A stretch of DNA of 64,000 nt from Phycisphaerales bacterium (lineage in GTDB: Bacteria > Planctomycetota > Phycisphaerae > UBA1845). The stretch lies in assembly GCA_020852275.1 (NCBI GenBank), contig JADZBE010000020.1:62001-126000 (forward strand), in the 5' to 3' direction. The notes below the pieces were generated by a model. That model saw only the letters and a program-made list of their open reading frames with translations. It searched no databases and was not told where the DNA came from. The translations under genes were made by a program, and so were the position numbers. Below, one piece after another: positions 1 through 64,000 of this stretch (the stretch's first letter is position 1; every line of letters begins with the position of its first letter).

Positions 1-1429
1 CGGTCCAGACCGAAAGCGTATGGTCGCTGAAGCCGGTGGGAACGCCGTAACGATCTCGCAGCGCGACGATGCGCCGCAGATTGGCCCGCTCCACAGGCGT
101 GGGATAGCAGCTCACGCAGTGCATCAGCGTGAGCCGTTCCAGAGCGCCGGCCTGCCGGAACCGCTCGATCGCGTTGTCTATCTCCGCTTCGAGCGACGCG
201 CCGGTGGAGAGAATGACCGGCAGCGCCGTGGCGAGCGCCGCGTCGATCAGGCGCGGGTTCGTCAGATCCGTCGAGGCAATCTTGATTGCCTTCGCCCCCA
301 GCGCCGCCAGCCGCTCGACCTCCGCCGGTCCGAACGGCGTGGCGAGGAAGTCGATGCCACGTTCATGGCAGCGGCGGATCAGCGCCGGCCAGGCTTCGTC
401 GCGAAGCTCCAGCCCGCTGAGCATCCGCCGCTGTGATCCTGCCGGCGCGCAGGCCTGCTGATACGCTGCCTGCGCCGCGTCCGCCGTCGAGAGGTCGTCG
501 GCGCGGAACATCTGGAACTTGACGGCGTTCGCGCCGGCGTCCGATGCGGCGTCAATCAGCGTCAGCGCGTTGTCGAGCCGCCCATCATGGTTGACGCCGG
601 CCTCGGCGATGACGTAGGTCGTGCGGCGGATGGTGTTGAGCGGGTCGGCGGTTGCGAGTCGGACCGAGGCGGCGCGAGCATCTTCAGTCGCGTTCGCCGC
701 GGGCAACGGAGCCGGCGAATATCCTCGTGCGCGCAGCGCGGCCTCGGCGGCGTAAAGATCGCCCGGCTCGTCCACGTCCACGGCGTCGCCCGCATTCTGC
801 AACAGCGCGCGGCGGTCTTCGCCGAGGAAAGCGTGGGCATCGTCGGGACTGCGCAGCGCGAGGTCGAAGAGCGCCCGCCGCGTCACCGCGACGACGGCGC
901 CGTCGTGGCAGTATAGAGGCTCCAGGTCTTGACGACGGTAAATGCTGTTAGGTCGAAACTGGCGCATCCGGTCGCCTTCCAGCCGGTGCAGCCAGTCCGG
1001 GTGCATCTTGCCCACGGGCGCGACGGTCCGAACGGAGTCCGCGCCGGTTTCGAGCAACAGGGAGATCGCGTGGTCGATCGCCGTTTCGCTGCGGACCGGG
1101 ATGTTGCCGTACAGCAGAACGACCTGATTCGCGCGGCGGGCATGGCGGCGCTCCCACACTTCCACCGCGTGCCGTGCGGCGTCGTCCACGCGCGCGGAGT
1201 CCGTCGCCAGTTCGGCCGGGCGGTCCACAACCTCGATGCCCCGCTGGCGCGCCCGCAGCTTCGCAGGCTCGCAGTCGCTGGTGAACACGATCCCGTCGAG
1301 CCGGCGCGAAGCGAGCGCATGGTCGAATGTGTAGTCGATAAGCGGTCGGCCCAGCAGCCGGCGCAGGCACTTTCCGGGCAGCCCCTTGCTGCCCGCGCGC
1401 GCAAGGATGACGCCGAGAGTCTCCATCAT
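1..1429 (-). CDS. NeuA-NeuB fusion: CMP-sialic-acid-type cytidylyltransferase joined to N-acetylneuraminate-type synthase (partial)
   Basis: One uninterrupted reading frame on the minus strand runs from an ATG at 1429 off the left edge, giving about 476 visible residues. Residues 1-230 are a NeuA-type nucleotide-sugar transferase. The N-terminal motif ILARAGSKGLPGK (8-20) is the CTP-binding loop. From about residue 270 a NeuB domain begins with YVIAEAGVNHDG, followed by the PEP-binding barrel segments AVKFQ, VILSTGAS and GFSDHTL. NeuB condenses PEP with a 6-carbon amino sugar to give a nonulosonic acid. NeuA then activates the product as a CMP-sugar for surface glycans. These are usually separate genes; here the activating domain comes first. 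I checked the frame codon by codon through the junction (about 610-760) and saw no stop. The exact sugar (Neu5Ac, legionaminic or pseudaminic acid) cannot be read from the sequence. The C-terminal end lies outside the window. Confidence 0.85.
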   Translation of the reverse strand, partial: MMETLGVILARAGSKGLPGKCLRRLLGRPLIDYTFDHALASRRLDGIVFTSDCEPAKLRARQRGIEVVDRPAELATDSARVDDAARHAVEVWERRHARRANQVVLLYGNIPVRSETAIDHAISLLLETGADSVRTVAPVGKMHPDWLHRLEGDRMRQFRPNSIYRRQDLEPLYCHDGAVVAVTRRALFDLALRSPDDAHAFLGEDRRALLQNAGDAVDVDEPGDLYAAEAALRARGYSPAPLPAANATEDARAASVRLATADPLNTIRRTTYVIAEAGVNHDGRLDNALTLIDAASDAGANAVKFQMFRADDLSTADAAQAAYQQACAPAGSQRRMLSGLELRDEAWPALIRRCHERGIDFLATPFGPAEVERLAALGAKAIKIASTDLTNPRLIDAALATALPVILSTGASLEAEIDNAIERFRQAGALERLTLMHCVSCYPTPVERANLRRIVALRDRYGVPTGFSDHTLSVWT

Positions 1430-1860
1430 CGGCTTATCGGTCAGCGCCCCGTTCTCGCTTGACTGCACGGGCAACCGGGTGCCACGGGTCCGCAGCCGCG
1501 GAGCCGTGCGCCTTGAGGGTGTGGCCAGTCTTCCTGGCCTCGGTGGTGTGTGCTGCGCCAGGACGTTCTCCGCCCTGATGGCGCCGCGCCCGGAGAGCGC
1601 GCGATCGTTGCCAGGCACGGGTAGTCCTTGCGACCGGAATCGCATCTCACCCTCTTGCACCCGGAGGGCACTCGAAGCCTGCGTCCGCGCTCCGGGCGGC
1701 GGGAGAAGAGGATGGACGATTCCAGGGGCTTCAAGCCCCTGGCAACGATCGTGCGCCCTCCGGGCGAAGAGCAGATGCCAGAATCCACGGCCAGACCCGC
1801 GGCTTGCTCCCGCCGCCGATTTGATTCCCATCCCCGCGCGTCCGCAGTATCCTGCCGCGC
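1430..1860. other. Divergent intergenic region with repeats
   Basis: This 431-base gap separates two genes that diverge. The only clear content is a copy of a repeat (1661-1798) and, at about 1585-1625, a shorter degenerate inverted relative of it. Long reading frames crossing here are antisense to the flanking genes and lack family features. No convincing promoter was picked out. Confidence 0.6.
1661..1798 (+). repeat. Intergenic palindromic repeat, copy A
   Basis: It contains a perfect hairpin at 1722-1742 (10-base arms CCAGGGGCTT / AAGCCCCTGG around a single C). The flanking sequence aligns without gaps over about 125 bases with the inverse of 38591-38730, with roughly five in six bases identical by eye. 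Both copies lie between genes. The conservation outside the hairpin suggests a dispersed element rather than chance palindromes. Confidence 0.75.
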
Positions 1861-2820
1861 ATGTCCAATGCGGACCGTGCACATCGAGCCGCCCGCCGCG
1901 CTGTCTTTCTCGACCGCGACGGGACGATCATCGAGGACACGGGCTTCGTGGACGACCCCGCTAAAGTTCGGCTTGCACCTGGCGCGGCGGACGCGCTGGC
2001 GAGGCTGCGGCGCGCGGGGTTCATGCTCGTCGTCGCGTCGAACCAGTCCGGCGTCGCCCGCGGGCTGATGACCGAGGAAACGGTTCATGCGGTGAACGCC
2101 CGAATCGCTGAGTTGCTGGGTGACAAGGCCGGGCTGGATGCGTTCTACTACTGCCCGTTCCTCGACGGCGACGAGGCCGTCGTGGGCGAGTATCGCAAGG
2201 ACAGCGACTGGCGCAAGCCGCGCCCGGGCATGTTGCGCGCGGCGGCGCGGGAACACGGGATCGACCTGCGGCGATCGTGGATGATCGGCGACGCGCCGCG
2301 CGACGTGGAAGCGGGCAGGGCCGCCGGCTGCCGCACGGTGCTGCTGGCGGGCGCGACGGCGGGAACGTCGCCGCCGGAGCGCTGCTCGGCGGCGGATTAT
2401 CTCGCCGCGTCGCTGACGGAAGCGGCGAAAATTGTGGAGCAGTTCATGGACGGACAACCGGTCATTCTCGAAGAGCCTGCCGCCCAGGCCCGCGCATCCG
2501 CCATCGCGGCTGGGGCCGAGGCGCCCACAACGCCGGCGACCTCGGTCGGATGGCCGGCGCTGCCGCCTGCGGGCGAAGTCCCGGCGCTGCTGCGCGAAAT
2601 TCGCGATCAGTTGGATCGCGCGCATCGGCGCGAGCGGCAGCCGGACTTCTCCTTTGTCAAGCTGCTGGGCACGCTGCTGCAACTGCTGGCGATCGTGGCG
2701 GGCTTGTGGGGCACTGTGTCGCTGGTGAGCGGAAGCGACGCGGCCGCCGCCTCACGCCTCCTCCTTGCGTGCCTGCTGCAGTTGATGTGCGTGACCATCC
2801 ACGTCACGACGCGCGAGTAG
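1861..2820 (+). CDS. HAD-IIIA phosphatase (GmhB/HisB-N-like) with C-terminal membrane tail
   Basis: 319 residues. Residues 14-185 are a HAD class IIIA phosphatase. The nucleophile and general-acid aspartates are D18 and D20 in FLDRDGT, SNQSG is motif II, and WMIGDAPRDVEAG carries the metal-binding aspartates. The closest characterised family is D,D-heptose-1,7-bisphosphate phosphatase in LPS heptose synthesis. However, the zinc loop of true GmhB is not intact: the CxH...CxC ligands appear as CPF and SDW, so substrate assignment is open. After a linker there are two probable membrane helices (about 265-289 and 298-316), which GmhB lacks. It diverges from the NeuA-NeuB gene, which fits a role in surface sugar metabolism. 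The start ATG at 1861 follows the repeat-rich gap and no strong ribosome site is visible. Confidence 0.75.
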   Translation: MSNADRAHRAARRAVFLDRDGTIIEDTGFVDDPAKVRLAPGAADALARLRRAGFMLVVASNQSGVARGLMTEETVHAVNARIAELLGDKAGLDAFYYCPFLDGDEAVVGEYRKDSDWRKPRPGMLRAAAREHGIDLRRSWMIGDAPRDVEAGRAAGCRTVLLAGATAGTSPPERCSAADYLAASLTEAAKIVEQFMDGQPVILEEPAAQARASAIAAGAEAPTTPATSVGWPALPPAGEVPALLREIRDQLDRAHRRERQPDFSFVKLLGTLLQLLAIVAGLWGTVSLVSGSDAAAASRLLLACLLQLMCVTIHVTTRE

Positions 2821-2857
2821 CGTGGTGCCTCAGGATTCTCGCATCGTTCGGTTTTTA

Positions 2858-2873
2858 GAGCCGCGACCGTAAG
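2858..2873 (+). repeat. Short dispersed repeat beginning GAGCCGCGACCGTAAG
   Basis: This 16-base word is repeated exactly at 23642-23657, in both places followed about 20-25 bases later by GCGGAACCG. A relaxed copy lies at 43401-43440. All copies are between genes. Confidence 0.6.
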
Positions 2874-2980
2874 AGAAAGTATTCAAACGCTCAGATGCGG
2901 AACCGCCCCATTACCAGTCCGCGGTGCGGGTCCGCCGGAACGACGCGGCTGCGGATCAACCCTTGTCGTACTGAGGGAAT

Positions 2981-3000
2981 CACCGGCTTGAAAGCCGGTG
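2981..3000. repeat. Hairpin repeat (CACCGG family), possible terminator
   Basis: Perfect inverted repeat: CACCGGCTT, two-base loop GA, AAGCCGGTG. It lies 16 bases beyond the stop of the minus-strand cysteine-rich gene and downstream of the plus-strand phosphatase, so it could end transcription from either side, but it lacks a T run. Related hairpins form an array at 34318-34403. Confidence 0.55.
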
Positions 3001-3016
3001 CCCCAACCGGACCGGC

Positions 3017-3352
3017 TCAGCCGCGCACCGCCAGCTCCTCATCGACGATATTGACGATCCACGCGAAGTAGTCGTCCAGCGCGCAATCCAGCTTGTCGCG
3101 CAGCGGGCACTCGCCGCTTTCCTTCTGCATCTCGCAGTCGGCGCAGACGGCTTCCCGCAGCGCGGCGATGTAGGGGTCCATCGTCGGGCTGTCGATGCGC
3201 CGGACGATGTCAATGATCTGGTCCACGCGCGTCAGGATCGGACAGTCGCGCACCGCCTCCAGGCTGCACGTCCCCTTCGACGTGCGGAAAATGCAGGCGT
3301 GGCACACTTCGCCGCTGAGGCGCTGCTCGACACGGTCTCGAAGGGACAACAT
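3017..3352 (-). CDS. Small protein with duplicated four-cysteine motif
   Basis: 111 residues. Eight cysteines lie at 17, 20, 29, 37 and 70, 73, 82, 90. Both groups have exactly the spacing C-x2-C-x8-C-x7-C, and each is followed by a helical stretch, so the protein is an internal duplication. This could hold two Fe-S clusters or two zinc ions; the sequence does not decide which. No signal peptide or membrane helix is present. The start ATG at 3352 follows a good ribosome site (GGAGAG, 7 bases upstream); a longer frame upstream is not supported. The gene is divergent from the Ehr operon, whose first gene begins at 4011, suggesting a functional or regulatory link. I do not recognise a named family, so function is unknown. 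Confidence 0.75.
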   Translation of the reverse strand: MLSLRDRVEQRLSGEVCHACIFRTSKGTCSLEAVRDCPILTRVDQIIDIVRRIDSPTMDPYIAALREAVCADCEMQKESGECPLRDKLDCALDDYFAWIVNIVDEELAVRG

Positions 3353-3625
3353 GACGGTCTCTCCGGCTCCAACCGGCCCCTCGGGGTCGCCCCCGAACAA
3401 GGGCTTCAACCGAGAAAGCGCAGCACGCCTCGTGCCAGATGCGGTGGCTGTCCCGCCCTCCCGCCGTGATCGGGCGTGGCGACTAGGCTGCGAGGCGGTG
3501 CACGAGGAAGCCAGTCTGTCCCGCGAGGTGGCCTCAAGGCAAGCGACGGCGAGCATTCGTCGCCGGGGCTGACGCGACGTTCAGGAGCGGCGCTAACTTC
3601 CTCCATGCGATTCCGTCGCTTCCCG

Positions 3626-3646
3626 GTGGTCATCCGAGATGACCAC
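3626..3646. promoter_or_regulatory. Perfect inverted repeat, candidate operator
   Basis: Arms GTGGTCATC and GATGACCAC around CGA. The even spacing and location between divergent genes fit a dimeric regulator site, about 275 bases upstream of the 8-Cys gene and 365 upstream of the EIIA gene. A transcribed hairpin is equally possible. Confidence 0.4.
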
Positions 3647-3934
3647 GGTTGTCAGTATCAAGGCATGAGCGTCCGGAATCCGCGAAGGCACAACTCGGGG
3701 AAGCAGCGGTCTGCGACAAGGGTCCCTTTCATACCCCGGTACAGTATCGCGTTTGCTTCGATGTCTCGCCGAGAATCGACTCATCTCGAAGCACGCACAT
3801 TTCCCAGGCGCTGAATGCGGATGGCCGCTATCTGGGCGAAATGCAGCAGCTAAGACGGGTAGGGGGACACCGAGTCCACCGGCGGGGCGGCGGTCCTAAC
3901 TGGGGGCGCCTCCCCACCCAGGTGGCATCCATCT

Positions 3935-3963
3935 TTGACATATCTGGACATCTTGCATATCGT
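3935..3963 (+). promoter_or_regulatory. Candidate sigma-70-type promoter for the Ehr operon
   Basis: A perfect -35 box TTGACA (3935-3940), a 17-base spacer and a -10 box TATCGT (3958-3963, four of six matches to TATAAT). Transcription would start near 3970, giving a leader of about 40 bases before the ATG at 4011. The match is good for the classical consensus, but promoter consensus in this lineage is less certain. Confidence 0.5.
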
Positions 3964-3968
3964 GTCCA
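3945..3968. promoter_or_regulatory. Inverted repeat overlapping the -10 box
   Basis: TGGACA (3945-3950) and TGTCCA (3963-3968) form 6-base arms separated by 12 bases, spanning the spacer and the -10 box of the candidate promoter. A protein bound here would block RNA polymerase, so it may be an operator. The HTH domains of the two downstream EIIA proteins are obvious candidates to bind it. Confidence 0.4.
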
Positions 3969-4010
3969 CCATAGTGGCCTATCCGAGGCATATGGCCCAT
4001 CCGGTGACCC

Positions 4011-4727
4011 ATGCGACTTACGGTTCGAGACGCTTCCAAGCTGCTTCAAGTCTCTGAAAAGACCGTCTATCGTTGGATCAACCAGCGAATGGTGCCTGCC
4101 TATCTGATCAACGGGCAGTACCGGTTCAACCGGGCTGAGCTGCTCGAATGGGCAACGTCCCGCCGGATCGAGGTTTCCGTGGACATCCTCGCCGAGCCGG
4201 AAAGCGGCCAGGTGCCTTGCCCCGGAATCGCGGAAGCGCTCGAAGCGGGCGGGGTGTTCTACCGGGTGGACGGACAGGATCGTGAGTCTGCGCTGCGCGC
4301 GGTGGTCGATTTGATGCGCTTGCCGGACGAGGTGGACCGGGGTTTTCTCCTGCGCGTGCTGGTCGCGCGGGAAGCCCTCGGTTCGACCGGAATCGGCGAG
4401 GGTATTGGCATTCCGCACGTTCGCAATCCCATTGTGCTCCACGTGCCCCGCCCAAGCATCACGCTCTGCTTTCTCGAGCGGGCGGTCGACTTCGGCGCCC
4501 TCGATGCAAAGCCTGTGCGCGTCCTGTTCACGGTGATCAGCCCGACGATTCGGGCGCACCTCTCCATGATGTCGCATCTGGCGTTTGCACTGCGCGATGC
4601 GGATTTCAAGGCGGTCACGTTGCGGGAGGCCTCGCGCGAGGAAATCTTCCGCGAGGCGCGGCGCGTTGAGGCCTCGTTCGTTCCGCCGTCGGCGGTTCAA
4701 TCCGCGGCGGAGGCTGTCCCATCATGA
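4011..4727 (+). CDS. Regulator: excisionase-type HTH fused to PTS EIIA domain (1)
   Basis: 238 residues. Residues 1-50 form a MerR/excisionase-like winged HTH (RLTVRDASKLLQVSEKTVYRW, then YRFNRAELLEWA). Residues 75-225 are a PTS EIIA domain of the fructose/PtsN type. The predicted phosphorylation histidine is H136 in GIGIPH, embedded in the usual VAREALGSTGIGEGIGIPH region. Known EIIA-Ntr proteins act as phosphorylation-state signals rather than in sugar transport. This fusion could couple that signal to DNA binding (inference). No HPr, EI or sugar permease lies in the window. It is the first gene of the operon and is paralogous to the next gene over its full length. Confidence 0.85.
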   Translation: MRLTVRDASKLLQVSEKTVYRWINQRMVPAYLINGQYRFNRAELLEWATSRRIEVSVDILAEPESGQVPCPGIAEALEAGGVFYRVDGQDRESALRAVVDLMRLPDEVDRGFLLRVLVAREALGSTGIGEGIGIPHVRNPIVLHVPRPSITLCFLERAVDFGALDAKPVRVLFTVISPTIRAHLSMMSHLAFALRDADFKAVTLREASREEIFREARRVEASFVPPSAVQSAAEAVPS

Positions 4728-4827
4728 AGCCGCAGAACCAACGCGGCACGATTTACAGCCCGCGTGGCCGTGCTCTGGTGGCGGCGACGCGTCTTTCGTG
4801 TGAGTATGAAGCGACAGGAGGGTGGTC

Positions 4828-5529
4828 ATGGACCTGACGGCCAAGGATGCGGCCCGGATGCTCAATCTCCCCGAGGAGCAGATCTACGCGTGGGTCCGCA
4901 ACGGGACGCTTCCGAGCTATCGCATCAAGGACCGGTATCGCCTGAACCGGGTGGAGCTGCTCGAGTGGGCGGCGGCGCGCGACATCAAAGTTGCGCCTGA
5001 GTTCTTCCGCGAGAATCAGGAGACCCACGGCGACCTGGTCCTGATGAATTCATTGACGCGGGGAGGCGTCCTGACGGATGTCGCCGGCAACGACAAGTCG
5101 TCGGTGCTGAAGGAGGTCTGTGCGCGGCTCAAACTGCCGGACCACGTCGATCGGGACGAGTTGCACAGCGTGCTCGTGGCGCGGGAGGCGCTGTGTTCGA
5201 CGGGAATCGGCAAGGGCATTGCGATTCCGCACCCGCGCGGGCCCATTGTGCTGGGTTTGACGGATCCGCACGTGACGCTGGCGTTCCTGCGCGAGCCGAT
5301 CGACTATCAGGCGATCGACAAGAAGCCGGTCAGCCTCCTGTTCGTGATCATCAGCACCACCGTACACATCCACCTGATGCTGCTGAGCCACTTGATGTTC
5401 GCACTGCAGGATGTCGAGTTCCGCCAGTTGCTCCACGCGCGCGCGGGCGAGGAGACCATCCTGGCAAAGGCCGCGGATATCGAGCATCGCATGGTGCAGG
5501 CCGACAAGGCCAAGGGGGGCGCGCGGTGA
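4828..5529 (+). CDS. Regulator: excisionase-type HTH fused to PTS EIIA domain (2)
   Basis: 233 residues, same architecture as the preceding gene: N-terminal HTH (DLTAKDAARMLNLPEEQIYAW...YRLNRVELLEWAAAR), then an EIIA domain with the predicted phospho-histidine at H135 in GIAIPH. The start is taken as ATG 4828, 6 bases after a strong AGGAGG; a GTG at 4822 overlaps the ribosome site. A 100-base gap separates it from the first paralog. Its stop overlaps the start of the first antiporter subunit (GTGA at 5526-5529), so it is translated together with the membrane complex. Two similar but diverged copies suggest heterodimer formation or two DNA targets. Confidence 0.85.
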   Translation: MDLTAKDAARMLNLPEEQIYAWVRNGTLPSYRIKDRYRLNRVELLEWAAARDIKVAPEFFRENQETHGDLVLMNSLTRGGVLTDVAGNDKSSVLKEVCARLKLPDHVDRDELHSVLVAREALCSTGIGKGIAIPHPRGPIVLGLTDPHVTLAFLREPIDYQAIDKKPVSLLFVIISTTVHIHLMLLSHLMFALQDVEFRQLLHARAGEETILAKAADIEHRMVQADKAKGGAR

Positions 5530-7622
5530 TTGCCGTGCCGCTGACACTGGCCATCCTGGGGATCGGCGTCGCCGGCTCCATCCTGTTGGCGCGCAAGCCC
5601 GTCGCGTCGCTCTTCATCGCGCTGGCGAGCCTCGTCGCGGCGGGAGTCCTCTGCTGCGGAGCGGCCCTGCGCATCCTGCTCGGCGCGGGAAGTGTGGAGG
5701 CGGTGAGTGCGCGCTGGCCCCTGCCCGTGGGAACGGCGACGCTCGCGCTCGATGGCTTGTCGGCGTGGTTCCTGCTGGTGATCGGCGTCGTAAGCACGGC
5801 GGTTGCGGTCTATTCCTGGGACTATTTTCGCGCCGCCGTCGGACGCGAGGCGGTGTGGGCCGCGGCGGCGCTGATGAACGTGCTTGTGGCAGCGATGGTG
5901 CTCACGGTGTGCGCCGGCGATGTCATCCTGTTCATGGTCGGATGGGAGCTGATGAGCCTGTCCGCCTTCCTGCTCGTGGGGTTTCACCATCGCGATCCGC
6001 GCACGCGGCGCGGGGCGTGGATGTATCTGATCGCCACGCATCTGGGGACCGCGCTCGGCGTGCTGCCGGTGTTCGGCGCCTTCGCGGCGTCCAGCGGCTC
6101 GACGTCGTTCGCCGGTTTTGCGGGAGCATTGGATCCCTCGCGGACCACGCTCTGCACGGTCGTGTTTTTCCTCGGCCTGCTGGGTTTTGGCACCAAGGCC
6201 GGCATCATGCCGATGCACGTCTGGCTGCCGGAAGCGCATCCGGTCGCGCCCAGCCCCGTTTCGGCCCTGATGTCCGGGGTGGTGATCAAGACGGGCATCT
6301 ACGGTTTGTTGCGGTTGATCACCTGGCTGCCGCCGCTGCCCCGCGCGTGCGCCCTTGCGGTCGTCGCCGTGGCCGTCGTCACCGGCGTCATGGCGATTCT
6401 CTACGCGCTGGCGCAGCGGCAGTACAAGCGGATGCTGGCTTACTCGAGCGTCGAGAACATCGGCATCATCACGCTGGGGATCGGCCTGGGGATGCTGGGC
6501 CGCGCGACGCACGAGCCGACCCTGGCAGTGCTGGGGTTTGGCGGCGCCCTGCTGCACGTCCTGAATCATGCGCTCTTCAAGGGGCTCTTGTTCCTGTCAG
6601 CCGGGGCGGTCTTGCATGGGACGGGCGTGGACAACATCGAGCGTCTGGGCGGGATGGCCCGGCGCGATCCCGTAAACTCGATTTTGTTTGCGGTGGGCTG
6701 CGTGGCAATTTGCGGTCTGCCGCCGCTCAACGGGTTCGTCGGGGAATTTTTGATTTACAGCGGGCTGATGCGCGGCGCGGGCTTGGACTCGCTGCCTGTC
6801 GCCACGTTCGCGTTGGTGGGCGTGGCGGGGTTGGCGCTCATAGGCGGGTTGGCGCTGGCTGGTTTTTCCAAGCTCTTCGGCGTGATGTTCCTCGGCGAGC
6901 CGCGCGATGCGCACGTGCACTTGCACGCCACGCCCCCGTCCATGATCGCGGGGATGTCCATTCTGGCGCTCGGGTGTGTTGCCGTTGCAATCGGAGCGAC
7001 ATGCTTCGGCGCATTCTTGAAGGCCCCACTGGCCGCGATCCCCGGCGAGCGCCTCGATGCGCAGCCGTATTGGGAATCGGTTTCCTCTCCGCTCGTCTGG
7101 ATCAGCGCGATGTCCCTCGTCGCGATCGTCGCCGCCTCGGCTCTGATTGCGCTTCGCCGCTGGAGGAAGCTGCCGCGGCCGGCGCCCGACCGACCGGTCA
7201 CTTGGGGATGCGGCTTTGCGGCGCCGACCGCGCGCATGCAGTACACCGGCTCGTCATACCTCTGGAAGCTGGCGCACAGCTTTCGTGGCTTGCTGACGCC
7301 TCATCGACACCTGGCGCGACCGGAAAGGTGCTTTGCCTCGCCGGCGCGACTGGAGACGCAGACGCAGGATGCCGCCGTGCAGAAGGGATACCAGCCCATG
7401 TTCCGCGCCGTGGCGCAAGGCTGTGAACGCCTGTGGCCGCTGCAGCACGGACGCATCCAGCTCTACCTCATGTACATCGTCTCCACGCTGCTGATTGTGT
7501 TCGCGGTCGAGGCGTGGCACGCGCCGTTTTCAGACGGTGCGTCGGACAAGGCGACGCCGGGCAACCCGCCGCGCGCACCCGCGGCGCAAGGCGCTCAACG
7601 CGGAGGTGACGCGTCGCGATGA
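5526..7622 (+). CDS. HyfB-like antiporter subunit 1 of the Ehr complex
   Basis: 698 residues starting at a GTG that overlaps the previous stop by 4 bases. This is a polytopic protein of the NuoL/MrpA/HyfB family (proton-conducting transporter), with 14 or more hydrophobic segments. The conserved glutamate of the fifth helix is E141 in WELMS, and the conserved lysine of the seventh is K224 in FGTKAGIMPMH; both are needed for ion translocation in complex I. A further lysine lies in ALFKGLLFL. The C-terminal part (after about residue 560) carries a TWGCG-like soluble segment and a last helix, as in HyfB. It would pump ions driven by the electron-transfer arm encoded downstream. Confidence 0.88.
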   Translation: MIAVPLTLAILGIGVAGSILLARKPVASLFIALASLVAAGVLCCGAALRILLGAGSVEAVSARWPLPVGTATLALDGLSAWFLLVIGVVSTAVAVYSWDYFRAAVGREAVWAAAALMNVLVAAMVLTVCAGDVILFMVGWELMSLSAFLLVGFHHRDPRTRRGAWMYLIATHLGTALGVLPVFGAFAASSGSTSFAGFAGALDPSRTTLCTVVFFLGLLGFGTKAGIMPMHVWLPEAHPVAPSPVSALMSGVVIKTGIYGLLRLITWLPPLPRACALAVVAVAVVTGVMAILYALAQRQYKRMLAYSSVENIGIITLGIGLGMLGRATHEPTLAVLGFGGALLHVLNHALFKGLLFLSAGAVLHGTGVDNIERLGGMARRDPVNSILFAVGCVAICGLPPLNGFVGEFLIYSGLMRGAGLDSLPVATFALVGVAGLALIGGLALAGFSKLFGVMFLGEPRDAHVHLHATPPSMIAGMSILALGCVAVAIGATCFGAFLKAPLAAIPGERLDAQPYWESVSSPLVWISAMSLVAIVAASALIALRRWRKLPRPAPDRPVTWGCGFAAPTARMQYTGSSYLWKLAHSFRGLLTPHRHLARPERCFASPARLETQTQDAAVQKGYQPMFRAVAQGCERLWPLQHGRIQLYLMYIVSTLLIVFAVEAWHAPFSDGASDKATPGNPPRAPAAQGAQRGGDASR

Positions 7623-9805
7623 GTGCGATCCTCGCAAGTCTGGCGATGCTTCTCGGCGGCGCCGCGCTGTCGGCGATGCTGTCCCGCATGGCTCGCCTCG
7701 CCTTGATGGCGGGCGTCGCGTCGATCATCGGGGCGTCGATCATGTGCTTGATCGCGGCCTGGCCTTGTCTTGCGCACAGCAGCGAGGCGGCGCCCACGAC
7801 GTTGGCGTGGCCGACGCCGCTGGGAGAAGCGCGATTGGCGCTGGATGGACTGTCGGCATGGTTCCTGGTGACGATCGCCCTGTTAAGCTCCACGGTCGCC
7901 CTCTACGCGTGGTCCTACATGCAAGCTGAAATCAACCGGGGACCCGTCCCGGCGCTGGCGGCGTTTCTATGCATTCTTGTTGCCGCGCTGATTCTTGTGG
8001 TTACGGCCGCCGATGCGGTGTTGTTTCTGATAGGTTGGGAAACGATGATGCTCGCGTCGTTCTTCCTGGTTTCGTTCCATCATCGCCGGCGTGAGGTGCG
8101 TCGCGCGGCGTGGATCTACCTCATTGCCAACCACTTGGGGACCGCTCTTTTTGTATTGCCTCTGTTCGGAATGCTTGCGGCGAAAGCCGGCACTCTTGAC
8201 TTTCAGTTCTTTCGGGCCGCTCTGCAGGGCGAGGGCCGGGACATGACGACGGTGCTCTTCCTGCTGGGGCTGTTTGGTTTTGGCACCAAAGCGGGCTTCA
8301 TGCCGATGCACATTTGGCTCCCCGTCGCCCACCCCGCCGCGCCAACACCGGTGTCGGCACTGCTGTCGGGGGTCGTGATTAAAGCCGGAATCTATGGTTT
8401 GCTTCGGTTGCTCAGTTGGCTTCCGGCGCTCCCCGCCCGGTGCGCAATCGTAATGCTGGTGTTTGGCATGGTGAGCGGCTGCCTCGGCGTTCTCTACGCA
8501 CTGGCGCAGCACGACATCAAACGCCTGCTCGCTTATCACAGCATTGAGAATATTGGAATCATCGGTCTGGGCATCGGAATGGGGATGCTCGGCCAGAGCC
8601 TTGGCCGGCCGGCGCTTGTGGCACTGGGATACGGTGGGGCCCTGCTGCACGTGCTGAATCACGCGCTGTTCAAAGGGCTGCTATTCCTGTCTGCCGGGGC
8701 CGTGATGCATGCCACGGGGACGGGCGACATTGAGCGTCTTGGCGGACTGGCCCGCATGACGCCGGTGAATGCGGGGCTGTTCCTGCTGGGGGCCGTCTCC
8801 ATCTGCGGCTTACCGCCTTTCAACGGCTTTGTGAGCGAATGGATGGTGTTTGGGTCGCTGCTGGGCGGCACATGGGGTGCGTCGCGGTCGGCGGCGGGGA
8901 TGGGCGCCATGGGGGCGATCTCGCTCGCCTTGATGGGTGGGTTGGCGCTCGCCTGTTTTGCAAAGGTGTTCGGCGTGGTGTTCCTGGGGGAACCGCGGGG
9001 CCGCACGCTTCAGGCTCATGCAACACCTCCGCTTATGGGAACCGCCATGTTTGTTCCGGCGATTCTTTGTGCCGGGATTGGCATCCTGCCGGGCGTGTTC
9101 GTTCCGCTCGCGGGGGGCGGCGTGCGCGCGGTGGCCGGCATGGGCGTGCGCGAATTTGGCGGGGCCATGCAGCCGATCCTTACGTCGGTGACGCAACTGA
9201 GTCTTTTTGCGACGCTGTTGGCGGCGATAATCATTGTGCTTCTCCTCTTGAATCGCATTCTCATCAAACAAGCAGGTGCAACAGTAACCCGGGCGGTCAT
9301 GACGTGGGGATGCGCATACGCGAAACCGTCGGCAAGAATGCAATATACTGCGTCGTCGTTCGCATGGTCACTGATTCAAAGTTTTCGCAGTTTGCTCTGG
9401 CCGCAGCGCAAGTGGGTCGCGCCTGTTGGTTTGTTCACCGCGCCCTCGGAGCTGGAAACCCATACTCCGGACATGGCGGAACAGGATGTCTTTGCGCCCT
9501 TGATGCGCGGCGCCGGCAGGGTTTTTCGCATGATCCGGACCGTCTCGTGGACCGGGGAGCCGGCGTTGCGCGCCATACCGGTGGATGCCGGCGGCCGCGC
9601 CCGCCCGGCGCGCGTACTTGTGGCGGGCGTTGTAACCGCTCTGCGCCAGGGACGCATTCACGTTTATCTTGCCTTTATTGTATTCACGCTGCTGGCGGTC
9701 TTTATTATGGAGTCGCTTTCGTCGCGACCTTTATCGGCGCCAGGGTCCCCCGTGCCAATCTCCGCGCCTGCGGGCGGCGGCATCGATGACGGAGGTTCCA
9801 AGTGA
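7619..9805 (+). CDS. HyfB-like antiporter subunit 2 of the Ehr complex
   Basis: 728 residues, ATGA overlap with the previous gene. It is paralogous along its whole length to the preceding subunit, with the same key residues at the same positions (E141 in WETM, K224 in FGTKAGFMPMH) and the same C-terminal block TWGCAYAKPSARMQYTASS. Two consecutive HyfB-like genes are characteristic of Ehr-type clusters; formate hydrogenlyase-1 has one such subunit (HycC). The C-terminal region is about 30 residues longer than in the first copy. By eye the gene is somewhat less GC-rich than its neighbour, so the two copies may have had different histories. Confidence 0.88.
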   Translation: MSAILASLAMLLGGAALSAMLSRMARLALMAGVASIIGASIMCLIAAWPCLAHSSEAAPTTLAWPTPLGEARLALDGLSAWFLVTIALLSSTVALYAWSYMQAEINRGPVPALAAFLCILVAALILVVTAADAVLFLIGWETMMLASFFLVSFHHRRREVRRAAWIYLIANHLGTALFVLPLFGMLAAKAGTLDFQFFRAALQGEGRDMTTVLFLLGLFGFGTKAGFMPMHIWLPVAHPAAPTPVSALLSGVVIKAGIYGLLRLLSWLPALPARCAIVMLVFGMVSGCLGVLYALAQHDIKRLLAYHSIENIGIIGLGIGMGMLGQSLGRPALVALGYGGALLHVLNHALFKGLLFLSAGAVMHATGTGDIERLGGLARMTPVNAGLFLLGAVSICGLPPFNGFVSEWMVFGSLLGGTWGASRSAAGMGAMGAISLALMGGLALACFAKVFGVVFLGEPRGRTLQAHATPPLMGTAMFVPAILCAGIGILPGVFVPLAGGGVRAVAGMGVREFGGAMQPILTSVTQLSLFATLLAAIIIVLLLLNRILIKQAGATVTRAVMTWGCAYAKPSARMQYTASSFAWSLIQSFRSLLWPQRKWVAPVGLFTAPSELETHTPDMAEQDVFAPLMRGAGRVFRMIRTVSWTGEPALRAIPVDAGGRARPARVLVAGVVTALRQGRIHVYLAFIVFTLLAVFIMESLSSRPLSAPGSPVPISAPAGGGIDDGGSK

Positions 9806-10737
9806 TCCTGGTTCGCGTGATTGCGGCGATTTTGGAAGGCGTGCTGGTTCTGGCGCTGCCGCCGATGCTGATGAGCATTGTGGTCAAGACCAAGGCGTGG
9901 TTTGCAGGCCGGACCGGACCGCCGTGGTTTCAGCCCTATTATGATTTGCACAAGCTCTTAAACAAGGGGGCCGTGTACAGCAGAACGACGACCTGGGTCT
10001 TTCGCGCCGGCCCGATTGTGAACCTCGCCGCGCTGCTTACGGCCGCCACGCTGGTGCCGGTTTTGTCGTCCCATTCCGTTTTCGGGTTTGCAGGTGACGT
10101 GATCCTGGTTGCATACCTTTTCGCGCTGGGGAGGTTGTTTATTGTTTTGGCGGCGCTTGACACGGGAAGCAGTTTCGAGGGCATGGGCGCCTCGCGCGAA
10201 GTGACGTTCGGCACCATGTCTGAACCTGCGCTGTTCTTGTCATTAATTGTGCTTGCAAGCGCGACGAAGAGTCTGCAACTAAGCGAGATGATTGGACCGC
10301 AGCTTTTCGCGGCGCGGGGCGCGGTGGGGCCGGCCTTGCTGCTCGTGGTGGGCGCCCTGCTGATCGTGCTGCTGACCGAAACCTGCCGCGTTCCCGTTGA
10401 CGATCCAGCAACGCACCTCGAGCTGACCATGATTCACGAAGTCATGGTGTTGGATCACAGCGGTCCGGATTTCGCGTACATCACATACGGCGCTGCGCTG
10501 AAGTTTCTGCTGCTGGGATCGATTCTGCTGCACGTGGCATTTCCGCATCCAGCCCAGTCGCCCTGGATCGATGTGCCGCTTCGCGTCATTGAACTGGCCG
10601 GCTTGGCGGCGGTCGTTGGCGTGATTGAATGCTCGATGGCGCGACTGCGATTGAACCGCGTGCCGCTGCTGCTGGCCGGCGCCACGGTGCTTGCGGCTCT
10701 TGCCGCGGTTCTGGCCCTTACGGGGAGCGTGACATGA
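9802..10737 (+). CDS. HyfC/NuoH-like membrane anchor subunit
   Basis: 311 residues, GTGA overlap at the start. It is an eight-helix protein of the NuoH/HycD/HyfC family, which connects the Fe-S arm to the membrane arm. The diagnostic loop LLTETCRVPVDDPATHLELT and the following IHEVMVLDHSGPDFA are present, with the acidic residues that in complex I line the ion path near the quinone site. It is followed immediately by the HyfE-like gene with a 4-base overlap. Confidence 0.88.
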   Translation: MILVRVIAAILEGVLVLALPPMLMSIVVKTKAWFAGRTGPPWFQPYYDLHKLLNKGAVYSRTTTWVFRAGPIVNLAALLTAATLVPVLSSHSVFGFAGDVILVAYLFALGRLFIVLAALDTGSSFEGMGASREVTFGTMSEPALFLSLIVLASATKSLQLSEMIGPQLFAARGAVGPALLLVVGALLIVLLTETCRVPVDDPATHLELTMIHEVMVLDHSGPDFAYITYGAALKFLLLGSILLHVAFPHPAQSPWIDVPLRVIELAGLAAVVGVIECSMARLRLNRVPLLLAGATVLAALAAVLALTGSVT

Positions 10738-11396
10738 GCGCACAATTCATTACTGATGCCGTTCTCGTGCTCGTTATTCTGTTGAATCTGGGCATGCTTG
10801 CCAGCAGCCGACTGGCGACCGGAGTGAAGCTCTTTGCGCTTCAAAGCCTTCTGCTTGCATTTCTGCCGCTGGCGGAGGAGGTTCTGGAAGGTCAATCGCC
10901 GGGATTGCATGCGTTCATCATCGGCGCCGGAACCCTTGCGCTGAAAGTCGTGTTGATTCCATACATTCTGCTGCGCATTATCCGCACCGGCGAAGTGCAC
11001 CGCGAGGTGGAGCCGTTCATCGGTTTTACGGCTTCGGTATTCGTCGGTGCGTTGCTGGTGATCGGCAGCTTCGCCGTGGCGATGCGTCTGCCGCTGCCCA
11101 TGGTTCCCGTGTCGAAACTTATTGTGCCCGTCGCACTATCGACGCTCCTGCTTGGAATGCTGACACTGGTCAGTCGCTTGAAGGCCATTACACAGGTCAT
11201 CGGTTTTCTGGTTCTCGAGAACGGGGTTTTTATTTTGGGATTGCTGCTGCTGAAGCAAACGCCGCTTTTGGTGGAGCTGGGCATCCTGCTGGATCTTTTC
11301 GTCGGCGTCTTTCTCATGGCGATCGTGGTTTACCATATCCGGCGCGAATTCGACCACATGGATACGCACCTGCTGGATGCCCTTAAGGAATCCTGA
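10734..11396 (+). CDS. HyfE-like membrane subunit
   Basis: 220 residues, ATGA overlap with the previous stop. Six or seven hydrophobic helices cover nearly the whole protein. The length and position between HyfC- and HyfF-like genes match HyfE, whose second half resembles NuoK. The segment VIGFLVLENGVFILGLLLLKQTPLLVELGILLDLFVGVF carries the NuoK-type glutamates in membrane helices. The nearest in-frame ATG (10734) was preferred over upstream starts inside hyfC. Confidence 0.85.
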   Translation: MSAQFITDAVLVLVILLNLGMLASSRLATGVKLFALQSLLLAFLPLAEEVLEGQSPGLHAFIIGAGTLALKVVLIPYILLRIIRTGEVHREVEPFIGFTASVFVGALLVIGSFAVAMRLPLPMVPVSKLIVPVALSTLLLGMLTLVSRLKAITQVIGFLVLENGVFILGLLLLKQTPLLVELGILLDLFVGVFLMAIVVYHIRREFDHMDTHLLDALKES

Positions 11397-11397
11397 A

Positions 11398-12891
11398 GTG
11401 ACGCTTTTTCTTCTGGTCGCTGTTCCACTTGTGTTCGGGGCGCTGTGCCTCGTTTTGCCCACGTCGCCGCTGCGCATGGCGGCGCTCGTCGCCGGCGCGT
11501 GGGCGCATCTGGCGGTGGTGATTCGATCATGGCCGAGCGTGGAAACGCCACTGCGTGACGATTTCCTCGGCCTGGATCCGCTCGGGCACCTGTTTCTGAC
11601 CCTGATCAGCGCGCTGTTTGCCGCCACGAGCGTGTACTTCGTGGGCTACCACCGGAAGCGACTGATTTCGCAGCGGGTCTTTCAGGCCTGCATCCTCGCA
11701 CTGCTCTCCGCACTGAGCCTGCTGTGCATCAGTCAGCACCTCGGTCTTCTTTGGGTTGCATTGGAATCGGCCTCACTGGCGGTTACGCCGCTGATTTATT
11801 TTCGACTTGGCCCTCGAGCATTGGAGGCGACCTGGAAGTTTCTGTTGATGAATTCGGTCGGCGTCGCGTTGGCTCTGCTGGGAATATTCTGCGTGGCCAT
11901 TGCGACGACTTGCCAGCGGAACCCCGTCGCTCTCACCATCGCGGACCTTGTTCGCAACGCGGCCCAGCTTGATCGCACCTGGTTGCGCGTCGGATTTCTG
12001 CTGGGCCTGGTCGGCTTCGGCACCAAGATGGGGCTGGCGCCGCTGCACAGCTGGAAGCCCGATGCCTATGGCGAAGCGCCTCCGCCGGTCGCCGCGTTAA
12101 TGGCCGGCGGAATGACGCTCGGCGCCTTCGCCGGACTGCTGCGCATGTTTCAAGTCTGTGCTGCCGCGGGATTGAGTGCCTTCGCCGGCTCCTGGCTGAT
12201 TGTTTTCGGCCTGATTTCAATCGGGACCGCGGCCGTATTTATCGTCGGCAACAACGACTACCGCCGGATACTCGCCTATACCAGCGTGGAGCACATGGGC
12301 GTGCTGGTGGTCGGCGTCGGGCTGGGGTCGGCTGGAAGCTACGCCAGCATGTTGCACGCCATGCACAACATGCTTAACAAGGGCGCGATGTTTTTTCTCG
12401 CCGGTTTCATCTGGCGAATCTATGAGAGCAATGAGATCCGGGCGGTTCGCGGCACCCTGATCCGCAGTCCGCTCGCCGGTGTGCTCCTGCTGGCGGCGCT
12501 GTGCGCGACGTGCGGATTGCCTCCCTTCGGCATGTTCTTCAGTGAGCTGGGAATCGTCCTCGCGGCGGCGCAGACCGGCCGCTGGTGGGTGCTGGGCATC
12601 TTCGTGCTCACGCTGGCCGTCGTCTTCGTCGGCGTGATGACGGCGCTGCTGCCGATGGTTTTTGGCGATTTGCCCGAGAACTCGAGCGTCAGCGAGGCGG
12701 AGCTTCCTTCGCATCGCTGGAGGCGATGGACGATGCTCGGCGCCGCGACGGCGCTGCTCGCCCTGGGTTTCGGATTGGGAGCTTATCAACCCCATGCGGT
12801 CCGCGATGCGCTGGCCCGAGCGGCGGACTCCGTTTGCCGGCCGCAGGCAGAGTTTGTGACGCTGGCGCGGACGGCGGAGGTGCAACCGTGA
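11398..12891 (+). CDS. HyfF/NuoN-like antiporter subunit
   Basis: About 497 residues from GTG 11398, which follows AAGGA at 8 bases. An ATG at 11377 would add 7 residues and overlap hyfE by 20 bases. It is a third antiporter-like subunit of the NuoL/M/N family. It has WVALESASLAVTPLIYF with the helix-5 glutamate, VGFGTKMGLAPLHSWKPDAYGEAPPPVAALMAGG with the helix-7 lysine, and NNDYRRILAYTSVEHMGV. Together with the two HyfB-like proteins the complex would have three potential ion channels. The stop overlaps the GTG of the large-subunit gene. Confidence 0.86.
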   Translation: MTLFLLVAVPLVFGALCLVLPTSPLRMAALVAGAWAHLAVVIRSWPSVETPLRDDFLGLDPLGHLFLTLISALFAATSVYFVGYHRKRLISQRVFQACILALLSALSLLCISQHLGLLWVALESASLAVTPLIYFRLGPRALEATWKFLLMNSVGVALALLGIFCVAIATTCQRNPVALTIADLVRNAAQLDRTWLRVGFLLGLVGFGTKMGLAPLHSWKPDAYGEAPPPVAALMAGGMTLGAFAGLLRMFQVCAAAGLSAFAGSWLIVFGLISIGTAAVFIVGNNDYRRILAYTSVEHMGVLVVGVGLGSAGSYASMLHAMHNMLNKGAMFFLAGFIWRIYESNEIRAVRGTLIRSPLAGVLLLAALCATCGLPPFGMFFSELGIVLAAAQTGRWWVLGIFVLTLAVVFVGVMTALLPMVFGDLPENSSVSEAELPSHRWRRWTMLGAATALLALGFGLGAYQPHAVRDALARAADSVCRPQAEFVTLARTAEVQP

Positions 12892-14441
12892 ACGGAATAG
12901 GCGGCTGGTTGCCGGTTCGTCAGGGGCAAGCGGTTGACATCGCCGCCATCCCATGTGTGGCTTCGGAGTTGTTTGCAAGCCACGTCACAGGGGGACGATC
13001 GCGAGGTGGCCGACTGTCCCATCTGTTCGGTCGGCGGACGTCCGTTGACACGATTCGCCTGTACGCGTTTGTTGCGTTCGATTCAGCGAGCCGTTTTGAG
13101 GTGTGCTCTACGGACGTGCGGCGCGGCGAGTCCGGCGAAATGCATCCGCTTGCCTATCCGTCGATCAGCCGCGACTGGCCCGCCGCGCAGGCCTTCGAAA
13201 GGGAAATCGCCGAGCAACACGCCGTGTGTCCGCTCGGTCATCCCTGGCTGAAGCCTCTTAGGTATCACGCCACGGAGGATGGCGCGCCCGCGCCGTGGGG
13301 GCCGTTCGATCCAACACGGACGATCCCTGGAGACTATCCGTTCTATCGTGTCGAAGGCGAAGAAGTCCATGAGGTCGCGGTGGGGCCAGTTCACGCGGGA
13401 ATCATCGAGCCGGGGCACTTCCGCTTCCAATGCCACGGCGAGGAAGTGCTGCACCTGGAAATCATGCTGGGCTATCAGCATCGAGGGGCGGAGCGGCTGC
13501 TGCTGCACCCCAACGCGGCGCGCTCGGCAATCGTCGCCGAGACGATCGCGGGCGATGCATCGATTGGCCATGCGGCCGCGTACTGCACCGCTCTCGAAGG
13601 TCTGGCCGGCGCCAAGGTCGGCCTGAGGGCGGCGGCGATCCGGGGGATCGCGCTGGAGCTGGAGCGCCTTGCCAATCACGTCGGCGATCTCGGCGCGCTG
13701 TGCACCGACGTTGCCTTCCTCCCCGCTTCAGCGTACCTCGGGCGCCTTCGCGGAGAGTATCTGAATTTGACGCTGGAAATCTGCGGCAACCGCTTCGGTA
13801 GAAATCTGCTGCGGCCGGGCGGCGTGCGTTTCGACATTCCATCGGAAACTGCCGAGCGAATGCGGAAACGGGTTGAAAGCCTGCACCGCGAAACGCTGGA
13901 AGTTCTGGAGCTGATGTTCGATCAATCCTCCGTGCTGGCGCGTTTCGAGGGCGTCGGCACGCTGACCGAAGCACAGGCCAATGATATCGGCATGGTCGGT
14001 CCGGCGGCCCGCGCCAGCGGGTGTCGTCGGGACGTGCGCTGCGATCACCCCCACGGCGTGTTTCAGTTCAGCCACATCCCGATCGCCGTCGAGACGACGG
14101 GGGATATCTATGCCCGCGCCGCGGTGCGCTGGCTGGAGGTGCAGCGATCGCTGGAGTTCCTGGTGGAGCTGCTTGGAAATAAGCCCGAGGGACCGACGTT
14201 CGGGCGCATCGGCGCGCTCAAGCCCAGCGCCATGGCGTTCGGCGTTTCGGAAACGTGGCGCGGCGAGGCGATGCACGTCGCATTCACCGACGACGCCGGC
14301 AAGCTGGAATTCATGAAGGTGAAGGATCCCTCGATCCATAACTGGTTCGGACTGGCGCTGGCGCTTCGCGGCATGGCGATTTCCGACTTCCCGGTATGCA
14401 ACAAGAGTTTTAACCTGAGTTACGCCGGACACGATCTCTAA
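12888..14441 (+). CDS. HyfG/NuoCD-like large subunit lacking all NiFe-binding cysteines (Ehr type)
   Basis: 517 residues from GTG 12888 (GTGA overlap). Residues 1-165 resemble NuoC/HycE-N; residues 170-517 resemble NuoD and the large subunit of group 4 [NiFe] hydrogenases. In hydrogenases the NiFe site is held by CxxC near the start of this domain and CxxC near the C terminus. Here the first motif region reads ETIAGDASIGH with alanines at 221 and 224. The C-terminal end reads NKSFNLSYAGHDL with S511 and G514 at the expected positions. So the four cysteine ligands appear to be A, A, S and G. The protein cannot bind a NiFe centre in the known way, matching the published Ehr group, whose catalytic reaction is undefined. 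Confidence 0.88.
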   Translation: MNGIGGWLPVRQGQAVDIAAIPCVASELFASHVTGGRSRGGRLSHLFGRRTSVDTIRLYAFVAFDSASRFEVCSTDVRRGESGEMHPLAYPSISRDWPAAQAFEREIAEQHAVCPLGHPWLKPLRYHATEDGAPAPWGPFDPTRTIPGDYPFYRVEGEEVHEVAVGPVHAGIIEPGHFRFQCHGEEVLHLEIMLGYQHRGAERLLLHPNAARSAIVAETIAGDASIGHAAAYCTALEGLAGAKVGLRAAAIRGIALELERLANHVGDLGALCTDVAFLPASAYLGRLRGEYLNLTLEICGNRFGRNLLRPGGVRFDIPSETAERMRKRVESLHRETLEVLELMFDQSSVLARFEGVGTLTEAQANDIGMVGPAARASGCRRDVRCDHPHGVFQFSHIPIAVETTGDIYARAAVRWLEVQRSLEFLVELLGNKPEGPTFGRIGALKPSAMAFGVSETWRGEAMHVAFTDDAGKLEFMKVKDPSIHNWFGLALALRGMAISDFPVCNKSFNLSYAGHDL

Positions 14442-14561
14442 TTCGCGGCTGCAGGACCTGACTGCGACCGTGAGCGGGTGATCCCGCCGACCTTGTGGGA
14501 TATCATGAGTTGCGAGGCGGCGCTGTGACCGCGGCGACGAACGACTGAGAGTGGGTGAACC

Positions 14562-15341
14562 ATGCTTCAAATCCTGAAAACCCGGCTGCATCAAGGCAGG
14601 CGCACCACGAAGTTCCCGCTCGAGTTGCCCGTGCTGCCAGACGCTTACCGCGGGCGACCGCAGATTGACGCCTCCAAATGTCCAGACGGCTGCCGGGAAT
14701 GCGTGCAGGCCTGTCCGTCGCAGGCGCTCGTCGCGGACGGCCGCCTGACGCTCGACCTTGGAAAATGCCTGTTCTGCACCGAGTGCGTGGAGGCCTGCCC
14801 CGAAGACGCCGTGCGCTACTCACGGGATTACCGCATGGCGACCTCGCGGCGCGGCGATCTCGTGATCACGAACGGAGAATTGAGACTCGCGGAGCGCATG
14901 GCGGACGATCTCCATCGCATTCTGGGCCGGGCACTGCGGCTGCGCGAGGTTGCGGCGGGAAGCTGCAATGCGTGCGACCTCGACACCAACGTCTTGAACA
15001 CGGTCGGCTGGGACTTGTCGCGCTTCGGCATTCAGTTTGTCGCCTCGCCGCGCCACGCCGATGGCGTGCTGGTCACCGGCGCGATCTCCCGGAACATGCA
15101 CGCGGCGCTGCTGAGCACCTATGAGGCGGTGCCGAAACCGCGCGTCGTGATTGCCGTCGGCGCGTGCGCGATCAGCGGCGGTCCGTTCCGCGGGAGCGAG
15201 GACGTGCTCAACGGCGTGGAGGGCCTCCTGCCGGTGGATCTCTTCATCCCCGGCTGCCCGCCGCACCCGCTCACCATCCTCGACGGACTCCTGCGGCTCA
15301 TCGGACGGATTCATGGACGCACTGAGTCACAAAGCGGATGA
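14562..15341 (+). CDS. Ferredoxin-NuoB fusion (HyfH/HyfI-like small subunit)
   Basis: 259 residues. Residues 25-90 form a two-[4Fe-4S] ferredoxin domain: CPDGCRECVQACP (first spacing C-x3-C, one longer than usual) and CLFCTECVEACP. Residues 110-255 are a NuoB/HycG-like domain whose ligands for the cluster nearest the active site are all present: C135 and C138 (SCNACD), C202 (GAC) and C232 (GCPPHP). The electron path to the large subunit is therefore intact although the NiFe site is gone. A 120-base gap separates it from the large-subunit gene, the only sizeable gap after the EIIA pair. It is the last gene of the operon. Confidence 0.88.
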   Translation: MLQILKTRLHQGRRTTKFPLELPVLPDAYRGRPQIDASKCPDGCRECVQACPSQALVADGRLTLDLGKCLFCTECVEACPEDAVRYSRDYRMATSRRGDLVITNGELRLAERMADDLHRILGRALRLREVAAGSCNACDLDTNVLNTVGWDLSRFGIQFVASPRHADGVLVTGAISRNMHAALLSTYEAVPKPRVVIAVGACAISGGPFRGSEDVLNGVEGLLPVDLFIPGCPPHPLTILDGLLRLIGRIHGRTESQSG

Positions 15342-15473
15342 CGGCGCCGCGGCGGGGCACATCCAATCCGGGCTTGGTGGCCGGGGAACCGTGGAACGCG
15401 GATAGCCGGATCGGCCGAGAGGTGACGGGCGCAGACCGCCCTGCGGCGCTTGCCGTCTGTCGACCTTGCCGGT

Positions 15474-16355
15474 TCAAGCGGCGAAAGCAGGACAGGGGGC
15501 ATGAAGACGCCAACGCGCGGCATGCCACGCAAAGGACACGCCAAGTCCAAGTCCGAACACGATGTGCGCGAGCATCGTGACGACCACGAAGCGCGTCGTC
15601 AGGTGAATATCGAAAAACTTGGCGTAGGGGGACGCGAGCAAACACAGTTCAATCCCGACGGCCATGAGCGTCGCCCACAGGATGGGCTTCCACGCACGAA
15701 CGCGGACGGCGCCGATGGCCTCCTTCGCCCCCGCGTACAGGGCCGCGAACATGACGCCGAACGTGGCTCCGTTGGAAAAGTGGTAGAACCAGCCGAGCAG
15801 GTGCGCCGCGGTGGAGTACCCCGCGCCCCAGGCGTGGCCGGACTGACCTGCGGGCACGCCCTGCTCCATCGGCTCCGCCAGGATCAGCGCGCCGAAGCGA
15901 GGAAAGACCTTGAAGAGCGGCATCTGCGGGATGCCGAGCTTCCCCATGCCCCATGCGTCGGAGAAGACGAACGGCAGGCGGAAGAGGTCATACAGGACGG
16001 CCCCGCAAAACCCGGCGAGCGAACCGATCATGACCGCGCGCCACAGCCGCCGGTCCCCCTTCACCCGATCCAGCGCGGCAAGGGCGTACAGCGCGCCCGT
16101 CGCCGGCAGCAGGATCGCCAAGAAGAACCTCCGCATGTCGCACAGACCGTACATCTCGCTCAGAAGACACCAGATCGACGCGGCCGAGAGGGTGAACACC
16201 AGCCACCGACCGGGACCGGTCCATCGCATAACGGCGGGCAAGCGGGAAGGCGCGAGCACACGGGGAGGCTTGGGCACGAGAGGAGGCGTGGGCACGAGGG
16301 AAGGCGTGGGCACGCGGGGAGACCTGCGCACTTGGGTTCTCATGGGCGCCATCAT
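15474..16355 (-). CDS. Polytopic membrane protein of unknown function
   Basis: Up to 293 residues, convergent with the Ehr operon. From about residue 50 there are six or seven hydrophobic helices, with conserved-looking loops such as EPMEQGVPAGQSGHAWGAGYSTAAHLLGWFYHFSNGATFG. The first 45 residues are a proline-rich tandem repeat (RVPTPSLVPTPPLVPKPP) encoded by an 18-base minisatellite. The true start may therefore be inside, for example at MRWTGPG (about residue 43). I do not recognise a family. Confidence 0.6.
   Translation of the reverse strand: MMAPMRTQVRRSPRVPTPSLVPTPPLVPKPPRVLAPSRLPAVMRWTGPGRWLVFTLSAASIWCLLSEMYGLCDMRRFFLAILLPATGALYALAALDRVKGDRRLWRAVMIGSLAGFCGAVLYDLFRLPFVFSDAWGMGKLGIPQMPLFKVFPRFGALILAEPMEQGVPAGQSGHAWGAGYSTAAHLLGWFYHFSNGATFGVMFAALYAGAKEAIGAVRVRAWKPILWATLMAVGIELCLLASPYAKFFDIHLTTRFVVVTMLAHIVFGLGLGVSFAWHAARWRLHAPCPAFAA
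16244..16333. repeat. 18-base tandem repeat (about five units)
   Basis: Unit close to GGGAGGCGTGGGCACGAG. It coincides with the annotated N terminus of the membrane protein on the minus strand and translates there as a six-residue proline-rich repeat. Units differ at several positions. Confidence 0.7.
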
Positions 16356-16561
16356 AGTGGCATCTCAACAACAAGGGTAGTCCGGTGGTAAGGGATGCGC
16401 CACCGTGGCGGCCACTGCGAGGTCGCGGCGGATAAATCGGCGAAGACGTTCGCGGGATGAACCTTTCGCCGGAGGAATCCTGACCTGAGAGCTAGGAATC
16501 CGGGGTTTGCGGGCCGTGAAAGCCTGGAAGGTGAGCGGAGCCGGGTGCATTTGTCGACCCA

Positions 16562-16969
16562 TCACTCCAGTAATAAACAAACGCCGTCCTCAGGGTGTCG
16601 GCCGCCGCGGCCGTGGTCCCGGATGATTTCCACGAGCCGGTCGAAAACGGTGGGCCCAACCCCCTCCATGGCAGACTTGAGTTTGCGCCCAAGGCCGTCA
16701 CGGTTTGAAGGCTGACATCGCCTCAGTTCGTCGTGCAGCTGCTGAACCGTCTCGGCGTAGCCGAGCCGTTCCCGAGAAAGGAAGCTGTCTTGCCAGCGCA
16801 GGATGAAGCCGCCTTCCGGCGTACCGAACCCGCCGCGGAGGATATCATTGAACGCGTCGAGGTTCCGACCCCATGCGGCGCCGCCTATCAGTACTCGCTC
16901 AACCTCGTCATAGAACTCCTCAAGCGTCGAGAATCGGTTTCCATGTATCCGCAGTTCAGGAAGGGTCAT
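16562..16969 (-). CDS. Barstar-family protein (ribonuclease inhibitor), orphan
   Basis: 135 residues from ATG 16969. The start LPELRIHGNRFSTLEEFYDEVERVLIG, then WGRNLDAFNDILRGGFGTP and LRWQDS, follow the barstar fold: a first strand and helix ending in a barnase-contacting acidic loop, with the hallmark W/FGRNLDA helix. FDRLVEIIRDHG and the final strand VCLLLE complete it. Barstars inhibit secreted guanyl-specific ribonucleases of the barnase type in the producing cell. No barnase-like gene is next to it, so it may protect against a toxin from elsewhere or a neighbour cell, or have a different nuclease partner. The region between the two cysteine-free ends is about 45 residues longer than in classic barstar. 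Confidence 0.75.
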   Translation of the reverse strand: MTLPELRIHGNRFSTLEEFYDEVERVLIGGAAWGRNLDAFNDILRGGFGTPEGGFILRWQDSFLSRERLGYAETVQQLHDELRRCQPSNRDGLGRKLKSAMEGVGPTVFDRLVEIIRDHGRGGRHPEDGVCLLLE

Positions 16970-17177
16970 GAGACTCAAACCTCAGCAGTGACAAAGCCCC
17001 GGACCCTCGTCAGTGAAACCGTGAAAGAAATCGGGGTGACTGGACTCCAGTTAAACTTCTTGTCCGTTCCGGCTCTAAAATCGGCGAGCGCGAGTTGCCC
17101 GCATTGTTGATGCACTGTGTCGAAGTCTTATCGGCGACCGATCGCGAATGCGAGCCTCGCCCCCAGAAGGTCTTCCG

Positions 17178-18386
17178 TCATTTTGGCTTGAACCTCTCAA
17201 ACGCGGTGCCGTTAAACTTGTACGCGCCGTGCTCGTGCGTGCCGACCCACAGGCCGCCCTGGTTGTCCTTGTAGATGGAAAACATCGTGATCTGGTTGTT
17301 AGGGGCCTGGGCGTCGCCATGCGTCATGGGATAGTGCGTGCCCTTCTTGCCATCGTGCCGCCAGATGCCGCCGGCGTAGGGCGCCATCCACAGGTCGCCT
17401 TTGGAGTCTTGAGTCACGGACTGGAAATGGAAGAACTTGTCAGTCGTATCGACGGCTGACCAATCCATTCCCTCCTCGCGTGTGTACTTGAGCTTGCCTG
17501 CCTCTTGCCCTGGGGCGCCGTGCGGCTCGACCTTGTAGCGATACTGCGTGCTGTTAAACCAGTAGTCGCCGTTGCGATCTTCGATGATGGCACGGAAGCC
17601 GAACCAGGCGCCGTTATCGAATTCAGTCAAGTGCGATTCAAACATCCAGTCGATGTGTTTGCCATCGAAACGGGAGATGCCGAACACCGCGCTGCCGAAC
17701 CACATGTGGCCCTTGCTGTCTTTGTACACGGTCCACACGTCATACGCGCTCCAATTCTTGGCGTCGCGTCCATACCTCGCGGAGAGTTCTTCCGCGAGCG
17801 GGCTCTCGGGAAACTTCAATTGGTAGAGCGTCTTGCCGTCGTAGCGACGAGGCCCGCCCGATCCCGTCATCCACAGGTCATCGGCATTGAGCACCCATCC
17901 TTCATCGAGCCCTTCATTGGGCGGGGCGGCGGATTGCGGGGGCTTCATCTCCGTGATGGGCAGTGTGACAAATCGCCGGCCATCAAACTTGCTGACGCCC
18001 GCGTTTGTGGTGATGAGGATGTCGCCCGTGGGTGCGTGCTGTTGAATCCCGCGCACCTGATCGTGGCTGAGTCCATCGTTCGTCGTGAACCGGGTAATGG
18101 TCTTGCCGTCGTATCGACAAACGCCCTGTCCGTCACTTCCGAACCAGAAATTGTTATCCTTGTCCTGGAACACATACCAGCAACTCTTGTCGATTTCGGA
18201 GACGATTGTGCCCTTGGCGAGCGGTCCTGTCTTTGCGGGCTGAGGCACTGTCGGCAACGGCGCAGGCGTCTCCGTTGCGGCCTGCGGCTCGCGCGCGCCA
18301 GCCGGAACTGTGCATAGACTGGCGAAGACGAGAAGGCTTGCGACAAGCGTTTGCGACTTCGATTCACAACTGAAATATCTGGTCAT
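17178..18386 (-). CDS. Exported beta-propeller protein with two-component-regulator-type repeats
   Basis: 402 residues. A signal peptide is visible (LVASLLVFASLCTVPAGA, about 15-32), followed by a proline-rich linker. The rest consists of repeats of the Reg_prop type. Each has D-x2-x-x-WFG-x-G-x-G-(I/V)-x-R-(Y/F)-D-G-K, for example near residues 75, 215, 265, 320 and 370. In hybrid two-component sensors these repeats form the periplasmic sensory propeller. Here the propeller stands alone with no kinase or membrane domain, so it is likely a soluble periplasmic or surface binding protein. Ligand unknown. Confidence 0.78.
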   Translation of the reverse strand: MTRYFSCESKSQTLVASLLVFASLCTVPAGAREPQAATETPAPLPTVPQPAKTGPLAKGTIVSEIDKSCWYVFQDKDNNFWFGSDGQGVCRYDGKTITRFTTNDGLSHDQVRGIQQHAPTGDILITTNAGVSKFDGRRFVTLPITEMKPPQSAAPPNEGLDEGWVLNADDLWMTGSGGPRRYDGKTLYQLKFPESPLAEELSARYGRDAKNWSAYDVWTVYKDSKGHMWFGSAVFGISRFDGKHIDWMFESHLTEFDNGAWFGFRAIIEDRNGDYWFNSTQYRYKVEPHGAPGQEAGKLKYTREEGMDWSAVDTTDKFFHFQSVTQDSKGDLWMAPYAGGIWRHDGKKGTHYPMTHGDAQAPNNQITMFSIYKDNQGGLWVGTHEHGAYKFNGTAFERFKPK

Positions 18387-18495
18387 GGCTTCTCCTTTGC
18401 GTCATCATTATACCGTGCGATCGCGTGACTACCGGTCACGCACGGGTAACGAGCGTCGAGGAGAACCTCCGCCTCTCCATTGAGGAGCACGGGAA

Positions 18496-18528
18496 CAGAA
18501 AAACCCCCTGCGATTTGCAGGGGGTTTC
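18496..18528 (-). terminator. Intrinsic terminator downstream of tRNA-Pro
   Basis: Perfect 11-base stem (AAACCCCCTGC / GCAGGGGGTTT) with a 5-base loop, followed on the minus strand by a run of five Ts. It sits directly beyond the 3' end of the minus-strand tRNA. Confidence 0.85.
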
Positions 18529-18534
18529 ATACAA

Positions 18535-18610
18535 TCGGGGCGACAGGATTCGAACCTGCGACCTCTTGACCCCCAGTCAAGCACTCTAAACCAGGCTGAG
18601 CTACGCCCCG
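18535..18610 (-). tRNA. tRNA-Pro, anticodon GGG
   Basis: 76 nucleotides on the minus strand. The acceptor stem CGGGGCG pairs with CGCCCCG, with discriminator A. The D arm GCTCAGCCTGGTTTAGAGT is present. The anticodon stem CTTGA/TCAAG carries loop CTGGGGG, and the T arm is GCAGG-TTCGAAT-CCTGT. CCA is not encoded. An intrinsic terminator follows. Confidence 0.95.
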
Positions 18611-18682
18611 AAAATCGAATTGTCAGATCGGCCGGCGGCGGGTTCACTGCGCATCGTGGACTCGCTCCCCGAATCTTGTCCG

Positions 18683-18754
18683 CTAGGCGAGAAACACATT
18701 CAGCAGCGACCAACCCACCAGAACGCCCGCGATCAGCGCCAGCAGAAGTCCCAT
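18683..18754 (-). CDS. Possible 23-residue single-helix membrane peptide
   Basis: A short frame MGLLLALIAGVLVGWSLLNVFLA would form one membrane helix with almost no soluble part. The start ATG (18754) is preceded by AAAGGA at 6-7 bases, a good ribosome site. It ends with TAG 72 bases upstream of the tRNA-Pro gene on the same strand. It is too short for routine gene calling. The combination of ribosome site, clean hydrophobic composition and location between features makes translation plausible, but not proven. Confidence 0.45.
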   Translation of the reverse strand: MGLLLALIAGVLVGWSLLNVFLA

Positions 18755-19370
18755 GCGCGTCCTTTCAAAAGAAGACTATCCCAACCGCGGCATTGTAGGC
18801 GACCCGCGCGGCCGCACAAGTCGTCCGCAACGCCGACCCAGCGAGCGGGTCCGCGACAGCTTCGGCGGTCCCATCGCTACCGAGGACTGTCGTCACGGGT
18901 GGCGCGACGACCCCAAAGTCGCGACGGGATCCGCGGTCGCGGCGGGATCCGCGGTCGCGACGGGATCCGGGGTCGCGACGGGATCCAGGGTCGCGACGGG
19001 CATCGGATCGCGATTCCGGATTGGGTCGAGGAAATCACGATGGCGGCCTCGTCCTCGCGGCCTCGTCGCCGCGAAACCTCCCTTACGGAACCCGTCGCCG
19101 CGGAACCCGTCGCCGCGCGTGTCCCCTTCACCCCTCGTGGGGCGGCATCGGGCAGGATGTTCCGACCATCGGTTTCGGTCGCAGAGGCAACCTCCACCCG
19201 TGGCCACGATCCTGCGCCGCTGCCTTCTCGGCACCTGGCAAGGCCAGTCGGCGCGAACATCCCTCCGGCTGAACTTTCCCATACCTTGCGGCAATCCTGA
19301 TCCGCCTCGATCCTTGACGGTTGCGCTCCGGCGCGAGTAGCGTGTCGTCTTTACCTGAAGGACCAGCATC
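18755..19370. other. Intergenic region with minisatellite
   Basis: 616 bases without a convincing gene. It contains an 18-base tandem array (18918-19007) and a shorter repeat of GGAACCCGTCGCCGC (two units near 19087-19120). Frames crossing it translate as arginine- or glycine-rich low-complexity sequence. A plausible ribosome site (AAGGA) for the signal peptidase lies at the right end. Confidence 0.6.
18918..19007. repeat. 18-base tandem repeat (nearly five units)
   Basis: Unit GTCGCGACGGGATCCGCG, with single-base variants between copies; the last copy is altered near its end. Same period as the repeat at 16244-16333 but a different sequence. Confidence 0.85.
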
Positions 19371-21083
19371 GTGGCGGAAACCAAGGCAGCAGCAGGCGTC
19401 GAATCCGCAGCGCAGCATCGTCCACCCGCCACGCCGGTCGAGTCCGTGCGGGAGACGCTCGATTCTATCGTCGTGGCGTTCATCCTCGCGTTCGTGTTCC
19501 GCGCGTTCGTGGTCGAGGCGTTCGTCATTCCCACCGGCTCGATGGCCCCCACGCTCTACGGCGAGCACGGCTCGATCACCTGCGAGGACTGCGGGTATTC
19601 CTTCGCGTACGGACTGCAGCAAAGCACGAACGGCTCCGGTCCCGTGCAGCGCGGCAGCATCGCCACGTGCCCGAATTGCCGCTACCCCAACCACAATCTG
19701 CGGTTCAACGACCAGGAGCGCATGTCGGAGGCGGGCGATCGCATCCTCGTGCTCAAGTGGCCGCTCGACGTGGGAATCGACGCGCTCATGCTGCACCGCT
19801 GGGACGTGGTGGTGTTCAAGGATCCCAAGGACGGCTCGACGAATTTCATCAAGCGGATGATCGGAATGCCCGGCGAGGTGCTGTGCATCCTCGACGGCGA
19901 TGTGTACGCGGCGCCCTTGGCGGAGTTCTCATCTTCTACGCGCGAGGCGCTCGATGCGTTCCTTCAAAGGAAGCTCGAGGCGCAGGCGTCGTCGGATCGC
20001 GTCCCTCTTCGCCCGCTCCCCGAGGCCGCCTTCGAGGAGTTGGACGCGCGCCTCCGGATCGTGCGGAAGACCCCCGTCGCCCAGCGGTCGCTGTGGTTTA
20101 ACGTGTACGATGACGACTTCCGTCCGCGCGGCAGGGAGAAGGGTCTCCGCCAGCCGCGCTGGCAGCCCATGCGCGCTTCTTCCCCATGGAACGTGCGGGA
20201 GCGGTCGTTGAAGTTTGACGGCATGGCAGCGGAAAACGACGGCGTCGTCCTGCGCGACGCGCACTTCGAAGACGACTACGCCTACAACCTCGGCGAGGAG
20301 GGCACCCGCGCCGTGGACGATCAGCGCGTGCGCTTCCTGCTCGAGCCTGGCTCCGCGGAAGGATCGGTCCGAGTCGCGCTGACCAAGCTCGGCTCAACCT
20401 GGACGGCGACGATCGGCTTGGATGGGTCGGTCACGATTGCGGCGGAGAAAGGCGGGAAGCCGGCGTTTTCACCGCTGGAAGCCAAGGTGACGGGAATCAA
20501 AGCCGGCAACCCGATCCAAGTCGCGTTCGAGATCGTGGACTACCGGGTGGCGCTGTCGCTGGACGGGAAGGAAGTTCTGGCCACGACGGAAGACCAGCTC
20601 TCGCCCAACGTGCGGGCGATCCGGCTCAACCCGCCGGACCGGGACCGCCAGCTCGACCAGCAGCCCCGGGTGTACGGCGATCACGCGATATTCGAGATTC
20701 GTCATCTGGCAGTGGATCGCGACGTTTTCTATCGCACGCCGGAGCCGGACTCGCACGAATACCCCGGCTTCGACATGGGGATTCTGCGCGGCATCGGCGT
20801 CTGGGCATCGCGGAACAATCCGATCATGCTGCGCGGGAACGAGTACTTTTGCATGGGCGACAACAGCCCGCAGAGCCACGACTCGCGCCTTTGGACGCAG
20901 GTCGGACCGCACCTTGTCGGGCGCGAAGGCGGATACCAGATGGGCACGGTGCTGGAGGATCAACTCATCGGACGGGCGTTTTTCGTGTACTGGCCCAGTG
21001 GCCACCGCATCAGCGACCGGATCCCCGGGCTGGGTCGGTTCGGCGTGATTCCTAATGTCGGCGACATGCGATGGATACGTTAG
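19371..21083 (+). CDS. lepB: Signal peptidase I with zinc-ribbon-like and large central insertions
   Basis: 570 residues, roughly twice the usual length. A membrane helix (about 31-52) leads into the catalytic serine S57 in PTGSMAPTL. The general base lysine is K161 in FIKRMIGMPGE, and the C-terminal box GDNSPQSHDSR starts at G496. This is serine-lysine leader peptidase chemistry, removing signal peptides at the outer face of the inner membrane. Between serine and lysine lies a CxxC...CxxC ribbon (C71, C74, C100, C103). Between the lysine and the C-terminal box are more than 300 extra residues with strand-rich sequence of no recognised fold. The start is a GTG after AAGGA. Confidence 0.88.
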   Translation: MAETKAAAGVESAAQHRPPATPVESVRETLDSIVVAFILAFVFRAFVVEAFVIPTGSMAPTLYGEHGSITCEDCGYSFAYGLQQSTNGSGPVQRGSIATCPNCRYPNHNLRFNDQERMSEAGDRILVLKWPLDVGIDALMLHRWDVVVFKDPKDGSTNFIKRMIGMPGEVLCILDGDVYAAPLAEFSSSTREALDAFLQRKLEAQASSDRVPLRPLPEAAFEELDARLRIVRKTPVAQRSLWFNVYDDDFRPRGREKGLRQPRWQPMRASSPWNVRERSLKFDGMAAENDGVVLRDAHFEDDYAYNLGEEGTRAVDDQRVRFLLEPGSAEGSVRVALTKLGSTWTATIGLDGSVTIAAEKGGKPAFSPLEAKVTGIKAGNPIQVAFEIVDYRVALSLDGKEVLATTEDQLSPNVRAIRLNPPDRDRQLDQQPRVYGDHAIFEIRHLAVDRDVFYRTPEPDSHEYPGFDMGILRGIGVWASRNNPIMLRGNEYFCMGDNSPQSHDSRLWTQVGPHLVGREGGYQMGTVLEDQLIGRAFFVYWPSGHRISDRIPGLGRFGVIPNVGDMRWIR

Positions 21084-21094
21084 GACTTGCGAAG

Positions 21095-21114
21095 TTATCC
21101 ACAGGTTTTCCACA
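21095..21114 (+). promoter_or_regulatory. Pair of DnaA boxes
   Basis: TTATCCACA (21095-21103), a perfect consensus DnaA box, is followed 11 bases on by TTTTCCACA (21106-21114) in the same orientation. They lie in the 292-base gap between lepB and the ABC gene. No dnaA, dnaN or AT-rich unwinding region is seen, so this may be a DnaA-titrating or regulatory site rather than an origin. Confidence 0.5.
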
Positions 21115-21375
21115 GGGTCGTGGCGTTCGGATCGTGCAGAGTTTCACAGATGATGCGGCGTGTTGGCTTGCGTGAGGCACCTTCGGCTCATGGTGATTTC
21201 TTCAGCGGATTTCGCATAACCCATTGCGCGCGAGAAGCTTGCACTCACTGGACGCCGCACGGTATGACGAAACTGCTAACGGACCCTCTTTCCGCCGGCT
21301 CCACATGGTGATAGCGTGAGCCAGCAGTAAGGTTCTCACAGGGCAGCGCCCTGTTGCCACTGATCGTAACCCTTT

Positions 21376-22128
21376 ATGTCCGACGAGTTTTTGCTCGAAG
21401 CAAAAGAACTGGTCAAACGATACAACGGCCGCACGGTCGTGGATCGGCTCTCGTTCCACGTCCGCCGGGGGGAGATCGTCGGCCTGCTCGGGCGCAACGG
21501 GGCAGGGAAGACGACGAGCTTCCGGATGACCGTGGGCATCGTTGATCCTGATGGGGGTGTCGTCCAGTTCGAAGGCCGCGACGTCAGTGCGCTGCCGATG
21601 TACCGCCGGGCGCAGGCGGGGATGGGCTACCTTTCGCAGGAGCCGAGCGTCTTCCGCAAGCTCACCGTGCGGCAGAACCTCCTGGCCATCCTGGAGACGA
21701 TGGGCGATCTGACCCGGGCGGAGCGCATGGAACAGGCCGGTCAGTTGATCGAGCAGTTCGGGCTCAAGCAGCAGCGCGACCAGATGGCGGGCCTCCTGTC
21801 GGGCGGGGAGCGGCGCAAGCTGGAGATTGCGCGGGCGCTGGTGACGGACCCGAAGCTCATCATGCTCGACGAGCCGTTCAGCGGCGTGGACCCCAAGTCG
21901 GTCGAGGATCTGCAGGAGGAAATCCTCAAGCTCAAGAAGAAGGGGATCGCCATCCTGCTGACCGACCACAACGTCCGGGAAACGCTCCGCGTCACGGACC
22001 GCAGCTACATCATCCACGAGGGGCGCCTGCTCGCTGAGGGCACGCCTCGCGCCATCGTGCAGAACGAACGCGTGCGCGAGACGTATCTCGGCAACACGTT
22101 TCGCGGCGACGAGTTCAATAACCGTTGA
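21376..22128 (+). CDS. lptB: LPS export ABC transporter ATPase
   Basis: 250 residues. Walker A GRNGAGKTT (39-47), Q-loop SQEP, signature LSGGERRKLEIARAL (141-155), Walker B LIMLDEP (161-167) and H-loop H198. The pattern GGERRKLEIARAL, followed by FSGVDPKSVEDLQ and LLTDHNVRETL, is the LptB subgroup, which powers LPS transport with LptF and LptG. The usual neighbours lptA/lptC are not adjacent. This supports a cell with an LPS-type outer membrane. Confidence 0.88.
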   Translation: MSDEFLLEAKELVKRYNGRTVVDRLSFHVRRGEIVGLLGRNGAGKTTSFRMTVGIVDPDGGVVQFEGRDVSALPMYRRAQAGMGYLSQEPSVFRKLTVRQNLLAILETMGDLTRAERMEQAGQLIEQFGLKQQRDQMAGLLSGGERRKLEIARALVTDPKLIMLDEPFSGVDPKSVEDLQEEILKLKKKGIAILLTDHNVRETLRVTDRSYIIHEGRLLAEGTPRAIVQNERVRETYLGNTFRGDEFNNR

Positions 22129-22305
22129 GGCGGCGCGAATGGCGTCCCTTCGCCCCTCGATCAGGGCTCGCGCCATGTTTCATGCCTGTCACAAGGCTGC
22201 GTAGAGCCGGCGGGGTGATTGACCCTCCACATTTGCATCCCGAAGATAGACTGCCAAGCCCGAAGACCACGTCGCGTTCGCAAGGGCGGGCAGCGAGGAG
22301 GCACG

Positions 22306-22971
22306 GTGAAGAGCAGAATCCTGTTGACGCTGGAAGTCGCGGTAGTGCTGGCCATCGGCGTGGGCGCCGGACTGGCGTACAACACGCGCGAGGGGCAACA
22401 CGGCAAGCCGCACGTCGATCTGCACCAGCAGTACTTTTACCGCCCAGCGCAGCAGCACGCACCGCCCTCTGCGAGGGTTCAAACGGACCCTGGGGAGAGT
22501 GTGCCCGGGGGACACACGAGGGCCGGCGAGACCCCCCGAGGCGAGGGCACGGACGGATTGCAGGGGGAAAGGCAGCAACACGCCAAGCATGAGTTCAGCA
22601 CGATCGAGACGGCGCGCGTCGAAGCGATCGTGGACGGCAGCGACCCGGCCTCGTCAAACACGTTGATCGTTGACGCGCGCGACGCGGAACACTTTGAAGA
22701 AGGGCGCATTCCCGGCGCGGTGCGGTGTTACTTCTCGACGTTGGAGGAGGATTTCCAGTCGATCAAGGAACTGGCCGTCGACGCCGGATATCAACTCGTC
22801 ATCTACTGCAACGGCGGCGAGTGCGAAGACAGCCTCAACCTGTGCCGCGCGCTGGTGCTGGAACGAGGCGTTCCGAAGGAGAACATCCTGCTTTACGAGG
22901 GCGGCTGGGAAGCGTGGAACCAGGAGGGTCGTCCGACGGAGACGGGCCCGAAGGACGGGGAAGAATCATGA
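22306..22971 (+). CDS. Membrane-anchored rhodanese-like protein
   Basis: 221 residues from GTG 22306, which closely follows GAGGAGG. One N-terminal membrane helix (about 5-24) is followed by a variable linker and a rhodanese domain (about 95-215). The active-site loop reads YCNGGECEDS with C168 as the likely sulfur-accepting cysteine and a second C173 nearby; the family usually has CxxGxR. The domain would face the periplasm. The stop overlaps the ATG of a DoxX-like gene, so the two are co-translated, as in several rhodanese-DoxX pairs linked to thiol or sulfur redox. Confidence 0.78.
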   Translation: MKSRILLTLEVAVVLAIGVGAGLAYNTREGQHGKPHVDLHQQYFYRPAQQHAPPSARVQTDPGESVPGGHTRAGETPRGEGTDGLQGERQQHAKHEFSTIETARVEAIVDGSDPASSNTLIVDARDAEHFEEGRIPGAVRCYFSTLEEDFQSIKELAVDAGYQLVIYCNGGECEDSLNLCRALVLERGVPKENILLYEGGWEAWNQEGRPTETGPKDGEES

Positions 22972-23597
22972 CGACGACCGCATCGGCCAAACCTGCGGTT
23001 GCAGCACCGGCGGCGGGCGCGCCCGCGCTGATCGCCGGACGACAGAGCGGGCAAGACGCGCAGGCGCCGTCGACGCCCTGCGCCGGACGGACGCTCTGGC
23101 AGCGTTTCGACGCCACGGGTTTTCCCCTCGTGGCCTCCCGTCTTGCGGTGGCGGGCATGTTCACCTGGTTGGCGATCGGAAAGCTGACGCAGGACCCGCA
23201 CACGTTCGCCAAATTCGTGAAGATGTACGGGCTGCTGCCGCAGGATCCGCCGGAGCTGATCAACGCCGTTACGATCGTGATGCCGTGGCTGGAGCTGAGC
23301 TGCGCCGTTTGCATTCTGCTCGGCGTCTGCCTGCGCGGCGCGTCGCTGGTGAGCTTCCTGCTGCTCGCGGTGTTCACGCCGGCGATCTACATGCACGGCG
23401 TCGATCTCTTCAATCAGGGGCAGTTTCAGCGGCTGTGGGACGTCGAGTTTGACTGCGGATGCGGCGTGGGCAAGCAGTGGTGGGTCGGCAAGATGGCGGG
23501 CAATCTCGGTCTGATGCTCGCGTCGTGGATCCTATTCAAGTCGCGCTCGCGGGCAGTGTGTCTGTCGGCCAAGCTCTTCGGCAAGCCGATCGCGTAA
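22968..23597 (+). CDS. DoxX/MauE-family membrane protein
   Basis: 209 residues, ATGA overlap with the rhodanese gene. After an alanine-rich N-terminal tail of about 45 residues there are four hydrophobic helices. The features ASRLAVAGMFTWLAIGKL, MPWLELSCAVCILLG and FDCGCGVGKQWW are those of the DoxX/MauE superfamily. The CGCG motif in the last loop is typical of members that handle thiols. Probably works with the rhodanese in sulfur or disulfide metabolism; the substrate is unknown. Confidence 0.75.
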   Translation: MTTTASAKPAVAAPAAGAPALIAGRQSGQDAQAPSTPCAGRTLWQRFDATGFPLVASRLAVAGMFTWLAIGKLTQDPHTFAKFVKMYGLLPQDPPELINAVTIVMPWLELSCAVCILLGVCLRGASLVSFLLLAVFTPAIYMHGVDLFNQGQFQRLWDVEFDCGCGVGKQWWVGKMAGNLGLMLASWILFKSRSRAVCLSAKLFGKPIA

Positions 23598-24287
23598 GCG
23601 TTGTCGCCGCGCCCGACCCTCTGAGCCGCGCCCGACCCTCTGAGCCGCGACCGTAAGGAAGCGCGGTCCGACGCCCGGAGGCGGAACCGTTCCCTCGCGT
23701 CCGCGGCGCCGACAAAATGTAATTTCAACGAGGCCCCACGCCACGGCGCGGTCAGTTTCGAACGGCAACCCGTGGCTTGAGTTGCTGAGTGCAATCGCCG
23801 GCAGCGCGAGCACGACTCCAAAAGGCACGAATCGGCTCCGACTGGCGGGGCAGGGGCGGTCTGAAGAAACTCCGGCTTTGAATCTAACTTCGACAAGCCC
23901 GGCTGAAGCCGGCTGAAAACCAAGAACAAGTTTGCTCGGTTTCCCACCAACTGAAGTTGGCGGCACGAGCCGGTCGGCTGAGGCCGACCCCCGGCACACG
24001 AGCAGGTCTACCAGTCGGCACACGAGCAGCCCCACCCGCCGACCCTCGATGGCGCTGCCTGAAACGTCGATGGCGCGGTCCTGGCGAGCGCCTAGCCCGG
24101 ATTTCTGTGCACACCCAGCGACGAACGGAGGCGCGACGGACCTTTGTCAATTAACAACCCGGCTATCTCTTGCTATGCTGGTGGATTCCGGCACGGGGAT
24201 GCCTCCGAGCTGGAGGGGAGCGGGTCGGTCTCGCGGTCTTCTGGTCGTCGATCGTGAGCGGACTACGGAGAATCAGGGGGAAATCTC
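23598..24287. other. Repeat-rich intergenic region
   Basis: 690 bases, no gene seen. It contains a doubled 20-base unit CGCGCCCGACCCTCTGAGCC (about 23608-23648) and the GAGCCGCGACCGTAAG repeat (23642-23657). Three hairpins follow in 90 bases: 23899-23912 CCGGCT/AGCCGG, 23947-23960 CCAACT/AGTTGG, 23973-23988 GTCGGC/GCCGAC. A doubled GGCACACGAGCAG lies near 24000. The right end holds a promoter for the metallopeptidase gene. Confidence 0.65.
24151..24179 (+). promoter_or_regulatory. Candidate promoter of the metallopeptidase gene
   Basis: TTAACA (-35, five of six consensus) and TATGCT (-10, four of six) with a 17-base spacer. The start site would be near 24186, giving a leader of about 100 bases before the ATG at 24288, which has a GGGGGA ribosome site 8 bases upstream. 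Confidence 0.45.
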
Positions 24288-25847
24288 ATGAACGGCAGGC
24301 GAATGCAAAGCTGGGGGTGGGGTCGCGGGTTGTGGGTGGTTTCCGTGCTGGCGGGGGGGGTGTTGCCCCTTCCGTCCGCCCGGGCGGAGGACGCGCCGCC
24401 GCCCGCCCGCGTGTCTTCGCCGTTTGAGGTCGTGGCGACGGACGGCGACGGTGTGACGCAGTTGTTGTACGCGCCGCGTGATCGCCGGTTCAACTCGCTG
24501 GACGGACCCTTTGTACTCGAAGGCTTCGCGGTGACGTCCGAGAACCGGGCGGATTTGCTGGTCAGCAGGACCGAGCTTTTCACCCCGGATGCGAGGATCG
24601 TCGTCGGTTCCCCCGGCGGCGAGCACGCCATGGCGCTGCCGGGACTGACGCTGCTTTCAGGCCACATCCTCGGCGAGCCGGCGAGTCGCGTGTACTTGAG
24701 CCTCTCGGATGATGCGCAATTCGGTTACGTCATCCGCGACGGGCGCACGCACATCCTCTCCACCGGACCGGCGGGACAGAACCTGCCTCCGGTCATCTTC
24801 GATCCCGCGGGGCTTCCTGAAGGGAGCATCGCCTGGAAAGGTTTTGACTGCCTCACCGACTCTTCCGCGTTTTCCAAGATCGAGTTCGCGGACACCGAAG
24901 AAGGCGACGCGGAGTTCGCCTACGGCGCCCGATGCCGCGTGGCGATCGTCGCGGTCGACACCGACTGGGAGTACACCGGGCAGATCTTCGGCGGCGACGC
25001 GGTGCGCTCGGCCGAATACGCGGCCACGCTGTGGGGGGCGGTCAATGAAATCTATACGCGCGACGTGAACGCGCGCATCCGCCTCAGCTTCCTGCGCGTC
25101 TGGGACGCGGACGTGGACCCCTACGCCGGCGGCGGACTGGGCGAGTTTCAGAATTACTGGAATGCCAACATGGGTCACATTCCGCGCCACGCGGCGCACA
25201 TCCTCTCCTCGATGTACGGCGGCGGCGTGGCTTATCTCCCGGGGCTTTGCAACTGGGGGTATGAGTACGGGCTGTCCGGCGCGCTGGGCGGCTATTTCCC
25301 GTATCCGCTGCGCGACCACCACTACCAGAACTGGGATCCCTTCGTCGTCAGCCACGAACTGGGCCACAACTTCGGCGCTCCGCACACGCACGATCATGTC
25401 CCGCCCATCGACGGGTGCGGGCTGGGAGACTGCACGCTGCGGCGATCCGGCACCATCATGAGCTATTGCCACGGCTGCACCGGCGGCATGAGCAACATCA
25501 TTCTCGGCTTCCATGAGCGTTCGCTGACCGAGGCCATCCTGCCGTACCTGGACCGCGGCGTGGGTTGCGACCTGCTTTCGGACGCCGAGTGCGACGTGCA
25601 ATGCGGCGACATCCGCAAGTTCCGCGCCAAGTGCGGCGCGAACGGCACGGTTACCGCAAAGGTGCTGCTGTGGAGCGACGCGCATCACGCGCAGAACATC
25701 ATCGTGTCCTTCAATGGTCTGCCCATTTCAGTGCCCATCGTCAACGACCGGGCCATCGAGAAAATCTGCTGCTATCATTCGAGCGTGACGGTGGCGCTGG
25801 AGGAACCGGCGGGGTGTCTGTCCCCGCTGCTGGTGACCTGCGAATAG
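24288..25847 (+). CDS. Secreted zinc metallopeptidase (metzincin)
   Basis: 519 residues. Signal peptide about 1-32 (LWVVSVLAGGVLPLPSARA). The metzincin zinc site HELGHNFGAPH begins at H356 (ligands H356, H360, H366, catalytic E357), and the Met-turn is in GTIMSYCH near residue 390. The upstream region 220-350 has the usual substrate-cleft features (AEYAATLWGAVNEIY). Resembles M12/reprolysin-like and M72 peptidases. The C-terminal part is cysteine-containing with no clear further domain. A secreted protein-degrading or processing enzyme; target unknown. Confidence 0.85.
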   Translation: MNGRRMQSWGWGRGLWVVSVLAGGVLPLPSARAEDAPPPARVSSPFEVVATDGDGVTQLLYAPRDRRFNSLDGPFVLEGFAVTSENRADLLVSRTELFTPDARIVVGSPGGEHAMALPGLTLLSGHILGEPASRVYLSLSDDAQFGYVIRDGRTHILSTGPAGQNLPPVIFDPAGLPEGSIAWKGFDCLTDSSAFSKIEFADTEEGDAEFAYGARCRVAIVAVDTDWEYTGQIFGGDAVRSAEYAATLWGAVNEIYTRDVNARIRLSFLRVWDADVDPYAGGGLGEFQNYWNANMGHIPRHAAHILSSMYGGGVAYLPGLCNWGYEYGLSGALGGYFPYPLRDHHYQNWDPFVVSHELGHNFGAPHTHDHVPPIDGCGLGDCTLRRSGTIMSYCHGCTGGMSNIILGFHERSLTEAILPYLDRGVGCDLLSDAECDVQCGDIRKFRAKCGANGTVTAKVLLWSDAHHAQNIIVSFNGLPISVPIVNDRAIEKICCYHSSVTVALEEPAGCLSPLLVTCE

Positions 25848-25967
25848 GCGACTGTTCTGGCTCCCTTCCTGCAAGAGAGGGTCAGGGAAAGGTTTTGCTT
25901 AAGCGCGGGTTTGCGGATCGCGCGGCGGGTGAGATTCTCCTGACGTGGCGATCGCGCGGGCGTGGAG

Positions 25968-27128
25968 ATGCTGGATGCGTGCTTGATGGAAGACAAATCC
26001 GGTCAAGGCGGACCTGCGCCGAAAAAGAAAGTGCGGGTGGCGTTTCGCCGCAACCGCGGACGGCCTGCACGCATTAAGGACTGGACGCGGCAGACCCAAG
26101 AGGCCGAGGGCGGCGAGCTTGACGCACGCCAGAGCGAGCAGATTCGCGCGCGGGGAGAGCTTTCCCGCAAGCGCACCATCCTCGTGGAGGAGAACGATCG
26201 GTTCGCGCTGAAGACGGGCGTCGTGCTGAGCATTCGGGGGCGGCTCAACGAGGTGGACGCTGACGGGCAGGTCTGGCTCTGCGGGCTGCGGCGCCTTCTG
26301 CGCACGCAGCTCATCAACGCGCGAAGTCCGCTGACCGTCGGCGACGGCGTGCGGTTTCGCGAGGCCTCTCCGCCGACAGGCGACTCTCCCGGCGAGGGCT
26401 TCATCGAGCGCGTCGAGCCACGCCGCACGGAGCTGTCGCGCAAGGCCGGCAAGCGCGTTCACGCCGTTGCCGCGAATGTCGATCAGGTCATCATCGTCAT
26501 CAGCGCCGGCCTGCCGCCGCCCAAGCCGCACTTGGTAGACCGGTACATCGTCGCCGCGCTCAAGGGGCGCATGACGCCCATCGTCTGCATGAACAAGATC
26601 GACCTCGATCCCGAGGCGGAGGAGGTTCTCGACGTGTACCGCGCGCTGGGCTACGCCGCCTGCGCCACCAGCGCGCTGACCGGCGCGGGGCTTGAAGAGC
26701 TCCGTGCGGCGCTGACCGGCCGCTCCTCGGTGCTGGTGGGACAAAGCGGCGTCGGCAAGAGCGCCCTGCTCAACGCCCTTCAGCCCGACCTGAACCTCCG
26801 CGTCGGGGCGCTGGACCGTCGCTTCGGCAAGGGGCGGCACACGACGACCACGGCCATCCTGATGCCGCTCCGCGGCGGCGGCTACATCGTGGACACGCCG
26901 GGCGTGCGCTCGATGGACATCTCAGTGGTCGGCCGCCACGAACTCGAGCAGTATTTCGTGGAGTTCCTTGAATTCATCCCTTCGTGTAAGTTCCCCGACT
27001 GCACGCACATCCACGAGGCGGATTGCGCAGTCATGCGCGGCGTGGAAGACGGCGCGATCGACCCGATGCGGCATGAAAGCTACGTCCGCATGTTCATGGA
27101 TCCGGGGTATGAACGTTGTTACGATTGA
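25968..27128 (+). CDS. rsgA: Ribosome small subunit-dependent GTPase A
   Basis: 386 residues from ATG 25968 (alternatives GTG 25962 and ATG 25986; the ribosome site is not decisive). A basic N-terminal extension (about 1-70) precedes an OB-fold and the circularly permuted GTPase domain. The G4 motif MNKIDL comes before G1 GQSGVGKS (258-265) and G3 DTPGVR. The C-terminal zinc knuckle CKFPDCTHIHEADC is complete. RsgA helps mature the 30S subunit. The extension is longer than in E. coli RsgA. Confidence 0.9.
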   Translation: MLDACLMEDKSGQGGPAPKKKVRVAFRRNRGRPARIKDWTRQTQEAEGGELDARQSEQIRARGELSRKRTILVEENDRFALKTGVVLSIRGRLNEVDADGQVWLCGLRRLLRTQLINARSPLTVGDGVRFREASPPTGDSPGEGFIERVEPRRTELSRKAGKRVHAVAANVDQVIIVISAGLPPPKPHLVDRYIVAALKGRMTPIVCMNKIDLDPEAEEVLDVYRALGYAACATSALTGAGLEELRAALTGRSSVLVGQSGVGKSALLNALQPDLNLRVGALDRRFGKGRHTTTTAILMPLRGGGYIVDTPGVRSMDISVVGRHELEQYFVEFLEFIPSCKFPDCTHIHEADCAVMRGVEDGAIDPMRHESYVRMFMDPGYERCYD

Positions 27129-27224
27129 GCGGCATCGAGAAGCTGCCCGGCCCCGCGGCTGTGGAACTCCTGCACCGCCGTCTGCCATCCCACTGATGAC
27201 TTCGCCATCCATCTCCGAACGAGC

Positions 27225-28229
27225 ATGAGCCTCAAAGTCGTTCAACGAATCAGCTTCGGCATCATCGCCATCTGGCTCATGATCTTCATCGCCATGGCGG
27301 ACGGCCTGATCGCGGTGACGTGTAAGGACACCTATCCGTTCGCCGCGCTGCTGCGGCAGGGGAGCATCATCCCGCTGATGCTGCTGCTCATGGTTCTCGC
27401 GGCCGCGTGGGAGCTGCGCGGCATGTTGCTCCGCGTGGACTGCCGACCGCATTCCGCGTGGGCGTTCGGCATGATCTTCCTCCTGATGGTCCAGCCCTGG
27501 GTCGCCTCCACGGGCTGGCTGGGCAATCGGCCTCGGACCCTCGACGGCGAAATCGGTCAGCTCATCCTGGTTGGCGGGGCCGTGCTGGGTGCGATGGCGC
27601 TGCAAGTGCTCCGCAAGGAGCCTGAGCGAACGCTGCGCGACGCCGGCTCGACGCTGCTGATGATTCTCTACCTGGGGCTGCTGCCGTCGTTCGCGATTCT
27701 CCTGCGCTGCAGGGTGTGGGCATCTCCGGCGGAGGGGGCTTGGCTTGTAGTCCTCATATTCCTCATCACGAAGTGTTCGGACATCGGCGGGTACCTGGTC
27801 GGGTCCGCGATCGGGAAGCACAAGCTGATCCCTGCGATCAGCCCCGCTAAATCCTGGGAAGGTCTCTTCGGCGGGGTCGTGCTCAGCGCCGCCGTCGCCG
27901 TGGGTCTGGTGGCTCTGTACCGCTGGGTGGACGCGACGCCTCCGTTCCTGGCGACGGAAGATACACCCAGACACCGCGTCCTGATCGGTGAAATCTGCGC
28001 GACTTTCGAGAAACTCGGCTATTTGCGCGCGGCGATGCTGGGCACCGCGCTCGCGCTGATTGCACTTGTGGGCGACTTATTCGAGTCTTGCATTAAGCGT
28101 GCGGCCCAAGTCAAGGACTCCGCCTCTTACATTCCCACGTATGGGGGTATACTGGATCTGATGGACAGCCCCTGTGCGACGCTGCCCGCCGCCTGGTTCC
28201 TGCTGGCGGAGGTGTGGGGCGTCGTGTAG
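27225..28229 (+). CDS. cdsA: Phosphatidate cytidylyltransferase
   Basis: 334 residues, about eight membrane helices. The CDP-diglyceride synthase signature is present in altered form: SPAKSWEGLFGG, GDLFESCIKRAAQVKDSASYIPTYGGILDLMDS. In the usual signature the last part reads IPGHGGxxDRxDS, so here TY replaces GH and L replaces R. The invariant K-R, K-D and final D are kept. Makes CDP-diacylglycerol for phospholipid synthesis. It starts a run of envelope and RNA-maturation genes. Confidence 0.85.
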   Translation: MSLKVVQRISFGIIAIWLMIFIAMADGLIAVTCKDTYPFAALLRQGSIIPLMLLLMVLAAAWELRGMLLRVDCRPHSAWAFGMIFLLMVQPWVASTGWLGNRPRTLDGEIGQLILVGGAVLGAMALQVLRKEPERTLRDAGSTLLMILYLGLLPSFAILLRCRVWASPAEGAWLVVLIFLITKCSDIGGYLVGSAIGKHKLIPAISPAKSWEGLFGGVVLSAAVAVGLVALYRWVDATPPFLATEDTPRHRVLIGEICATFEKLGYLRAAMLGTALALIALVGDLFESCIKRAAQVKDSASYIPTYGGILDLMDSPCATLPAAWFLLAEVWGVV

Positions 28230-28306
28230 GGGGATGGAGTTTTGCCGCCGGAACGCCGAAGCCTACCGGATGGGCGGATGGGGAAGCCGGCGCGGCATAC
28301 GACTGA

Positions 28307-29275
28307 ATGATGGACGACAATCAACCCGTTGAGCTGACGCTCAAGATCGACGACCCCCGCCATCGCGGCGCCTTGTACGGACCGTCCGACCGCCACTTGC
28401 GTCGAATCCGCACGGCTTTCGACGTCGCCATCTCCGCACGCGGCGACCACATCCACATTGCCGGCCGGTCGCAGTCCGTGGGGCGCGCCAAGCTGGTGAT
28501 CGAGGAGCTGCAGGACATTCTGCGCGTCGGTCCCGGTCTGGATGACGACTCGGTCGCCGAAGCCATCGAGCGCGCGGGGCACTCGCCGCATTCGGACACC
28601 GGGCAGCTCCACATCCGCGTGTATCTTTCCTCGACGCACATCACCGCGCGAACGCCGGGCCAGCAGGCATACCTCCAAGCGATCCGCGACCATGATCTGA
28701 CCATCTGCCTGGGACCGGCGGGCACGGGCAAGACATATCTCGCCGTCGCCATGGCCGTGTCGCTGCTCAAGGCCGGGTCGATCAAGTCCATCGTGCTGGT
28801 GCGGCCGGCGGTGGAAGCCGGAGAGAAGCTGGGTTTCCTGCCGGGCGACATGCAGGCCAAGGTGAACCCGTACCTGCGCCCGCTGTTCGACGCGATGCAC
28901 GACATGATGCCGTTCGAGCAGGTGCGCCGCTTCATCGCCAACGACATCATCGAGATCAGCCCGCTGGCGTTCATGCGCGGGCGCACGCTGAACCATGCGG
29001 CGGTCATCCTGGACGAAGCCCAGAACGCCACGCCGCGGCAGATGCTGATGTTCCTCACGCGGCTGGGCAACGGCAGCAAGATGATCGTCACGGGCGACGA
29101 CACGCAGGTGGACCTGGAAGGCGGGCGGCAGAGCGGACTGATCGACGCCGTGCGCCGGCTGCAGAATGCGGTGGGGGTGGCGACCGTGCGTCTGACGGAA
29201 AAGGACATCGTCCGCCACCCGCTGGTGCAGCAGGTCGTGGACGCCTACGGCAACATGACCAACCACTCGGGGTAG
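28307..29275 (+). CDS. ybeZ: PhoH-like ATPase
   Basis: 322 residues. An N-terminal KH-like segment (to about residue 100) leads to the P-loop GPAGTGKT beginning at G136, the Walker B VILDEAQN and the motif ITGDDTQVDL (seen as VTGDDTQVDL). It belongs to the YbeZ/PhoL group, which commonly sits beside ybeY, as here. Probably an RNA-linked ATPase or helicase acting with YbeY in RNA maturation. The start may be ATG 28307 or 28310. Confidence 0.9.
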   Translation: MMDDNQPVELTLKIDDPRHRGALYGPSDRHLRRIRTAFDVAISARGDHIHIAGRSQSVGRAKLVIEELQDILRVGPGLDDDSVAEAIERAGHSPHSDTGQLHIRVYLSSTHITARTPGQQAYLQAIRDHDLTICLGPAGTGKTYLAVAMAVSLLKAGSIKSIVLVRPAVEAGEKLGFLPGDMQAKVNPYLRPLFDAMHDMMPFEQVRRFIANDIIEISPLAFMRGRTLNHAAVILDEAQNATPRQMLMFLTRLGNGSKMIVTGDDTQVDLEGGRQSGLIDAVRRLQNAVGVATVRLTEKDIVRHPLVQQVVDAYGNMTNHSG

Positions 29276-29299
29276 GCCCTTGCGCCGCCGAGCCTGAAC

Positions 29300-31621
29300 A
29301 TGGCCTTTCGACGCCGAACCAATCTGGAGAAGAAGTGGAAATCAGGGCCTTCGCCGCTGATCAGGTTGTGGCGCGCGCTGTCGAGCCGTCCGATGCGCAT
29401 GCTGGCCGTATGCCTGGCGGGGTTTTCGCTGGCGACGCTCTACGGGCCGGAGCCGCTGCCGTACACGCTGGGCCAGCGGATCCAGGCGCCCGTCGTCGCT
29501 CTCGTGGATTTCGAGGTGGCGGACCGCGCCACGACGGAATTCGAGCGACGCAAGGCGCGCGAGAACGCGCCCAGTCACTACACGTTCGACGAGTCGCAGG
29601 GGCGGGAGCTGATGCGTCGTCTGCGAGCGGTTCTTGACGCGGCCTACCAGGACGCCCCGCTGCCCTCGCTGAAGGCGCGGCAAGGCTTGAAGGACATCCT
29701 GCCTGAGCGATTATCCGCTCTGCGCGGAGCGATTCGGTCGCAGGAGGACTCCACGCCGCCGTCGCTGGAGGGGGTGGAAGCTGCGATCCTCTCGACGTAC
29801 ACGGTGCGCGACCTGGACCGCGAGCCGCGAAGCCCCGGATCGAGCGCAAGCTGGATCATCGTTCATCGCGGCGAGGGCGACGGGGCGACCGTTCGATCCC
29901 TCCCGCTCGACGAGGTGACGTCGCTGGAGTCGCCGGACAGAATCGCCCAGGCCGCGGGCATCATCGTCGCATCGCTCCCCGCGCCGCTCCGCGAGCCGGT
30001 CGCCGATCTTGTGGAAACGTGGCTCGCCCAGACGGCCACGCTGCACTACGACGCGGATCGCACCTCGCAGGAAATGAATGCGCGCCAAGAGACGGTGGTT
30101 CCCGCGAAGTTTGCGTTCAAGCGCGGCGAGGCCTTCGTGGTGCCCGCCGCCGGTGCTGCGACGGACGTGCTCACGGTGCGCGACGTGGAGCTGCTGCTGG
30201 CGCACCGCGCGGCGTTTGCGGGATTCCTGGAGTCGGACGATCCCTCGGCGGCAGCGCTGAAACTGGAGACGCGGTTGCAGGCGGCGGGCCGGCTGGCGCT
30301 GGTCGCCATCGTGGCCATCGGACTGGTGATCTACGTATCGCAGCACCAGGCGCGCATGCTCGAGCATCGCAGCAACCGCTGGACGTTCGCGCTTCTCGTG
30401 ATCGGGACGATCGCGGCCTCGCGGTTTTTCGCGGTTCAATGGCCGACGTACCGCGAGCTGGTGCTGATCCCCGCGCTGTGCTGCGCGGGCGCGTTCGCGA
30501 TTTTCTTTCCGCGGCGGTTCGCCATCGGCGCGATGAGCATCGTGTGCGTTCTAGCGGCGCTGGCGGCGCGCGGGTCGCTGCCGCTGATGCTGACGATGTC
30601 CGCCGGCGCCTCCGTGCTGGCGTTCCAGCTCGACGCCGTGCGCTCGCGCACGCGGATCATCACCGCCGGATTGCTGACCGCCGTGGCCGCGGCGCTCGCC
30701 GGACTGGCGGGCGATCTGATGGTGCGGGAGAGCCTGGCGTTCGCCGTGCACCGCGCCGTGTGGGCGGCCGGATGCTCGATGGCGTCGGCGTTTTTCGTGT
30801 CGGGCATTCTGCCGTTTGTCGAGGGCGTGTTCCGGCTGGCGACCCCCCTGATGCTGATGCAATACCGCGACTCGGCCCAGCCGCTGCTGCAACTGTTGGC
30901 GCGCGAGGCGCCCGGCACGTATCAGCACAGTCTGACGGTGAGCAAACTGGCGGACGAGGCCTGTGGGGCGATCGGCGCGGACGCGCTGCTGGCCTCGGTG
31001 GGCGCGCTGTATCACGACATTGGAAAAATCTTCAAGCCCGGGTACTTCACGGAGAACCAGTCCGCGCCGATCAACCGGCATGAAAACCTCGCTCCGCGCA
31101 TGAGCCTGCTGATCATCCTGTCGCACGTGAAGGACGGGGTCGAGCTGGCCCGCGAGTACAAGTTGCCGGGCGCGCTCCTGCCGTTCATCCGCGAGCATCA
31201 CGGCACGACGCTGGTCCGCTATTTCCACCACATCGCCTCGGAAAAGCAGCCCGCTGCCGCCGCCGGCAAGCACGGTCGCGACGTGGACGAGGCGGAGTTT
31301 CGCTACCCCGGCCCCAAGCCGCGCTCGCGCGAGACGGCCGTGCTGATGCTCTGCGACGGCGTCGAGGGCGCGGTGCGGTCGCTGCGCGATCCATCGCCCG
31401 GGCGCATCGAGAGCGTCGTCCATCAGATCGTCACGGATCGCCTCGGCGACGGGCAGTTTGACGAGTGCGAGATGACGCTCGCTGCCATTCACAAGGTTGA
31501 GCAGGCGCTGGTCAAATCGCTGTGCAGTCTTTACCACGGGCGCGTGGCTTATCCGCGCGCCGACGCCGCCCGTGCCGCGACGGAACCGGCGCCGCGCCAG
31601 ACGGCGCCGCTGGCGAGCTGA
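29300..31621 (+). CDS. 7TM-HD membrane phosphohydrolase (PgpH/YqfF type)
   Basis: 773 residues. A first membrane helix (about 33-52) is followed by an extracytoplasmic 7TMR-HDED-type domain (55-320), then seven membrane helices (about 325-530), then a cytoplasmic HD domain with H543 (TYQHSL) and the HD pair H572/D573 (YHDIGK). Characterised Gram-positive PgpH degrades cyclic di-AMP; the substrate here is inferred by homology. It lies between phoH and ybeY, as in many genomes. The C-terminal tail after about residue 755 is disordered. Confidence 0.87.
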   Translation: MAFRRRTNLEKKWKSGPSPLIRLWRALSSRPMRMLAVCLAGFSLATLYGPEPLPYTLGQRIQAPVVALVDFEVADRATTEFERRKARENAPSHYTFDESQGRELMRRLRAVLDAAYQDAPLPSLKARQGLKDILPERLSALRGAIRSQEDSTPPSLEGVEAAILSTYTVRDLDREPRSPGSSASWIIVHRGEGDGATVRSLPLDEVTSLESPDRIAQAAGIIVASLPAPLREPVADLVETWLAQTATLHYDADRTSQEMNARQETVVPAKFAFKRGEAFVVPAAGAATDVLTVRDVELLLAHRAAFAGFLESDDPSAAALKLETRLQAAGRLALVAIVAIGLVIYVSQHQARMLEHRSNRWTFALLVIGTIAASRFFAVQWPTYRELVLIPALCCAGAFAIFFPRRFAIGAMSIVCVLAALAARGSLPLMLTMSAGASVLAFQLDAVRSRTRIITAGLLTAVAAALAGLAGDLMVRESLAFAVHRAVWAAGCSMASAFFVSGILPFVEGVFRLATPLMLMQYRDSAQPLLQLLAREAPGTYQHSLTVSKLADEACGAIGADALLASVGALYHDIGKIFKPGYFTENQSAPINRHENLAPRMSLLIILSHVKDGVELAREYKLPGALLPFIREHHGTTLVRYFHHIASEKQPAAAAGKHGRDVDEAEFRYPGPKPRSRETAVLMLCDGVEGAVRSLRDPSPGRIESVVHQIVTDRLGDGQFDECEMTLAAIHKVEQALVKSLCSLYHGRVAYPRADAARAATEPAPRQTAPLAS

Positions 31622-31643
31622 ACCGGGCTTGGGTGCTTCCATC

Positions 31644-32102
31644 ATGGGCGATCCGCCGCGCAGCACGATTGAGATCACCACGATGCCCGGACTGGCGCCC
31701 GTGGACGCCGACGTTCTGCGCCGCTGCGTGGCGACGACGCTGGACGCCCACCATGCCGACGGCGCTCGCATCAGCGTCGCGCTCGTGGATGACCCCCGCA
31801 TTGCGCAACTCAATCATCGGTTCCTCGAGCACGAAGGGGCGACCGACGTCATTTCGTTTGATTTGCGCGACGGAGGGGAATCGGGCGTCGACGGGGAACT
31901 GGTGATTTCCCTGGAAACCGCCGCCCGGGAAGCGGCGGCGCGCGGGCACGACGTCACCGCCGAGGCCGCGCTGTATGCGATTCACGGCACGCTGCACCTG
32001 CTGGGGTTTGATGACGTCGATGACGCGACTTCCGCCGTCATGCGCGAGCGGGAGCGCGCGATGTTGACAGCGATGGGGCTGACCTGCCTGGATCGGAGCT
32101 GA
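31644..32102 (+). CDS. ybeY: YbeY endoribonuclease with one altered zinc ligand
   Basis: 152 residues. The family motif HGxLHLxGxDH reads HGTLHLLGFDD: H114 and H118 are present and the third ligand position is D124. Aspartate at the third position could still bind metal, so loss of function is not implied. YbeY processes the 3' end of 16S rRNA and takes part in 70S quality control. ATG 31644 was chosen because upstream starts lie inside the previous gene. Confidence 0.86.
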   Translation: MGDPPRSTIEITTMPGLAPVDADVLRRCVATTLDAHHADGARISVALVDDPRIAQLNHRFLEHEGATDVISFDLRDGGESGVDGELVISLETAAREAAARGHDVTAEAALYAIHGTLHLLGFDDVDDATSAVMRERERAMLTAMGLTCLDRS

Positions 32103-32136
32103 TGCGCGAGGCGAACTTCAGGAACGGCGAGGACTC

Positions 32137-33429
32137 GTGGAACGCTGGCTTGAGTTGAGCTTGTGGGGGGTGGCGGACCTGATCGTGCTGACGCTGTCCG
32201 CGGCGGCCAATCTCGCGCTGCGCTCCTCGCGCGCGCGGCTGGCGGAGGCGTTCGAGCACGCGGGATGCGAGGAGCGGCTCGACCGCCTCTACGCACTGCG
32301 GCACCAGCACCTGCTGACCACGGGCGTGTTCCGCGTCAGCGCCATTCTCGCGCTGGTGCTGATTGTGCAGGCGCTGCTGGAAGAGCTTCAGGTCGGCGCC
32401 GATGCTGCGCGCCCGTTCTGGTCCTTCGGGATCGGCGTGCTGTTCAGCGCGATCTGCGCGCTGGCGATTCCCAGCGCCCTCGCCAAGTACGCCGGGGACC
32501 AGCTCATCCTGCGCACGACGGCGGCGCTGCACGTCATCCGCATCGTCCTGTATCCCCTGCTTCTTATCTTGAACTTGTTTGACCCGCTCGTGCGGCGACT
32601 GGCGGGCGTTCACGCGGAGGACGAGGAAACGCAGCTTGTCGAGGTGGAGCGCGAGATTCTCGACGTGGTCAGCGAGGGCGAGCGGACGGGCGCCGTCAGC
32701 GAAGACGAGCGCGCCATGATCGAGTCCGTCATCGACCTGCGCAGCACGCGCGTCGAGGAGATCATGACCCCGCGCACCGACGTCGTCGCCATCCCCGTCG
32801 AAGCGCCGATCGACGAGATCCGCCGCGTCATCAGCGAGCAGGGGCATTCGCGCATCCCCGTCTTCGAGGGCACCATCGACCGCGTCTGCGGCATCCTCTA
32901 CGCCAAGGACCTGCTGCGCCACGCGCCCGGCGGTCCGTTTGACGTGCGCGCCGTCATGCGCGCGCCGCACTTCGTCCCGCAGACTAAGGGCGTCCGCGAG
33001 CTGCTGCGCGAGTTCCAGCAGCAGAAGGTGCACATCGCCGTCGTGCTCGATGAGTATGGCGGCACGGCGGGACTGGCGACCATCGAGGACATCCTCGAAG
33101 AGCTGGTGGGCGATATCGCCGACGAGTACGAGCCGGCCGAGCCGCAGCCGCTCGTCCAAGTGGACACGCGAACGTACGACGTGGACGCGCGGATGAGCAT
33201 CGACGAACTCAACGAGGAGCTGAGCCTCAATCTGCCGGAGAGCGAGTACTACGAAACCGTCGGCGGATACGTGGCCTCGGCACTGGGGCGCATTCCCGCG
33301 GTCGGCGAGCATTGCGCGCACGAGGAGGTCGAGCTGCGCGTCATCGACGCCGAGCCGCGCAAGGTGAACCGGCTTCGCGTGCGGCTGCCGGAGTCCATGA
33401 TCGAGGCGCCGATCGAGGAGCGCGCCTGA
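32137..33429 (+). CDS. CorC/HlyC-type CBS-domain membrane protein
   Basis: 430 residues from GTG 32137 (GAGG upstream). The N-terminal part (1-150) has about four hydrophobic helices and is a short variant of the CNNM/DUF21 region. A pair of CBS domains follows (about 205-330; motifs MTPRTDVVAIPVEAPIDEIRRVI and GHSRIPVFEGTIDRVCGILYAKDL). The C-terminal CorC_HlyC domain (340-425) ends with the characteristic YETVGGYVASALGRIPAVGE. These proteins are linked to magnesium or cobalt efflux. It closes the rsgA-to-ybeY run. Confidence 0.85.
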   Translation: MERWLELSLWGVADLIVLTLSAAANLALRSSRARLAEAFEHAGCEERLDRLYALRHQHLLTTGVFRVSAILALVLIVQALLEELQVGADAARPFWSFGIGVLFSAICALAIPSALAKYAGDQLILRTTAALHVIRIVLYPLLLILNLFDPLVRRLAGVHAEDEETQLVEVEREILDVVSEGERTGAVSEDERAMIESVIDLRSTRVEEIMTPRTDVVAIPVEAPIDEIRRVISEQGHSRIPVFEGTIDRVCGILYAKDLLRHAPGGPFDVRAVMRAPHFVPQTKGVRELLREFQQQKVHIAVVLDEYGGTAGLATIEDILEELVGDIADEYEPAEPQPLVQVDTRTYDVDARMSIDELNEELSLNLPESEYYETVGGYVASALGRIPAVGEHCAHEEVELRVIDAEPRKVNRLRVRLPESMIEAPIEERA

Positions 33430-33448
33430 CACGGAACATCCGCGATCG

Positions 33449-33664
33449 TCACGGCACGTGGTAGCGCCTGACCGAGATGACCGGTCCGCCGCAGTCCTTC
33501 AACTCCGCATCAACCAGCCGGCTCACCTCCACTTCAACGCCGGCCGGATCGATCCACGCCTGCACTCCGACGTCATTCCCGATTGAAAGCCGGATCCACA
33601 AGGCGGCGTCCGCGCCCAGCGACGCCCAGCGCAGCCATGCCGCCAACAGCGACACTCCGAACAC
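33449..33664 (-). CDS. Small hypothetical protein
   Basis: 71 residues on the same strand as, and 32 bases after, the lipoprotein gene. It could be its downstream partner. The N-terminal 25 residues are hydrophobic, and the rest looks like a soluble strand-rich segment (GVQAWIDPAGVEVEVSRLVDAELK). The start is a GTG with a weak GAGG about 10 bases upstream. No family recognised. Confidence 0.35.
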   Translation of the reverse strand: MFGVSLLAAWLRWASLGADAALWIRLSIGNDVGVQAWIDPAGVEVEVSRLVDAELKDCGGPVISVRRYHVP

Positions 33665-33696
33665 GCGAATGAACCTCGGTCGGCTCTGAGAAGCCG

Positions 33697-34200
33697 CTAC
33701 TTCGTGAGCAGCATCCAGTCTCCCGTCTCGTTGACGCGGAAGGTCAGCCGCTTCTCGTCACGGGGAACGAGCTGGCTGTTGTACCCGTCGATGCGCAGGA
33801 CGACGGAGCGGCTCCAGTCGATGGACATCAGGTCCGTGTCCATGCGGAACTCCAGCACGCCGGTGGTGGCGATGGTGATCTTGTTGCGCTGCGGGTCGAA
33901 GTCCCCCGTGGCCACGCCGCCGGGGACGCCCTCGCGCACGCGGACGACGTGCAGCCAGCGGTCCGCCTCCGCCGGATCGGGCACGGCGATGGGCAGCGCT
34001 CGGGACGGCTTGGCATCCGGCGCCGGCTTGGCGTTGGGCGCGGGTTTGGCGGAAGACGGTACGGAAGGTTCGTGGGAGTTGCCCTGCCCGTTGGCAGAAC
34101 CCGTCGAGGGCGGCGAGGGGCGCGAGCAGGCCCCGAGCGCGATCGCCCCGACCATCGCCGCGCAGGTCTGCCAGTGACAACGCATGCACCTTGCGGACAT
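33697..34200 (-). CDS. Putative lipoprotein
   Basis: 167 residues. A signal peptide ends in the lipobox ALGAC, so the mature protein would be lipid-anchored. A low-complexity serine, proline and alanine linker (SAKPAPNAKPAPDAKPSRA) is followed by a compact C-terminal domain of about 95 residues rich in strands (DPAEADRWLHVVRVREGV...NETGDWMLLTK). Function unknown. Confidence 0.6.
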   Translation of the reverse strand: MSARCMRCHWQTCAAMVGAIALGACSRPSPPSTGSANGQGNSHEPSVPSSAKPAPNAKPAPDAKPSRALPIAVPDPAEADRWLHVVRVREGVPGGVATGDFDPQRNKITIATTGVLEFRMDTDLMSIDWSRSVVLRIDGYNSQLVPRDEKRLTFRVNETGDWMLLTK

Positions 34201-34504
34201 TCAACGGCCCTCAATTCTCTTGCCGCCCCGTTGGAAAACCGGCACGCTTCGTGCAGAATGTGCCAGTGCCGCGGGCGGCGCGTGGTGGATCAGGCGTCAG
34301 AGAGGATTCCGGGCGCGCACAGGTTGAAAACCTGTGCTACAGCCACCGGTTGGAAGCCGGTGCCACAGAAACCTGTGCCACATTCACCGGTTGGAAACCG
34401 GTGCCACAGAAACTGGTGCCACGTGTGGATCTGCAAACACCCCTCTGCCGATCGAATAAAACGCTGACCCTCGACGCCTGCCCACGGATTCTAACACAGG
34501 AGCC
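34201..34504. other. Intergenic region with hairpin array
   Basis: 304 bases between the divergent lipoprotein and hslV genes. Its main content is a three-hairpin array at 34318-34403. No clear promoter was found. Confidence 0.6.
34318..34403. repeat. Three-copy hairpin array, CACNGGTT family
   Basis: 34318-34336 CACAGGTT-GAA-AACCTGTG; 34344-34362 CACCGG...CCGGTG; 34385-34403 CACCGGTT-GGA-AACCGGTG. Spacers share GCCACAGAAAC. Same family as the single hairpin at 2981-3000. Confidence 0.8.
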
Positions 34505-35077
34505 ATGCCGAGGATGCACAGAGCACGAACCCTCCAGCCGGATGAGCGGATGCGGTCCACGACGATCTTGGCCGTTCGACGCGACGCCAAAGTCGCCATC
34601 GGCGGCGACGGGCAGGTCTCGCTTGGGCCCACGGTGCTCAAGCACGAGGCGCGGAAGATTCATCGACTCGCAGACGGCACGGTCATGTGCGGGTTTGCGG
34701 GCGGGGCGGCCGACGCGTTCGCGCTGCTGGATCGCCTTGATACGCGATTGGAGCATTACAAGGGAAACCTGCGGCGGGCGGCGGTGGATCTGGCGCGGGA
34801 CTGGCGGACGGACCGCGTGCTGCGGCGGCTGGAGTCGGTGCTGGTGGCGTGCAGCCATGACGTGACGCTGATGATCAGCGGCAACGGCGACGTGATCGAG
34901 CCGGACGACGGGGTGATCGGCATCGGCTCGGGCGGAATGTACGCTGCGGCGGCCGCCCGCGCGCTGAAGTCACACACGGACCAGACGCCGACGCAGATCG
35001 TGGAGCACGCGCTGCACATCGCCGCGGACATCTGCGTGTACAGCAATCACAAGATCCATGTGGAGACGCTAGACTAA
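34505..35077 (+). CDS. hslV: ATP-dependent protease proteolytic subunit HslV
   Basis: 190 residues. The proteasome-like N-terminal threonine lies in RSTTILAVRRD (T19 or T20), preceded by a propeptide; an internal ATG at residue 16 would give the more usual very short leader. VAIGGDGQVSLGPTVLKHEARKIHRL and GIGSGGMYAAAAARAL are strongly conserved HslV segments. HslV works with the ATPase HslU. No hslU gene is next to it, whereas the two are normally adjacent. Confidence 0.9.
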   Translation: MPRMHRARTLQPDERMRSTTILAVRRDAKVAIGGDGQVSLGPTVLKHEARKIHRLADGTVMCGFAGGAADAFALLDRLDTRLEHYKGNLRRAAVDLARDWRTDRVLRRLESVLVACSHDVTLMISGNGDVIEPDDGVIGIGSGGMYAAAAARALKSHTDQTPTQIVEHALHIAADICVYSNHKIHVETLD

Positions 35078-35078
35078 G

Positions 35079-35195
35079 ACCTATCCCGAAACCGAGGGAT
35101 CAGATCGTGTCCGAATGTCAACGCGTGCGAACTCTCTGCGAGTTCGAGACTTCGCGCGGGCTGAAGCCCGCGGCTCGGGGAGTTCTGGGATAGGT
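35079..35195. repeat. MITE-like palindromic element after hslV
   Basis: 117 bases beginning one base after the hslV stop, with 9-base terminal inverted repeats ACCTATCCC (35079-35087) and GGGATAGGT (35187-35195). Inside are a hairpin (35128-35146, CGAACTC/GAGTTCG) and the 30-base core TTCGCGCGGGCTGAAGCCCG... at 35151-35180, which also occurs at 43343-43371 and inside alaS. No target duplication was seen. Confidence 0.65.
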
Positions 35196-35263
35196 TCCAC
35201 TCGATCGCGCGGCGGATCGCCGCAATCTCCAGACCCGGGGGGAGGGGAACCGAGCGGTCGAAA

Positions 35264-36340
35264 TCACCTTGCCTGGGCATCGGAATCCTTGACTGCAAGT
35301 TCGGCGAGGCGCGGGACCGCTTTGCTCGCCAGGGCGAAGAACTCGGCGTCCTTGTCGATGCCGATGCTGCGCAGGCCCAGTGCCGAGGCGGCGGCGATGG
35401 TGGCGCCGGAGCCCATGAAGGGGTCGAGTAGCACCCCGTCCCGCAGGGGCAGCGCCGCACGAACGAGCCGGCGCATGAGCGATTGTGGTCTAAGCGAAGG
35501 GTGCGGGGCGATGACGCTCTCCGCTCCGCGCGCCGGCGATGCGTGCAGCAGGTCCTTGAACGGTTCGGTCGCCGAGATGCGGCGCAGCCCGCCGGTCTTC
35601 CATTTGCGGAGATTGTCCGCGACGCGCCCCTCGCACGGCTTTCGGAACAATCCCCACGGTTCCCAGCAGGACTTGGGCATGACGCTGATTTCGGGAAACT
35701 CCTCATGGGCGTTCTTGGGGCGGTCCCCTCCGCGGAGCGTGTGGACCACGCGAATGAGCTCGCCGCGCTTCTCAAGACCGGCGGCGATGAGCGGCTCATA
35801 CACCAGGTGCGAGACGAGCGGATTCGTGGCGATGAACACATGCGCGCCGGGCACAAGGAGAGGGAACAACCGCACGGCAAACTCACGGAAGAAGTCGCGC
35901 AAGCGTGCGCGGTCGGCTTCTCCCAGGACGGCAAACCTCGGAAGCGGGCTGCGCTGGTGACCGTCGAACGAAGGCGGAATCCGTCAGACGCCCCCGCGTC
36001 CGCTGCGCTGCTTGGCGATCTGTCGTGGATGGTACTCGATCAGCCCATGCGGCGGATACGTCACCACGGCGTGGATCGACCTGGGTCGCGCGTCCGCCAG
36101 CCAGTCGAGAGCATCCGCGTGAAGCAAGTCGTATGTCCCGAATCGCGCGCTCTCGCGAAGGCCGGGGAGCAGCGCGGAACCGCCGCCGCGCTGATGACCA
36201 GGGTTCGACCGCCTGGGCTGCATGGTGCGGATCATATCCGAGTTCCTCGGCCGGCGTGAAGTCGAGTCGCCACCGGCGCGGAGTCGAACCGCAGCGCGCC
36301 CGGCCGGGATCCAACATACCGCAGATTGAGGTGAGATCAA
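35264..36340 (-). pseudogene. Decayed DNA methyltransferase (N4/N6 type)
   Basis: The minus-strand frame from about 36340 encodes an amino-methyltransferase but is interrupted by an in-frame TGA at 35984-35986. Translation in the same frame continues smoothly on both sides (GRGGV-stop-RIPPSFDGHQ). Before the stop lies catalytic motif IV, normally DPPY; here it reads YPPH (36047-36058). After the stop lie the body (LVPGAHVFIATNPLVSHLVYEP, RGGDRPKNAHEEFPEISVMPKSCWEPWG) and the SAM-binding motif LLDPFMGSGATIAAA. One nonsense change and two altered catalytic residues point to a pseudogene. Use of TGA as tryptophan is unlikely because other genes here end with TGA. The exact start is uncertain. 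No restriction enzyme is adjacent. Confidence 0.8.
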
Positions 36341-36756
36341 CCGGAGTTTGGGGATTGTTTAATCGCCGGCCGCTGAGCGCGGGCCGTCTCAGCGTCCGTC
36401 GACGTCCATCGCCTCGCGGTCAGACGACGCTTGCCGATCGAAGGAATCGGTGCTGCGGGGGTCTGCCCACTGGGCCTTTCAACAATCCGCTTTCCCGGAT
36501 TCGGCGATCAACACGTCCCCAGGTTTTCAACCGGCAAGCAGGCTACGTCAACGCAGCGACCGAGAATCGAAGGGCTCTGTGGACAGGCGCAGGATGGCAG
36601 CCCGCCTTCGGCACATGCTTACGCGTTAGGAAACATGCTCACGCTGAGGACAGCGAGAGCATGCCACCCGGCGAGAATTGAATGGCCCTGGGTCTGCTCG
36701 CCGCGCGGCGACCGGGTTGGAACCCGCTCCCGTTCGCAAATGACAAGAAGCCGGGA
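36341..36756. other. Intergenic region, nothing recognised
   Basis: 416 bases between the methyltransferase remnant and the 3' end of the sulfatase gene. Beyond small imperfect repeats no promoter, terminator, RNA or coding signal was recognised. Long frames here are antisense extensions into the sulfatase gene. Confidence 0.5.
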
Positions 36757-38355
36757 CTATTCTTCCTTGTCCTTCTCCTTCTTGCCTTTCTTGTCTTTCG
36801 CGGGCTGCTTGGCGCCGGCAGACTCTTCTTCGTCGTCCGTGTAGCCTTGGCCTTTCAGTGCCTTGCCGCTCGCCGCGGCGCCCTCCTCGCCCTCGGATTC
36901 CGCGCCCTCTGCTTCGCCCTCCGAGCCTTCCTCGACGTAACCCATCCCCTTGAGGTTCTTCACCGCCGCCTTCACGGCTTCGTCATCCTCAGGCTTGATC
37001 ACCTCGCCAGCCTTGTGCTTCTTTCCGTTGGCGCTTTGGGCGATGGCGACTTTCTGCAATTCCTCGCGCATCTGGGAGGCCCGGTCGGCGGACTTGTCCG
37101 CGAGGTTGTGCAACTCGAACGGGTCGTCCTTGAGGTTGAAGAGCATGTCGCCCTTGGCGGGATGGCGGATGAAGCGCCAGTCGCCGACCGTGAGCGAGTG
37201 GACCATGACCGTGCGGCTGCCAGGAAGCTGCGCGTAGAGCGGGCGACTCGCGTCGAGGTTGGGTGCGAGCACGTTGACGCCGGAGGCCTGCTTGAGGAAC
37301 TCCGCGCCGGGAATGGACGGAACCAGCGCCAACACCGTGGGCAGGATGTCCGGCGAGGTCACGCGTGTCGCCACGCGGCGCGGCGCCTGGCCGGGGACAT
37401 GAATCAGCAGCGGGACGTGAAGCTGCTCGCCCCAGATGTTGCCGTGGCCCGTCAGGTTGTGCTGCCCCAGTCCCTCGCCGTGATCGCCGGTGATGACGAT
37501 GACGGTCTTGTCCCAGACGCCCTTCTCCTTGAGCCGCGCGCAGAGCCTGCCAATGTTCTCATCCGTCCAGCGAACCTCGCCGTCGTAGAGGTTGATGCTC
37601 TCCTTGGACTTCTTGATCTTGGTGTGGTTCTCCTTGCCGAGGCGCTCCTTGCCCGCCTCCATGCCGAAGGCGCGATCGGTCATGTACGTGTCGAGCTTCT
37701 CGTCGTCCTGGAACATCGTGTCATAGGGCGCCGGCGGCTCGTACTTGGCGTGCGGGTCGAAGTAGTGGACCCACAGGAAGAACGGCTCCTTCAGCCCGCC
37801 CGCGTCGATCCACTCGAAAATCTTGCGGTTGGTCCAGTCGGCCTCGACCTTTTTGTCGTCCGGCTCGTACCACTTCTGGAAGCCCGCGGCCAGCCCGCCG
37901 ATCTGCTTGACCGGTTCGGCGCTGACGAACCCTGCCGTGGCGTAGCCCTGCTTGCCGATGGCGGTGGCGAAGGTCTGGAGCACGGGGGAAGGCTTGTACA
38001 TTCCGCCGGTCTGGGCGATGTTGGCGACGATGCCGTGCTCGCGCGGATAGACGCTGGTGAAGATCGACGTGTGCGTGGGCAGCGTCTGGGCCATCGGCGA
38101 ATTGCAGTTGTCAAAGACGATCGATTCCTTCGCCAGCGCGTCGATGTGCGGCGAAGTGTCGCGGAAGTAACCATAGCATCCGAGGTGGTCGGCGCGCATT
38201 GTGTCGATGGTGATGACCAGGATATTCGGCTTGGCGGGCAGCGGGCTTTGAGGGGCGGGCTGAGCCGCCATCGACCAGGCGAGTCCGCTAACCCCAGCGG
38301 CGGCCGCCACCGCCATTGCCAACACCGTAAGCCTGAATCGCGCGATATTCCTCAT
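36757..38355 (-). CDS. Sulfatase-superfamily hydrolase without the formylglycine cysteine
   Basis: 532 residues from ATG 38355. An N-terminal signal or anchor (about 8-30) is followed by the alkaline phosphatase/sulfatase fold: metal site ITIDTMRADHLG with D51, then the nucleophile region MAQTLPTHTS and GDHGEGLGQH. True sulfatases have C/S-x-P-x-R, converted to formylglycine; here the position is T91 in TLPTH, so it may be a phospho- or phosphonate-ester hydrolase or use threonine directly. The last 70 residues are charged low complexity with a doubled LKG(M/Q)GY motif. The family is abundant in planctomycetes. Substrate unknown. Confidence 0.78.
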   Translation of the reverse strand: MRNIARFRLTVLAMAVAAAAGVSGLAWSMAAQPAPQSPLPAKPNILVITIDTMRADHLGCYGYFRDTSPHIDALAKESIVFDNCNSPMAQTLPTHTSIFTSVYPREHGIVANIAQTGGMYKPSPVLQTFATAIGKQGYATAGFVSAEPVKQIGGLAAGFQKWYEPDDKKVEADWTNRKIFEWIDAGGLKEPFFLWVHYFDPHAKYEPPAPYDTMFQDDEKLDTYMTDRAFGMEAGKERLGKENHTKIKKSKESINLYDGEVRWTDENIGRLCARLKEKGVWDKTVIVITGDHGEGLGQHNLTGHGNIWGEQLHVPLLIHVPGQAPRRVATRVTSPDILPTVLALVPSIPGAEFLKQASGVNVLAPNLDASRPLYAQLPGSRTVMVHSLTVGDWRFIRHPAKGDMLFNLKDDPFELHNLADKSADRASQMREELQKVAIAQSANGKKHKAGEVIKPEDDEAVKAAVKNLKGMGYVEEGSEGEAEGAESEGEEGAAASGKALKGQGYTDDEEESAGAKQPAKDKKGKKEKDKEE

Positions 38356-38590
38356 GTACTGACCCCCGTTCCCCTGCGTGCCTGAACTCGTCGCTCGTCT
38401 GAGAAGCTTGTCGGATGGCGGGACGAGCGGCCTGAACCGCTGCCGCGCTCGCCTGCGTAACGCCCTCTCAGGCCGGATTATTGCCATCGCGCCGGCGCCT
38501 GGGGGCCGGGCTTCGTCGCGAGAGCAGGGAGGTCAGTATACCGGAAACGCGTGGGTGAAACATCTTCCCAGGCGGGCTGTGAAGCTGAGT

Positions 38591-38730
38591 GGGTCTGGCC
38601 GTGGATTCAGGCAGCTGCTCTTCGCCCGCAGGGCGCGCGATGGTAGCCAGGGGCTTGAAGCCCCTGGAAACGTTCAGCTTCTCTTCCCGCCGCCCGGAGG
38701 GCGGACGAAGGCTTCGCGCGCCCGCCGGGC
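38591..38730 (-). repeat. Intergenic palindromic repeat, copy B
   Basis: Inverted copy of 1661-1798, aligning without gaps over about 125 bases. The central hairpin is at 38647-38667. Confidence 0.75.
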
Positions 38731-38924
38731 GAGGCGCCCTCGGGACGTAGCGCCATTCGGCCAAAGAACGTCCGGGCGCAACACACACATCAGATGCCAG
38801 GAAGTTTGGCCACACTTAGCAGAGCGGGTCTAGCCACGGGTTTTGGCATTTCCGTTCGAGCCACGCCTGATTTCGATTTTGTCCAGTGAAGCTCGACCCA
38901 TTCTTTGAGGTCGAGTGGACTCGA

Positions 38925-39037
38925 TCTCCGAAGCCAAGTCAGCTTGATCGCCGAAGCCGAGTCAGCCCGGTCTCCGAAGCCGAGTCAATCGATCTCCGAA
39001 GCAAAGTCGGCTCGATTTCCGGAGCAGCGTCAACTGA
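38925..39037. repeat. 22-23-base tandem array, about five units
   Basis: Units of the form TCTCCGAAGCCGAGTCAGC plus three or four variable bases. Copies differ by 2-5 bases and decay to the right, ending at TGATCCCCGCAGGGG. Confidence 0.7.
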
Positions 39038-39251
39038 TCCCCGCAGGGGATCCACGTGGGTAGCCGTGGGCGCAGCCCACGGAATCCGGCGCGTGGGGGA
39101 CGCACCCCCGAAAGGGGTTGAGCGTCTGCTGCGGTTTTGGTGCGAGCACGGGAGCTGATGGTGCGACCCCTCCGGGGTCGAATGCTGGGGGGGCACGATT
39201 CCCGTGGGCTGCGCCCGCGGCTATTCACGGATTTCCCCTTCGGGGAACGGC
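39038..39251. repeat. Inverted pair of hairpin-rich segments
   Basis: The left part contains CCCCGCAGGGG and then TAGCCGTGGGCGCAGCCCAC. The right part, read in reverse, contains CCCCGAAGGGG and TAGCCGCGGGCGCAGCCCAC in the same order and similar spacing. The middle carries more CCCC/GGGG hairpins. Confidence 0.6.
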
Positions 39252-39488
39252 ACGCTCGACGCTTTTACGAATCGATCGGCGACTCCACCTATGTTCACGT
39301 GCGTGCCGTTGTATGTGGGTGCGCCACTCCGTTGACCATGCTCTTGCCCGCTCGCCACGGTCAGGCGAGTACGCCAGACTATGCCCCCCGTGTTGAATGG
39401 CTATTACGCGGCGATCAGCCATGCCACTCGCGTAGTGGGGCTGAAGGGCGGCGATCAGTCCTGCGCCTCGCCGAGTCCGACAGCGGGT

Positions 39489-42167
39489 TCACGGCGCCGG
39501 CTGCGCGGCGCGGATCTCGATCGCGCGGCGCACAAGCTGGACAAACTCCGCGCGGTAGCCGCTCGGGTCGTCGCCGACGCCGGAGCGGGCGAGTTCCTCG
39601 GCGGCCTCGAAGGTCCAGTCGCCGACGTGGGGCGACTCCCGCAGGAGCATCCCAAAGGAGGCCACCGACGCGGCGAACAGGAAGTCGCGCGGCATCTGCT
39701 CCATGTAGGCGCCGTCGTCAAGAACGGGCGTCTCGATCAGTTGACTCACGGCCCCGTCCGGTGCCTTGTATCGAAGCTTCAGCAGGAGCAGCGCATCGGC
39801 AGGCATGGGCGCGATGGAGTCCGCGGCGTTTTCGGTTCGCGGATCCTCGTCACCCGCAGTCCGCGGCGCCTCGTTGCCCTCGGCATCCGCCTGAATGGCT
39901 TGCTCAGGCTCGGTGGCTCGCTCTTGCGGCTCGGCGGCGGCGCTCGGCTTGCGAGCATCCAATTCATCTGCGCGATCTGCGTCATCTGCGGACAGTTCCC
40001 CTTCCGCGGAGGCCGGGACGACCTCGTACAGCGCCGTCACGGAGTGCCCCGCGCCGATCTCGCCCGCGTCTTTCGTGTCGTCGGCGAAATCCTGCGCCGC
40101 CAGCATTCGATTCTCATACCCGATCAGCCGGTACGATTGCACCAGCGCCGGGTTGAACTGCACCTGGATTTTGACGTCCTTGGCGATCGTCTGAAGCGTC
40201 GCGCCGGCCTCGTCGCCGAGGACGCGCTTCGCCTCCGTCAGGTCGTCGATGTAGGCGTAATGCCCGTTGCCCTTGTCGGCCAGCGCTTCGAGCTTGCCGT
40301 CCTTGAGGTTGCCGGTGCCGAAGCCGAGCACGGTGAGGAACACGCCGGACGTGGCGTTGGAGCGGATCAGCTCCACCAGTTCGTTGTCGTCGCTGACGCC
40401 GACGTTGAAGTCGCCGTCGGTGCAGAGCATCACGCGGTTGACGCCGCCCTCGATGAAGTTGTCTTTGGCCATCCGGTAGGCGTCGCGGATGCCGGCCTCG
40501 CCGTTGGTGGAGCCGCCGGAGGAGAGTGCGTCGATCGCCGTCAAAATCTCGTCGTAGCGCGCGCCGGGCGTGGAGGGCAGGGCGATGGCCGACTCGCCGG
40601 CGTAGGTGACGATGCCGACGCGATCCTCCGCCCAGAGCTGTTCCAGGAGAACCTTGAGGCTCTCCTGCACCAGCGGCAGCTTGTCGGCGGCCTGCATGGA
40701 GCCGGACACGTCGATGAGGAAGACGAGATTCAGCGGCGGGCGGTCCTTTGGATCGACCCGGTAGCCCTGCAAGCCGACGCGCACCAGCCGATGCGCCGGC
40801 GTCCACGGGCATTCGCCCACGTCCGCGCTCACCGAGAAAGGCCGGTCGGCCGCCGGTTCGGGATAGTCGTAATGAAACGCGTTGATCATCTCCTCGATGC
40901 GCACGGCGTCTTTCGGCGGAAGCTGCCCCGCGAGCAGGTGGCGGCGGATGTTGGAGTATGAGGCCGTGTCCACGTCGATGGAGAAAGTGGAGACCGGTTC
41001 GGCGGAGGCGAGGACGAAGGGGTTGTCGGTGACGGGGGCGTAGGATTCCTGCGTGGTTACGTATGGGTCGTACGGAAGCTCCCCGTAAGCTTCAAGCTCG
41101 TAGCCGTAGGTTTCGGAGAATAGGAGTGGGACTGAGAATATCTCGTCGTTTGCCTGGGAGTCCACGTATGTTCCGACTTCGTGGCCAGATAATTGTGTAA
41201 AGGTGAGTGGCGCAGTAAATGCGTCGCCTGCGGATGATGGGGTCAACTGGTCTTGGTTCAAGGAGAATGCAGTTGTCGCTTGTTCAGGCCGACCATCGCC
41301 GGAGACGCCGCGTGAGTTGAATGGAACCTGATACGCGTAGGAAACCTGTGGCGCGGAACCAAATTCATGTCTGAAGTCGAGTCGGGTGCTACCATTGTCT
41401 TGTCTGGATGCAACCGGTGAACCGGGAGTGAACCCGTAGAACCGAGCCCCCGAGATCTTCGTGCCGGCCGCAAGCGCAGCCCGTTGCTCTGGACTGATGT
41501 ATTGCTTGACCGTCACATCGCCATCGCGCGTAAGCATCCAGAATCCGCCGGCGGTTTGGCCAGCTTCGGCGGGTTGTGCGGCGGCTATGTCGGGGTAGGT
41601 CACCGAGTCGATCGCGGTGTATGTGACATGACCCGGCTGGCTCGTGCTTTCGGCAACTGCAACGGAACTGGAAAGGGGCGCGGCCAGACCGAGGCGCGTC
41701 TCGTAGGCTCCGGCACGGTTTGAAGCAGGCGAATCGGCCAGCACTTTCGTGTTGCTCGAAGACAGGAGCGAGATTCCTGGGCGCGTATCCTTCCAAAACG
41801 CCAGACCGAGCAGATAGGTTGCGCCGATGAGTACGGCGAAGCAGGCGGCCCAGCGGAATGTGCGGCGGAGGCGGGGAAGGAGCGGTTTGCTCGTGTGCGA
41901 AGGCCGTGCGGCGCGAGGCGCAGCGGAGGCGGCAAGAATGGCGTGGCGGGCGTCGGCGGCGAGGATCGCGTGGCGGGCGTCGGCAGGGAGGGCGGGCGCA
42001 TGGAGGGCGGCGAACGCCTGCTGCAGTTGATCCGCGGTGCGGCGCAGGTGTTGAGCCTCGTCGGCGAGTCGCGGATCGTGGGAAAGCTGCGATTCCACTT
42101 CATCGCGCTGCGACGGGCTGAGTTCATCAAGCACGTAGGCGGTCAGTTTCGGATCGTCGGGTTGCAT
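39489..42167 (-). CDS. Membrane protein with anti-sigma-like N terminus and von Willebrand A domain (YfbK-like)
   Basis: 892 residues. Residues 1-55 resemble the cytoplasmic anti-sigma segment that follows ECF sigma factors (LTAYVLDELSPSQRDEVESQL). One membrane helix lies at 105-124. A long linker leads to a YfbK-type domain (about 375-475), a VWA domain with the MIDAS start D486 (DVSGSM), and a C-terminal DUF3520-like domain (about 660-890) broken by a low-complexity acidic stretch. An exact nine-residue duplication ADARHAILA occurs at 62-79 (27-base tandem). It follows the ECF sigma gene on the same strand, with a 93-base repeat-containing gap. Probably holds the sigma factor until an envelope signal reaches the VWA domain (inference). 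Confidence 0.8.
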   Translation of the reverse strand: MQPDDPKLTAYVLDELSPSQRDEVESQLSHDPRLADEAQHLRRTADQLQQAFAALHAPALPADARHAILAADARHAILAASAAPRAARPSHTSKPLLPRLRRTFRWAACFAVLIGATYLLGLAFWKDTRPGISLLSSSNTKVLADSPASNRAGAYETRLGLAAPLSSSVAVAESTSQPGHVTYTAIDSVTYPDIAAAQPAEAGQTAGGFWMLTRDGDVTVKQYISPEQRAALAAGTKISGARFYGFTPGSPVASRQDNGSTRLDFRHEFGSAPQVSYAYQVPFNSRGVSGDGRPEQATTAFSLNQDQLTPSSAGDAFTAPLTFTQLSGHEVGTYVDSQANDEIFSVPLLFSETYGYELEAYGELPYDPYVTTQESYAPVTDNPFVLASAEPVSTFSIDVDTASYSNIRRHLLAGQLPPKDAVRIEEMINAFHYDYPEPAADRPFSVSADVGECPWTPAHRLVRVGLQGYRVDPKDRPPLNLVFLIDVSGSMQAADKLPLVQESLKVLLEQLWAEDRVGIVTYAGESAIALPSTPGARYDEILTAIDALSSGGSTNGEAGIRDAYRMAKDNFIEGGVNRVMLCTDGDFNVGVSDDNELVELIRSNATSGVFLTVLGFGTGNLKDGKLEALADKGNGHYAYIDDLTEAKRVLGDEAGATLQTIAKDVKIQVQFNPALVQSYRLIGYENRMLAAQDFADDTKDAGEIGAGHSVTALYEVVPASAEGELSADDADRADELDARKPSAAAEPQERATEPEQAIQADAEGNEAPRTAGDEDPRTENAADSIAPMPADALLLLKLRYKAPDGAVSQLIETPVLDDGAYMEQMPRDFLFAASVASFGMLLRESPHVGDWTFEAAEELARSGVGDDPSGYRAEFVQLVRRAIEIRAAQPAP

Positions 42168-42190
42168 GGTCTTGGCCTCGGTAGGGGACC

Positions 42191-42303
42191 TTGGATTTCA
42201 GATTTCGGATTTGAGATTTCGGATTTGAGAAGGCAGATCTCGGCTTTCAGTTTTCGGCTTTCAGTTTTCGACTTTCAACTTTCGACTTTCAGCTTTCAGC
42301 ATT
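42191..42303. repeat. Two simple-repeat arrays of 13-14-base units
   Basis: 42191-42230 repeats GGATTTCAGATTTC-like units and 42240-42303 repeats TTTTCGGCTTTCAG-like units. The second array runs into the 3' end of the sigma-factor gene, where the sense strand reads as the tail LKAESRKLKVEN. Confidence 0.8.
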
Positions 42304-42797
42304 TGCTCCCTCAGCGCCCGCAGCGCCATGTGCAGCAGATACCCCACCGTGCCCGTGCTCTGGCCGGTCACCTCCGCGATCTGCTTGTAAGACAGGTCGC
42401 ATTGGAACCGGAGGATCACGGCCTCCTGCTGGTCCTGCGGAAGTCGCGCCACGAGCCCCAGGACGTGCTGCGAGTCTTCCCGCGACTGCGCCGACGCATC
42501 GGGCGACCGTGCGGCCGGCGCATCCGCGCGCTCCTGAAGCGCCGCCGCGGCGCGGGCGGAGCGGCGCTGCAGGTCGAGGGCGCGATTGCGGCAGACGGTG
42601 TACAACCACGCGGCCTCGTTGCCGTTGAGATTCGCCCGATCCTGCGCGAGAAGCTTCATGAACGCCTCCTGCACGACATCGCGTGCGGTCTCAAGGTTGC
42701 CGGTCAGCCGCGCGGCGTAGGACAGCAGCGGCGCCTCGTACCGGGCAAACGCCGCCTCCAGCCAGTCCCGACGATCAAGCGCCCCCGCCTCGGTCAT
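42261..42797 (-). CDS. ECF-type RNA polymerase sigma factor
   Basis: 178 residues from ATG 42797 (GGGAGAGG just upstream; ATG 42812 is an alternative). Sigma region 2 spans about 10-75 (YEAPLLSYAARLTGNLETARDVVQEAFMKLL, then AWLYTVCRNRALDLQRR). Sigma region 4 spans 115-165 (LPQDQQEAVILRFQCDLSYKQIAEVTGQSTGTVGYLLHMALRAL). The last dozen residues are encoded by a simple-repeat array and are not part of the fold. The downstream anti-sigma/VWA membrane protein is its likely partner. Confidence 0.88.
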   Translation of the reverse strand: MTEAGALDRRDWLEAAFARYEAPLLSYAARLTGNLETARDVVQEAFMKLLAQDRANLNGNEAAWLYTVCRNRALDLQRRSARAAAALQERADAPAARSPDASAQSREDSQHVLGLVARLPQDQQEAVILRFQCDLSYKQIAEVTGQSTGTVGYLLHMALRALREQMLKAESRKLKVEN

Positions 42798-43465
42798 GGC
42801 CTCTCCCGTCATTCGTTGCCGACCTGCACCCTCTATAACGAACAAGCCTGGGGTTTCTTGGAAACCTCGCTCCCTTTCATACGCTTCGGGAAGGTGCCGG
42901 TTCCCATCAGATGAAGGGCGCGTCAAGGGCGTCGGCCGTTCGGCAGGCGTCGGCAGGGCAGGGGATGCCGTCGAATCGAAATCGACGGACAAATCAGGCG
43001 AGCGAAGTTTCAGCCAAGCGACGGGCGGATCAAGCTTGCCGGCAGGGCGAGCCGGCGGAGTTGTGCTTGACGGCAGGATACAGGGACCGGCTCGACGCTT
43101 TCAGCCGGTAGAAACGACGGCGCGCTCGCGGCCGGGTCCGGCCGTGAGCGCAGGCGCCGTCCATCCATGTCGCTGCGATGTCCCTGAAGCGCCCGCCCTC
43201 GGCGGAGGATCGGGCAGGCGCCGGGATTTCTCGGTGCAGTCCTCGCTCCCCGTGCGATCAACCTCGTCGGACTGCAAGACCCTGCGAAAGCGGCGTCTCC
43301 AAATTGCTATTCGCGATCTCGCGGCGCACCGCCGACCTGATTTTCGCGCGGGCTCAAGCCCGCGGCTCAGGGAGCGCTCCACACTCACGAATATCGATTT
43401 AGAGCCGCGGGTCCGATGGAAAGCATTGGTTCCCTCGCGGTCCCGGATCAGTCATGGAACAGCGT
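42798..43465. other. Repeat-containing intergenic region
   Basis: 668 bases without a convincing gene. It holds a copy of the TTCGCGCGGGCTxAAGCCCG core (43343-43371, one change in the loop) and a relaxed copy of the GAGCCGCG repeat (43401-43440) just downstream of the gdh gene end. The rest, next to the sigma gene start, has no recognised promoter. Confidence 0.6.
43343..43371 (+). repeat. REP-like core copy
   Basis: TTCGCGCGGGCTCAAGCCCG followed by CGGCTCAGG. Compare 35151-35180 (GGCTGAAGCC stem, CGGCTCGGG) and the copies in alaS. Confidence 0.75.
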
Positions 43466-44845
43466 CTACGGGAAAATGCCGCGCTCCTTGTAGACTGTTT
43501 CGAGTCTCGCCAAGGCGATCACGTACGCCGCCGTCCTCCAGTCCACGTCAAGCTCGATGGCTTTATCGCGCACGCGCTGGTATGCTTGGGTGAGGCGCTT
43601 GTACAATTTGGCATCCACTTCGTCCAACTCCCAGAACTCACTCCGCTTGTTCTGCAACCACTCGAAGTAGCTCACAATGACGCCGCCTGAGTTGCAGAGG
43701 ATGTCGGGGATCAGATCGATTCCTCGTTCGCGGAGCACCGCATCCCCCTCGGGGTCGGTCGGGCCGTTGGCCCCTTCCGCAACGAGTCGAGCGTGGAGCC
43801 ATCGCGCGGTTTCCGCAGTGACCTGATTCTCCATCGCCGCCGGGACGAAGATGTCCACCGGCGTCTGAAAGAACATGATGTGGTCCGCGAACTCACCCTT
43901 CGGATAGCGGAATACGCCGCCATGAACGCGGGCATATCGCAGCAAATCATCGGGGTCCAATCCGCTCGGATTCCGTACGGCCCCCGTCACATCCTCCACG
44001 GCTACGAGTTTTGCACCGAGTCGAGTCAGTAACCGGGCGGTCCAGGCCCCCACGTTGCCGAATCCCTGCACCATGAAAGTCATGTTGCGCAAATCGAAGC
44101 CGCGATCCGCTGCCCAGTGTTGGATCGTGTAGACCACGCCCTGGCCGGTTGCCTTGTCGCGCCCCACGCTTCCGCCCGCTTCGATGGGCTTGCCGGTGAC
44201 CACGTGGATATTCCTCTGACGATCGTGTGGCGGGACGGTGGAAGCATAGGTGTCGAGGATCCACGCCATGATCTGGGCGTTGGTATTGACATCGGGCGCC
44301 GGGATGTCGTACTCCGGCCCGATGTTGTCGCCCAAGGCATAAACAAACCGACGGGTGATCCGCTCCAAGTCAGCCCCGGAGTAGTTTGACGGATCAAACT
44401 GCACGCCGCCTTTGGCTCCGCCGAAGGGAATGCCGGCGACCGCGCACTTCCACGTCATCCATGCAGCCAGCGCCCGCACTTCGTCGAGGTCCACATCGGG
44501 GTGGAAGCGAAGCCCACCCTTGAACGGTCCGAGCGCGTCGTTGTGCTGAACGCGATAGCCGGTGAACATCTGGACGCGGCCATTGCTCATCTTCACCGGG
44601 AAGTTCACCACGATTTCGTTCTTGGTCCTTGCGAGGATCTTGCGCACGTCCGCATCAAGGCGCATGACGTCGGCTGCGCGGTCGAACTGAACAACGACGT
44701 TCTCGTACAGGCTTTTCTTGTCCTGGCGCGGGTGGTGTGCCGCTGAAGGGTCTGACGCACTCGCCGCGTCCGGGCGAACGTCAGATGGCGATCTCGGGTT
44801 AACTTCCATATCGTAGCGAGTCGGTTCTCGGACAATAGTGGTCAT
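43466..44845 (-). CDS. gdhA: Glutamate dehydrogenase (Glu/Leu/Phe/Val dehydrogenase family)
   Basis: 459 residues from ATG 44845; AAAGGAGG lies about 10 bases upstream. The substrate-binding region GPFKGGLRFHP and the catalytic lysine region GIPFGGAKGGV are intact. The Rossmann segment TFMVQGFGNVGAW follows. Interconverts glutamate and 2-oxoglutarate plus ammonia. The N-terminal 40 residues are a low-complexity extension. It is the last of a minus-strand series after the two-component system and a cysteine-rich protein, so nitrogen- or redox-linked control is plausible. Confidence 0.92.
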   Translation of the reverse strand: MTTIVREPTRYDMEVNPRSPSDVRPDAASASDPSAAHHPRQDKKSLYENVVVQFDRAADVMRLDADVRKILARTKNEIVVNFPVKMSNGRVQMFTGYRVQHNDALGPFKGGLRFHPDVDLDEVRALAAWMTWKCAVAGIPFGGAKGGVQFDPSNYSGADLERITRRFVYALGDNIGPEYDIPAPDVNTNAQIMAWILDTYASTVPPHDRQRNIHVVTGKPIEAGGSVGRDKATGQGVVYTIQHWAADRGFDLRNMTFMVQGFGNVGAWTARLLTRLGAKLVAVEDVTGAVRNPSGLDPDDLLRYARVHGGVFRYPKGEFADHIMFFQTPVDIFVPAAMENQVTAETARWLHARLVAEGANGPTDPEGDAVLRERGIDLIPDILCNSGGVIVSYFEWLQNKRSEFWELDEVDAKLYKRLTQAYQRVRDKAIELDVDWRTAAYVIALARLETVYKERGIFP

Positions 44846-44974
44846 GATGGCCAAGCCTCCTTTGCCGGTCTTCTCTGCATGCCAAAGGGGTTTCTTGCAG
44901 GTTTTGACGGACCGCGCGGGCCCGGTGGCAAAGCCCCGCCCCTTACGGTCGCAACTCGGTTGTGCAACAACGCC

Positions 44975-45373
44975 CTATTCGAATTCCTCGCAGTGGAGCA
45001 CTCCGCCTTCCGGCTTGGGAAACGTGCAAGTCAGACGCTTTTCGCAGGTCAGACACAACCCCGCGAACCATTCGCGGTTCGCCGCCGTGAATCGCTCGGT
45101 CGGCTGCGCGCTCCGCACCGTCGGTCGTGTGCGGACTTCGGCTTCCATTTCGCCTTCAAGCTCCGTGCGCAGCGTCGCCCGACGATCGGTGGACTTGGGG
45201 ATCAAACAGCCCGGCTTGCTGGCGGGGGTCATGGACAAGCCCGGATACCACTCCCGATTCGCCATCCGCGCCCGCTCGGACACCTGTCGCGCGGCCGGTG
45301 ATGACCTTAATGCCCCGATTCCAATCCGTTCGATGCCTTGATTCTCTCTCTCAAATAGCCTCGTGCCTACCAT
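44975..45373 (-). CDS. Small protein with duplicated ANREW motif and one four-cysteine site
   Basis: 132 residues from ATG 45373, 6 bases after AGGAGG. Residues 38-60 and 98-120 are an internal duplication exactly 60 residues apart: ANREWYPGLSMTPASKPGC...PK and ANREWFAGLCLTCEKRLTC...PK. The second copy carries C107, C110, C116 and then C128 (C-x2-C-x5-C-x11-C) before the end HCEEFE. The first copy keeps only C56, with S47 and P50 in place of the others. One metal or Fe-S site is therefore likely. It lies 129 bases upstream of gdhA on the same strand. I do not recognise a named family. Confidence 0.72.
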   Translation of the reverse strand: MVGTRLFERENQGIERIGIGALRSSPAARQVSERARMANREWYPGLSMTPASKPGCLIPKSTDRRATLRTELEGEMEAEVRTRPTVRSAQPTERFTAANREWFAGLCLTCEKRLTCTFPKPEGGVLHCEEFE

Positions 45374-45600
45374 GTCGCACCTCCTGATATCGAAGTCTTC
45401 CGCGAGGTCGCACCTGCACGCTGCGTTGCGATCCCGCATGGCATGAAAGCACGATGCGGACCGCCCGGAGCGTGGTGCGGCCCGGAACTCGTCGACGTGA
45501 CGCAATTGGCTTACGCGCAGGGCGTTACGGTGCATCCTCGAGCTTTGTTCGGGTTCGCGGAGGAATCTCAAGAGGGGATGCGCCCGGAGAGAATTGCACC

Positions 45601-45621
45601 ACCGGGGCGAATCGCCCCGGT
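45601..45621 (-). terminator. Perfect palindrome after the response-regulator gene
   Basis: Ten-base arms ACCGGGGCGA / TCGCCCCGGT around one A. It begins 11 bases beyond the stop of the minus-strand regulator. It has no following T run, so it may be a factor-assisted terminator or mRNA-protecting hairpin. Confidence 0.45.
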
Positions 45622-45631
45622 CGCGCATGGG

Positions 45632-47002
45632 CTACTCCGTGTCGTCCGAGTTGCTGGCCTCGGTGGTGAACCCGAAGCGCTTCAAGCTCTCGCGCAGCGT
45701 CTTGCGGTCGATGCCTAGAATCTGGGCGGCCCGCGTCTTGTTTCCGTTGACGCCGGCCAGAACGGCTCGAATGTGGGCCGCTTCGACCTCCGCAAGGGTG
45801 CGCTGAACGAAACCGCCGCGAGGCACCGCGAAGTGCAGGAGCGAGGGCAGGTCCGCGGCGTCGATCTCGTCACCATCAATCATCACGACCAGTCGTTGCA
45901 CGACGTTTTCCAACTCGCGGATGTTCCCCGGCCAGTGGTACTCGCGCAGGCAGCGCCAGGCACGATCCGAAAGACGCGGCGTCGGCTTGTCCGCCTCTCG
46001 GGCGAACTTGGCGAGGAAGAAGCCCACCAAGGGAATGATGTCGTCTCCACGGTCGCGGAGCGGGGGAAGCTCGATCGAGATCACGTTCAATCGAAAGTAC
46101 AAGTCATCGCGAAAGGTCTTCCGCCGCACAAGTCCTGCAAGGTCCTTGTTAGTTGCGGCCAGGACTCGTACATCCACCACCCGCGGCTTGGCGGCGCCGA
46201 CCATCTGTACTTTGTTGTCCTCCAGCACGCGGAGCAGCTTGGCCTGCATGGCCGGCGTGAGTTCGCCAACCTCGTCCAGGAATATGCACCCTTGATCCGC
46301 GGCGATGAAGAAACCGGCGCGCGTGGTGATGGCGCCGGTGAACGAGCCTTTCACATGTCCGAACAGCTCGCTTTCCACGAGTCCCTCAGGTATCCCGCCG
46401 CAGTTGACGGGCACGAACGGAGCCGAAGCTCGGCTGCTGCGATAATGGATCGCGCGGGCGACGAGTTCCTTTCCGGTCCCGCTCTCACCGGTGATCAGGA
46501 CGGTGGCCGACGCGGCTGCCGCCTTCTCAATGGCCCGGTATACGCGTTGCATCGCCGGGGACTCGCCGATCAGCCCGAACGGCGCGCCCGACGCAAGGGC
46601 TTGGGTCTGTTGCGACGCGCGTCGCTGGCGCAGCCTGCCGAGCGTCCGTTGCACCGCTGAAATCAGCTCTTCGTCCGTGAACGGTTTCGTCAGATACTCT
46701 TCCGCTCCCTCCTTGACCGCGGCGACGGCACTCTCGATGCTGCTATACCCGGTGATCATGATGGCGGCCGTGTCCGGGAAGTGTTCCCGAACGTGCCGAA
46801 TCAAGTCCAGCCCTCCGACCTTGGGCATCCTGAGGTCCGTGATCACAAGATCGACCGGCGCGCGACCCAGAATCAAGATTGCCTCGTCGACGCTCTTCGC
46901 CGTCGAGGCAACGTACCCTTCCTGAACGAGGTTTCGTTCCAGCACCTCGAGCGTGCTGACGGAATCGTCGACTACGAGGATGTGTGCGGACGGATCACGC
47001 AT
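45632..47002 (-). CDS. NtrC-family sigma-54-dependent response regulator
   Basis: 456 residues. The receiver domain (5-120) has the phosphoacceptor D56 in VITDLRMP. The AAA+ domain (145-375) has Walker A GESGTGKE and the sigma-54 contact loop GSFTGA (GAFTGA variant). The Fis-type HTH at the C terminus is NKTRAAQILGIDRKTLRESLKRFG. ATG 47002 lies within the last codons of the kinase gene (8-base overlap), so the pair is co-translated. Activates sigma-54 promoters; the genes just downstream (small Cys protein, gdhA) are possible targets, but I found no good -24/-12 element there. Confidence 0.9.
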   Translation of the reverse strand: MRDPSAHILVVDDSVSTLEVLERNLVQEGYVASTAKSVDEAILILGRAPVDLVITDLRMPKVGGLDLIRHVREHFPDTAAIMITGYSSIESAVAAVKEGAEEYLTKPFTDEELISAVQRTLGRLRQRRASQQTQALASGAPFGLIGESPAMQRVYRAIEKAAAASATVLITGESGTGKELVARAIHYRSSRASAPFVPVNCGGIPEGLVESELFGHVKGSFTGAITTRAGFFIAADQGCIFLDEVGELTPAMQAKLLRVLEDNKVQMVGAAKPRVVDVRVLAATNKDLAGLVRRKTFRDDLYFRLNVISIELPPLRDRGDDIIPLVGFFLAKFAREADKPTPRLSDRAWRCLREYHWPGNIRELENVVQRLVVMIDGDEIDAADLPSLLHFAVPRGGFVQRTLAEVEAAHIRAVLAGVNGNKTRAAQILGIDRKTLRESLKRFGFTTEASNSDDTE

Positions 47003-48764
47003 CGCATGCTTCCAGGCCAGGCGCCGCAACGGCTGACGTCGGTAGGCTGATTTCAAACTTGGTGCCGCCGCCGGGTCGGCTCCCGAAACGTATTGTACCC
47101 CCGTGCGAGGTGACGATCCCGTGGACGACCGACAAGCCCAGCCCGGTCCCCTGTTCGGCGGTCTTGGTTGTAAAGAAGGGTTCGAAAATCCGCCCGGCAA
47201 TGTCCGGCGAAATGCCCGATCCCGTGTCCTCCACGGTTACGCGGACGGAATCCTCCACCCGCTGCGTCCGGACCGTCAGAGTTCCTCCAGGCGGCATGGC
47301 CTGAATCGCGTTCACACAAAGGTTTACCAGGAGCTGGTGAAGCTGCACGGCGTCTGCGGAGAGGGTGCAGCCGGACTGATCCAGGTCGCGCACCACCGTC
47401 ACTCCGGACTCTTTCAGTCGGGATCCCAGCAGGACGAGACTCTCCTCAACAATCTCGTTGAGTCTTACTGAAGTGCGCGAAGGCGGGGATTGCCGCGCGA
47501 ACAACATCAGCTTGCGAACGAATTCACGCGCGTGCAGGGCGGCCTGCACAATCTTTTGTAGATCCCGCGCGACCGGATCCGGCACGCCCGAGAACTTCCT
47601 CGCAAGCTGGGCGAACCCGAGGATGGCGCCGAGCGGTTCGTTGATTTCGTGCGCCATGCCTGCCGCGAGTCGGCCGATCGTAGCCAAACGATCCGCCTGG
47701 CGAACTTGTTCGGCGAGACTCAGCTTCTCCACCTGAGCGTCGCGCCGCTGCACGAACAGGAAAACCTCGCGCGCGATTGCCGTGATGAGATGCTCTTCCT
47801 CTTTGAGGAACACGCCCTCGACGAACTCGGGGCGGTCCTCCACGTAGCCCACCTCGACGGACCCGCGGTGGATACCGTCCACCACGACCGGCGCTTCCTG
47901 CCGGTAGACGGCCCGGTCCATCTCGCCGGTGGCGGATTCCATTTGGTCGATCCGGATGCGGGCCACTAGAACATCCGGATACTGCCACGCGGAGGGCAAC
48001 AATCGAACGATGGCGTCGAGCGTCCCGGCGACGGTGCCTTCGGCCGACTCCAAGACCTGGGCGATCGCATACAAACAGGAGAGTTCCTTCACCCGCTCCC
48101 GGAGGGCATGCTGCGAGCGCCGATCGTCCATCGCCAGTCCGAGAGTCTGTGCCAGCGCTTCGTAGAACTCCAGACGCTGCTCCGAGAAAAGGTGGTTTCT
48201 TCCGCTGAGCAACGCGAGCACACCAGGGATGGAGGGGGTCACGTCGAAGGGGATGACGGCGATCGATCTCACGTCAAGCGGCGCGGCTTCCGGCAGCACC
48301 GTCGTTGCGGCGGCAAGAACCAGGTCGGACGCCGCGTCTCCTGTCCAGTAGCTCCCGCGCGGCGTAATGCAGCGCGATTTGGGTCCGACATTCCCATCCA
48401 GAACACTCGCGATCAACTCGTCGAGCCAGGAAGAAGGCTGCGTCGAGCAGGGTGGAAGCACGACCGTTCCATCCGCGGGCTGAAACCGGCTGGCGCGCGG
48501 GCTTTCGAATCGCGGCTCAAATCGGAACAATTCCTCTGGAACTCGCGTGGCCGCCCAACGATATCTGGAGGCGCCGTCATCGAGGTCCGTAACCAACATC
48601 AACGCGTCGCACGCCGAAAAATCGAGCAGCAACCGCGAAACTTCGCGCAGAAACTCGATTCGCCCAGCCCCGCGGCTGGCAACATGGAGCACGCGCCGAG
48701 ACACGCCGATGAAATCGAGCGCCTCGATGCCTGACTGCTTCGACGGTGAACCTTCGTCTCGCAC
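46995..48764 (-). CDS. Cytoplasmic sensor histidine kinase
   Basis: 589 residues from a GTG start (GGAG upstream). No membrane helix. Residues 20-340 look like two GAF-type sensory domains in tandem. The dimerisation/phosphorylation helix carries H372 in AHEINEPLGAI; the catalytic ATPase domain has NLCVNAIQAM (N box), DTGSGI (G1) and GTGLGLSVVHGI (G2). Partner of the overlapping NtrC-type regulator. A cytoplasmic signal is implied; no haem-, PAS- or flavin-specific motif was recognised. Confidence 0.88.
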   Translation of the reverse strand: MRDEGSPSKQSGIEALDFIGVSRRVLHVASRGAGRIEFLREVSRLLLDFSACDALMLVTDLDDGASRYRWAATRVPEELFRFEPRFESPRASRFQPADGTVVLPPCSTQPSSWLDELIASVLDGNVGPKSRCITPRGSYWTGDAASDLVLAAATTVLPEAAPLDVRSIAVIPFDVTPSIPGVLALLSGRNHLFSEQRLEFYEALAQTLGLAMDDRRSQHALRERVKELSCLYAIAQVLESAEGTVAGTLDAIVRLLPSAWQYPDVLVARIRIDQMESATGEMDRAVYRQEAPVVVDGIHRGSVEVGYVEDRPEFVEGVFLKEEEHLITAIAREVFLFVQRRDAQVEKLSLAEQVRQADRLATIGRLAAGMAHEINEPLGAILGFAQLARKFSGVPDPVARDLQKIVQAALHAREFVRKLMLFARQSPPSRTSVRLNEIVEESLVLLGSRLKESGVTVVRDLDQSGCTLSADAVQLHQLLVNLCVNAIQAMPPGGTLTVRTQRVEDSVRVTVEDTGSGISPDIAGRIFEPFFTTKTAEQGTGLGLSVVHGIVTSHGGTIRFGSRPGGGTKFEISLPTSAVAAPGLEACDA

Positions 48765-49292
48765 CTTGGACTCCAGAACTTGTGAGCCGGGATTCTACCG
48801 CGCTCTCGCCTGCGTAGTGGCGCCCTTACGCGGGGTCGGACTCGATTACAAGACGACGGGGTGCATTCAGCCGTCTCTCCAACCGGTCAGCGCTTGGGAT
48901 GACTCGCAGGGGGGCCGACCGGCAAGCGGCTTGCGTTACGGGCGGGGAGTGGGGCGATCCGTGCCGGGCAAGAGGGGAACACGCTGCTCGACATGTCCCC
49001 CCGTTCCCCATCCACTCAGCCCAGCGGCGGGGCGAGCCATGAGCACGGTCGGCGCTGAATGGGGCAACCGGCGGTGTGCGCTCGGGGAAGGTTCTGCGCG
49101 CGTCCGGGTCGAGTTCTCATCAGCGGAGGCCGTTGAGGCTCGCAGACCAAGACACCGGCGGCGCGGCGACGAATTCGTCGCCCAAGTCGGGTTGATCGCA
49201 AGTATCCGGGCGAGCCGCGGCGCGGTCCAGCCACGTTTTCAGCTTCCTCGATATCTCATCGGACCCGCCCACGTCAGGTACTCCTCCTCGAA
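48765..49292. other. Intergenic region, no gene recognised
   Basis: 528 bases between the kinase start and the alaS 3' end. It must contain the promoter of the two-component operon on the minus strand, but no clear -35/-10 pair was recognised. Short frames here lack coding features. Confidence 0.5.
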
Positions 49293-52200
49293 TCAGTGCA
49301 GCCGCTCAGCCAGCCATGAAACCGACGCCTCCAGCACCTTCGGCAGCCCGGTCGCATCCGTGCCGCCGCCCTGCGCGAGGTCCGGGCGGCCGCCGCCCTT
49401 GCCCCCGACGAGCGGAGTGACTTCCTTGATGAGGTCGCCCGCCTTGATGCCGCGTTCGACCACGGTCTTGCTCATGCCCGCCATCAGCGTGACCTTGCCT
49501 TCCTCGCCCACGCAGGCGAGCAGGACGGCGCTCGCGTCGGTCTTCTGGCGAATCCAGTCGATCGCGCCGCGCAGCGCGTCGGGCGGCGCGGGTGGAACCT
49601 CCGCCACGATGATGGTGACGCCGCTTGTTGTGAATGCCGAATGCTGAATGCTGAATGCTGAATGAGCGGATGCGGGTCCCTCGGGCTTCATCGCCTTTGA
49701 CGCACTCAATTCCGCATTCCGCATTCCGCATTCCGCATTCGCCAGCAGCTCTGCCACGCGCTGCATCACCGCATCGCCGGACGCGGCGACCTTTTGCTTC
49801 TCGAGTTTCTTCGCCTTCTCCGCGAGCTGGTCGAGCTGCTCGCGGATCTTGTGGCGATCCAGGACGGGGATGACCGCGTCGGAGAACTTCTTCTGTGCCG
49901 CGACGAGTCGTGCATGAAAATCCGCTTCCGGCGCGTCCCACAGTGCTGCGACTTGATCGCGCAGCGTCGCCGCCCGCGCCCGCGCGTCGCGTGCAGTCTG
50001 GGCGGTCATGCCGACCACGCGGCGGACGCCCTTGGCGACCGCCTCCTCGGAAACGATCACGAAATCCTCGATCTCGCCCGTCCGCTTGACGTGCGTGCCG
50101 CCGCAGAACTCGACGGAGTAGTGCATCCACTCCGGGTTCGCCGGCGACTTGAGCAGCCAGTCGCCCTTGCCCGCCGCCCGCGCGTCCGCCTCGGTTACCG
50201 GCACGCCGATGGAGACCACGCGGACTTTCTCCGGGTATTTCTCGCCGAACACGGCGCGCAGCGTGCTGACCTTCCGCGCCACGGCCTGGTCGGTGAAATC
50301 CTCCTCGCGCGGCGCAGCGTACACCGGATGATCCGCGCGAATCTGCATCCTCACATAGTCTTCAATGCGCCCAAGGTCTTCCTCGGAAAGCGCCTTGTTA
50401 TGAGAAAAGTCAAACCGCGTCTTCTCGGCATCGACGAGCGAGCCCTTCTGCTGCACATGCGGCTGCACGCGCTCTTCCGGCGAACACAACGCCTCGCGCA
50501 ATGCCCAGTTCAGCAGGTGGGTGGCCGTGTGGTTTTGCTGGATGGGGTGGCGATAATTCCTGTTGACAATCGCCTCACACTCTTCACCTTGACCCTGAAT
50601 CCATCCGTGTTCGACAACGCCTTCGTGAAGTATTACATCTCCCAGCCAGGAAGTATCGCGAACCACGCGGGTGACGCGTACTGCGCCATTGGCTGTTCTT
50701 ATTTCACCAATGTCGGAGACTTGACCTCCCTGCTCCGCATAGAAAGGAGTGCGACCAAGTCTCAGCAGGACGTGCTGACCGACGTGTGCATTGCGGTCAG
50801 GGGGACGATAATTCCACGTTCCCGTCAGGGAAGTATTCAACTTCAGGTCATCACCATACTTATGGGAATCGTCTGCTCGCGCCTCGTCGCGAGCACCTTG
50901 GATCGCTTGTTCTCTGAGTTTCTGATTGTCCGCAGAGTCGGCTTTGGAATCGATGGCTCGAGCTTTCTTCCGCGCCTCTTCCATCAACCGTTCGTACTCG
51001 GCGATGTCCACAGTCAGTCCGCGTTCCTCGGCCATCTGCTGGGTGAGGTCGATGGGAAACCCATAGGTGTCGTGGAGCCTGAAGGCGTCCTCGCCGGAGA
51101 TGACGCTGTGATCAGAGCCGCGATCCGCAATCGTGACGTCCGCTCCCTTGGGGTTGCGGCTCTGTAAGGCTCGCTCCGCCGCCTCATCGAACAACTTCAT
51201 TCCCCGATCCAACGTCTTCAAAAACGACGCCTCTTCGTCGCGGATGATTTCAATCAGATGTTTGACATTCTTCCCGCCGTGCGCGGTGCGCAGTTCGGGA
51301 AACGCATCGCCCATGTGCGCGACCAGCGGCTCCACCAGGTCGCAGATGAACGGCTCGTGCATGTTCAAATACTGACGCCCGAAGCGGACGGCGCGGCGAA
51401 GGATGCGGCGCAGGACAAACCCGCGCCCCTCGTTGCTCGGCATCGCGCCGTCGGTGATGGCGAAGGTCAGCGCGCGGAGGTGGTCGGCGATAACGCGGTA
51501 GGACACATCCATCATCACCTGATCCCGAGCCGCGGGCTTCAGCCCGCGCGAAGGTTCGGGCGCGTGTTGAACTCCGCAATCAGGAGAGGTCGCGCAGGCT
51601 GAAGCCTGCGACGCGGGGAGGGTTCCCATATACGCGGGCGCGCCCGTGCGCCGGTGAATCGCCTCGAAGATCGGCGTAAACACGTCCGTGTCGTAGTTGG
51701 TGAACCGGCCGAGTCTTCCGGCGGCGAGACCTTGAAGCACCGAGCACAGCCGCTCGAAGCCCATGCCCGTGTCCACGTGCTTGGCGGGCAGGGGGGTCAG
51801 CTTGCCGTCGCTGCCGCGGTTGAACTGGATGAAGACGAGGTTCCAAATTTCCATCACCCGCGCGTCGCCGGCGTTGACGAGTTGTCCGCCGCTGCAATCG
51901 GGCGTCAGGTCGATGTGGATCTCGCTGCATGGGCCACACGGACCCGTGTCTCCCATCTCCCAGAAGTTGTCTTTCATCGAGCCGGGGTGGACGTGCGACG
52001 GGTGGATGTCGGTGAGGGAGATCCACAGGTCGCGGGATTCATGGTCCGGAGGAAGAGATTCCGCCTCTCGAACTGAGGACTTCGGTCCGCGCGGAGTTTC
52101 CTCAATCCGGGTTTCTTCATGGTGACGAAGATTCGCTCGATCTGAAGATCGCGGCTCGGTGCCTCCAAAATACGTCGCATGCAGCCGCTCCTTGGGGATG

Positions 52201-52586
52201 CCCCAGACTTTCGTGAGCAGCTCCCACGCCCACTGGATGGCCTCCTTCTTGAAGTAATCGCCGAAGGACCAGTTGCCGAGCATCTCGAAAAACGTGTGGT
52301 GATAGGTGTCCTTGCCCACGTCGTCGAGGTCGTTGTGCTTGCCGCCGGCGCGGATGCACTTCTGGGTGTTGGCGGCGCGCGTGGGCAGGCCCGGGGTAGC
52401 GCCCTGCCACCTGTCCACGTCGGCGGCGTGCTGCCCGAGGAAGATGGGCTTGAACTGGTTCATGCCCGCGTTGGTGAAGAGCAGCGTGGGGTCGTCAAAC
52501 GGGACGACCGGGGAAGACGGCACGATGACGTGCTGCTTGCCCCTGAAAAAGTCGATGAACTGCTTTCGAATTTCGCTGGAAGTCAT
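49293..52586 (-). CDS. alaS: Alanyl-tRNA synthetase with three in-frame repeat-derived insertions
   Basis: 1097 residues; E. coli AlaRS has 876. The class II aminoacylation core (FKPIFLGQ, DNFWEMGDTGPCGPCSEI, IADHLRALTFAITDGAMPSNEGRGFVLRRILRRAVRFGR) is intact. So are the editing domain with its zinc site (HTATH and FCGGTH) and the C-Ala domain (GGKGGGRPDLAQGGG). Three stretches have no counterpart in the family: about residues 145-178, about 320-357 and about 950-988. Their DNA consists of palindromic or simple repeats seen elsewhere between genes. All keep the frame and add no stop. They sit in surface-loop positions between conserved blocks, so the enzyme is probably active (inference). Confidence 0.92.
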   Translation of the reverse strand: MTSSEIRKQFIDFFRGKQHVIVPSSPVVPFDDPTLLFTNAGMNQFKPIFLGQHAADVDRWQGATPGLPTRAANTQKCIRAGGKHNDLDDVGKDTYHHTFFEMLGNWSFGDYFKKEAIQWAWELLTKVWGIPKERLHATYFGGTEPRSSDRANLRHHEETRIEETPRGPKSSVREAESLPPDHESRDLWISLTDIHPSHVHPGSMKDNFWEMGDTGPCGPCSEIHIDLTPDCSGGQLVNAGDARVMEIWNLVFIQFNRGSDGKLTPLPAKHVDTGMGFERLCSVLQGLAAGRLGRFTNYDTDVFTPIFEAIHRRTGAPAYMGTLPASQASACATSPDCGVQHAPEPSRGLKPAARDQVMMDVSYRVIADHLRALTFAITDGAMPSNEGRGFVLRRILRRAVRFGRQYLNMHEPFICDLVEPLVAHMGDAFPELRTAHGGKNVKHLIEIIRDEEASFLKTLDRGMKLFDEAAERALQSRNPKGADVTIADRGSDHSVISGEDAFRLHDTYGFPIDLTQQMAEERGLTVDIAEYERLMEEARKKARAIDSKADSADNQKLREQAIQGARDEARADDSHKYGDDLKLNTSLTGTWNYRPPDRNAHVGQHVLLRLGRTPFYAEQGGQVSDIGEIRTANGAVRVTRVVRDTSWLGDVILHEGVVEHGWIQGQGEECEAIVNRNYRHPIQQNHTATHLLNWALREALCSPEERVQPHVQQKGSLVDAEKTRFDFSHNKALSEEDLGRIEDYVRMQIRADHPVYAAPREEDFTDQAVARKVSTLRAVFGEKYPEKVRVVSIGVPVTEADARAAGKGDWLLKSPANPEWMHYSVEFCGGTHVKRTGEIEDFVIVSEEAVAKGVRRVVGMTAQTARDARARAATLRDQVAALWDAPEADFHARLVAAQKKFSDAVIPVLDRHKIREQLDQLAEKAKKLEKQKVAASGDAVMQRVAELLANAECGMRNAELSASKAMKPEGPASAHSAFSIQHSAFTTSGVTIIVAEVPPAPPDALRGAIDWIRQKTDASAVLLACVGEEGKVTLMAGMSKTVVERGIKAGDLIKEVTPLVGGKGGGRPDLAQGGGTDATGLPKVLEASVSWLAERLH
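49623..49742. repeat. Simple-repeat hairpin element inside alaS (insertion 3)
   Basis: Left arm of about four 9-base units GAATGCTGA, right arm of about four units CGCATTCCG. The two arms are imperfect inverted complements separated by about 50 bases. In alaS it is read as NAECGMRNAE...HSAFSIQHSAF. Confidence 0.8.
51515..51630. repeat. REP-doublet element inside alaS (insertion 2)
   Basis: Contains two cores in opposite orientation: 51524-51552, identical over 29 bases to the intergenic core at 35151-35180, and 51589-51618 (GTCGCGCAGGCTGAAGCCTG...), the same family with a changed stem. Between them are about 36 bases. Read in alaS as SQASACATSP...EPSRGLKPAAR. Confidence 0.85.
52056..52160. 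repeat. REP-like element inside alaS (insertion 1)
   Basis: 52132-52159 matches the core family with paired stem changes (GATC-TGAA-GATC in place of GGGC-TGAA-GCCC), flanked by the conserved TTCGC and GCGGCTCGG. It is in the opposite orientation to the 51524 copy, so both strands of the element are tolerated in the reading frame. Read in alaS as EPRSSDRAN... Confidence 0.75.
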
Positions 52587-53390
52587 AAATCAAACCGCGG
52601 ATCAAAATCAATCAAACCACACGACCAGAACCATCTAACCACGGACCAGGAACGTTCAGACCACGGGCCGAGGTCCGCCTGCATCCTTCTCACGATAACG
52701 CGCTCGCCGAGTTCGCCCATCCCATGCGCGACCCACCTCGGCTTCACGGGTTCTCCCCGCACACCGCATCTCCCTCGTGCGACGCGCGAGGTGTGAATCG
52801 CTGGGCGAATCACCCTGCCCCCGCTCCTCTCTGGCAGCGAAGGAGTGAAAGCCGACCTCCTGCCGTAGCGGGCGAAAAGCCCCGGAATGGTAACGGCTAA
52901 AGGGCTGTTTGTCCCCTGGGACCATGATCACGCAGGAGGTCGACGAGGGGTAAGCCCATGTCGGGACTCGATGTTTGCGTGATTCTCCGGTCGCGGTGGC
53001 ATCGGCACTTGAGCAGGGCAAGGCCAGGCGAATGACCCGTTCCTGGGTCTCCCGTAGTCTGCTATCAGCCCTTGGTGGAACTCGAAGCCGGACATGGGGC
53101 GCGTCACCCCCGCGCAGGCGGGGTTCCAGTCTACCCAGCAAAACCGCTGGATACGCGCCTCCTCGCAAGCTATGGGCTGGATCCCCGCCTGCGCGAGAAT
53201 GATGGAGCTGGATTCCCGCCTGCGCGAATGACGGAGCTGGATTCCCGCCTGGGCGTAAATGATGGGCGTCGCCTTTCACCGCAGACTGGTTATGATCTAA
53301 GATGGACGCTGCGGCGAGGCTTCGTCTCGCGGTCCCGGCTGCACGGCGCTGAATGTGCGGACGTTAGAAGCGGTGGATTGAAATTCGAGT
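52587..53390. other. Intergenic region with repeats between alaS and tRNA-Ser
   Basis: 804 bases. A repeat array lies at 53103-53268. The alaS promoter should be near 52600-52700 on the minus strand, but no strong match was found. Frames crossing the area translate to repeat-derived low-complexity sequence. Confidence 0.6.
53103..53268. repeat. Array of CCCGCCTGCGCG repeats
   Basis: Three forward units of about 29 bases, GGAGCTGGATTCCCGCCTGC plus GCGAATGAC (around 53174, 53205 and 53234). One reverse unit begins near 53103 with CCCCGCGCAGGCGGGGTTCC. A tandem and inverted arrangement of one dispersed repeat. Confidence 0.8.
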
Positions 53391-53477
53391 GGAGGCGTGC
53401 CCGAGCGGCTGAAGGGGACGGTTTTGAAAACCGTTGTGCGGGCAACTGCACCGGGGGTTCGAATCCCTCCGCCTCCG
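53391..53477 (+). tRNA. tRNA-Ser, anticodon TGA
   Basis: 87 nucleotides. The acceptor stem GGAGGCG/CGCCTCC has discriminator G. The anticodon stem ACGGT/ACCGT carries loop TTTGAAA, the long variable arm is typical of serine tRNA, and the T loop is TTCGAAT. CCA is not encoded. Confidence 0.95.
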
Positions 53478-53527
53478 GTGTTTCTGGCCAGTGTTAAGTC
53501 GGCGCGACCAGCTCCAGGGGCGCGAAA

Positions 53528-54205
53528 TCAGAACGGCCACTCCTCAACCTGCATCAGCGCTGGATCGCCCCAGTCCTTCCCGGGATGAAGCAGCCAGCGG
53601 AGGACGGCCAACATGCCGGCGTGCTGGCAGGCGGCGAGGAGAAGCTCCGTGTCGCCGGCCTCGCCTGCGGGAGTGCCCAGCGCCTCGGCGGGGATGCGGC
53701 GTGCGAGGGAGTCCATCCGCTCGACCCCAGCGGCCTCGGGGGGGATGCTCCCGTGCTCCATGCCCGTCCGTTCGCGGCGCCGTTGCTCGTGTCGCAGTCG
53801 CCACAGCAAGGCGTGGACCTCCGCCTCTTTCGCGCGCAGCGCGGCGTCGCAGTGAATCTCCGTATCCGCCGGGAGCAGCCCGAAGTTGAGGGTCGGGGCG
53901 CTCGCGCCGGTCTCGTGCGCCCAGCACATCAGGCAATACTGCCCCCACGCTTCATGCAGGCGCAGCAGGAGTTCCCCGTCGGTGCAGGCCTTCATGCGCT
54001 CCGGGGGAATCATCGCCTCCCGCATGCGCGTGACGGCGCCGGGCGGAACCACGTCAATCCCGCGGATCGCGCCTTGCAGCGCTGGACGGCGCTGTGCCGC
54101 GATTTTGAGTTGCACGAGGTTGGCCTGAATCACGATCGCCAGCGCGCGCACCTCCGCTGCCGAGCGATTCGGCCAGGCGTTGGGATCATGCACGGGAAGT
54201 TCCAT
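53528..54205 (-). CDS. Hypothetical protein co-translated with the sigma-54 activator
   Basis: 225 residues. Its ATG (54205) shares one base with the stop of the preceding activator gene (TGATG), so coupling is near certain. Mostly helical, with tryptophan-rich C terminus (LRWLLHPGKDWGDPALMQVEEWPF) and cysteines in YCLMCW. No signal peptide or membrane helix. I do not recognise a family. The frame continues upstream through the activator gene in another phase, which is a shadow. Confidence 0.6.
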   Translation of the reverse strand: MELPVHDPNAWPNRSAAEVRALAIVIQANLVQLKIAAQRRPALQGAIRGIDVVPPGAVTRMREAMIPPERMKACTDGELLLRLHEAWGQYCLMCWAHETGASAPTLNFGLLPADTEIHCDAALRAKEAEVHALLWRLRHEQRRRERTGMEHGSIPPEAAGVERMDSLARRIPAEALGTPAGEAGDTELLLAACQHAGMLAVLRWLLHPGKDWGDPALMQVEEWPF

Positions 54206-55740
54206 CAATCTCGCGGCCCCTCGGTCGTCCGCCGCAGCTTGTACTTCTTGATGCGGTAGCGAAGGTTGTCGCGGCTGATGCCCAGCGAGGCCGCCGCCCT
54301 CACCTGGTTCCAGCCGCAATCGTGGAGCGCCTTGACCACCAGCGCGCGTTCCTGATGGCGGAGCACGGAGGCGTCCAGCGCGGCGCCGTGACCCGGCTCC
54401 GTTTCGGCGCCGGCGGCGGAGATGTCCTGCGGCAGGTGCATGGGAAGGAGCTGCGTTCCGTCCGACATGAGCGCGGCGCGTTCGATCACGTTGGCGAGTT
54501 CCCGGATGTTGCCGGGCCAGGCGTGGCGCATCAGCAGGGCTGACGATTCCGGCGGGATGCTTTTGAGCTCGACGCCCAGCTCCACGCAGGCGCGGCGCGC
54601 GAAGCGGTCGGCCAGAAGCGGGATGTCGTCGCGGCGGTCGCGCAGGGGCGGCATGTGGATCGGGAAGACGTTGAGGCGGTAGAAGAGATCGTCGCGGAAC
54701 TTGCCCTCCGCGATGGCCCGTTTCAGGTCGCGGTTGGTGGCGGCGATGATGCGCACGTCGCAGGCGATGGTGCGCGTGCCGCCGACGCGCATGAACTCGC
54801 GCTCCTGCAGCACGCGGAGGAGCTTGACCTGCGTCGAGGGGCTGATGTCGCCGATTTCGTCGAGAAACAGCGTGCCGTGGTCCGCCAGCTCGAACCGCCC
54901 GATGCGCTGATTCACCGCGCCGGTAAACGCCCCCTTCTCGTGGCCGAACAGCTCGCTTTCCAGCAGCGTTTCCGTCAGGGCCGCGCAGTTGACACCGACG
55001 AAGGCCTTCTCCGCCCGGTCCGAGTTGGTGTGGATGTACTTGGCGAGCACCTCCTTGCCGGTGCCGGTCTCGCCCAGGAGCAGCACGGTGGCGTTGGTCC
55101 GCGCGACGCGGTTGGCGAGGTCCAGCATCCGCCGCAGCGCCGGCGACTGACCGATGATCTCCACGCCCGACAGCACCGACTCGCGCAGCCCGAGGTTCTC
55201 CTTCTTGAGGGTCTCGTGCTTCTGCGCGTTGTGCGTGCTGCACGCCGCGAGGTTGGCGAAGACCTTCAGCATTTCCAGATCCGCCGGCTCGAAAGGACCG
55301 GCGCCGGCGCTGTTGAGCGCCTCCACCACGCCGACGACCTCGGATTTGTGAATCATCGGCGCCGCCAGCAGCTCGCGCGTGTGAAATGCGATGCGGCGGT
55401 CGAACTCGGGATAGAAGTCTTTTCGCGTGGCGACGTCGTGCACCCACTCGGCCTGCCGCGACTTGAGTACGTGTCCGGCGATGCCCAGCTCGGCGTCGAA
55501 CTCTTCGCCGATGAGCCAGGCGCCGTGCTCGCCCACCGCGGCGGCGAAGATCAGCTTGAGACGGCGTCGGTCGTAGAGCAGAACGCTGCTTCCCTCGGCG
55601 CGCGTAACGGCCCGCGCGGCGCGGGCGATCTGCGCCAGCACCGTCTCGAAATCGAGCGTGGAGTTGATCGCCGACGACGCCTCCGTCAGCGCCCGCAGCG
55701 ATTCCACCGGCAGATTCAGATGTGATTCGCTTTCGCCCAC
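54205..55740 (-). CDS. GAF-domain sigma-54-dependent transcription activator
   Basis: 511 residues from GTG 55740. A GAF domain (about 15-165) is followed by an AAA+ domain (190-425) with Walker A GETGTGKE and the complete sigma-54 contact motif GAFTGA. The Fis-type HTH is [25 protein letters not shown]. There is no receiver domain, so it senses a small molecule or redox state through the GAF domain, in the manner of NifA or NorR. The downstream unknown gene is translationally coupled. No -24/-12 promoter was assigned. Confidence 0.9.
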
Positions 55741-55800
55741 CGCCTGCTCACCCGCTCTCCTGATCGTCCCGCCCGCAGATCACATGCTTCCCGAAACGCC

Positions 55801-56403
55801 TCACGGCAGGACTTCGATCGGATCACCCACGCGAAGGACGCTGAAGAGCTCCTCGATGTCGGCATCGCGGAACGCCACGCACCCGCCGGTCCAGTCGGTC
55901 CCGCGCCGGCCTCCGTGTAGCCCGATCCCGCCGCCCAGAGCCGTGTTCCAAGGCGGGCACGCACCGAGGAGTTCGGATTGGTGGATGGTCTCGGCTTCGC
56001 CGATGGAGACCATTCCGAGTTCATGCCCACGCCGCGCCGAGGCGGCATTGGGGTAACTGAGTCCAAGGAAGCGGTGATGCTCGCTGGCGGCGTTTCGTGT
56101 GACCACGTGAAATTGCCCTTCGGGGGTTTCACCGGTCAGGAAATCCGATCCCGCGCGATACCCGCCGCCGCCCACGTCAACCGCGTAGGCCCAGACGAGC
56201 TGCGAACCATCGTACAGATAGGCGGTGTGCCGGGATTTCAAGATGATCACGCGGGGATGCACGAGGCGCAGGACGCCCGCACCCCCCGCCGGCCCGGAAG
56301 AACTCGAGTTCGACCCCAGCAAGGTGGGCACGACGCCGGCGCCGATCAGGCATACCAGCGCCGCGCGCACGCCGCACTTTCGATAGTCAAAGCGCTCCCG
56401 CAC
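55801..56403 (-). CDS. L,D-transpeptidase (YkuD domain)
   Basis: 200 residues from GTG 56403. An N-terminal membrane anchor or signal (about 12-30) is followed by a YkuD domain (50-198). The catalytic pair is H163 (GLHGG) and C175 (TGGCVAFRD), matching the HG-x(n)-S/T-x-G-C signature. Cross-links peptidoglycan peptides or attaches proteins to them in the periplasm. Confidence 0.85.
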   Translation of the reverse strand: MRERFDYRKCGVRAALVCLIGAGVVPTLLGSNSSSSGPAGGAGVLRLVHPRVIILKSRHTAYLYDGSQLVWAYAVDVGGGGYRAGSDFLTGETPEGQFHVVTRNAASEHHRFLGLSYPNAASARRGHELGMVSIGEAETIHQSELLGACPPWNTALGGGIGLHGGRRGTDWTGGCVAFRDADIEELFSVLRVGDPIEVLP

Positions 56404-56688
56404 GAATCAGCCAACTCCCTGATTCCCTCGCCGGCGAACGACATGATTTTCGGCTTGCCATGACGGTTCTCAAGCCATGTCCGCCAGTGGTCACCGCCCG
56501 ACGCGTCCAGACCGTGACAATCCACCTCCGTGAATCGTCCAGCCGCCACGCATCGCGCGCAGCGATGGTACGCTGAAAAGGGAAATAGTAAACCTAGACG
56601 TTAGGTCCGGTTTTCGTGTTTTCGACCGCCCGCCGCCCGCCCCGCGCGAACCCTGCCCCGGCGATCTTCGTAGTCATACAATGAAGAC
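56404..56688. other. Divergent intergenic region
   Basis: 285 bases between the L,D-transpeptidase and the ECF sigma gene. It is less GC-rich near 56580-56600 (AGGGAAATAGTAAACC), a plausible place for promoters in both directions, but no clear boxes were assigned. Confidence 0.4.
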
Positions 56689-57321
56689 ATGCTGACGCCT
56701 ACGGATGAGGAACTCCTGCGCGAGTACGTCGCGGGCCGGGCGGCGGGCTTCGAATTGCTCGTTCGTCGTCACGGGTCGTCCGTGTACCAGTTCGCGCAGA
56801 GGTTCACGCACAACGGGGCGGCCTCGGAGGACGTGGTGCAGGAGACGTTCCTGCAGGTGAGCCTCTCGGCGTCGAAGTTCGAAGAGGGGCGCAAGTTTCG
56901 GCCTTGGCTCTACGCGATCGCGGCCAACAAGGCGCGCGACTGGCTGCGGGGGCGGCAGCGGAAACACGAAGTGTCGCTGGATGCCGACATCGGCGCTGAG
57001 CCGGACGCGCACAAGCGGTTCGTCGAAGTGCTTCATGCGGAGGCGGCGGACCCCAGTGAGGAGCTGGAGCATCATGACAACCGGCGCGCGGTGCGCAGCA
57101 TCGTGGAAAGCATGCCGCGCGGGTTTTGGGAGGTGCTGGTGCTGGCGTACTACCACCACTTCCGATATCGAGAGATCGGGGAGATTCTGGGGATCCCCTT
57201 GGGCACGGTGAAGAGCCGGCTGCATGCGGCGATCGCGTATTTCGGAGAGCGGTACCGGGAGATTCACGCAGCGCGACGCGAAGCGGCCAGGCGGATCGAC
57301 GACTCGGATGAAGACGTGTAA
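56689..57321 (+). CDS. ECF-type RNA polymerase sigma factor
   Basis: 210 residues. Sigma region 2 (about 15-90) has GFELLVRRHGSSVYQFAQRF and EDVVQETFLQV; WLYAIAANKARDWLR is the end of region 2. Region 4 (about 140-195) has MPRGFWEVLVLAYYHHFRYREIGEILGIPLGTVKSRLHAAI. Region 2 and region 4 are joined by a charged linker. The next gene encodes a membrane protein with an anti-sigma-like start. A 95-base repeat element lies between the two genes. Confidence 0.88.
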   Translation: MLTPTDEELLREYVAGRAAGFELLVRRHGSSVYQFAQRFTHNGAASEDVVQETFLQVSLSASKFEEGRKFRPWLYAIAANKARDWLRGRQRKHEVSLDADIGAEPDAHKRFVEVLHAEAADPSEELEHHDNRRAVRSIVESMPRGFWEVLVLAYYHHFRYREIGEILGIPLGTVKSRLHAAIAYFGERYREIHAARREAARRIDDSDEDV

Positions 57322-57330
57322 GAGAGCACC

Positions 57331-57425
57331 GTAGGGCGGGCTATGCCCGCCGCGCGGTGGGAGCGGTTCGCAGGCAAGGCCAGCCTGCGGGGCTGCGAGC
57401 GGGTGGCGGGCGCAGCCTGCCCTAC
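57331..57425. repeat. 95-base element with 21-base terminal inverted repeats
   Basis: Ends GTAGGGCGGGCTATGCCCGCC and, inverted, GTAGGGCAGGCTGCGCCCGCC match at 18 of 21 positions. A second hairpin lies inside (CGCAGGC at 57369, GCCTGCG at 57383). It lies between the sigma gene and its partner. This is a MITE- or REP-like element with no coding capacity. Confidence 0.75.
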
Positions 57426-57521
57426 AAAGACCGCACGGGTTTGTTTGGCGCGACGCGCAACGAGATGACGCGCCCGCGAAGTTTCGACGTAGCCGCGACA
57501 CAAGGTTGACTGAAACGCATC

Positions 57522-58649
57522 TTGGATCCCAGACCGACAAAACCCGTCGAAGACCTGCTCATCGATCGGCATCTCGGCCAGATCGACGAGGACGACCGTG
57601 CCTGGCTCGCGGCACGCGCGGACCGGGATGATTCCCTGCGGGGTCAGGACGAGGCCGCGGGGCGCATCCTGCAACGGCTCGACGCCCACTGGGTCGCCCC
57701 CGCGCCCTCCAACCTCACGGAGAAAGTGCTGCGCCATGTGGAAGCCAACCGGGCGGAAGCCGTGGCTGAACCGGCGCGATCGAAGCCCGCCGGTGCGGTC
57801 CATCCGGGCAAGGAACCGGCGATTCTCCCGGGCATGACGCCCGCTTCGGACGGCGGATACTCCGGCCGCACGGTCCGCTTTTCGCTGCGCGATCTGCTCG
57901 CCGTGGCGGCGTGCATCGGCTTGTTTCTCGGCGTGTTGATTCCGACGATGCAGCGGTTGCACAGCCACGCGCGGCGCGTGCAATGCGTGGGAAACCTCGA
58001 GTCCATCTCGCAGGCGCTGAGCGCCTACGGGCGCGAGTTTGGCGGCGCGCTGCCCCATGCTGGAACCCTGATGGGTGCTTCATGGCTCTACGCTCCGCCG
58101 GGCGGGGCGCCGCACCTGTCCAACAGCCGCCATCCGTATCTGCTCGTCGGATTCGGATACCTTCCGCAGGAGAGCAAGTTTCGCTGTCCCTCCAGCGCAG
58201 CGCCCATCGGTGACGAGTCGCACGGCTTGAGCGGCGCGACGGACCCGGCAAGGCCCGCGCCTGCGTCGCCGCGCGACGACTTCCTGGATCCGGCCTCCTG
58301 TTCTTACGACAGCCTCAATATGGCCGGTGCGGCGCCGAACCTCTTCGACGCGCCGCAGCAGGCGTACATGAGCGATGCGAATCCGCTCTTCGTCAGCGGC
58401 GTCTTCCGCGAATCCGTGAATCCCAACAGCACAAACTCTCCCCTCCACGACGCCGGCACGGGGCAGAACGTCCTGCAGTTGGACGGCTCCGTGAACTGGC
58501 TTACCTCGCCGTTTCGCACCAGGCGTGACAACCTCTGGCTCGCCGGCGACCTCCACCGCTACACGGGTACGGAAGCACAGAGCGACGCGGACGACGCGTT
58601 CCTCGTGCCGGCCACCCCGGCGCCGAAGGCCGGCAGGCGCAATCCTTGA
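57522..58649 (+). CDS. Membrane protein with anti-sigma-like N terminus and pseudopilin-like (DUF1559-type) C terminus
   Basis: 375 residues from TTG 57522; there is no ATG, and CTG 57510, with AAGG just before it, is an alternative. Residues 1-65 resemble the cytoplasmic segment of sigma partners (LLIDRHLGQIDEDDRAWLAARADRD). One membrane helix follows a basic patch at about 120-145 (FSLRDLLAVAACIGLFLGVLIPTM). The periplasmic part resembles planctomycete pseudopilins of the DUF1559 type, with QCVGNLESISQALSAYGREFGG after the helix and a HDAGTGQNVLQLDGS end that approximates the H-x9-DG motif. It could transmit an envelope signal to the adjacent ECF sigma factor (inference). Confidence 0.72.
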   Translation: MDPRPTKPVEDLLIDRHLGQIDEDDRAWLAARADRDDSLRGQDEAAGRILQRLDAHWVAPAPSNLTEKVLRHVEANRAEAVAEPARSKPAGAVHPGKEPAILPGMTPASDGGYSGRTVRFSLRDLLAVAACIGLFLGVLIPTMQRLHSHARRVQCVGNLESISQALSAYGREFGGALPHAGTLMGASWLYAPPGGAPHLSNSRHPYLLVGFGYLPQESKFRCPSSAAPIGDESHGLSGATDPARPAPASPRDDFLDPASCSYDSLNMAGAAPNLFDAPQQAYMSDANPLFVSGVFRESVNPNSTNSPLHDAGTGQNVLQLDGSVNWLTSPFRTRRDNLWLAGDLHRYTGTEAQSDADDAFLVPATPAPKAGRRNP

Positions 58650-58923
58650 GTAGGCGTGATCCACACCGCGCCCCGCTCGATCCGTACCGCGCGCCTCAGC
58701 AAGCGGGTTCCCAGTCCCGCTCTCGGCCTGAACCCGTTACCGATCCGAACTCGCGCCGGATCAGAACGCGCTCCTTCACGGTAGCGGCGCAGTCAGCGCC
58801 GCGCCTTGGCCAGGTTGATCTTTACGGCCCCAGACCAGTTGGATACTCTCACGAAATGCGCGTTCGAAATCCCCGAGCGGACAGATCCTCGCTCCTCACG
58901 AGGCGCGATTCAGGAGATACGCC

Positions 58924-62205
<3,282 letters not shown>

Positions 62206-62235
62206 CGGCCCGGCAAGCCGAAGCAGCCGCAGAGC

Positions 62236-63759
62236 CTAGACCCGCGTCCTCGTCCACCGTCCCGGGAGATAGATGCACGTGGCGGCCAGGGCGCGCCAGG
62301 TCATGTCGGAGAACATGCCGACCCATGCGCCAGGGAGGGCGCCGTGCCGCACGATGCCGAAGTAGTAACCCAGCGGCAGGCGGATCGCCAGCATTCCCAC
62401 GGCAGTGATGAGCAGAGGGAGCCTTGTGTTCCCCGCGCCGCGCAGCGCGCCGATGTACACGATGGAGATCGCCAGGCACGGCTGAAAGAAAGCGAGCGTG
62501 CGGAACGGACCCGCGCCGACGTCATGCACCAGCGGATCGCGCGCCGCCATCACGCGGAAGATCGGATCCGAGAAGACGTAGAAGAAGACAGCCGCGATGA
62601 GGATGAGCATGCCCGATTGCAGGACGCCCTCGTGCCCCGCGCGCCGCGCCCGGTGAATGTCGCGCGCGCCGAGCGCCTGCCCGACGATGGTGGCGGTGGC
62701 GGTGGCCCATGCCAGCGCGGGCAGGTAGCTGAGGCTCTCGATGCGCACGGCGATGATGTGCGCTGCGTACATGGCTTTGCCTGGGGCCCCTTCCGCCAGC
62801 TCTGAGATGATCCGCAGGAACATGAACTGCCCGAACCACATGATCAAAGCGTCCACCGCCGCGGGCAGGCCGATGCGCAGCAGGCGGCGCATCGTCTCGC
62901 CCTCCACGCGCAGCGAACCGTGCCCCAGCTTCAGCCCCATGCGCCCGCGGAGCATGACGAAGAGCGCCATCGCGGCGCCGCACCACCGTGCGATGACCGT
63001 CCCGGTGACAATGCCGTTGACGCCCATCTCGGGAAACGGACCGGTCCCATGCACCAGCGCCCAGGAAATCGACATGTTCAGGACGTTCATGACGGCGTAG
63101 ATGAGCATCGGCGTGCGCATGTCGCCGGCGCCGCGCAGCGCCGCGCCGGTGGCGAGCATCACGCTGACGGCCGCGTAGCCGAGCGAGTCGTAGCGCAGGA
63201 AGTCGATGGTGATCGCGCCCGCTTCGCCGGTCATGTTCTGCCACGCGGCGAACCACGGCGCGGAGCCGGCCAGCGCGACGGCGACCAGCAGGCCGGTGCA
63301 GACGGCGAGCATGATGGATTGATTGCAGACGCGATCGGCGCCCGCGAAATCGCGGGAGCCGACGTGCCGGGCGACCAGCGCCGTCGTGCCCACGGCCACG
63401 AGGGAAAACAGCAGCGTGGCGAACCAGCTTACATACGCGGCGAGTCCCACGGCGTTGGTCGCGGTGGTGTTGATCTGCCCCGCGAGGTACACGTCCCACA
63501 TGCCGACGCAGGCGTTGAGGAGCTGTTCGCCAAGCACGGGGAGCGCGAGGACGAACAGCGTGCGCCGCAGGTCGCCGGACGTGACGGCATCGACCTGCCC
63601 CAGCGATGCCACGGAACTTGCGCCTTCGCCGTCAGCCATGGTGTAGGGGTGCGCCCGCAGGAGCGCACCCTCCGTCCGCACTGTAGGGCGCGCGACGCAC
63701 ACGGTCAAAACGCGCCGGTCTGTTCGCGCGTCGTCACTTTCAGCACGGTCGTTCTCCAT
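62236..63759 (-). CDS. MATE-family multidrug exporter
   Basis: 507 residues with 12 membrane helices in two related halves. ALPVLGEQLLNACVGMWDVYLAGQI, GTTALVARHVG and LGYAAVSVMLATGAALRGAGDMRTPM are MatE features, and the second half repeats the GQALGARD segment. A sodium- or proton-coupled antiporter exporting drugs or metabolites. The first about 40 residues are non-hydrophobic; the start may be the internal ATG at 63639. It is convergent with the glycosidase gene. Confidence 0.85.
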   Translation of the reverse strand: MENDRAESDDARTDRRVLTVCVARPTVRTEGALLRAHPYTMADGEGASSVASLGQVDAVTSGDLRRTLFVLALPVLGEQLLNACVGMWDVYLAGQINTTATNAVGLAAYVSWFATLLFSLVAVGTTALVARHVGSRDFAGADRVCNQSIMLAVCTGLLVAVALAGSAPWFAAWQNMTGEAGAITIDFLRYDSLGYAAVSVMLATGAALRGAGDMRTPMLIYAVMNVLNMSISWALVHGTGPFPEMGVNGIVTGTVIARWCGAAMALFVMLRGRMGLKLGHGSLRVEGETMRRLLRIGLPAAVDALIMWFGQFMFLRIISELAEGAPGKAMYAAHIIAVRIESLSYLPALAWATATATIVGQALGARDIHRARRAGHEGVLQSGMLILIAAVFFYVFSDPIFRVMAARDPLVHDVGAGPFRTLAFFQPCLAISIVYIGALRGAGNTRLPLLITAVGMLAIRLPLGYYFGIVRHGALPGAWVGMFSDMTWRALAATCIYLPGRWTRTRV

Positions 63760-64000
63760 GACTCACCGGACGAGAGAGGGCGCTGGTCCGCGGGTGTGGA
63801 CCCGCGCCGCCCACAGGCTGAAATGCCGTGCAGCGGGAGCCTGAGTGTATGCTCAGCGCAGCGGGAGCTTGGGGGTATGGCTGCGCGCGAGTACGATCCC
63901 GCTCGCGTCAGGATGGCTCGCAAGGTCGGTCAAGTTGCAAGACCGGTCCCGCTGCGTGCAACCGCGCCCGGGAGCGCATTCTGAATGAGACCGGCATGAG
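63760..64000. other. Right-edge non-coding sequence
   Basis: 241 bases. It contains a near-direct repeat of GCAGCGGGAGC followed by a GTATG word, near 63827 and 63860. No gene start recognised before the window ends. Confidence 0.4.

Follow-up and report, generated by a model that had tools for sequence, protein, structure and literature searches.

How does an essential gene come to carry repeat elements within its reading frame, and on what scale does this happen? The question is raised by alaS, the alanyl-tRNA synthetase (AlaRS) gene in a 64,000-nucleotide stretch of the genome of a Phycisphaerales bacterium (contig JADZBE010000020.1), the whole of which we refer to as the window. AlaRS of E. 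coli consists of 876 residues; the window AlaRS is about 220 residues longer.

Repeat-derived insertions in alaS

The gene is an uninterrupted open reading frame in which the domains tRNA-synt_2c, tRNA_SAD, and DHHA1 all score above their cut-offs. It yields the only alaS match in the 5.05-Mb genome, and a search of that genome found no second copy. Four in-frame insertions in the gene derive from repeats; three are of the REP type, and one is a hairpin of 7-base repeats (Table 1). A first-pass annotation, made from the sequence, had rightly recognized in-frame repeat elements in alaS, but had counted three, missing the REP doublet that forms insertion 3.

Table 1. Positions of alaS, its repeat-derived insertions, and related intergenic REP copies in the window
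Feature	Position	Strand	Description
alaS, alanyl-tRNA synthetase	49293-52586	minus	1097 aa, single copy; conserved AlaRS columns kept
Insertion 1	52068-52157	minus	residues 144-173; starts with REP core CCGAGCCGCGATCTTCAGATCGAGCGAA at 52132-52159
Insertion 2	51524-51617		about residues 327-352; two REPs, inverted (51524-51553, 51590-51617); inverted repeat I1; REPIN-like
Insertion 3	51113-51164		about residues 475-489; REP doublet CAGAGCCGC...GCGGCTCTG; inverted repeat I7
Insertion 4	49632-49740		residues 950-982; hairpin, arms of tandem 7-base repeats
Intergenic REP copy	35150-35179	minus	30 nt identical to insertion-2 core; gap between predicted genes
Further REP copy	43342-43371	minus	same family, loop TTGA; between predicted genes

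Insertions 1 to 3 show the features of REP and REPIN elements, namely a palindrome of 20-40 nt, a conserved foot, many dispersed copies, and frequent arrangement in inverted pairs. As had been proposed, insertion 1 belongs to the same family as the REP of insertion 2, with compensatory changes in the stem: foot and loop are the same, and the stem is changed yet still complementary (CCGAGCCGCGATCTTCAGATCGAGCGAA). Insertion 4 had been described as built of 9-base repeats; its units are 7 bases long (GAATGCG and GAATGCT). Folding of the DNA gives z values of -3.2 for insertion 3 and -4.6 for insertion 4.

The four insertions add 30, about 20-26, 15, and 33 residues, respectively. Together they account for about half (about 100) of the roughly 220 extra residues; the remainder is scattered over other length differences. 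In an AlphaFold model based on 38 sequences, pLDDT drops below 50 at residues 146-172, 327-347, 484-490, and 963-980, which are the four insertions; five more short low-confidence stretches lie outside them, and most of the AlaRS core is modeled confidently. On the simplest reading, the window AlaRS would be a working enzyme with added disordered loops.

The repeat family and its sites in relatives

The 18-nt REP core has nine matches in the window, where 0.76 are expected, and none of 100 shuffled sequences reached that number. The first-pass annotation had noted that the core of insertion 2 is identical to an intergenic element; indeed, 30 nt of it (51524-51553) are the reverse complement of the copy at 35150-35179. 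Genome-wide, the strict pattern GCNGGCTNNAGCCNGC occurs 30 times and its reversed counterpart not at all. We also took a census of repeats in 1.2 Mb of the window's own genome (G000), using our own gene-calling model and leaving aside the unassigned k-mer class, into which ordinary protein repeats are mixed. Intervals assigned to named repeat families numbered 215 between genes, 24 within predicted genes, and 8 at gene edges. As 81% of this sample is predicted to be coding, genes contain fewer of the named repeats than their share of the sequence would predict, yet some do occur there. Genes with internal repeats in this genome include dnaE, a second dnaE-like gene, glyS, metG, and clpB (NCBIfam names). 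The heptamer arrays are dispersed as well (26 matches, overlaps included), and in the same 1.2-Mb sample several other palindromic and heptamer families are dispersed, such as CTGGATTCCCGCCTGCGCGGGAATGACG and TGGCACCGGTTGGAAACCGGTGCCA. The idea that REPs are unusually free of stop codons in all frames was rejected, their open frames being as many as those of random DNA of 65% GC. REPs are therefore no more open than random GC-rich DNA, and their survival in frame depends solely on selection.

Alignment of AlaRS from relatives, the check suggested at the outset, found the insertion sites empty or differently occupied. A nucleotide alignment shows that the genus mate G002 lacks insertion 1, and in the AlaRS alignment only G000 and G019 have 10 or more residues at its site. 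At the site of insertion 2, the nucleotide alignment shows no REP in G003 and a different REP pair in G002. At the site of insertion 3 (residue 474), the window has its REP doublet, and G002 has REPs with a Y1 transposase between them, which suggests that a REPtron may enter where REPs already lie, or that REPs may remain after one has left. Insertion 4 recurs, modified and with an extra REP, in G001 and G003, and its length varies among genus mates. The insertions sit where AlaRS varies in length among relatives. Since genus mates lack them or differ at the sites compared, the alaS insertions are not ancient domains, and the claim that an essential planctomycete gene, uninterrupted and present in a single copy, has absorbed repeat elements in frame is borne out. 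Separately, a tandem repeat of the GNRQQATGNRQQ type lies in frame near residue 180 of LeuRS in G003 (L182) and G002 (L183).

Transposases within alaS and other housekeeping genes

A whole HUH (Y1) transposase lies in frame within alaS of twelve related genomes, eight of which emerged from the AlaRS comparison and four (G504, G043, G497, and G500) from a later search; the window AlaRS has the short elements only. The sites, in window numbering, are residues 331, 474-493, and 884. AlaRS frames in relatives reach 1686 codons, largely because of these in-frame domains. The longest, in G048 (L051), is a single frame with two different Y1 transposases, at sites 474-493 and 884. The AlaRS tree requires at least three changes at site 331 and at least three at site 474, with the second copy in G048 coming on top of these, and the same loops have been occupied recurrently. 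In G002 (L048), the C-terminal part of alaS shifts to another frame and a TGA follows near the contig end; this copy may be damaged or mis-assembled or contain a sequencing error, or the frameshift may be real. Most genomes compared are metagenome assemblies; G365 and G442, which carry transposases in pglX and valS, are single contigs. Among viral contigs, none with the Y1 family was confirmed.

The two alaS-embedded domains that were scanned both exceed the Pfam cut-off for Y1_Tnp, and for a single-sequence model of one embedded Y1, with a mean pLDDT of only 60, the top 30 structural matches are transposases of the IS200/IS605/REP type. The embedded domains share with TnpA-Y1 class 3 (PMC6006769) the motifs NHVH, W[TA] (W is followed by S in two copies), and Y----Q (YV---Q), and a profile of about 155 aa.

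REPs also flank many embedded transposases. Scanning both strands of the 330-nt flanks of 17 embedded copies for the GAGCCGCG foot revealed REPs on both sides in seven of the nine alaS copies checked. Five of these (G048 at site 884, G033, G014, G020, and G018) have forward REPs on the left only and reverse REPs on the right only; G016 has the same arrangement with one extra forward REP on the right, and in G002 both orientations occur on both sides. The flanks of the G030 copy and of the site-474 copy in G048 contain no match to the foot. In valS, G442 displays the clean forward-left, reverse-right pattern and G272 the same pattern with one extra forward REP; both orientations occur on both sides in valS of G003 and pglX of G365. 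No match was present within 330 nt of the copies in valS of G022 and G446, leuS of G036, and the methyltransferase of G019. TnpA-Y1 class 3 is described with a CnGA foot in its 5' flanking structures; here the foot is CCGA or CAGA in the seven alaS copies with a match, and ACGA or GCGA at some of the valS and pglX copies. The REP family of the window itself flanks the Y1 transposase in valS of the genus mate G003, a Y1 subfamily to which G000 has only weak matches.

Further hosts were named by scanning the chimeric proteins with NCBIfam and Pfam profiles. Transposases reside in valS of G003, G022, G442, G272, and G036 with scores above a cut-off, in a partial valS frame of G038 below it, and, recognized by motif only, in valS of G446. 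Other hosts are leuS (G000 and, by alignment, G003 and G036), ileS (five genomes), purH (eight scanned, more seen by sequence), and gcvP (two), as well as three methyltransferases: the BREX-2 gene pglX in G365 (L299, Y1), an MmeI-like gene in G019 (L223, Y1), and a DNA methylase in G009. In G031, the transposase precedes the MutS start in a frame that runs on into MutS, and may be an N-terminal extension of MutS, not an insertion. A weak Y1 match (L357) was set aside, its transposase lying at the end of a long frame and not embedded in it. The best 14 matches to one Y1 subfamily among 114 genomes all fall in frames of at least 600 aa.

The RAYT-type (TnpA-REP) copies in leuS, ileS, gcvP, and purH match the profile NF047646. 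Two of the seven RAYT-type matches in G000 lie inside leuS (a 1291-aa frame) and purH (a 942-aa frame); the former scores 93 bits against a threshold of 80, and the latter 78.2, just below it. GDTDLRDVPxPQV repeats adjoin the transposase in this leuS (L181, C26), and GTGFQPV/HRLETGA peptides adjoin that in purH (L369, C2). The Pfam profile of purH is repeatedly split at about model positions 131-134, a region in which two transposase classes occur. An 898-aa purH frame of G468 (L374) contains no recognizable transposase.

Embedded and stand-alone transposases differ in their gene boundaries. Of 25 stand-alone Y1 genes, 19 have an ATG no more than 30 codons upstream, compared with 3 of 19 embedded ones (Fisher p = 0.0002), a set that includes two copies of less certain status (L235 and L226). 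Stand-alone genes end at a stop soon afterwards, whereas the frame around an embedded Y1 has no stop until the long frame ends. As most embedded transposases thus lack a start and a stop of their own, they could be produced only as a domain within the enzyme that hosts them. The HUH and tyrosine columns are invariant in eight aligned alaS domains (54-74% identical to the first), and all nine alaS-embedded copies contain the HuH motif. For the alaS-embedded Y1, dN falls far short of dS wherever the latter can be estimated, and differences at third positions dominate. In leuS of G000 and G003, third positions of the transposases differ in 85 of 133 cases (64%), more often than those of LeuRS itself (43-46%), a contrast that favors separate insertions into a single loop. 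This pair weakens dN/dS as proof that selection acted once the copies were in place, since they may have diverged before they were inserted.

Origin and consequences of the insertions

We consider it probable, at about 80%, that permissive loops of enzymes receive REP elements and whole REPtrons time and again, and that those in frame are kept; a transposase acquired in this way would be made only within the enzyme. For the window alaS, REP hairpins at three sites and a heptamer hairpin would have landed in variable loops of AlaRS and would have been kept because they are in frame and free of stops; their translation would give disordered loops in a working enzyme encoded by a single gene copy. 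On a small scale they would exemplify a broader process at work in this planctomycete order (Phycisphaerae), in which REPtrons (REP, tnpA, and inverted REP) would enter permissive loops of long housekeeping enzymes whole and in frame. We infer that transposition, and not recombination alone, placed the insertions; REPs already present in a loop would act as landing pads for REPtrons, and the enzymes are presumably active and unprocessed. Judging by the sequences, the cell would have to build insertions of mobile DNA into its enzymes. Whether the HUH transposases have become residents of a recurrent set of essential enzymes (alaS, valS, leuS, ileS, purH, and gcvP) seems to us evenly balanced; here REPtrons would move in, lose start and stop, be expressed only with the host, and still be catalytically competent to spread REPs.

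The invariant catalytic columns, the low dN relative to dS, and the recurrence of the same loops of the same enzymes would also be expected if the embedded transposases were domesticated domains that serve the host enzyme, for example in nucleic-acid binding or autoregulation, with the REP peptides as linkers. The presence of the domain is patchy, however, with the changes on the AlaRS tree given above and with genus mates of G002 that are without it; one purH loop holds transposases of different classes, and the leuS copies show that sequence divergence may predate insertion. We therefore regard domestication as rather unlikely. Local slippage or duplication of low-complexity sequence, without mobile elements, would account for the tandem repeat of insertion 4 and its variable length among genus mates, but not for the 30 nt that insertion 2 shares with a distant intergenic copy, and neither inverted pairs nor whole transposase modules are expected from it. 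The heptamer arrays are themselves dispersed, and slippage as the source of the alaS inserts appears improbable. Least credible is the removal of the inserts before the enzyme works, at the RNA or protein level, in the manner of introns, inteins, or bypassing. Some inserts are so large that removal would ease their tolerance, yet inserts that are removed need not be in frame and free of stops, as these are, and the inserts fall where AlaRS of relatives varies in length. An Rfam search of the window alaS region found no intron or ribozyme, and its only two matches were below threshold and judged to be chance; no intein family occurs among the Pfam matches of the scanned proteins.

The insertion of repeats and transposases into permissive loops has several known relatives. 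Di Nocera et al. (2013, PMC3733652) described REPs inside genes of other bacteria, single or in inverted pairs; the hosts include uvrA, dnaE/dnaE2, and tRNA synthetases, and genes for replication, repair, or tRNA-related functions are favored. The alaS inserts are likewise short palindromes in such genes, single or paired; however, the REPs of that study are tagged GTAG or CGTC, whereas the foot here is mostly C[C/A]GAGCCGCG and the clade also has in-frame transposase modules. The analogy with Rickettsia palindromic elements drawn in the first-pass annotation is apt, as those too are palindromic, lie in frame in protein genes, and encode added loops. The likeness is one of behavior only: the lineage is another, the elements here are linked to HUH transposases, and most copies are intergenic. 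With their GAGCCGCG foot, inverted pairs, and link to Y1, they fit more closely among the REPs of the HUH/TnpA-Y1 (RAYT) type. REPtrons have been described as separate genes (PMC6006769, PMC8266576), and the latter source states that there is no evidence for mobility of tnpA-REP. The copies reported here, in contrast, lie in frame in housekeeping enzymes, mostly without a start or stop of their own. Inteins, too, bring a selfish, nuclease-like domain into the reading frame of essential enzymes, but no splicing domain was found here, the sites are length-variable loops, and the product is apparently retained. REPs in frame within genes have been known since 2013; whole in-frame REPtrons appear to be what is new. 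We found no literature report of housekeeping genes or tRNA synthetases that harbor a REPtron or a transposase domain, preprints and most subscription papers lying outside the search.

For annotation, such chimeras call for caution, as they can be mistaken for fusions or pseudogenes. The spread of REPs and transposases, the activity of a synthetase-fused transposase, and the gain of domains through insertion of mobile elements all become testable. Essential enzymes appear to tolerate both short REPs and whole transposase domains, repeatedly and at the same loops. If HUH transposases have indeed become residents of such enzymes, the embedded lineage would be a non-splicing counterpart of inteins as well as evidence that tnpA-REP genes move.
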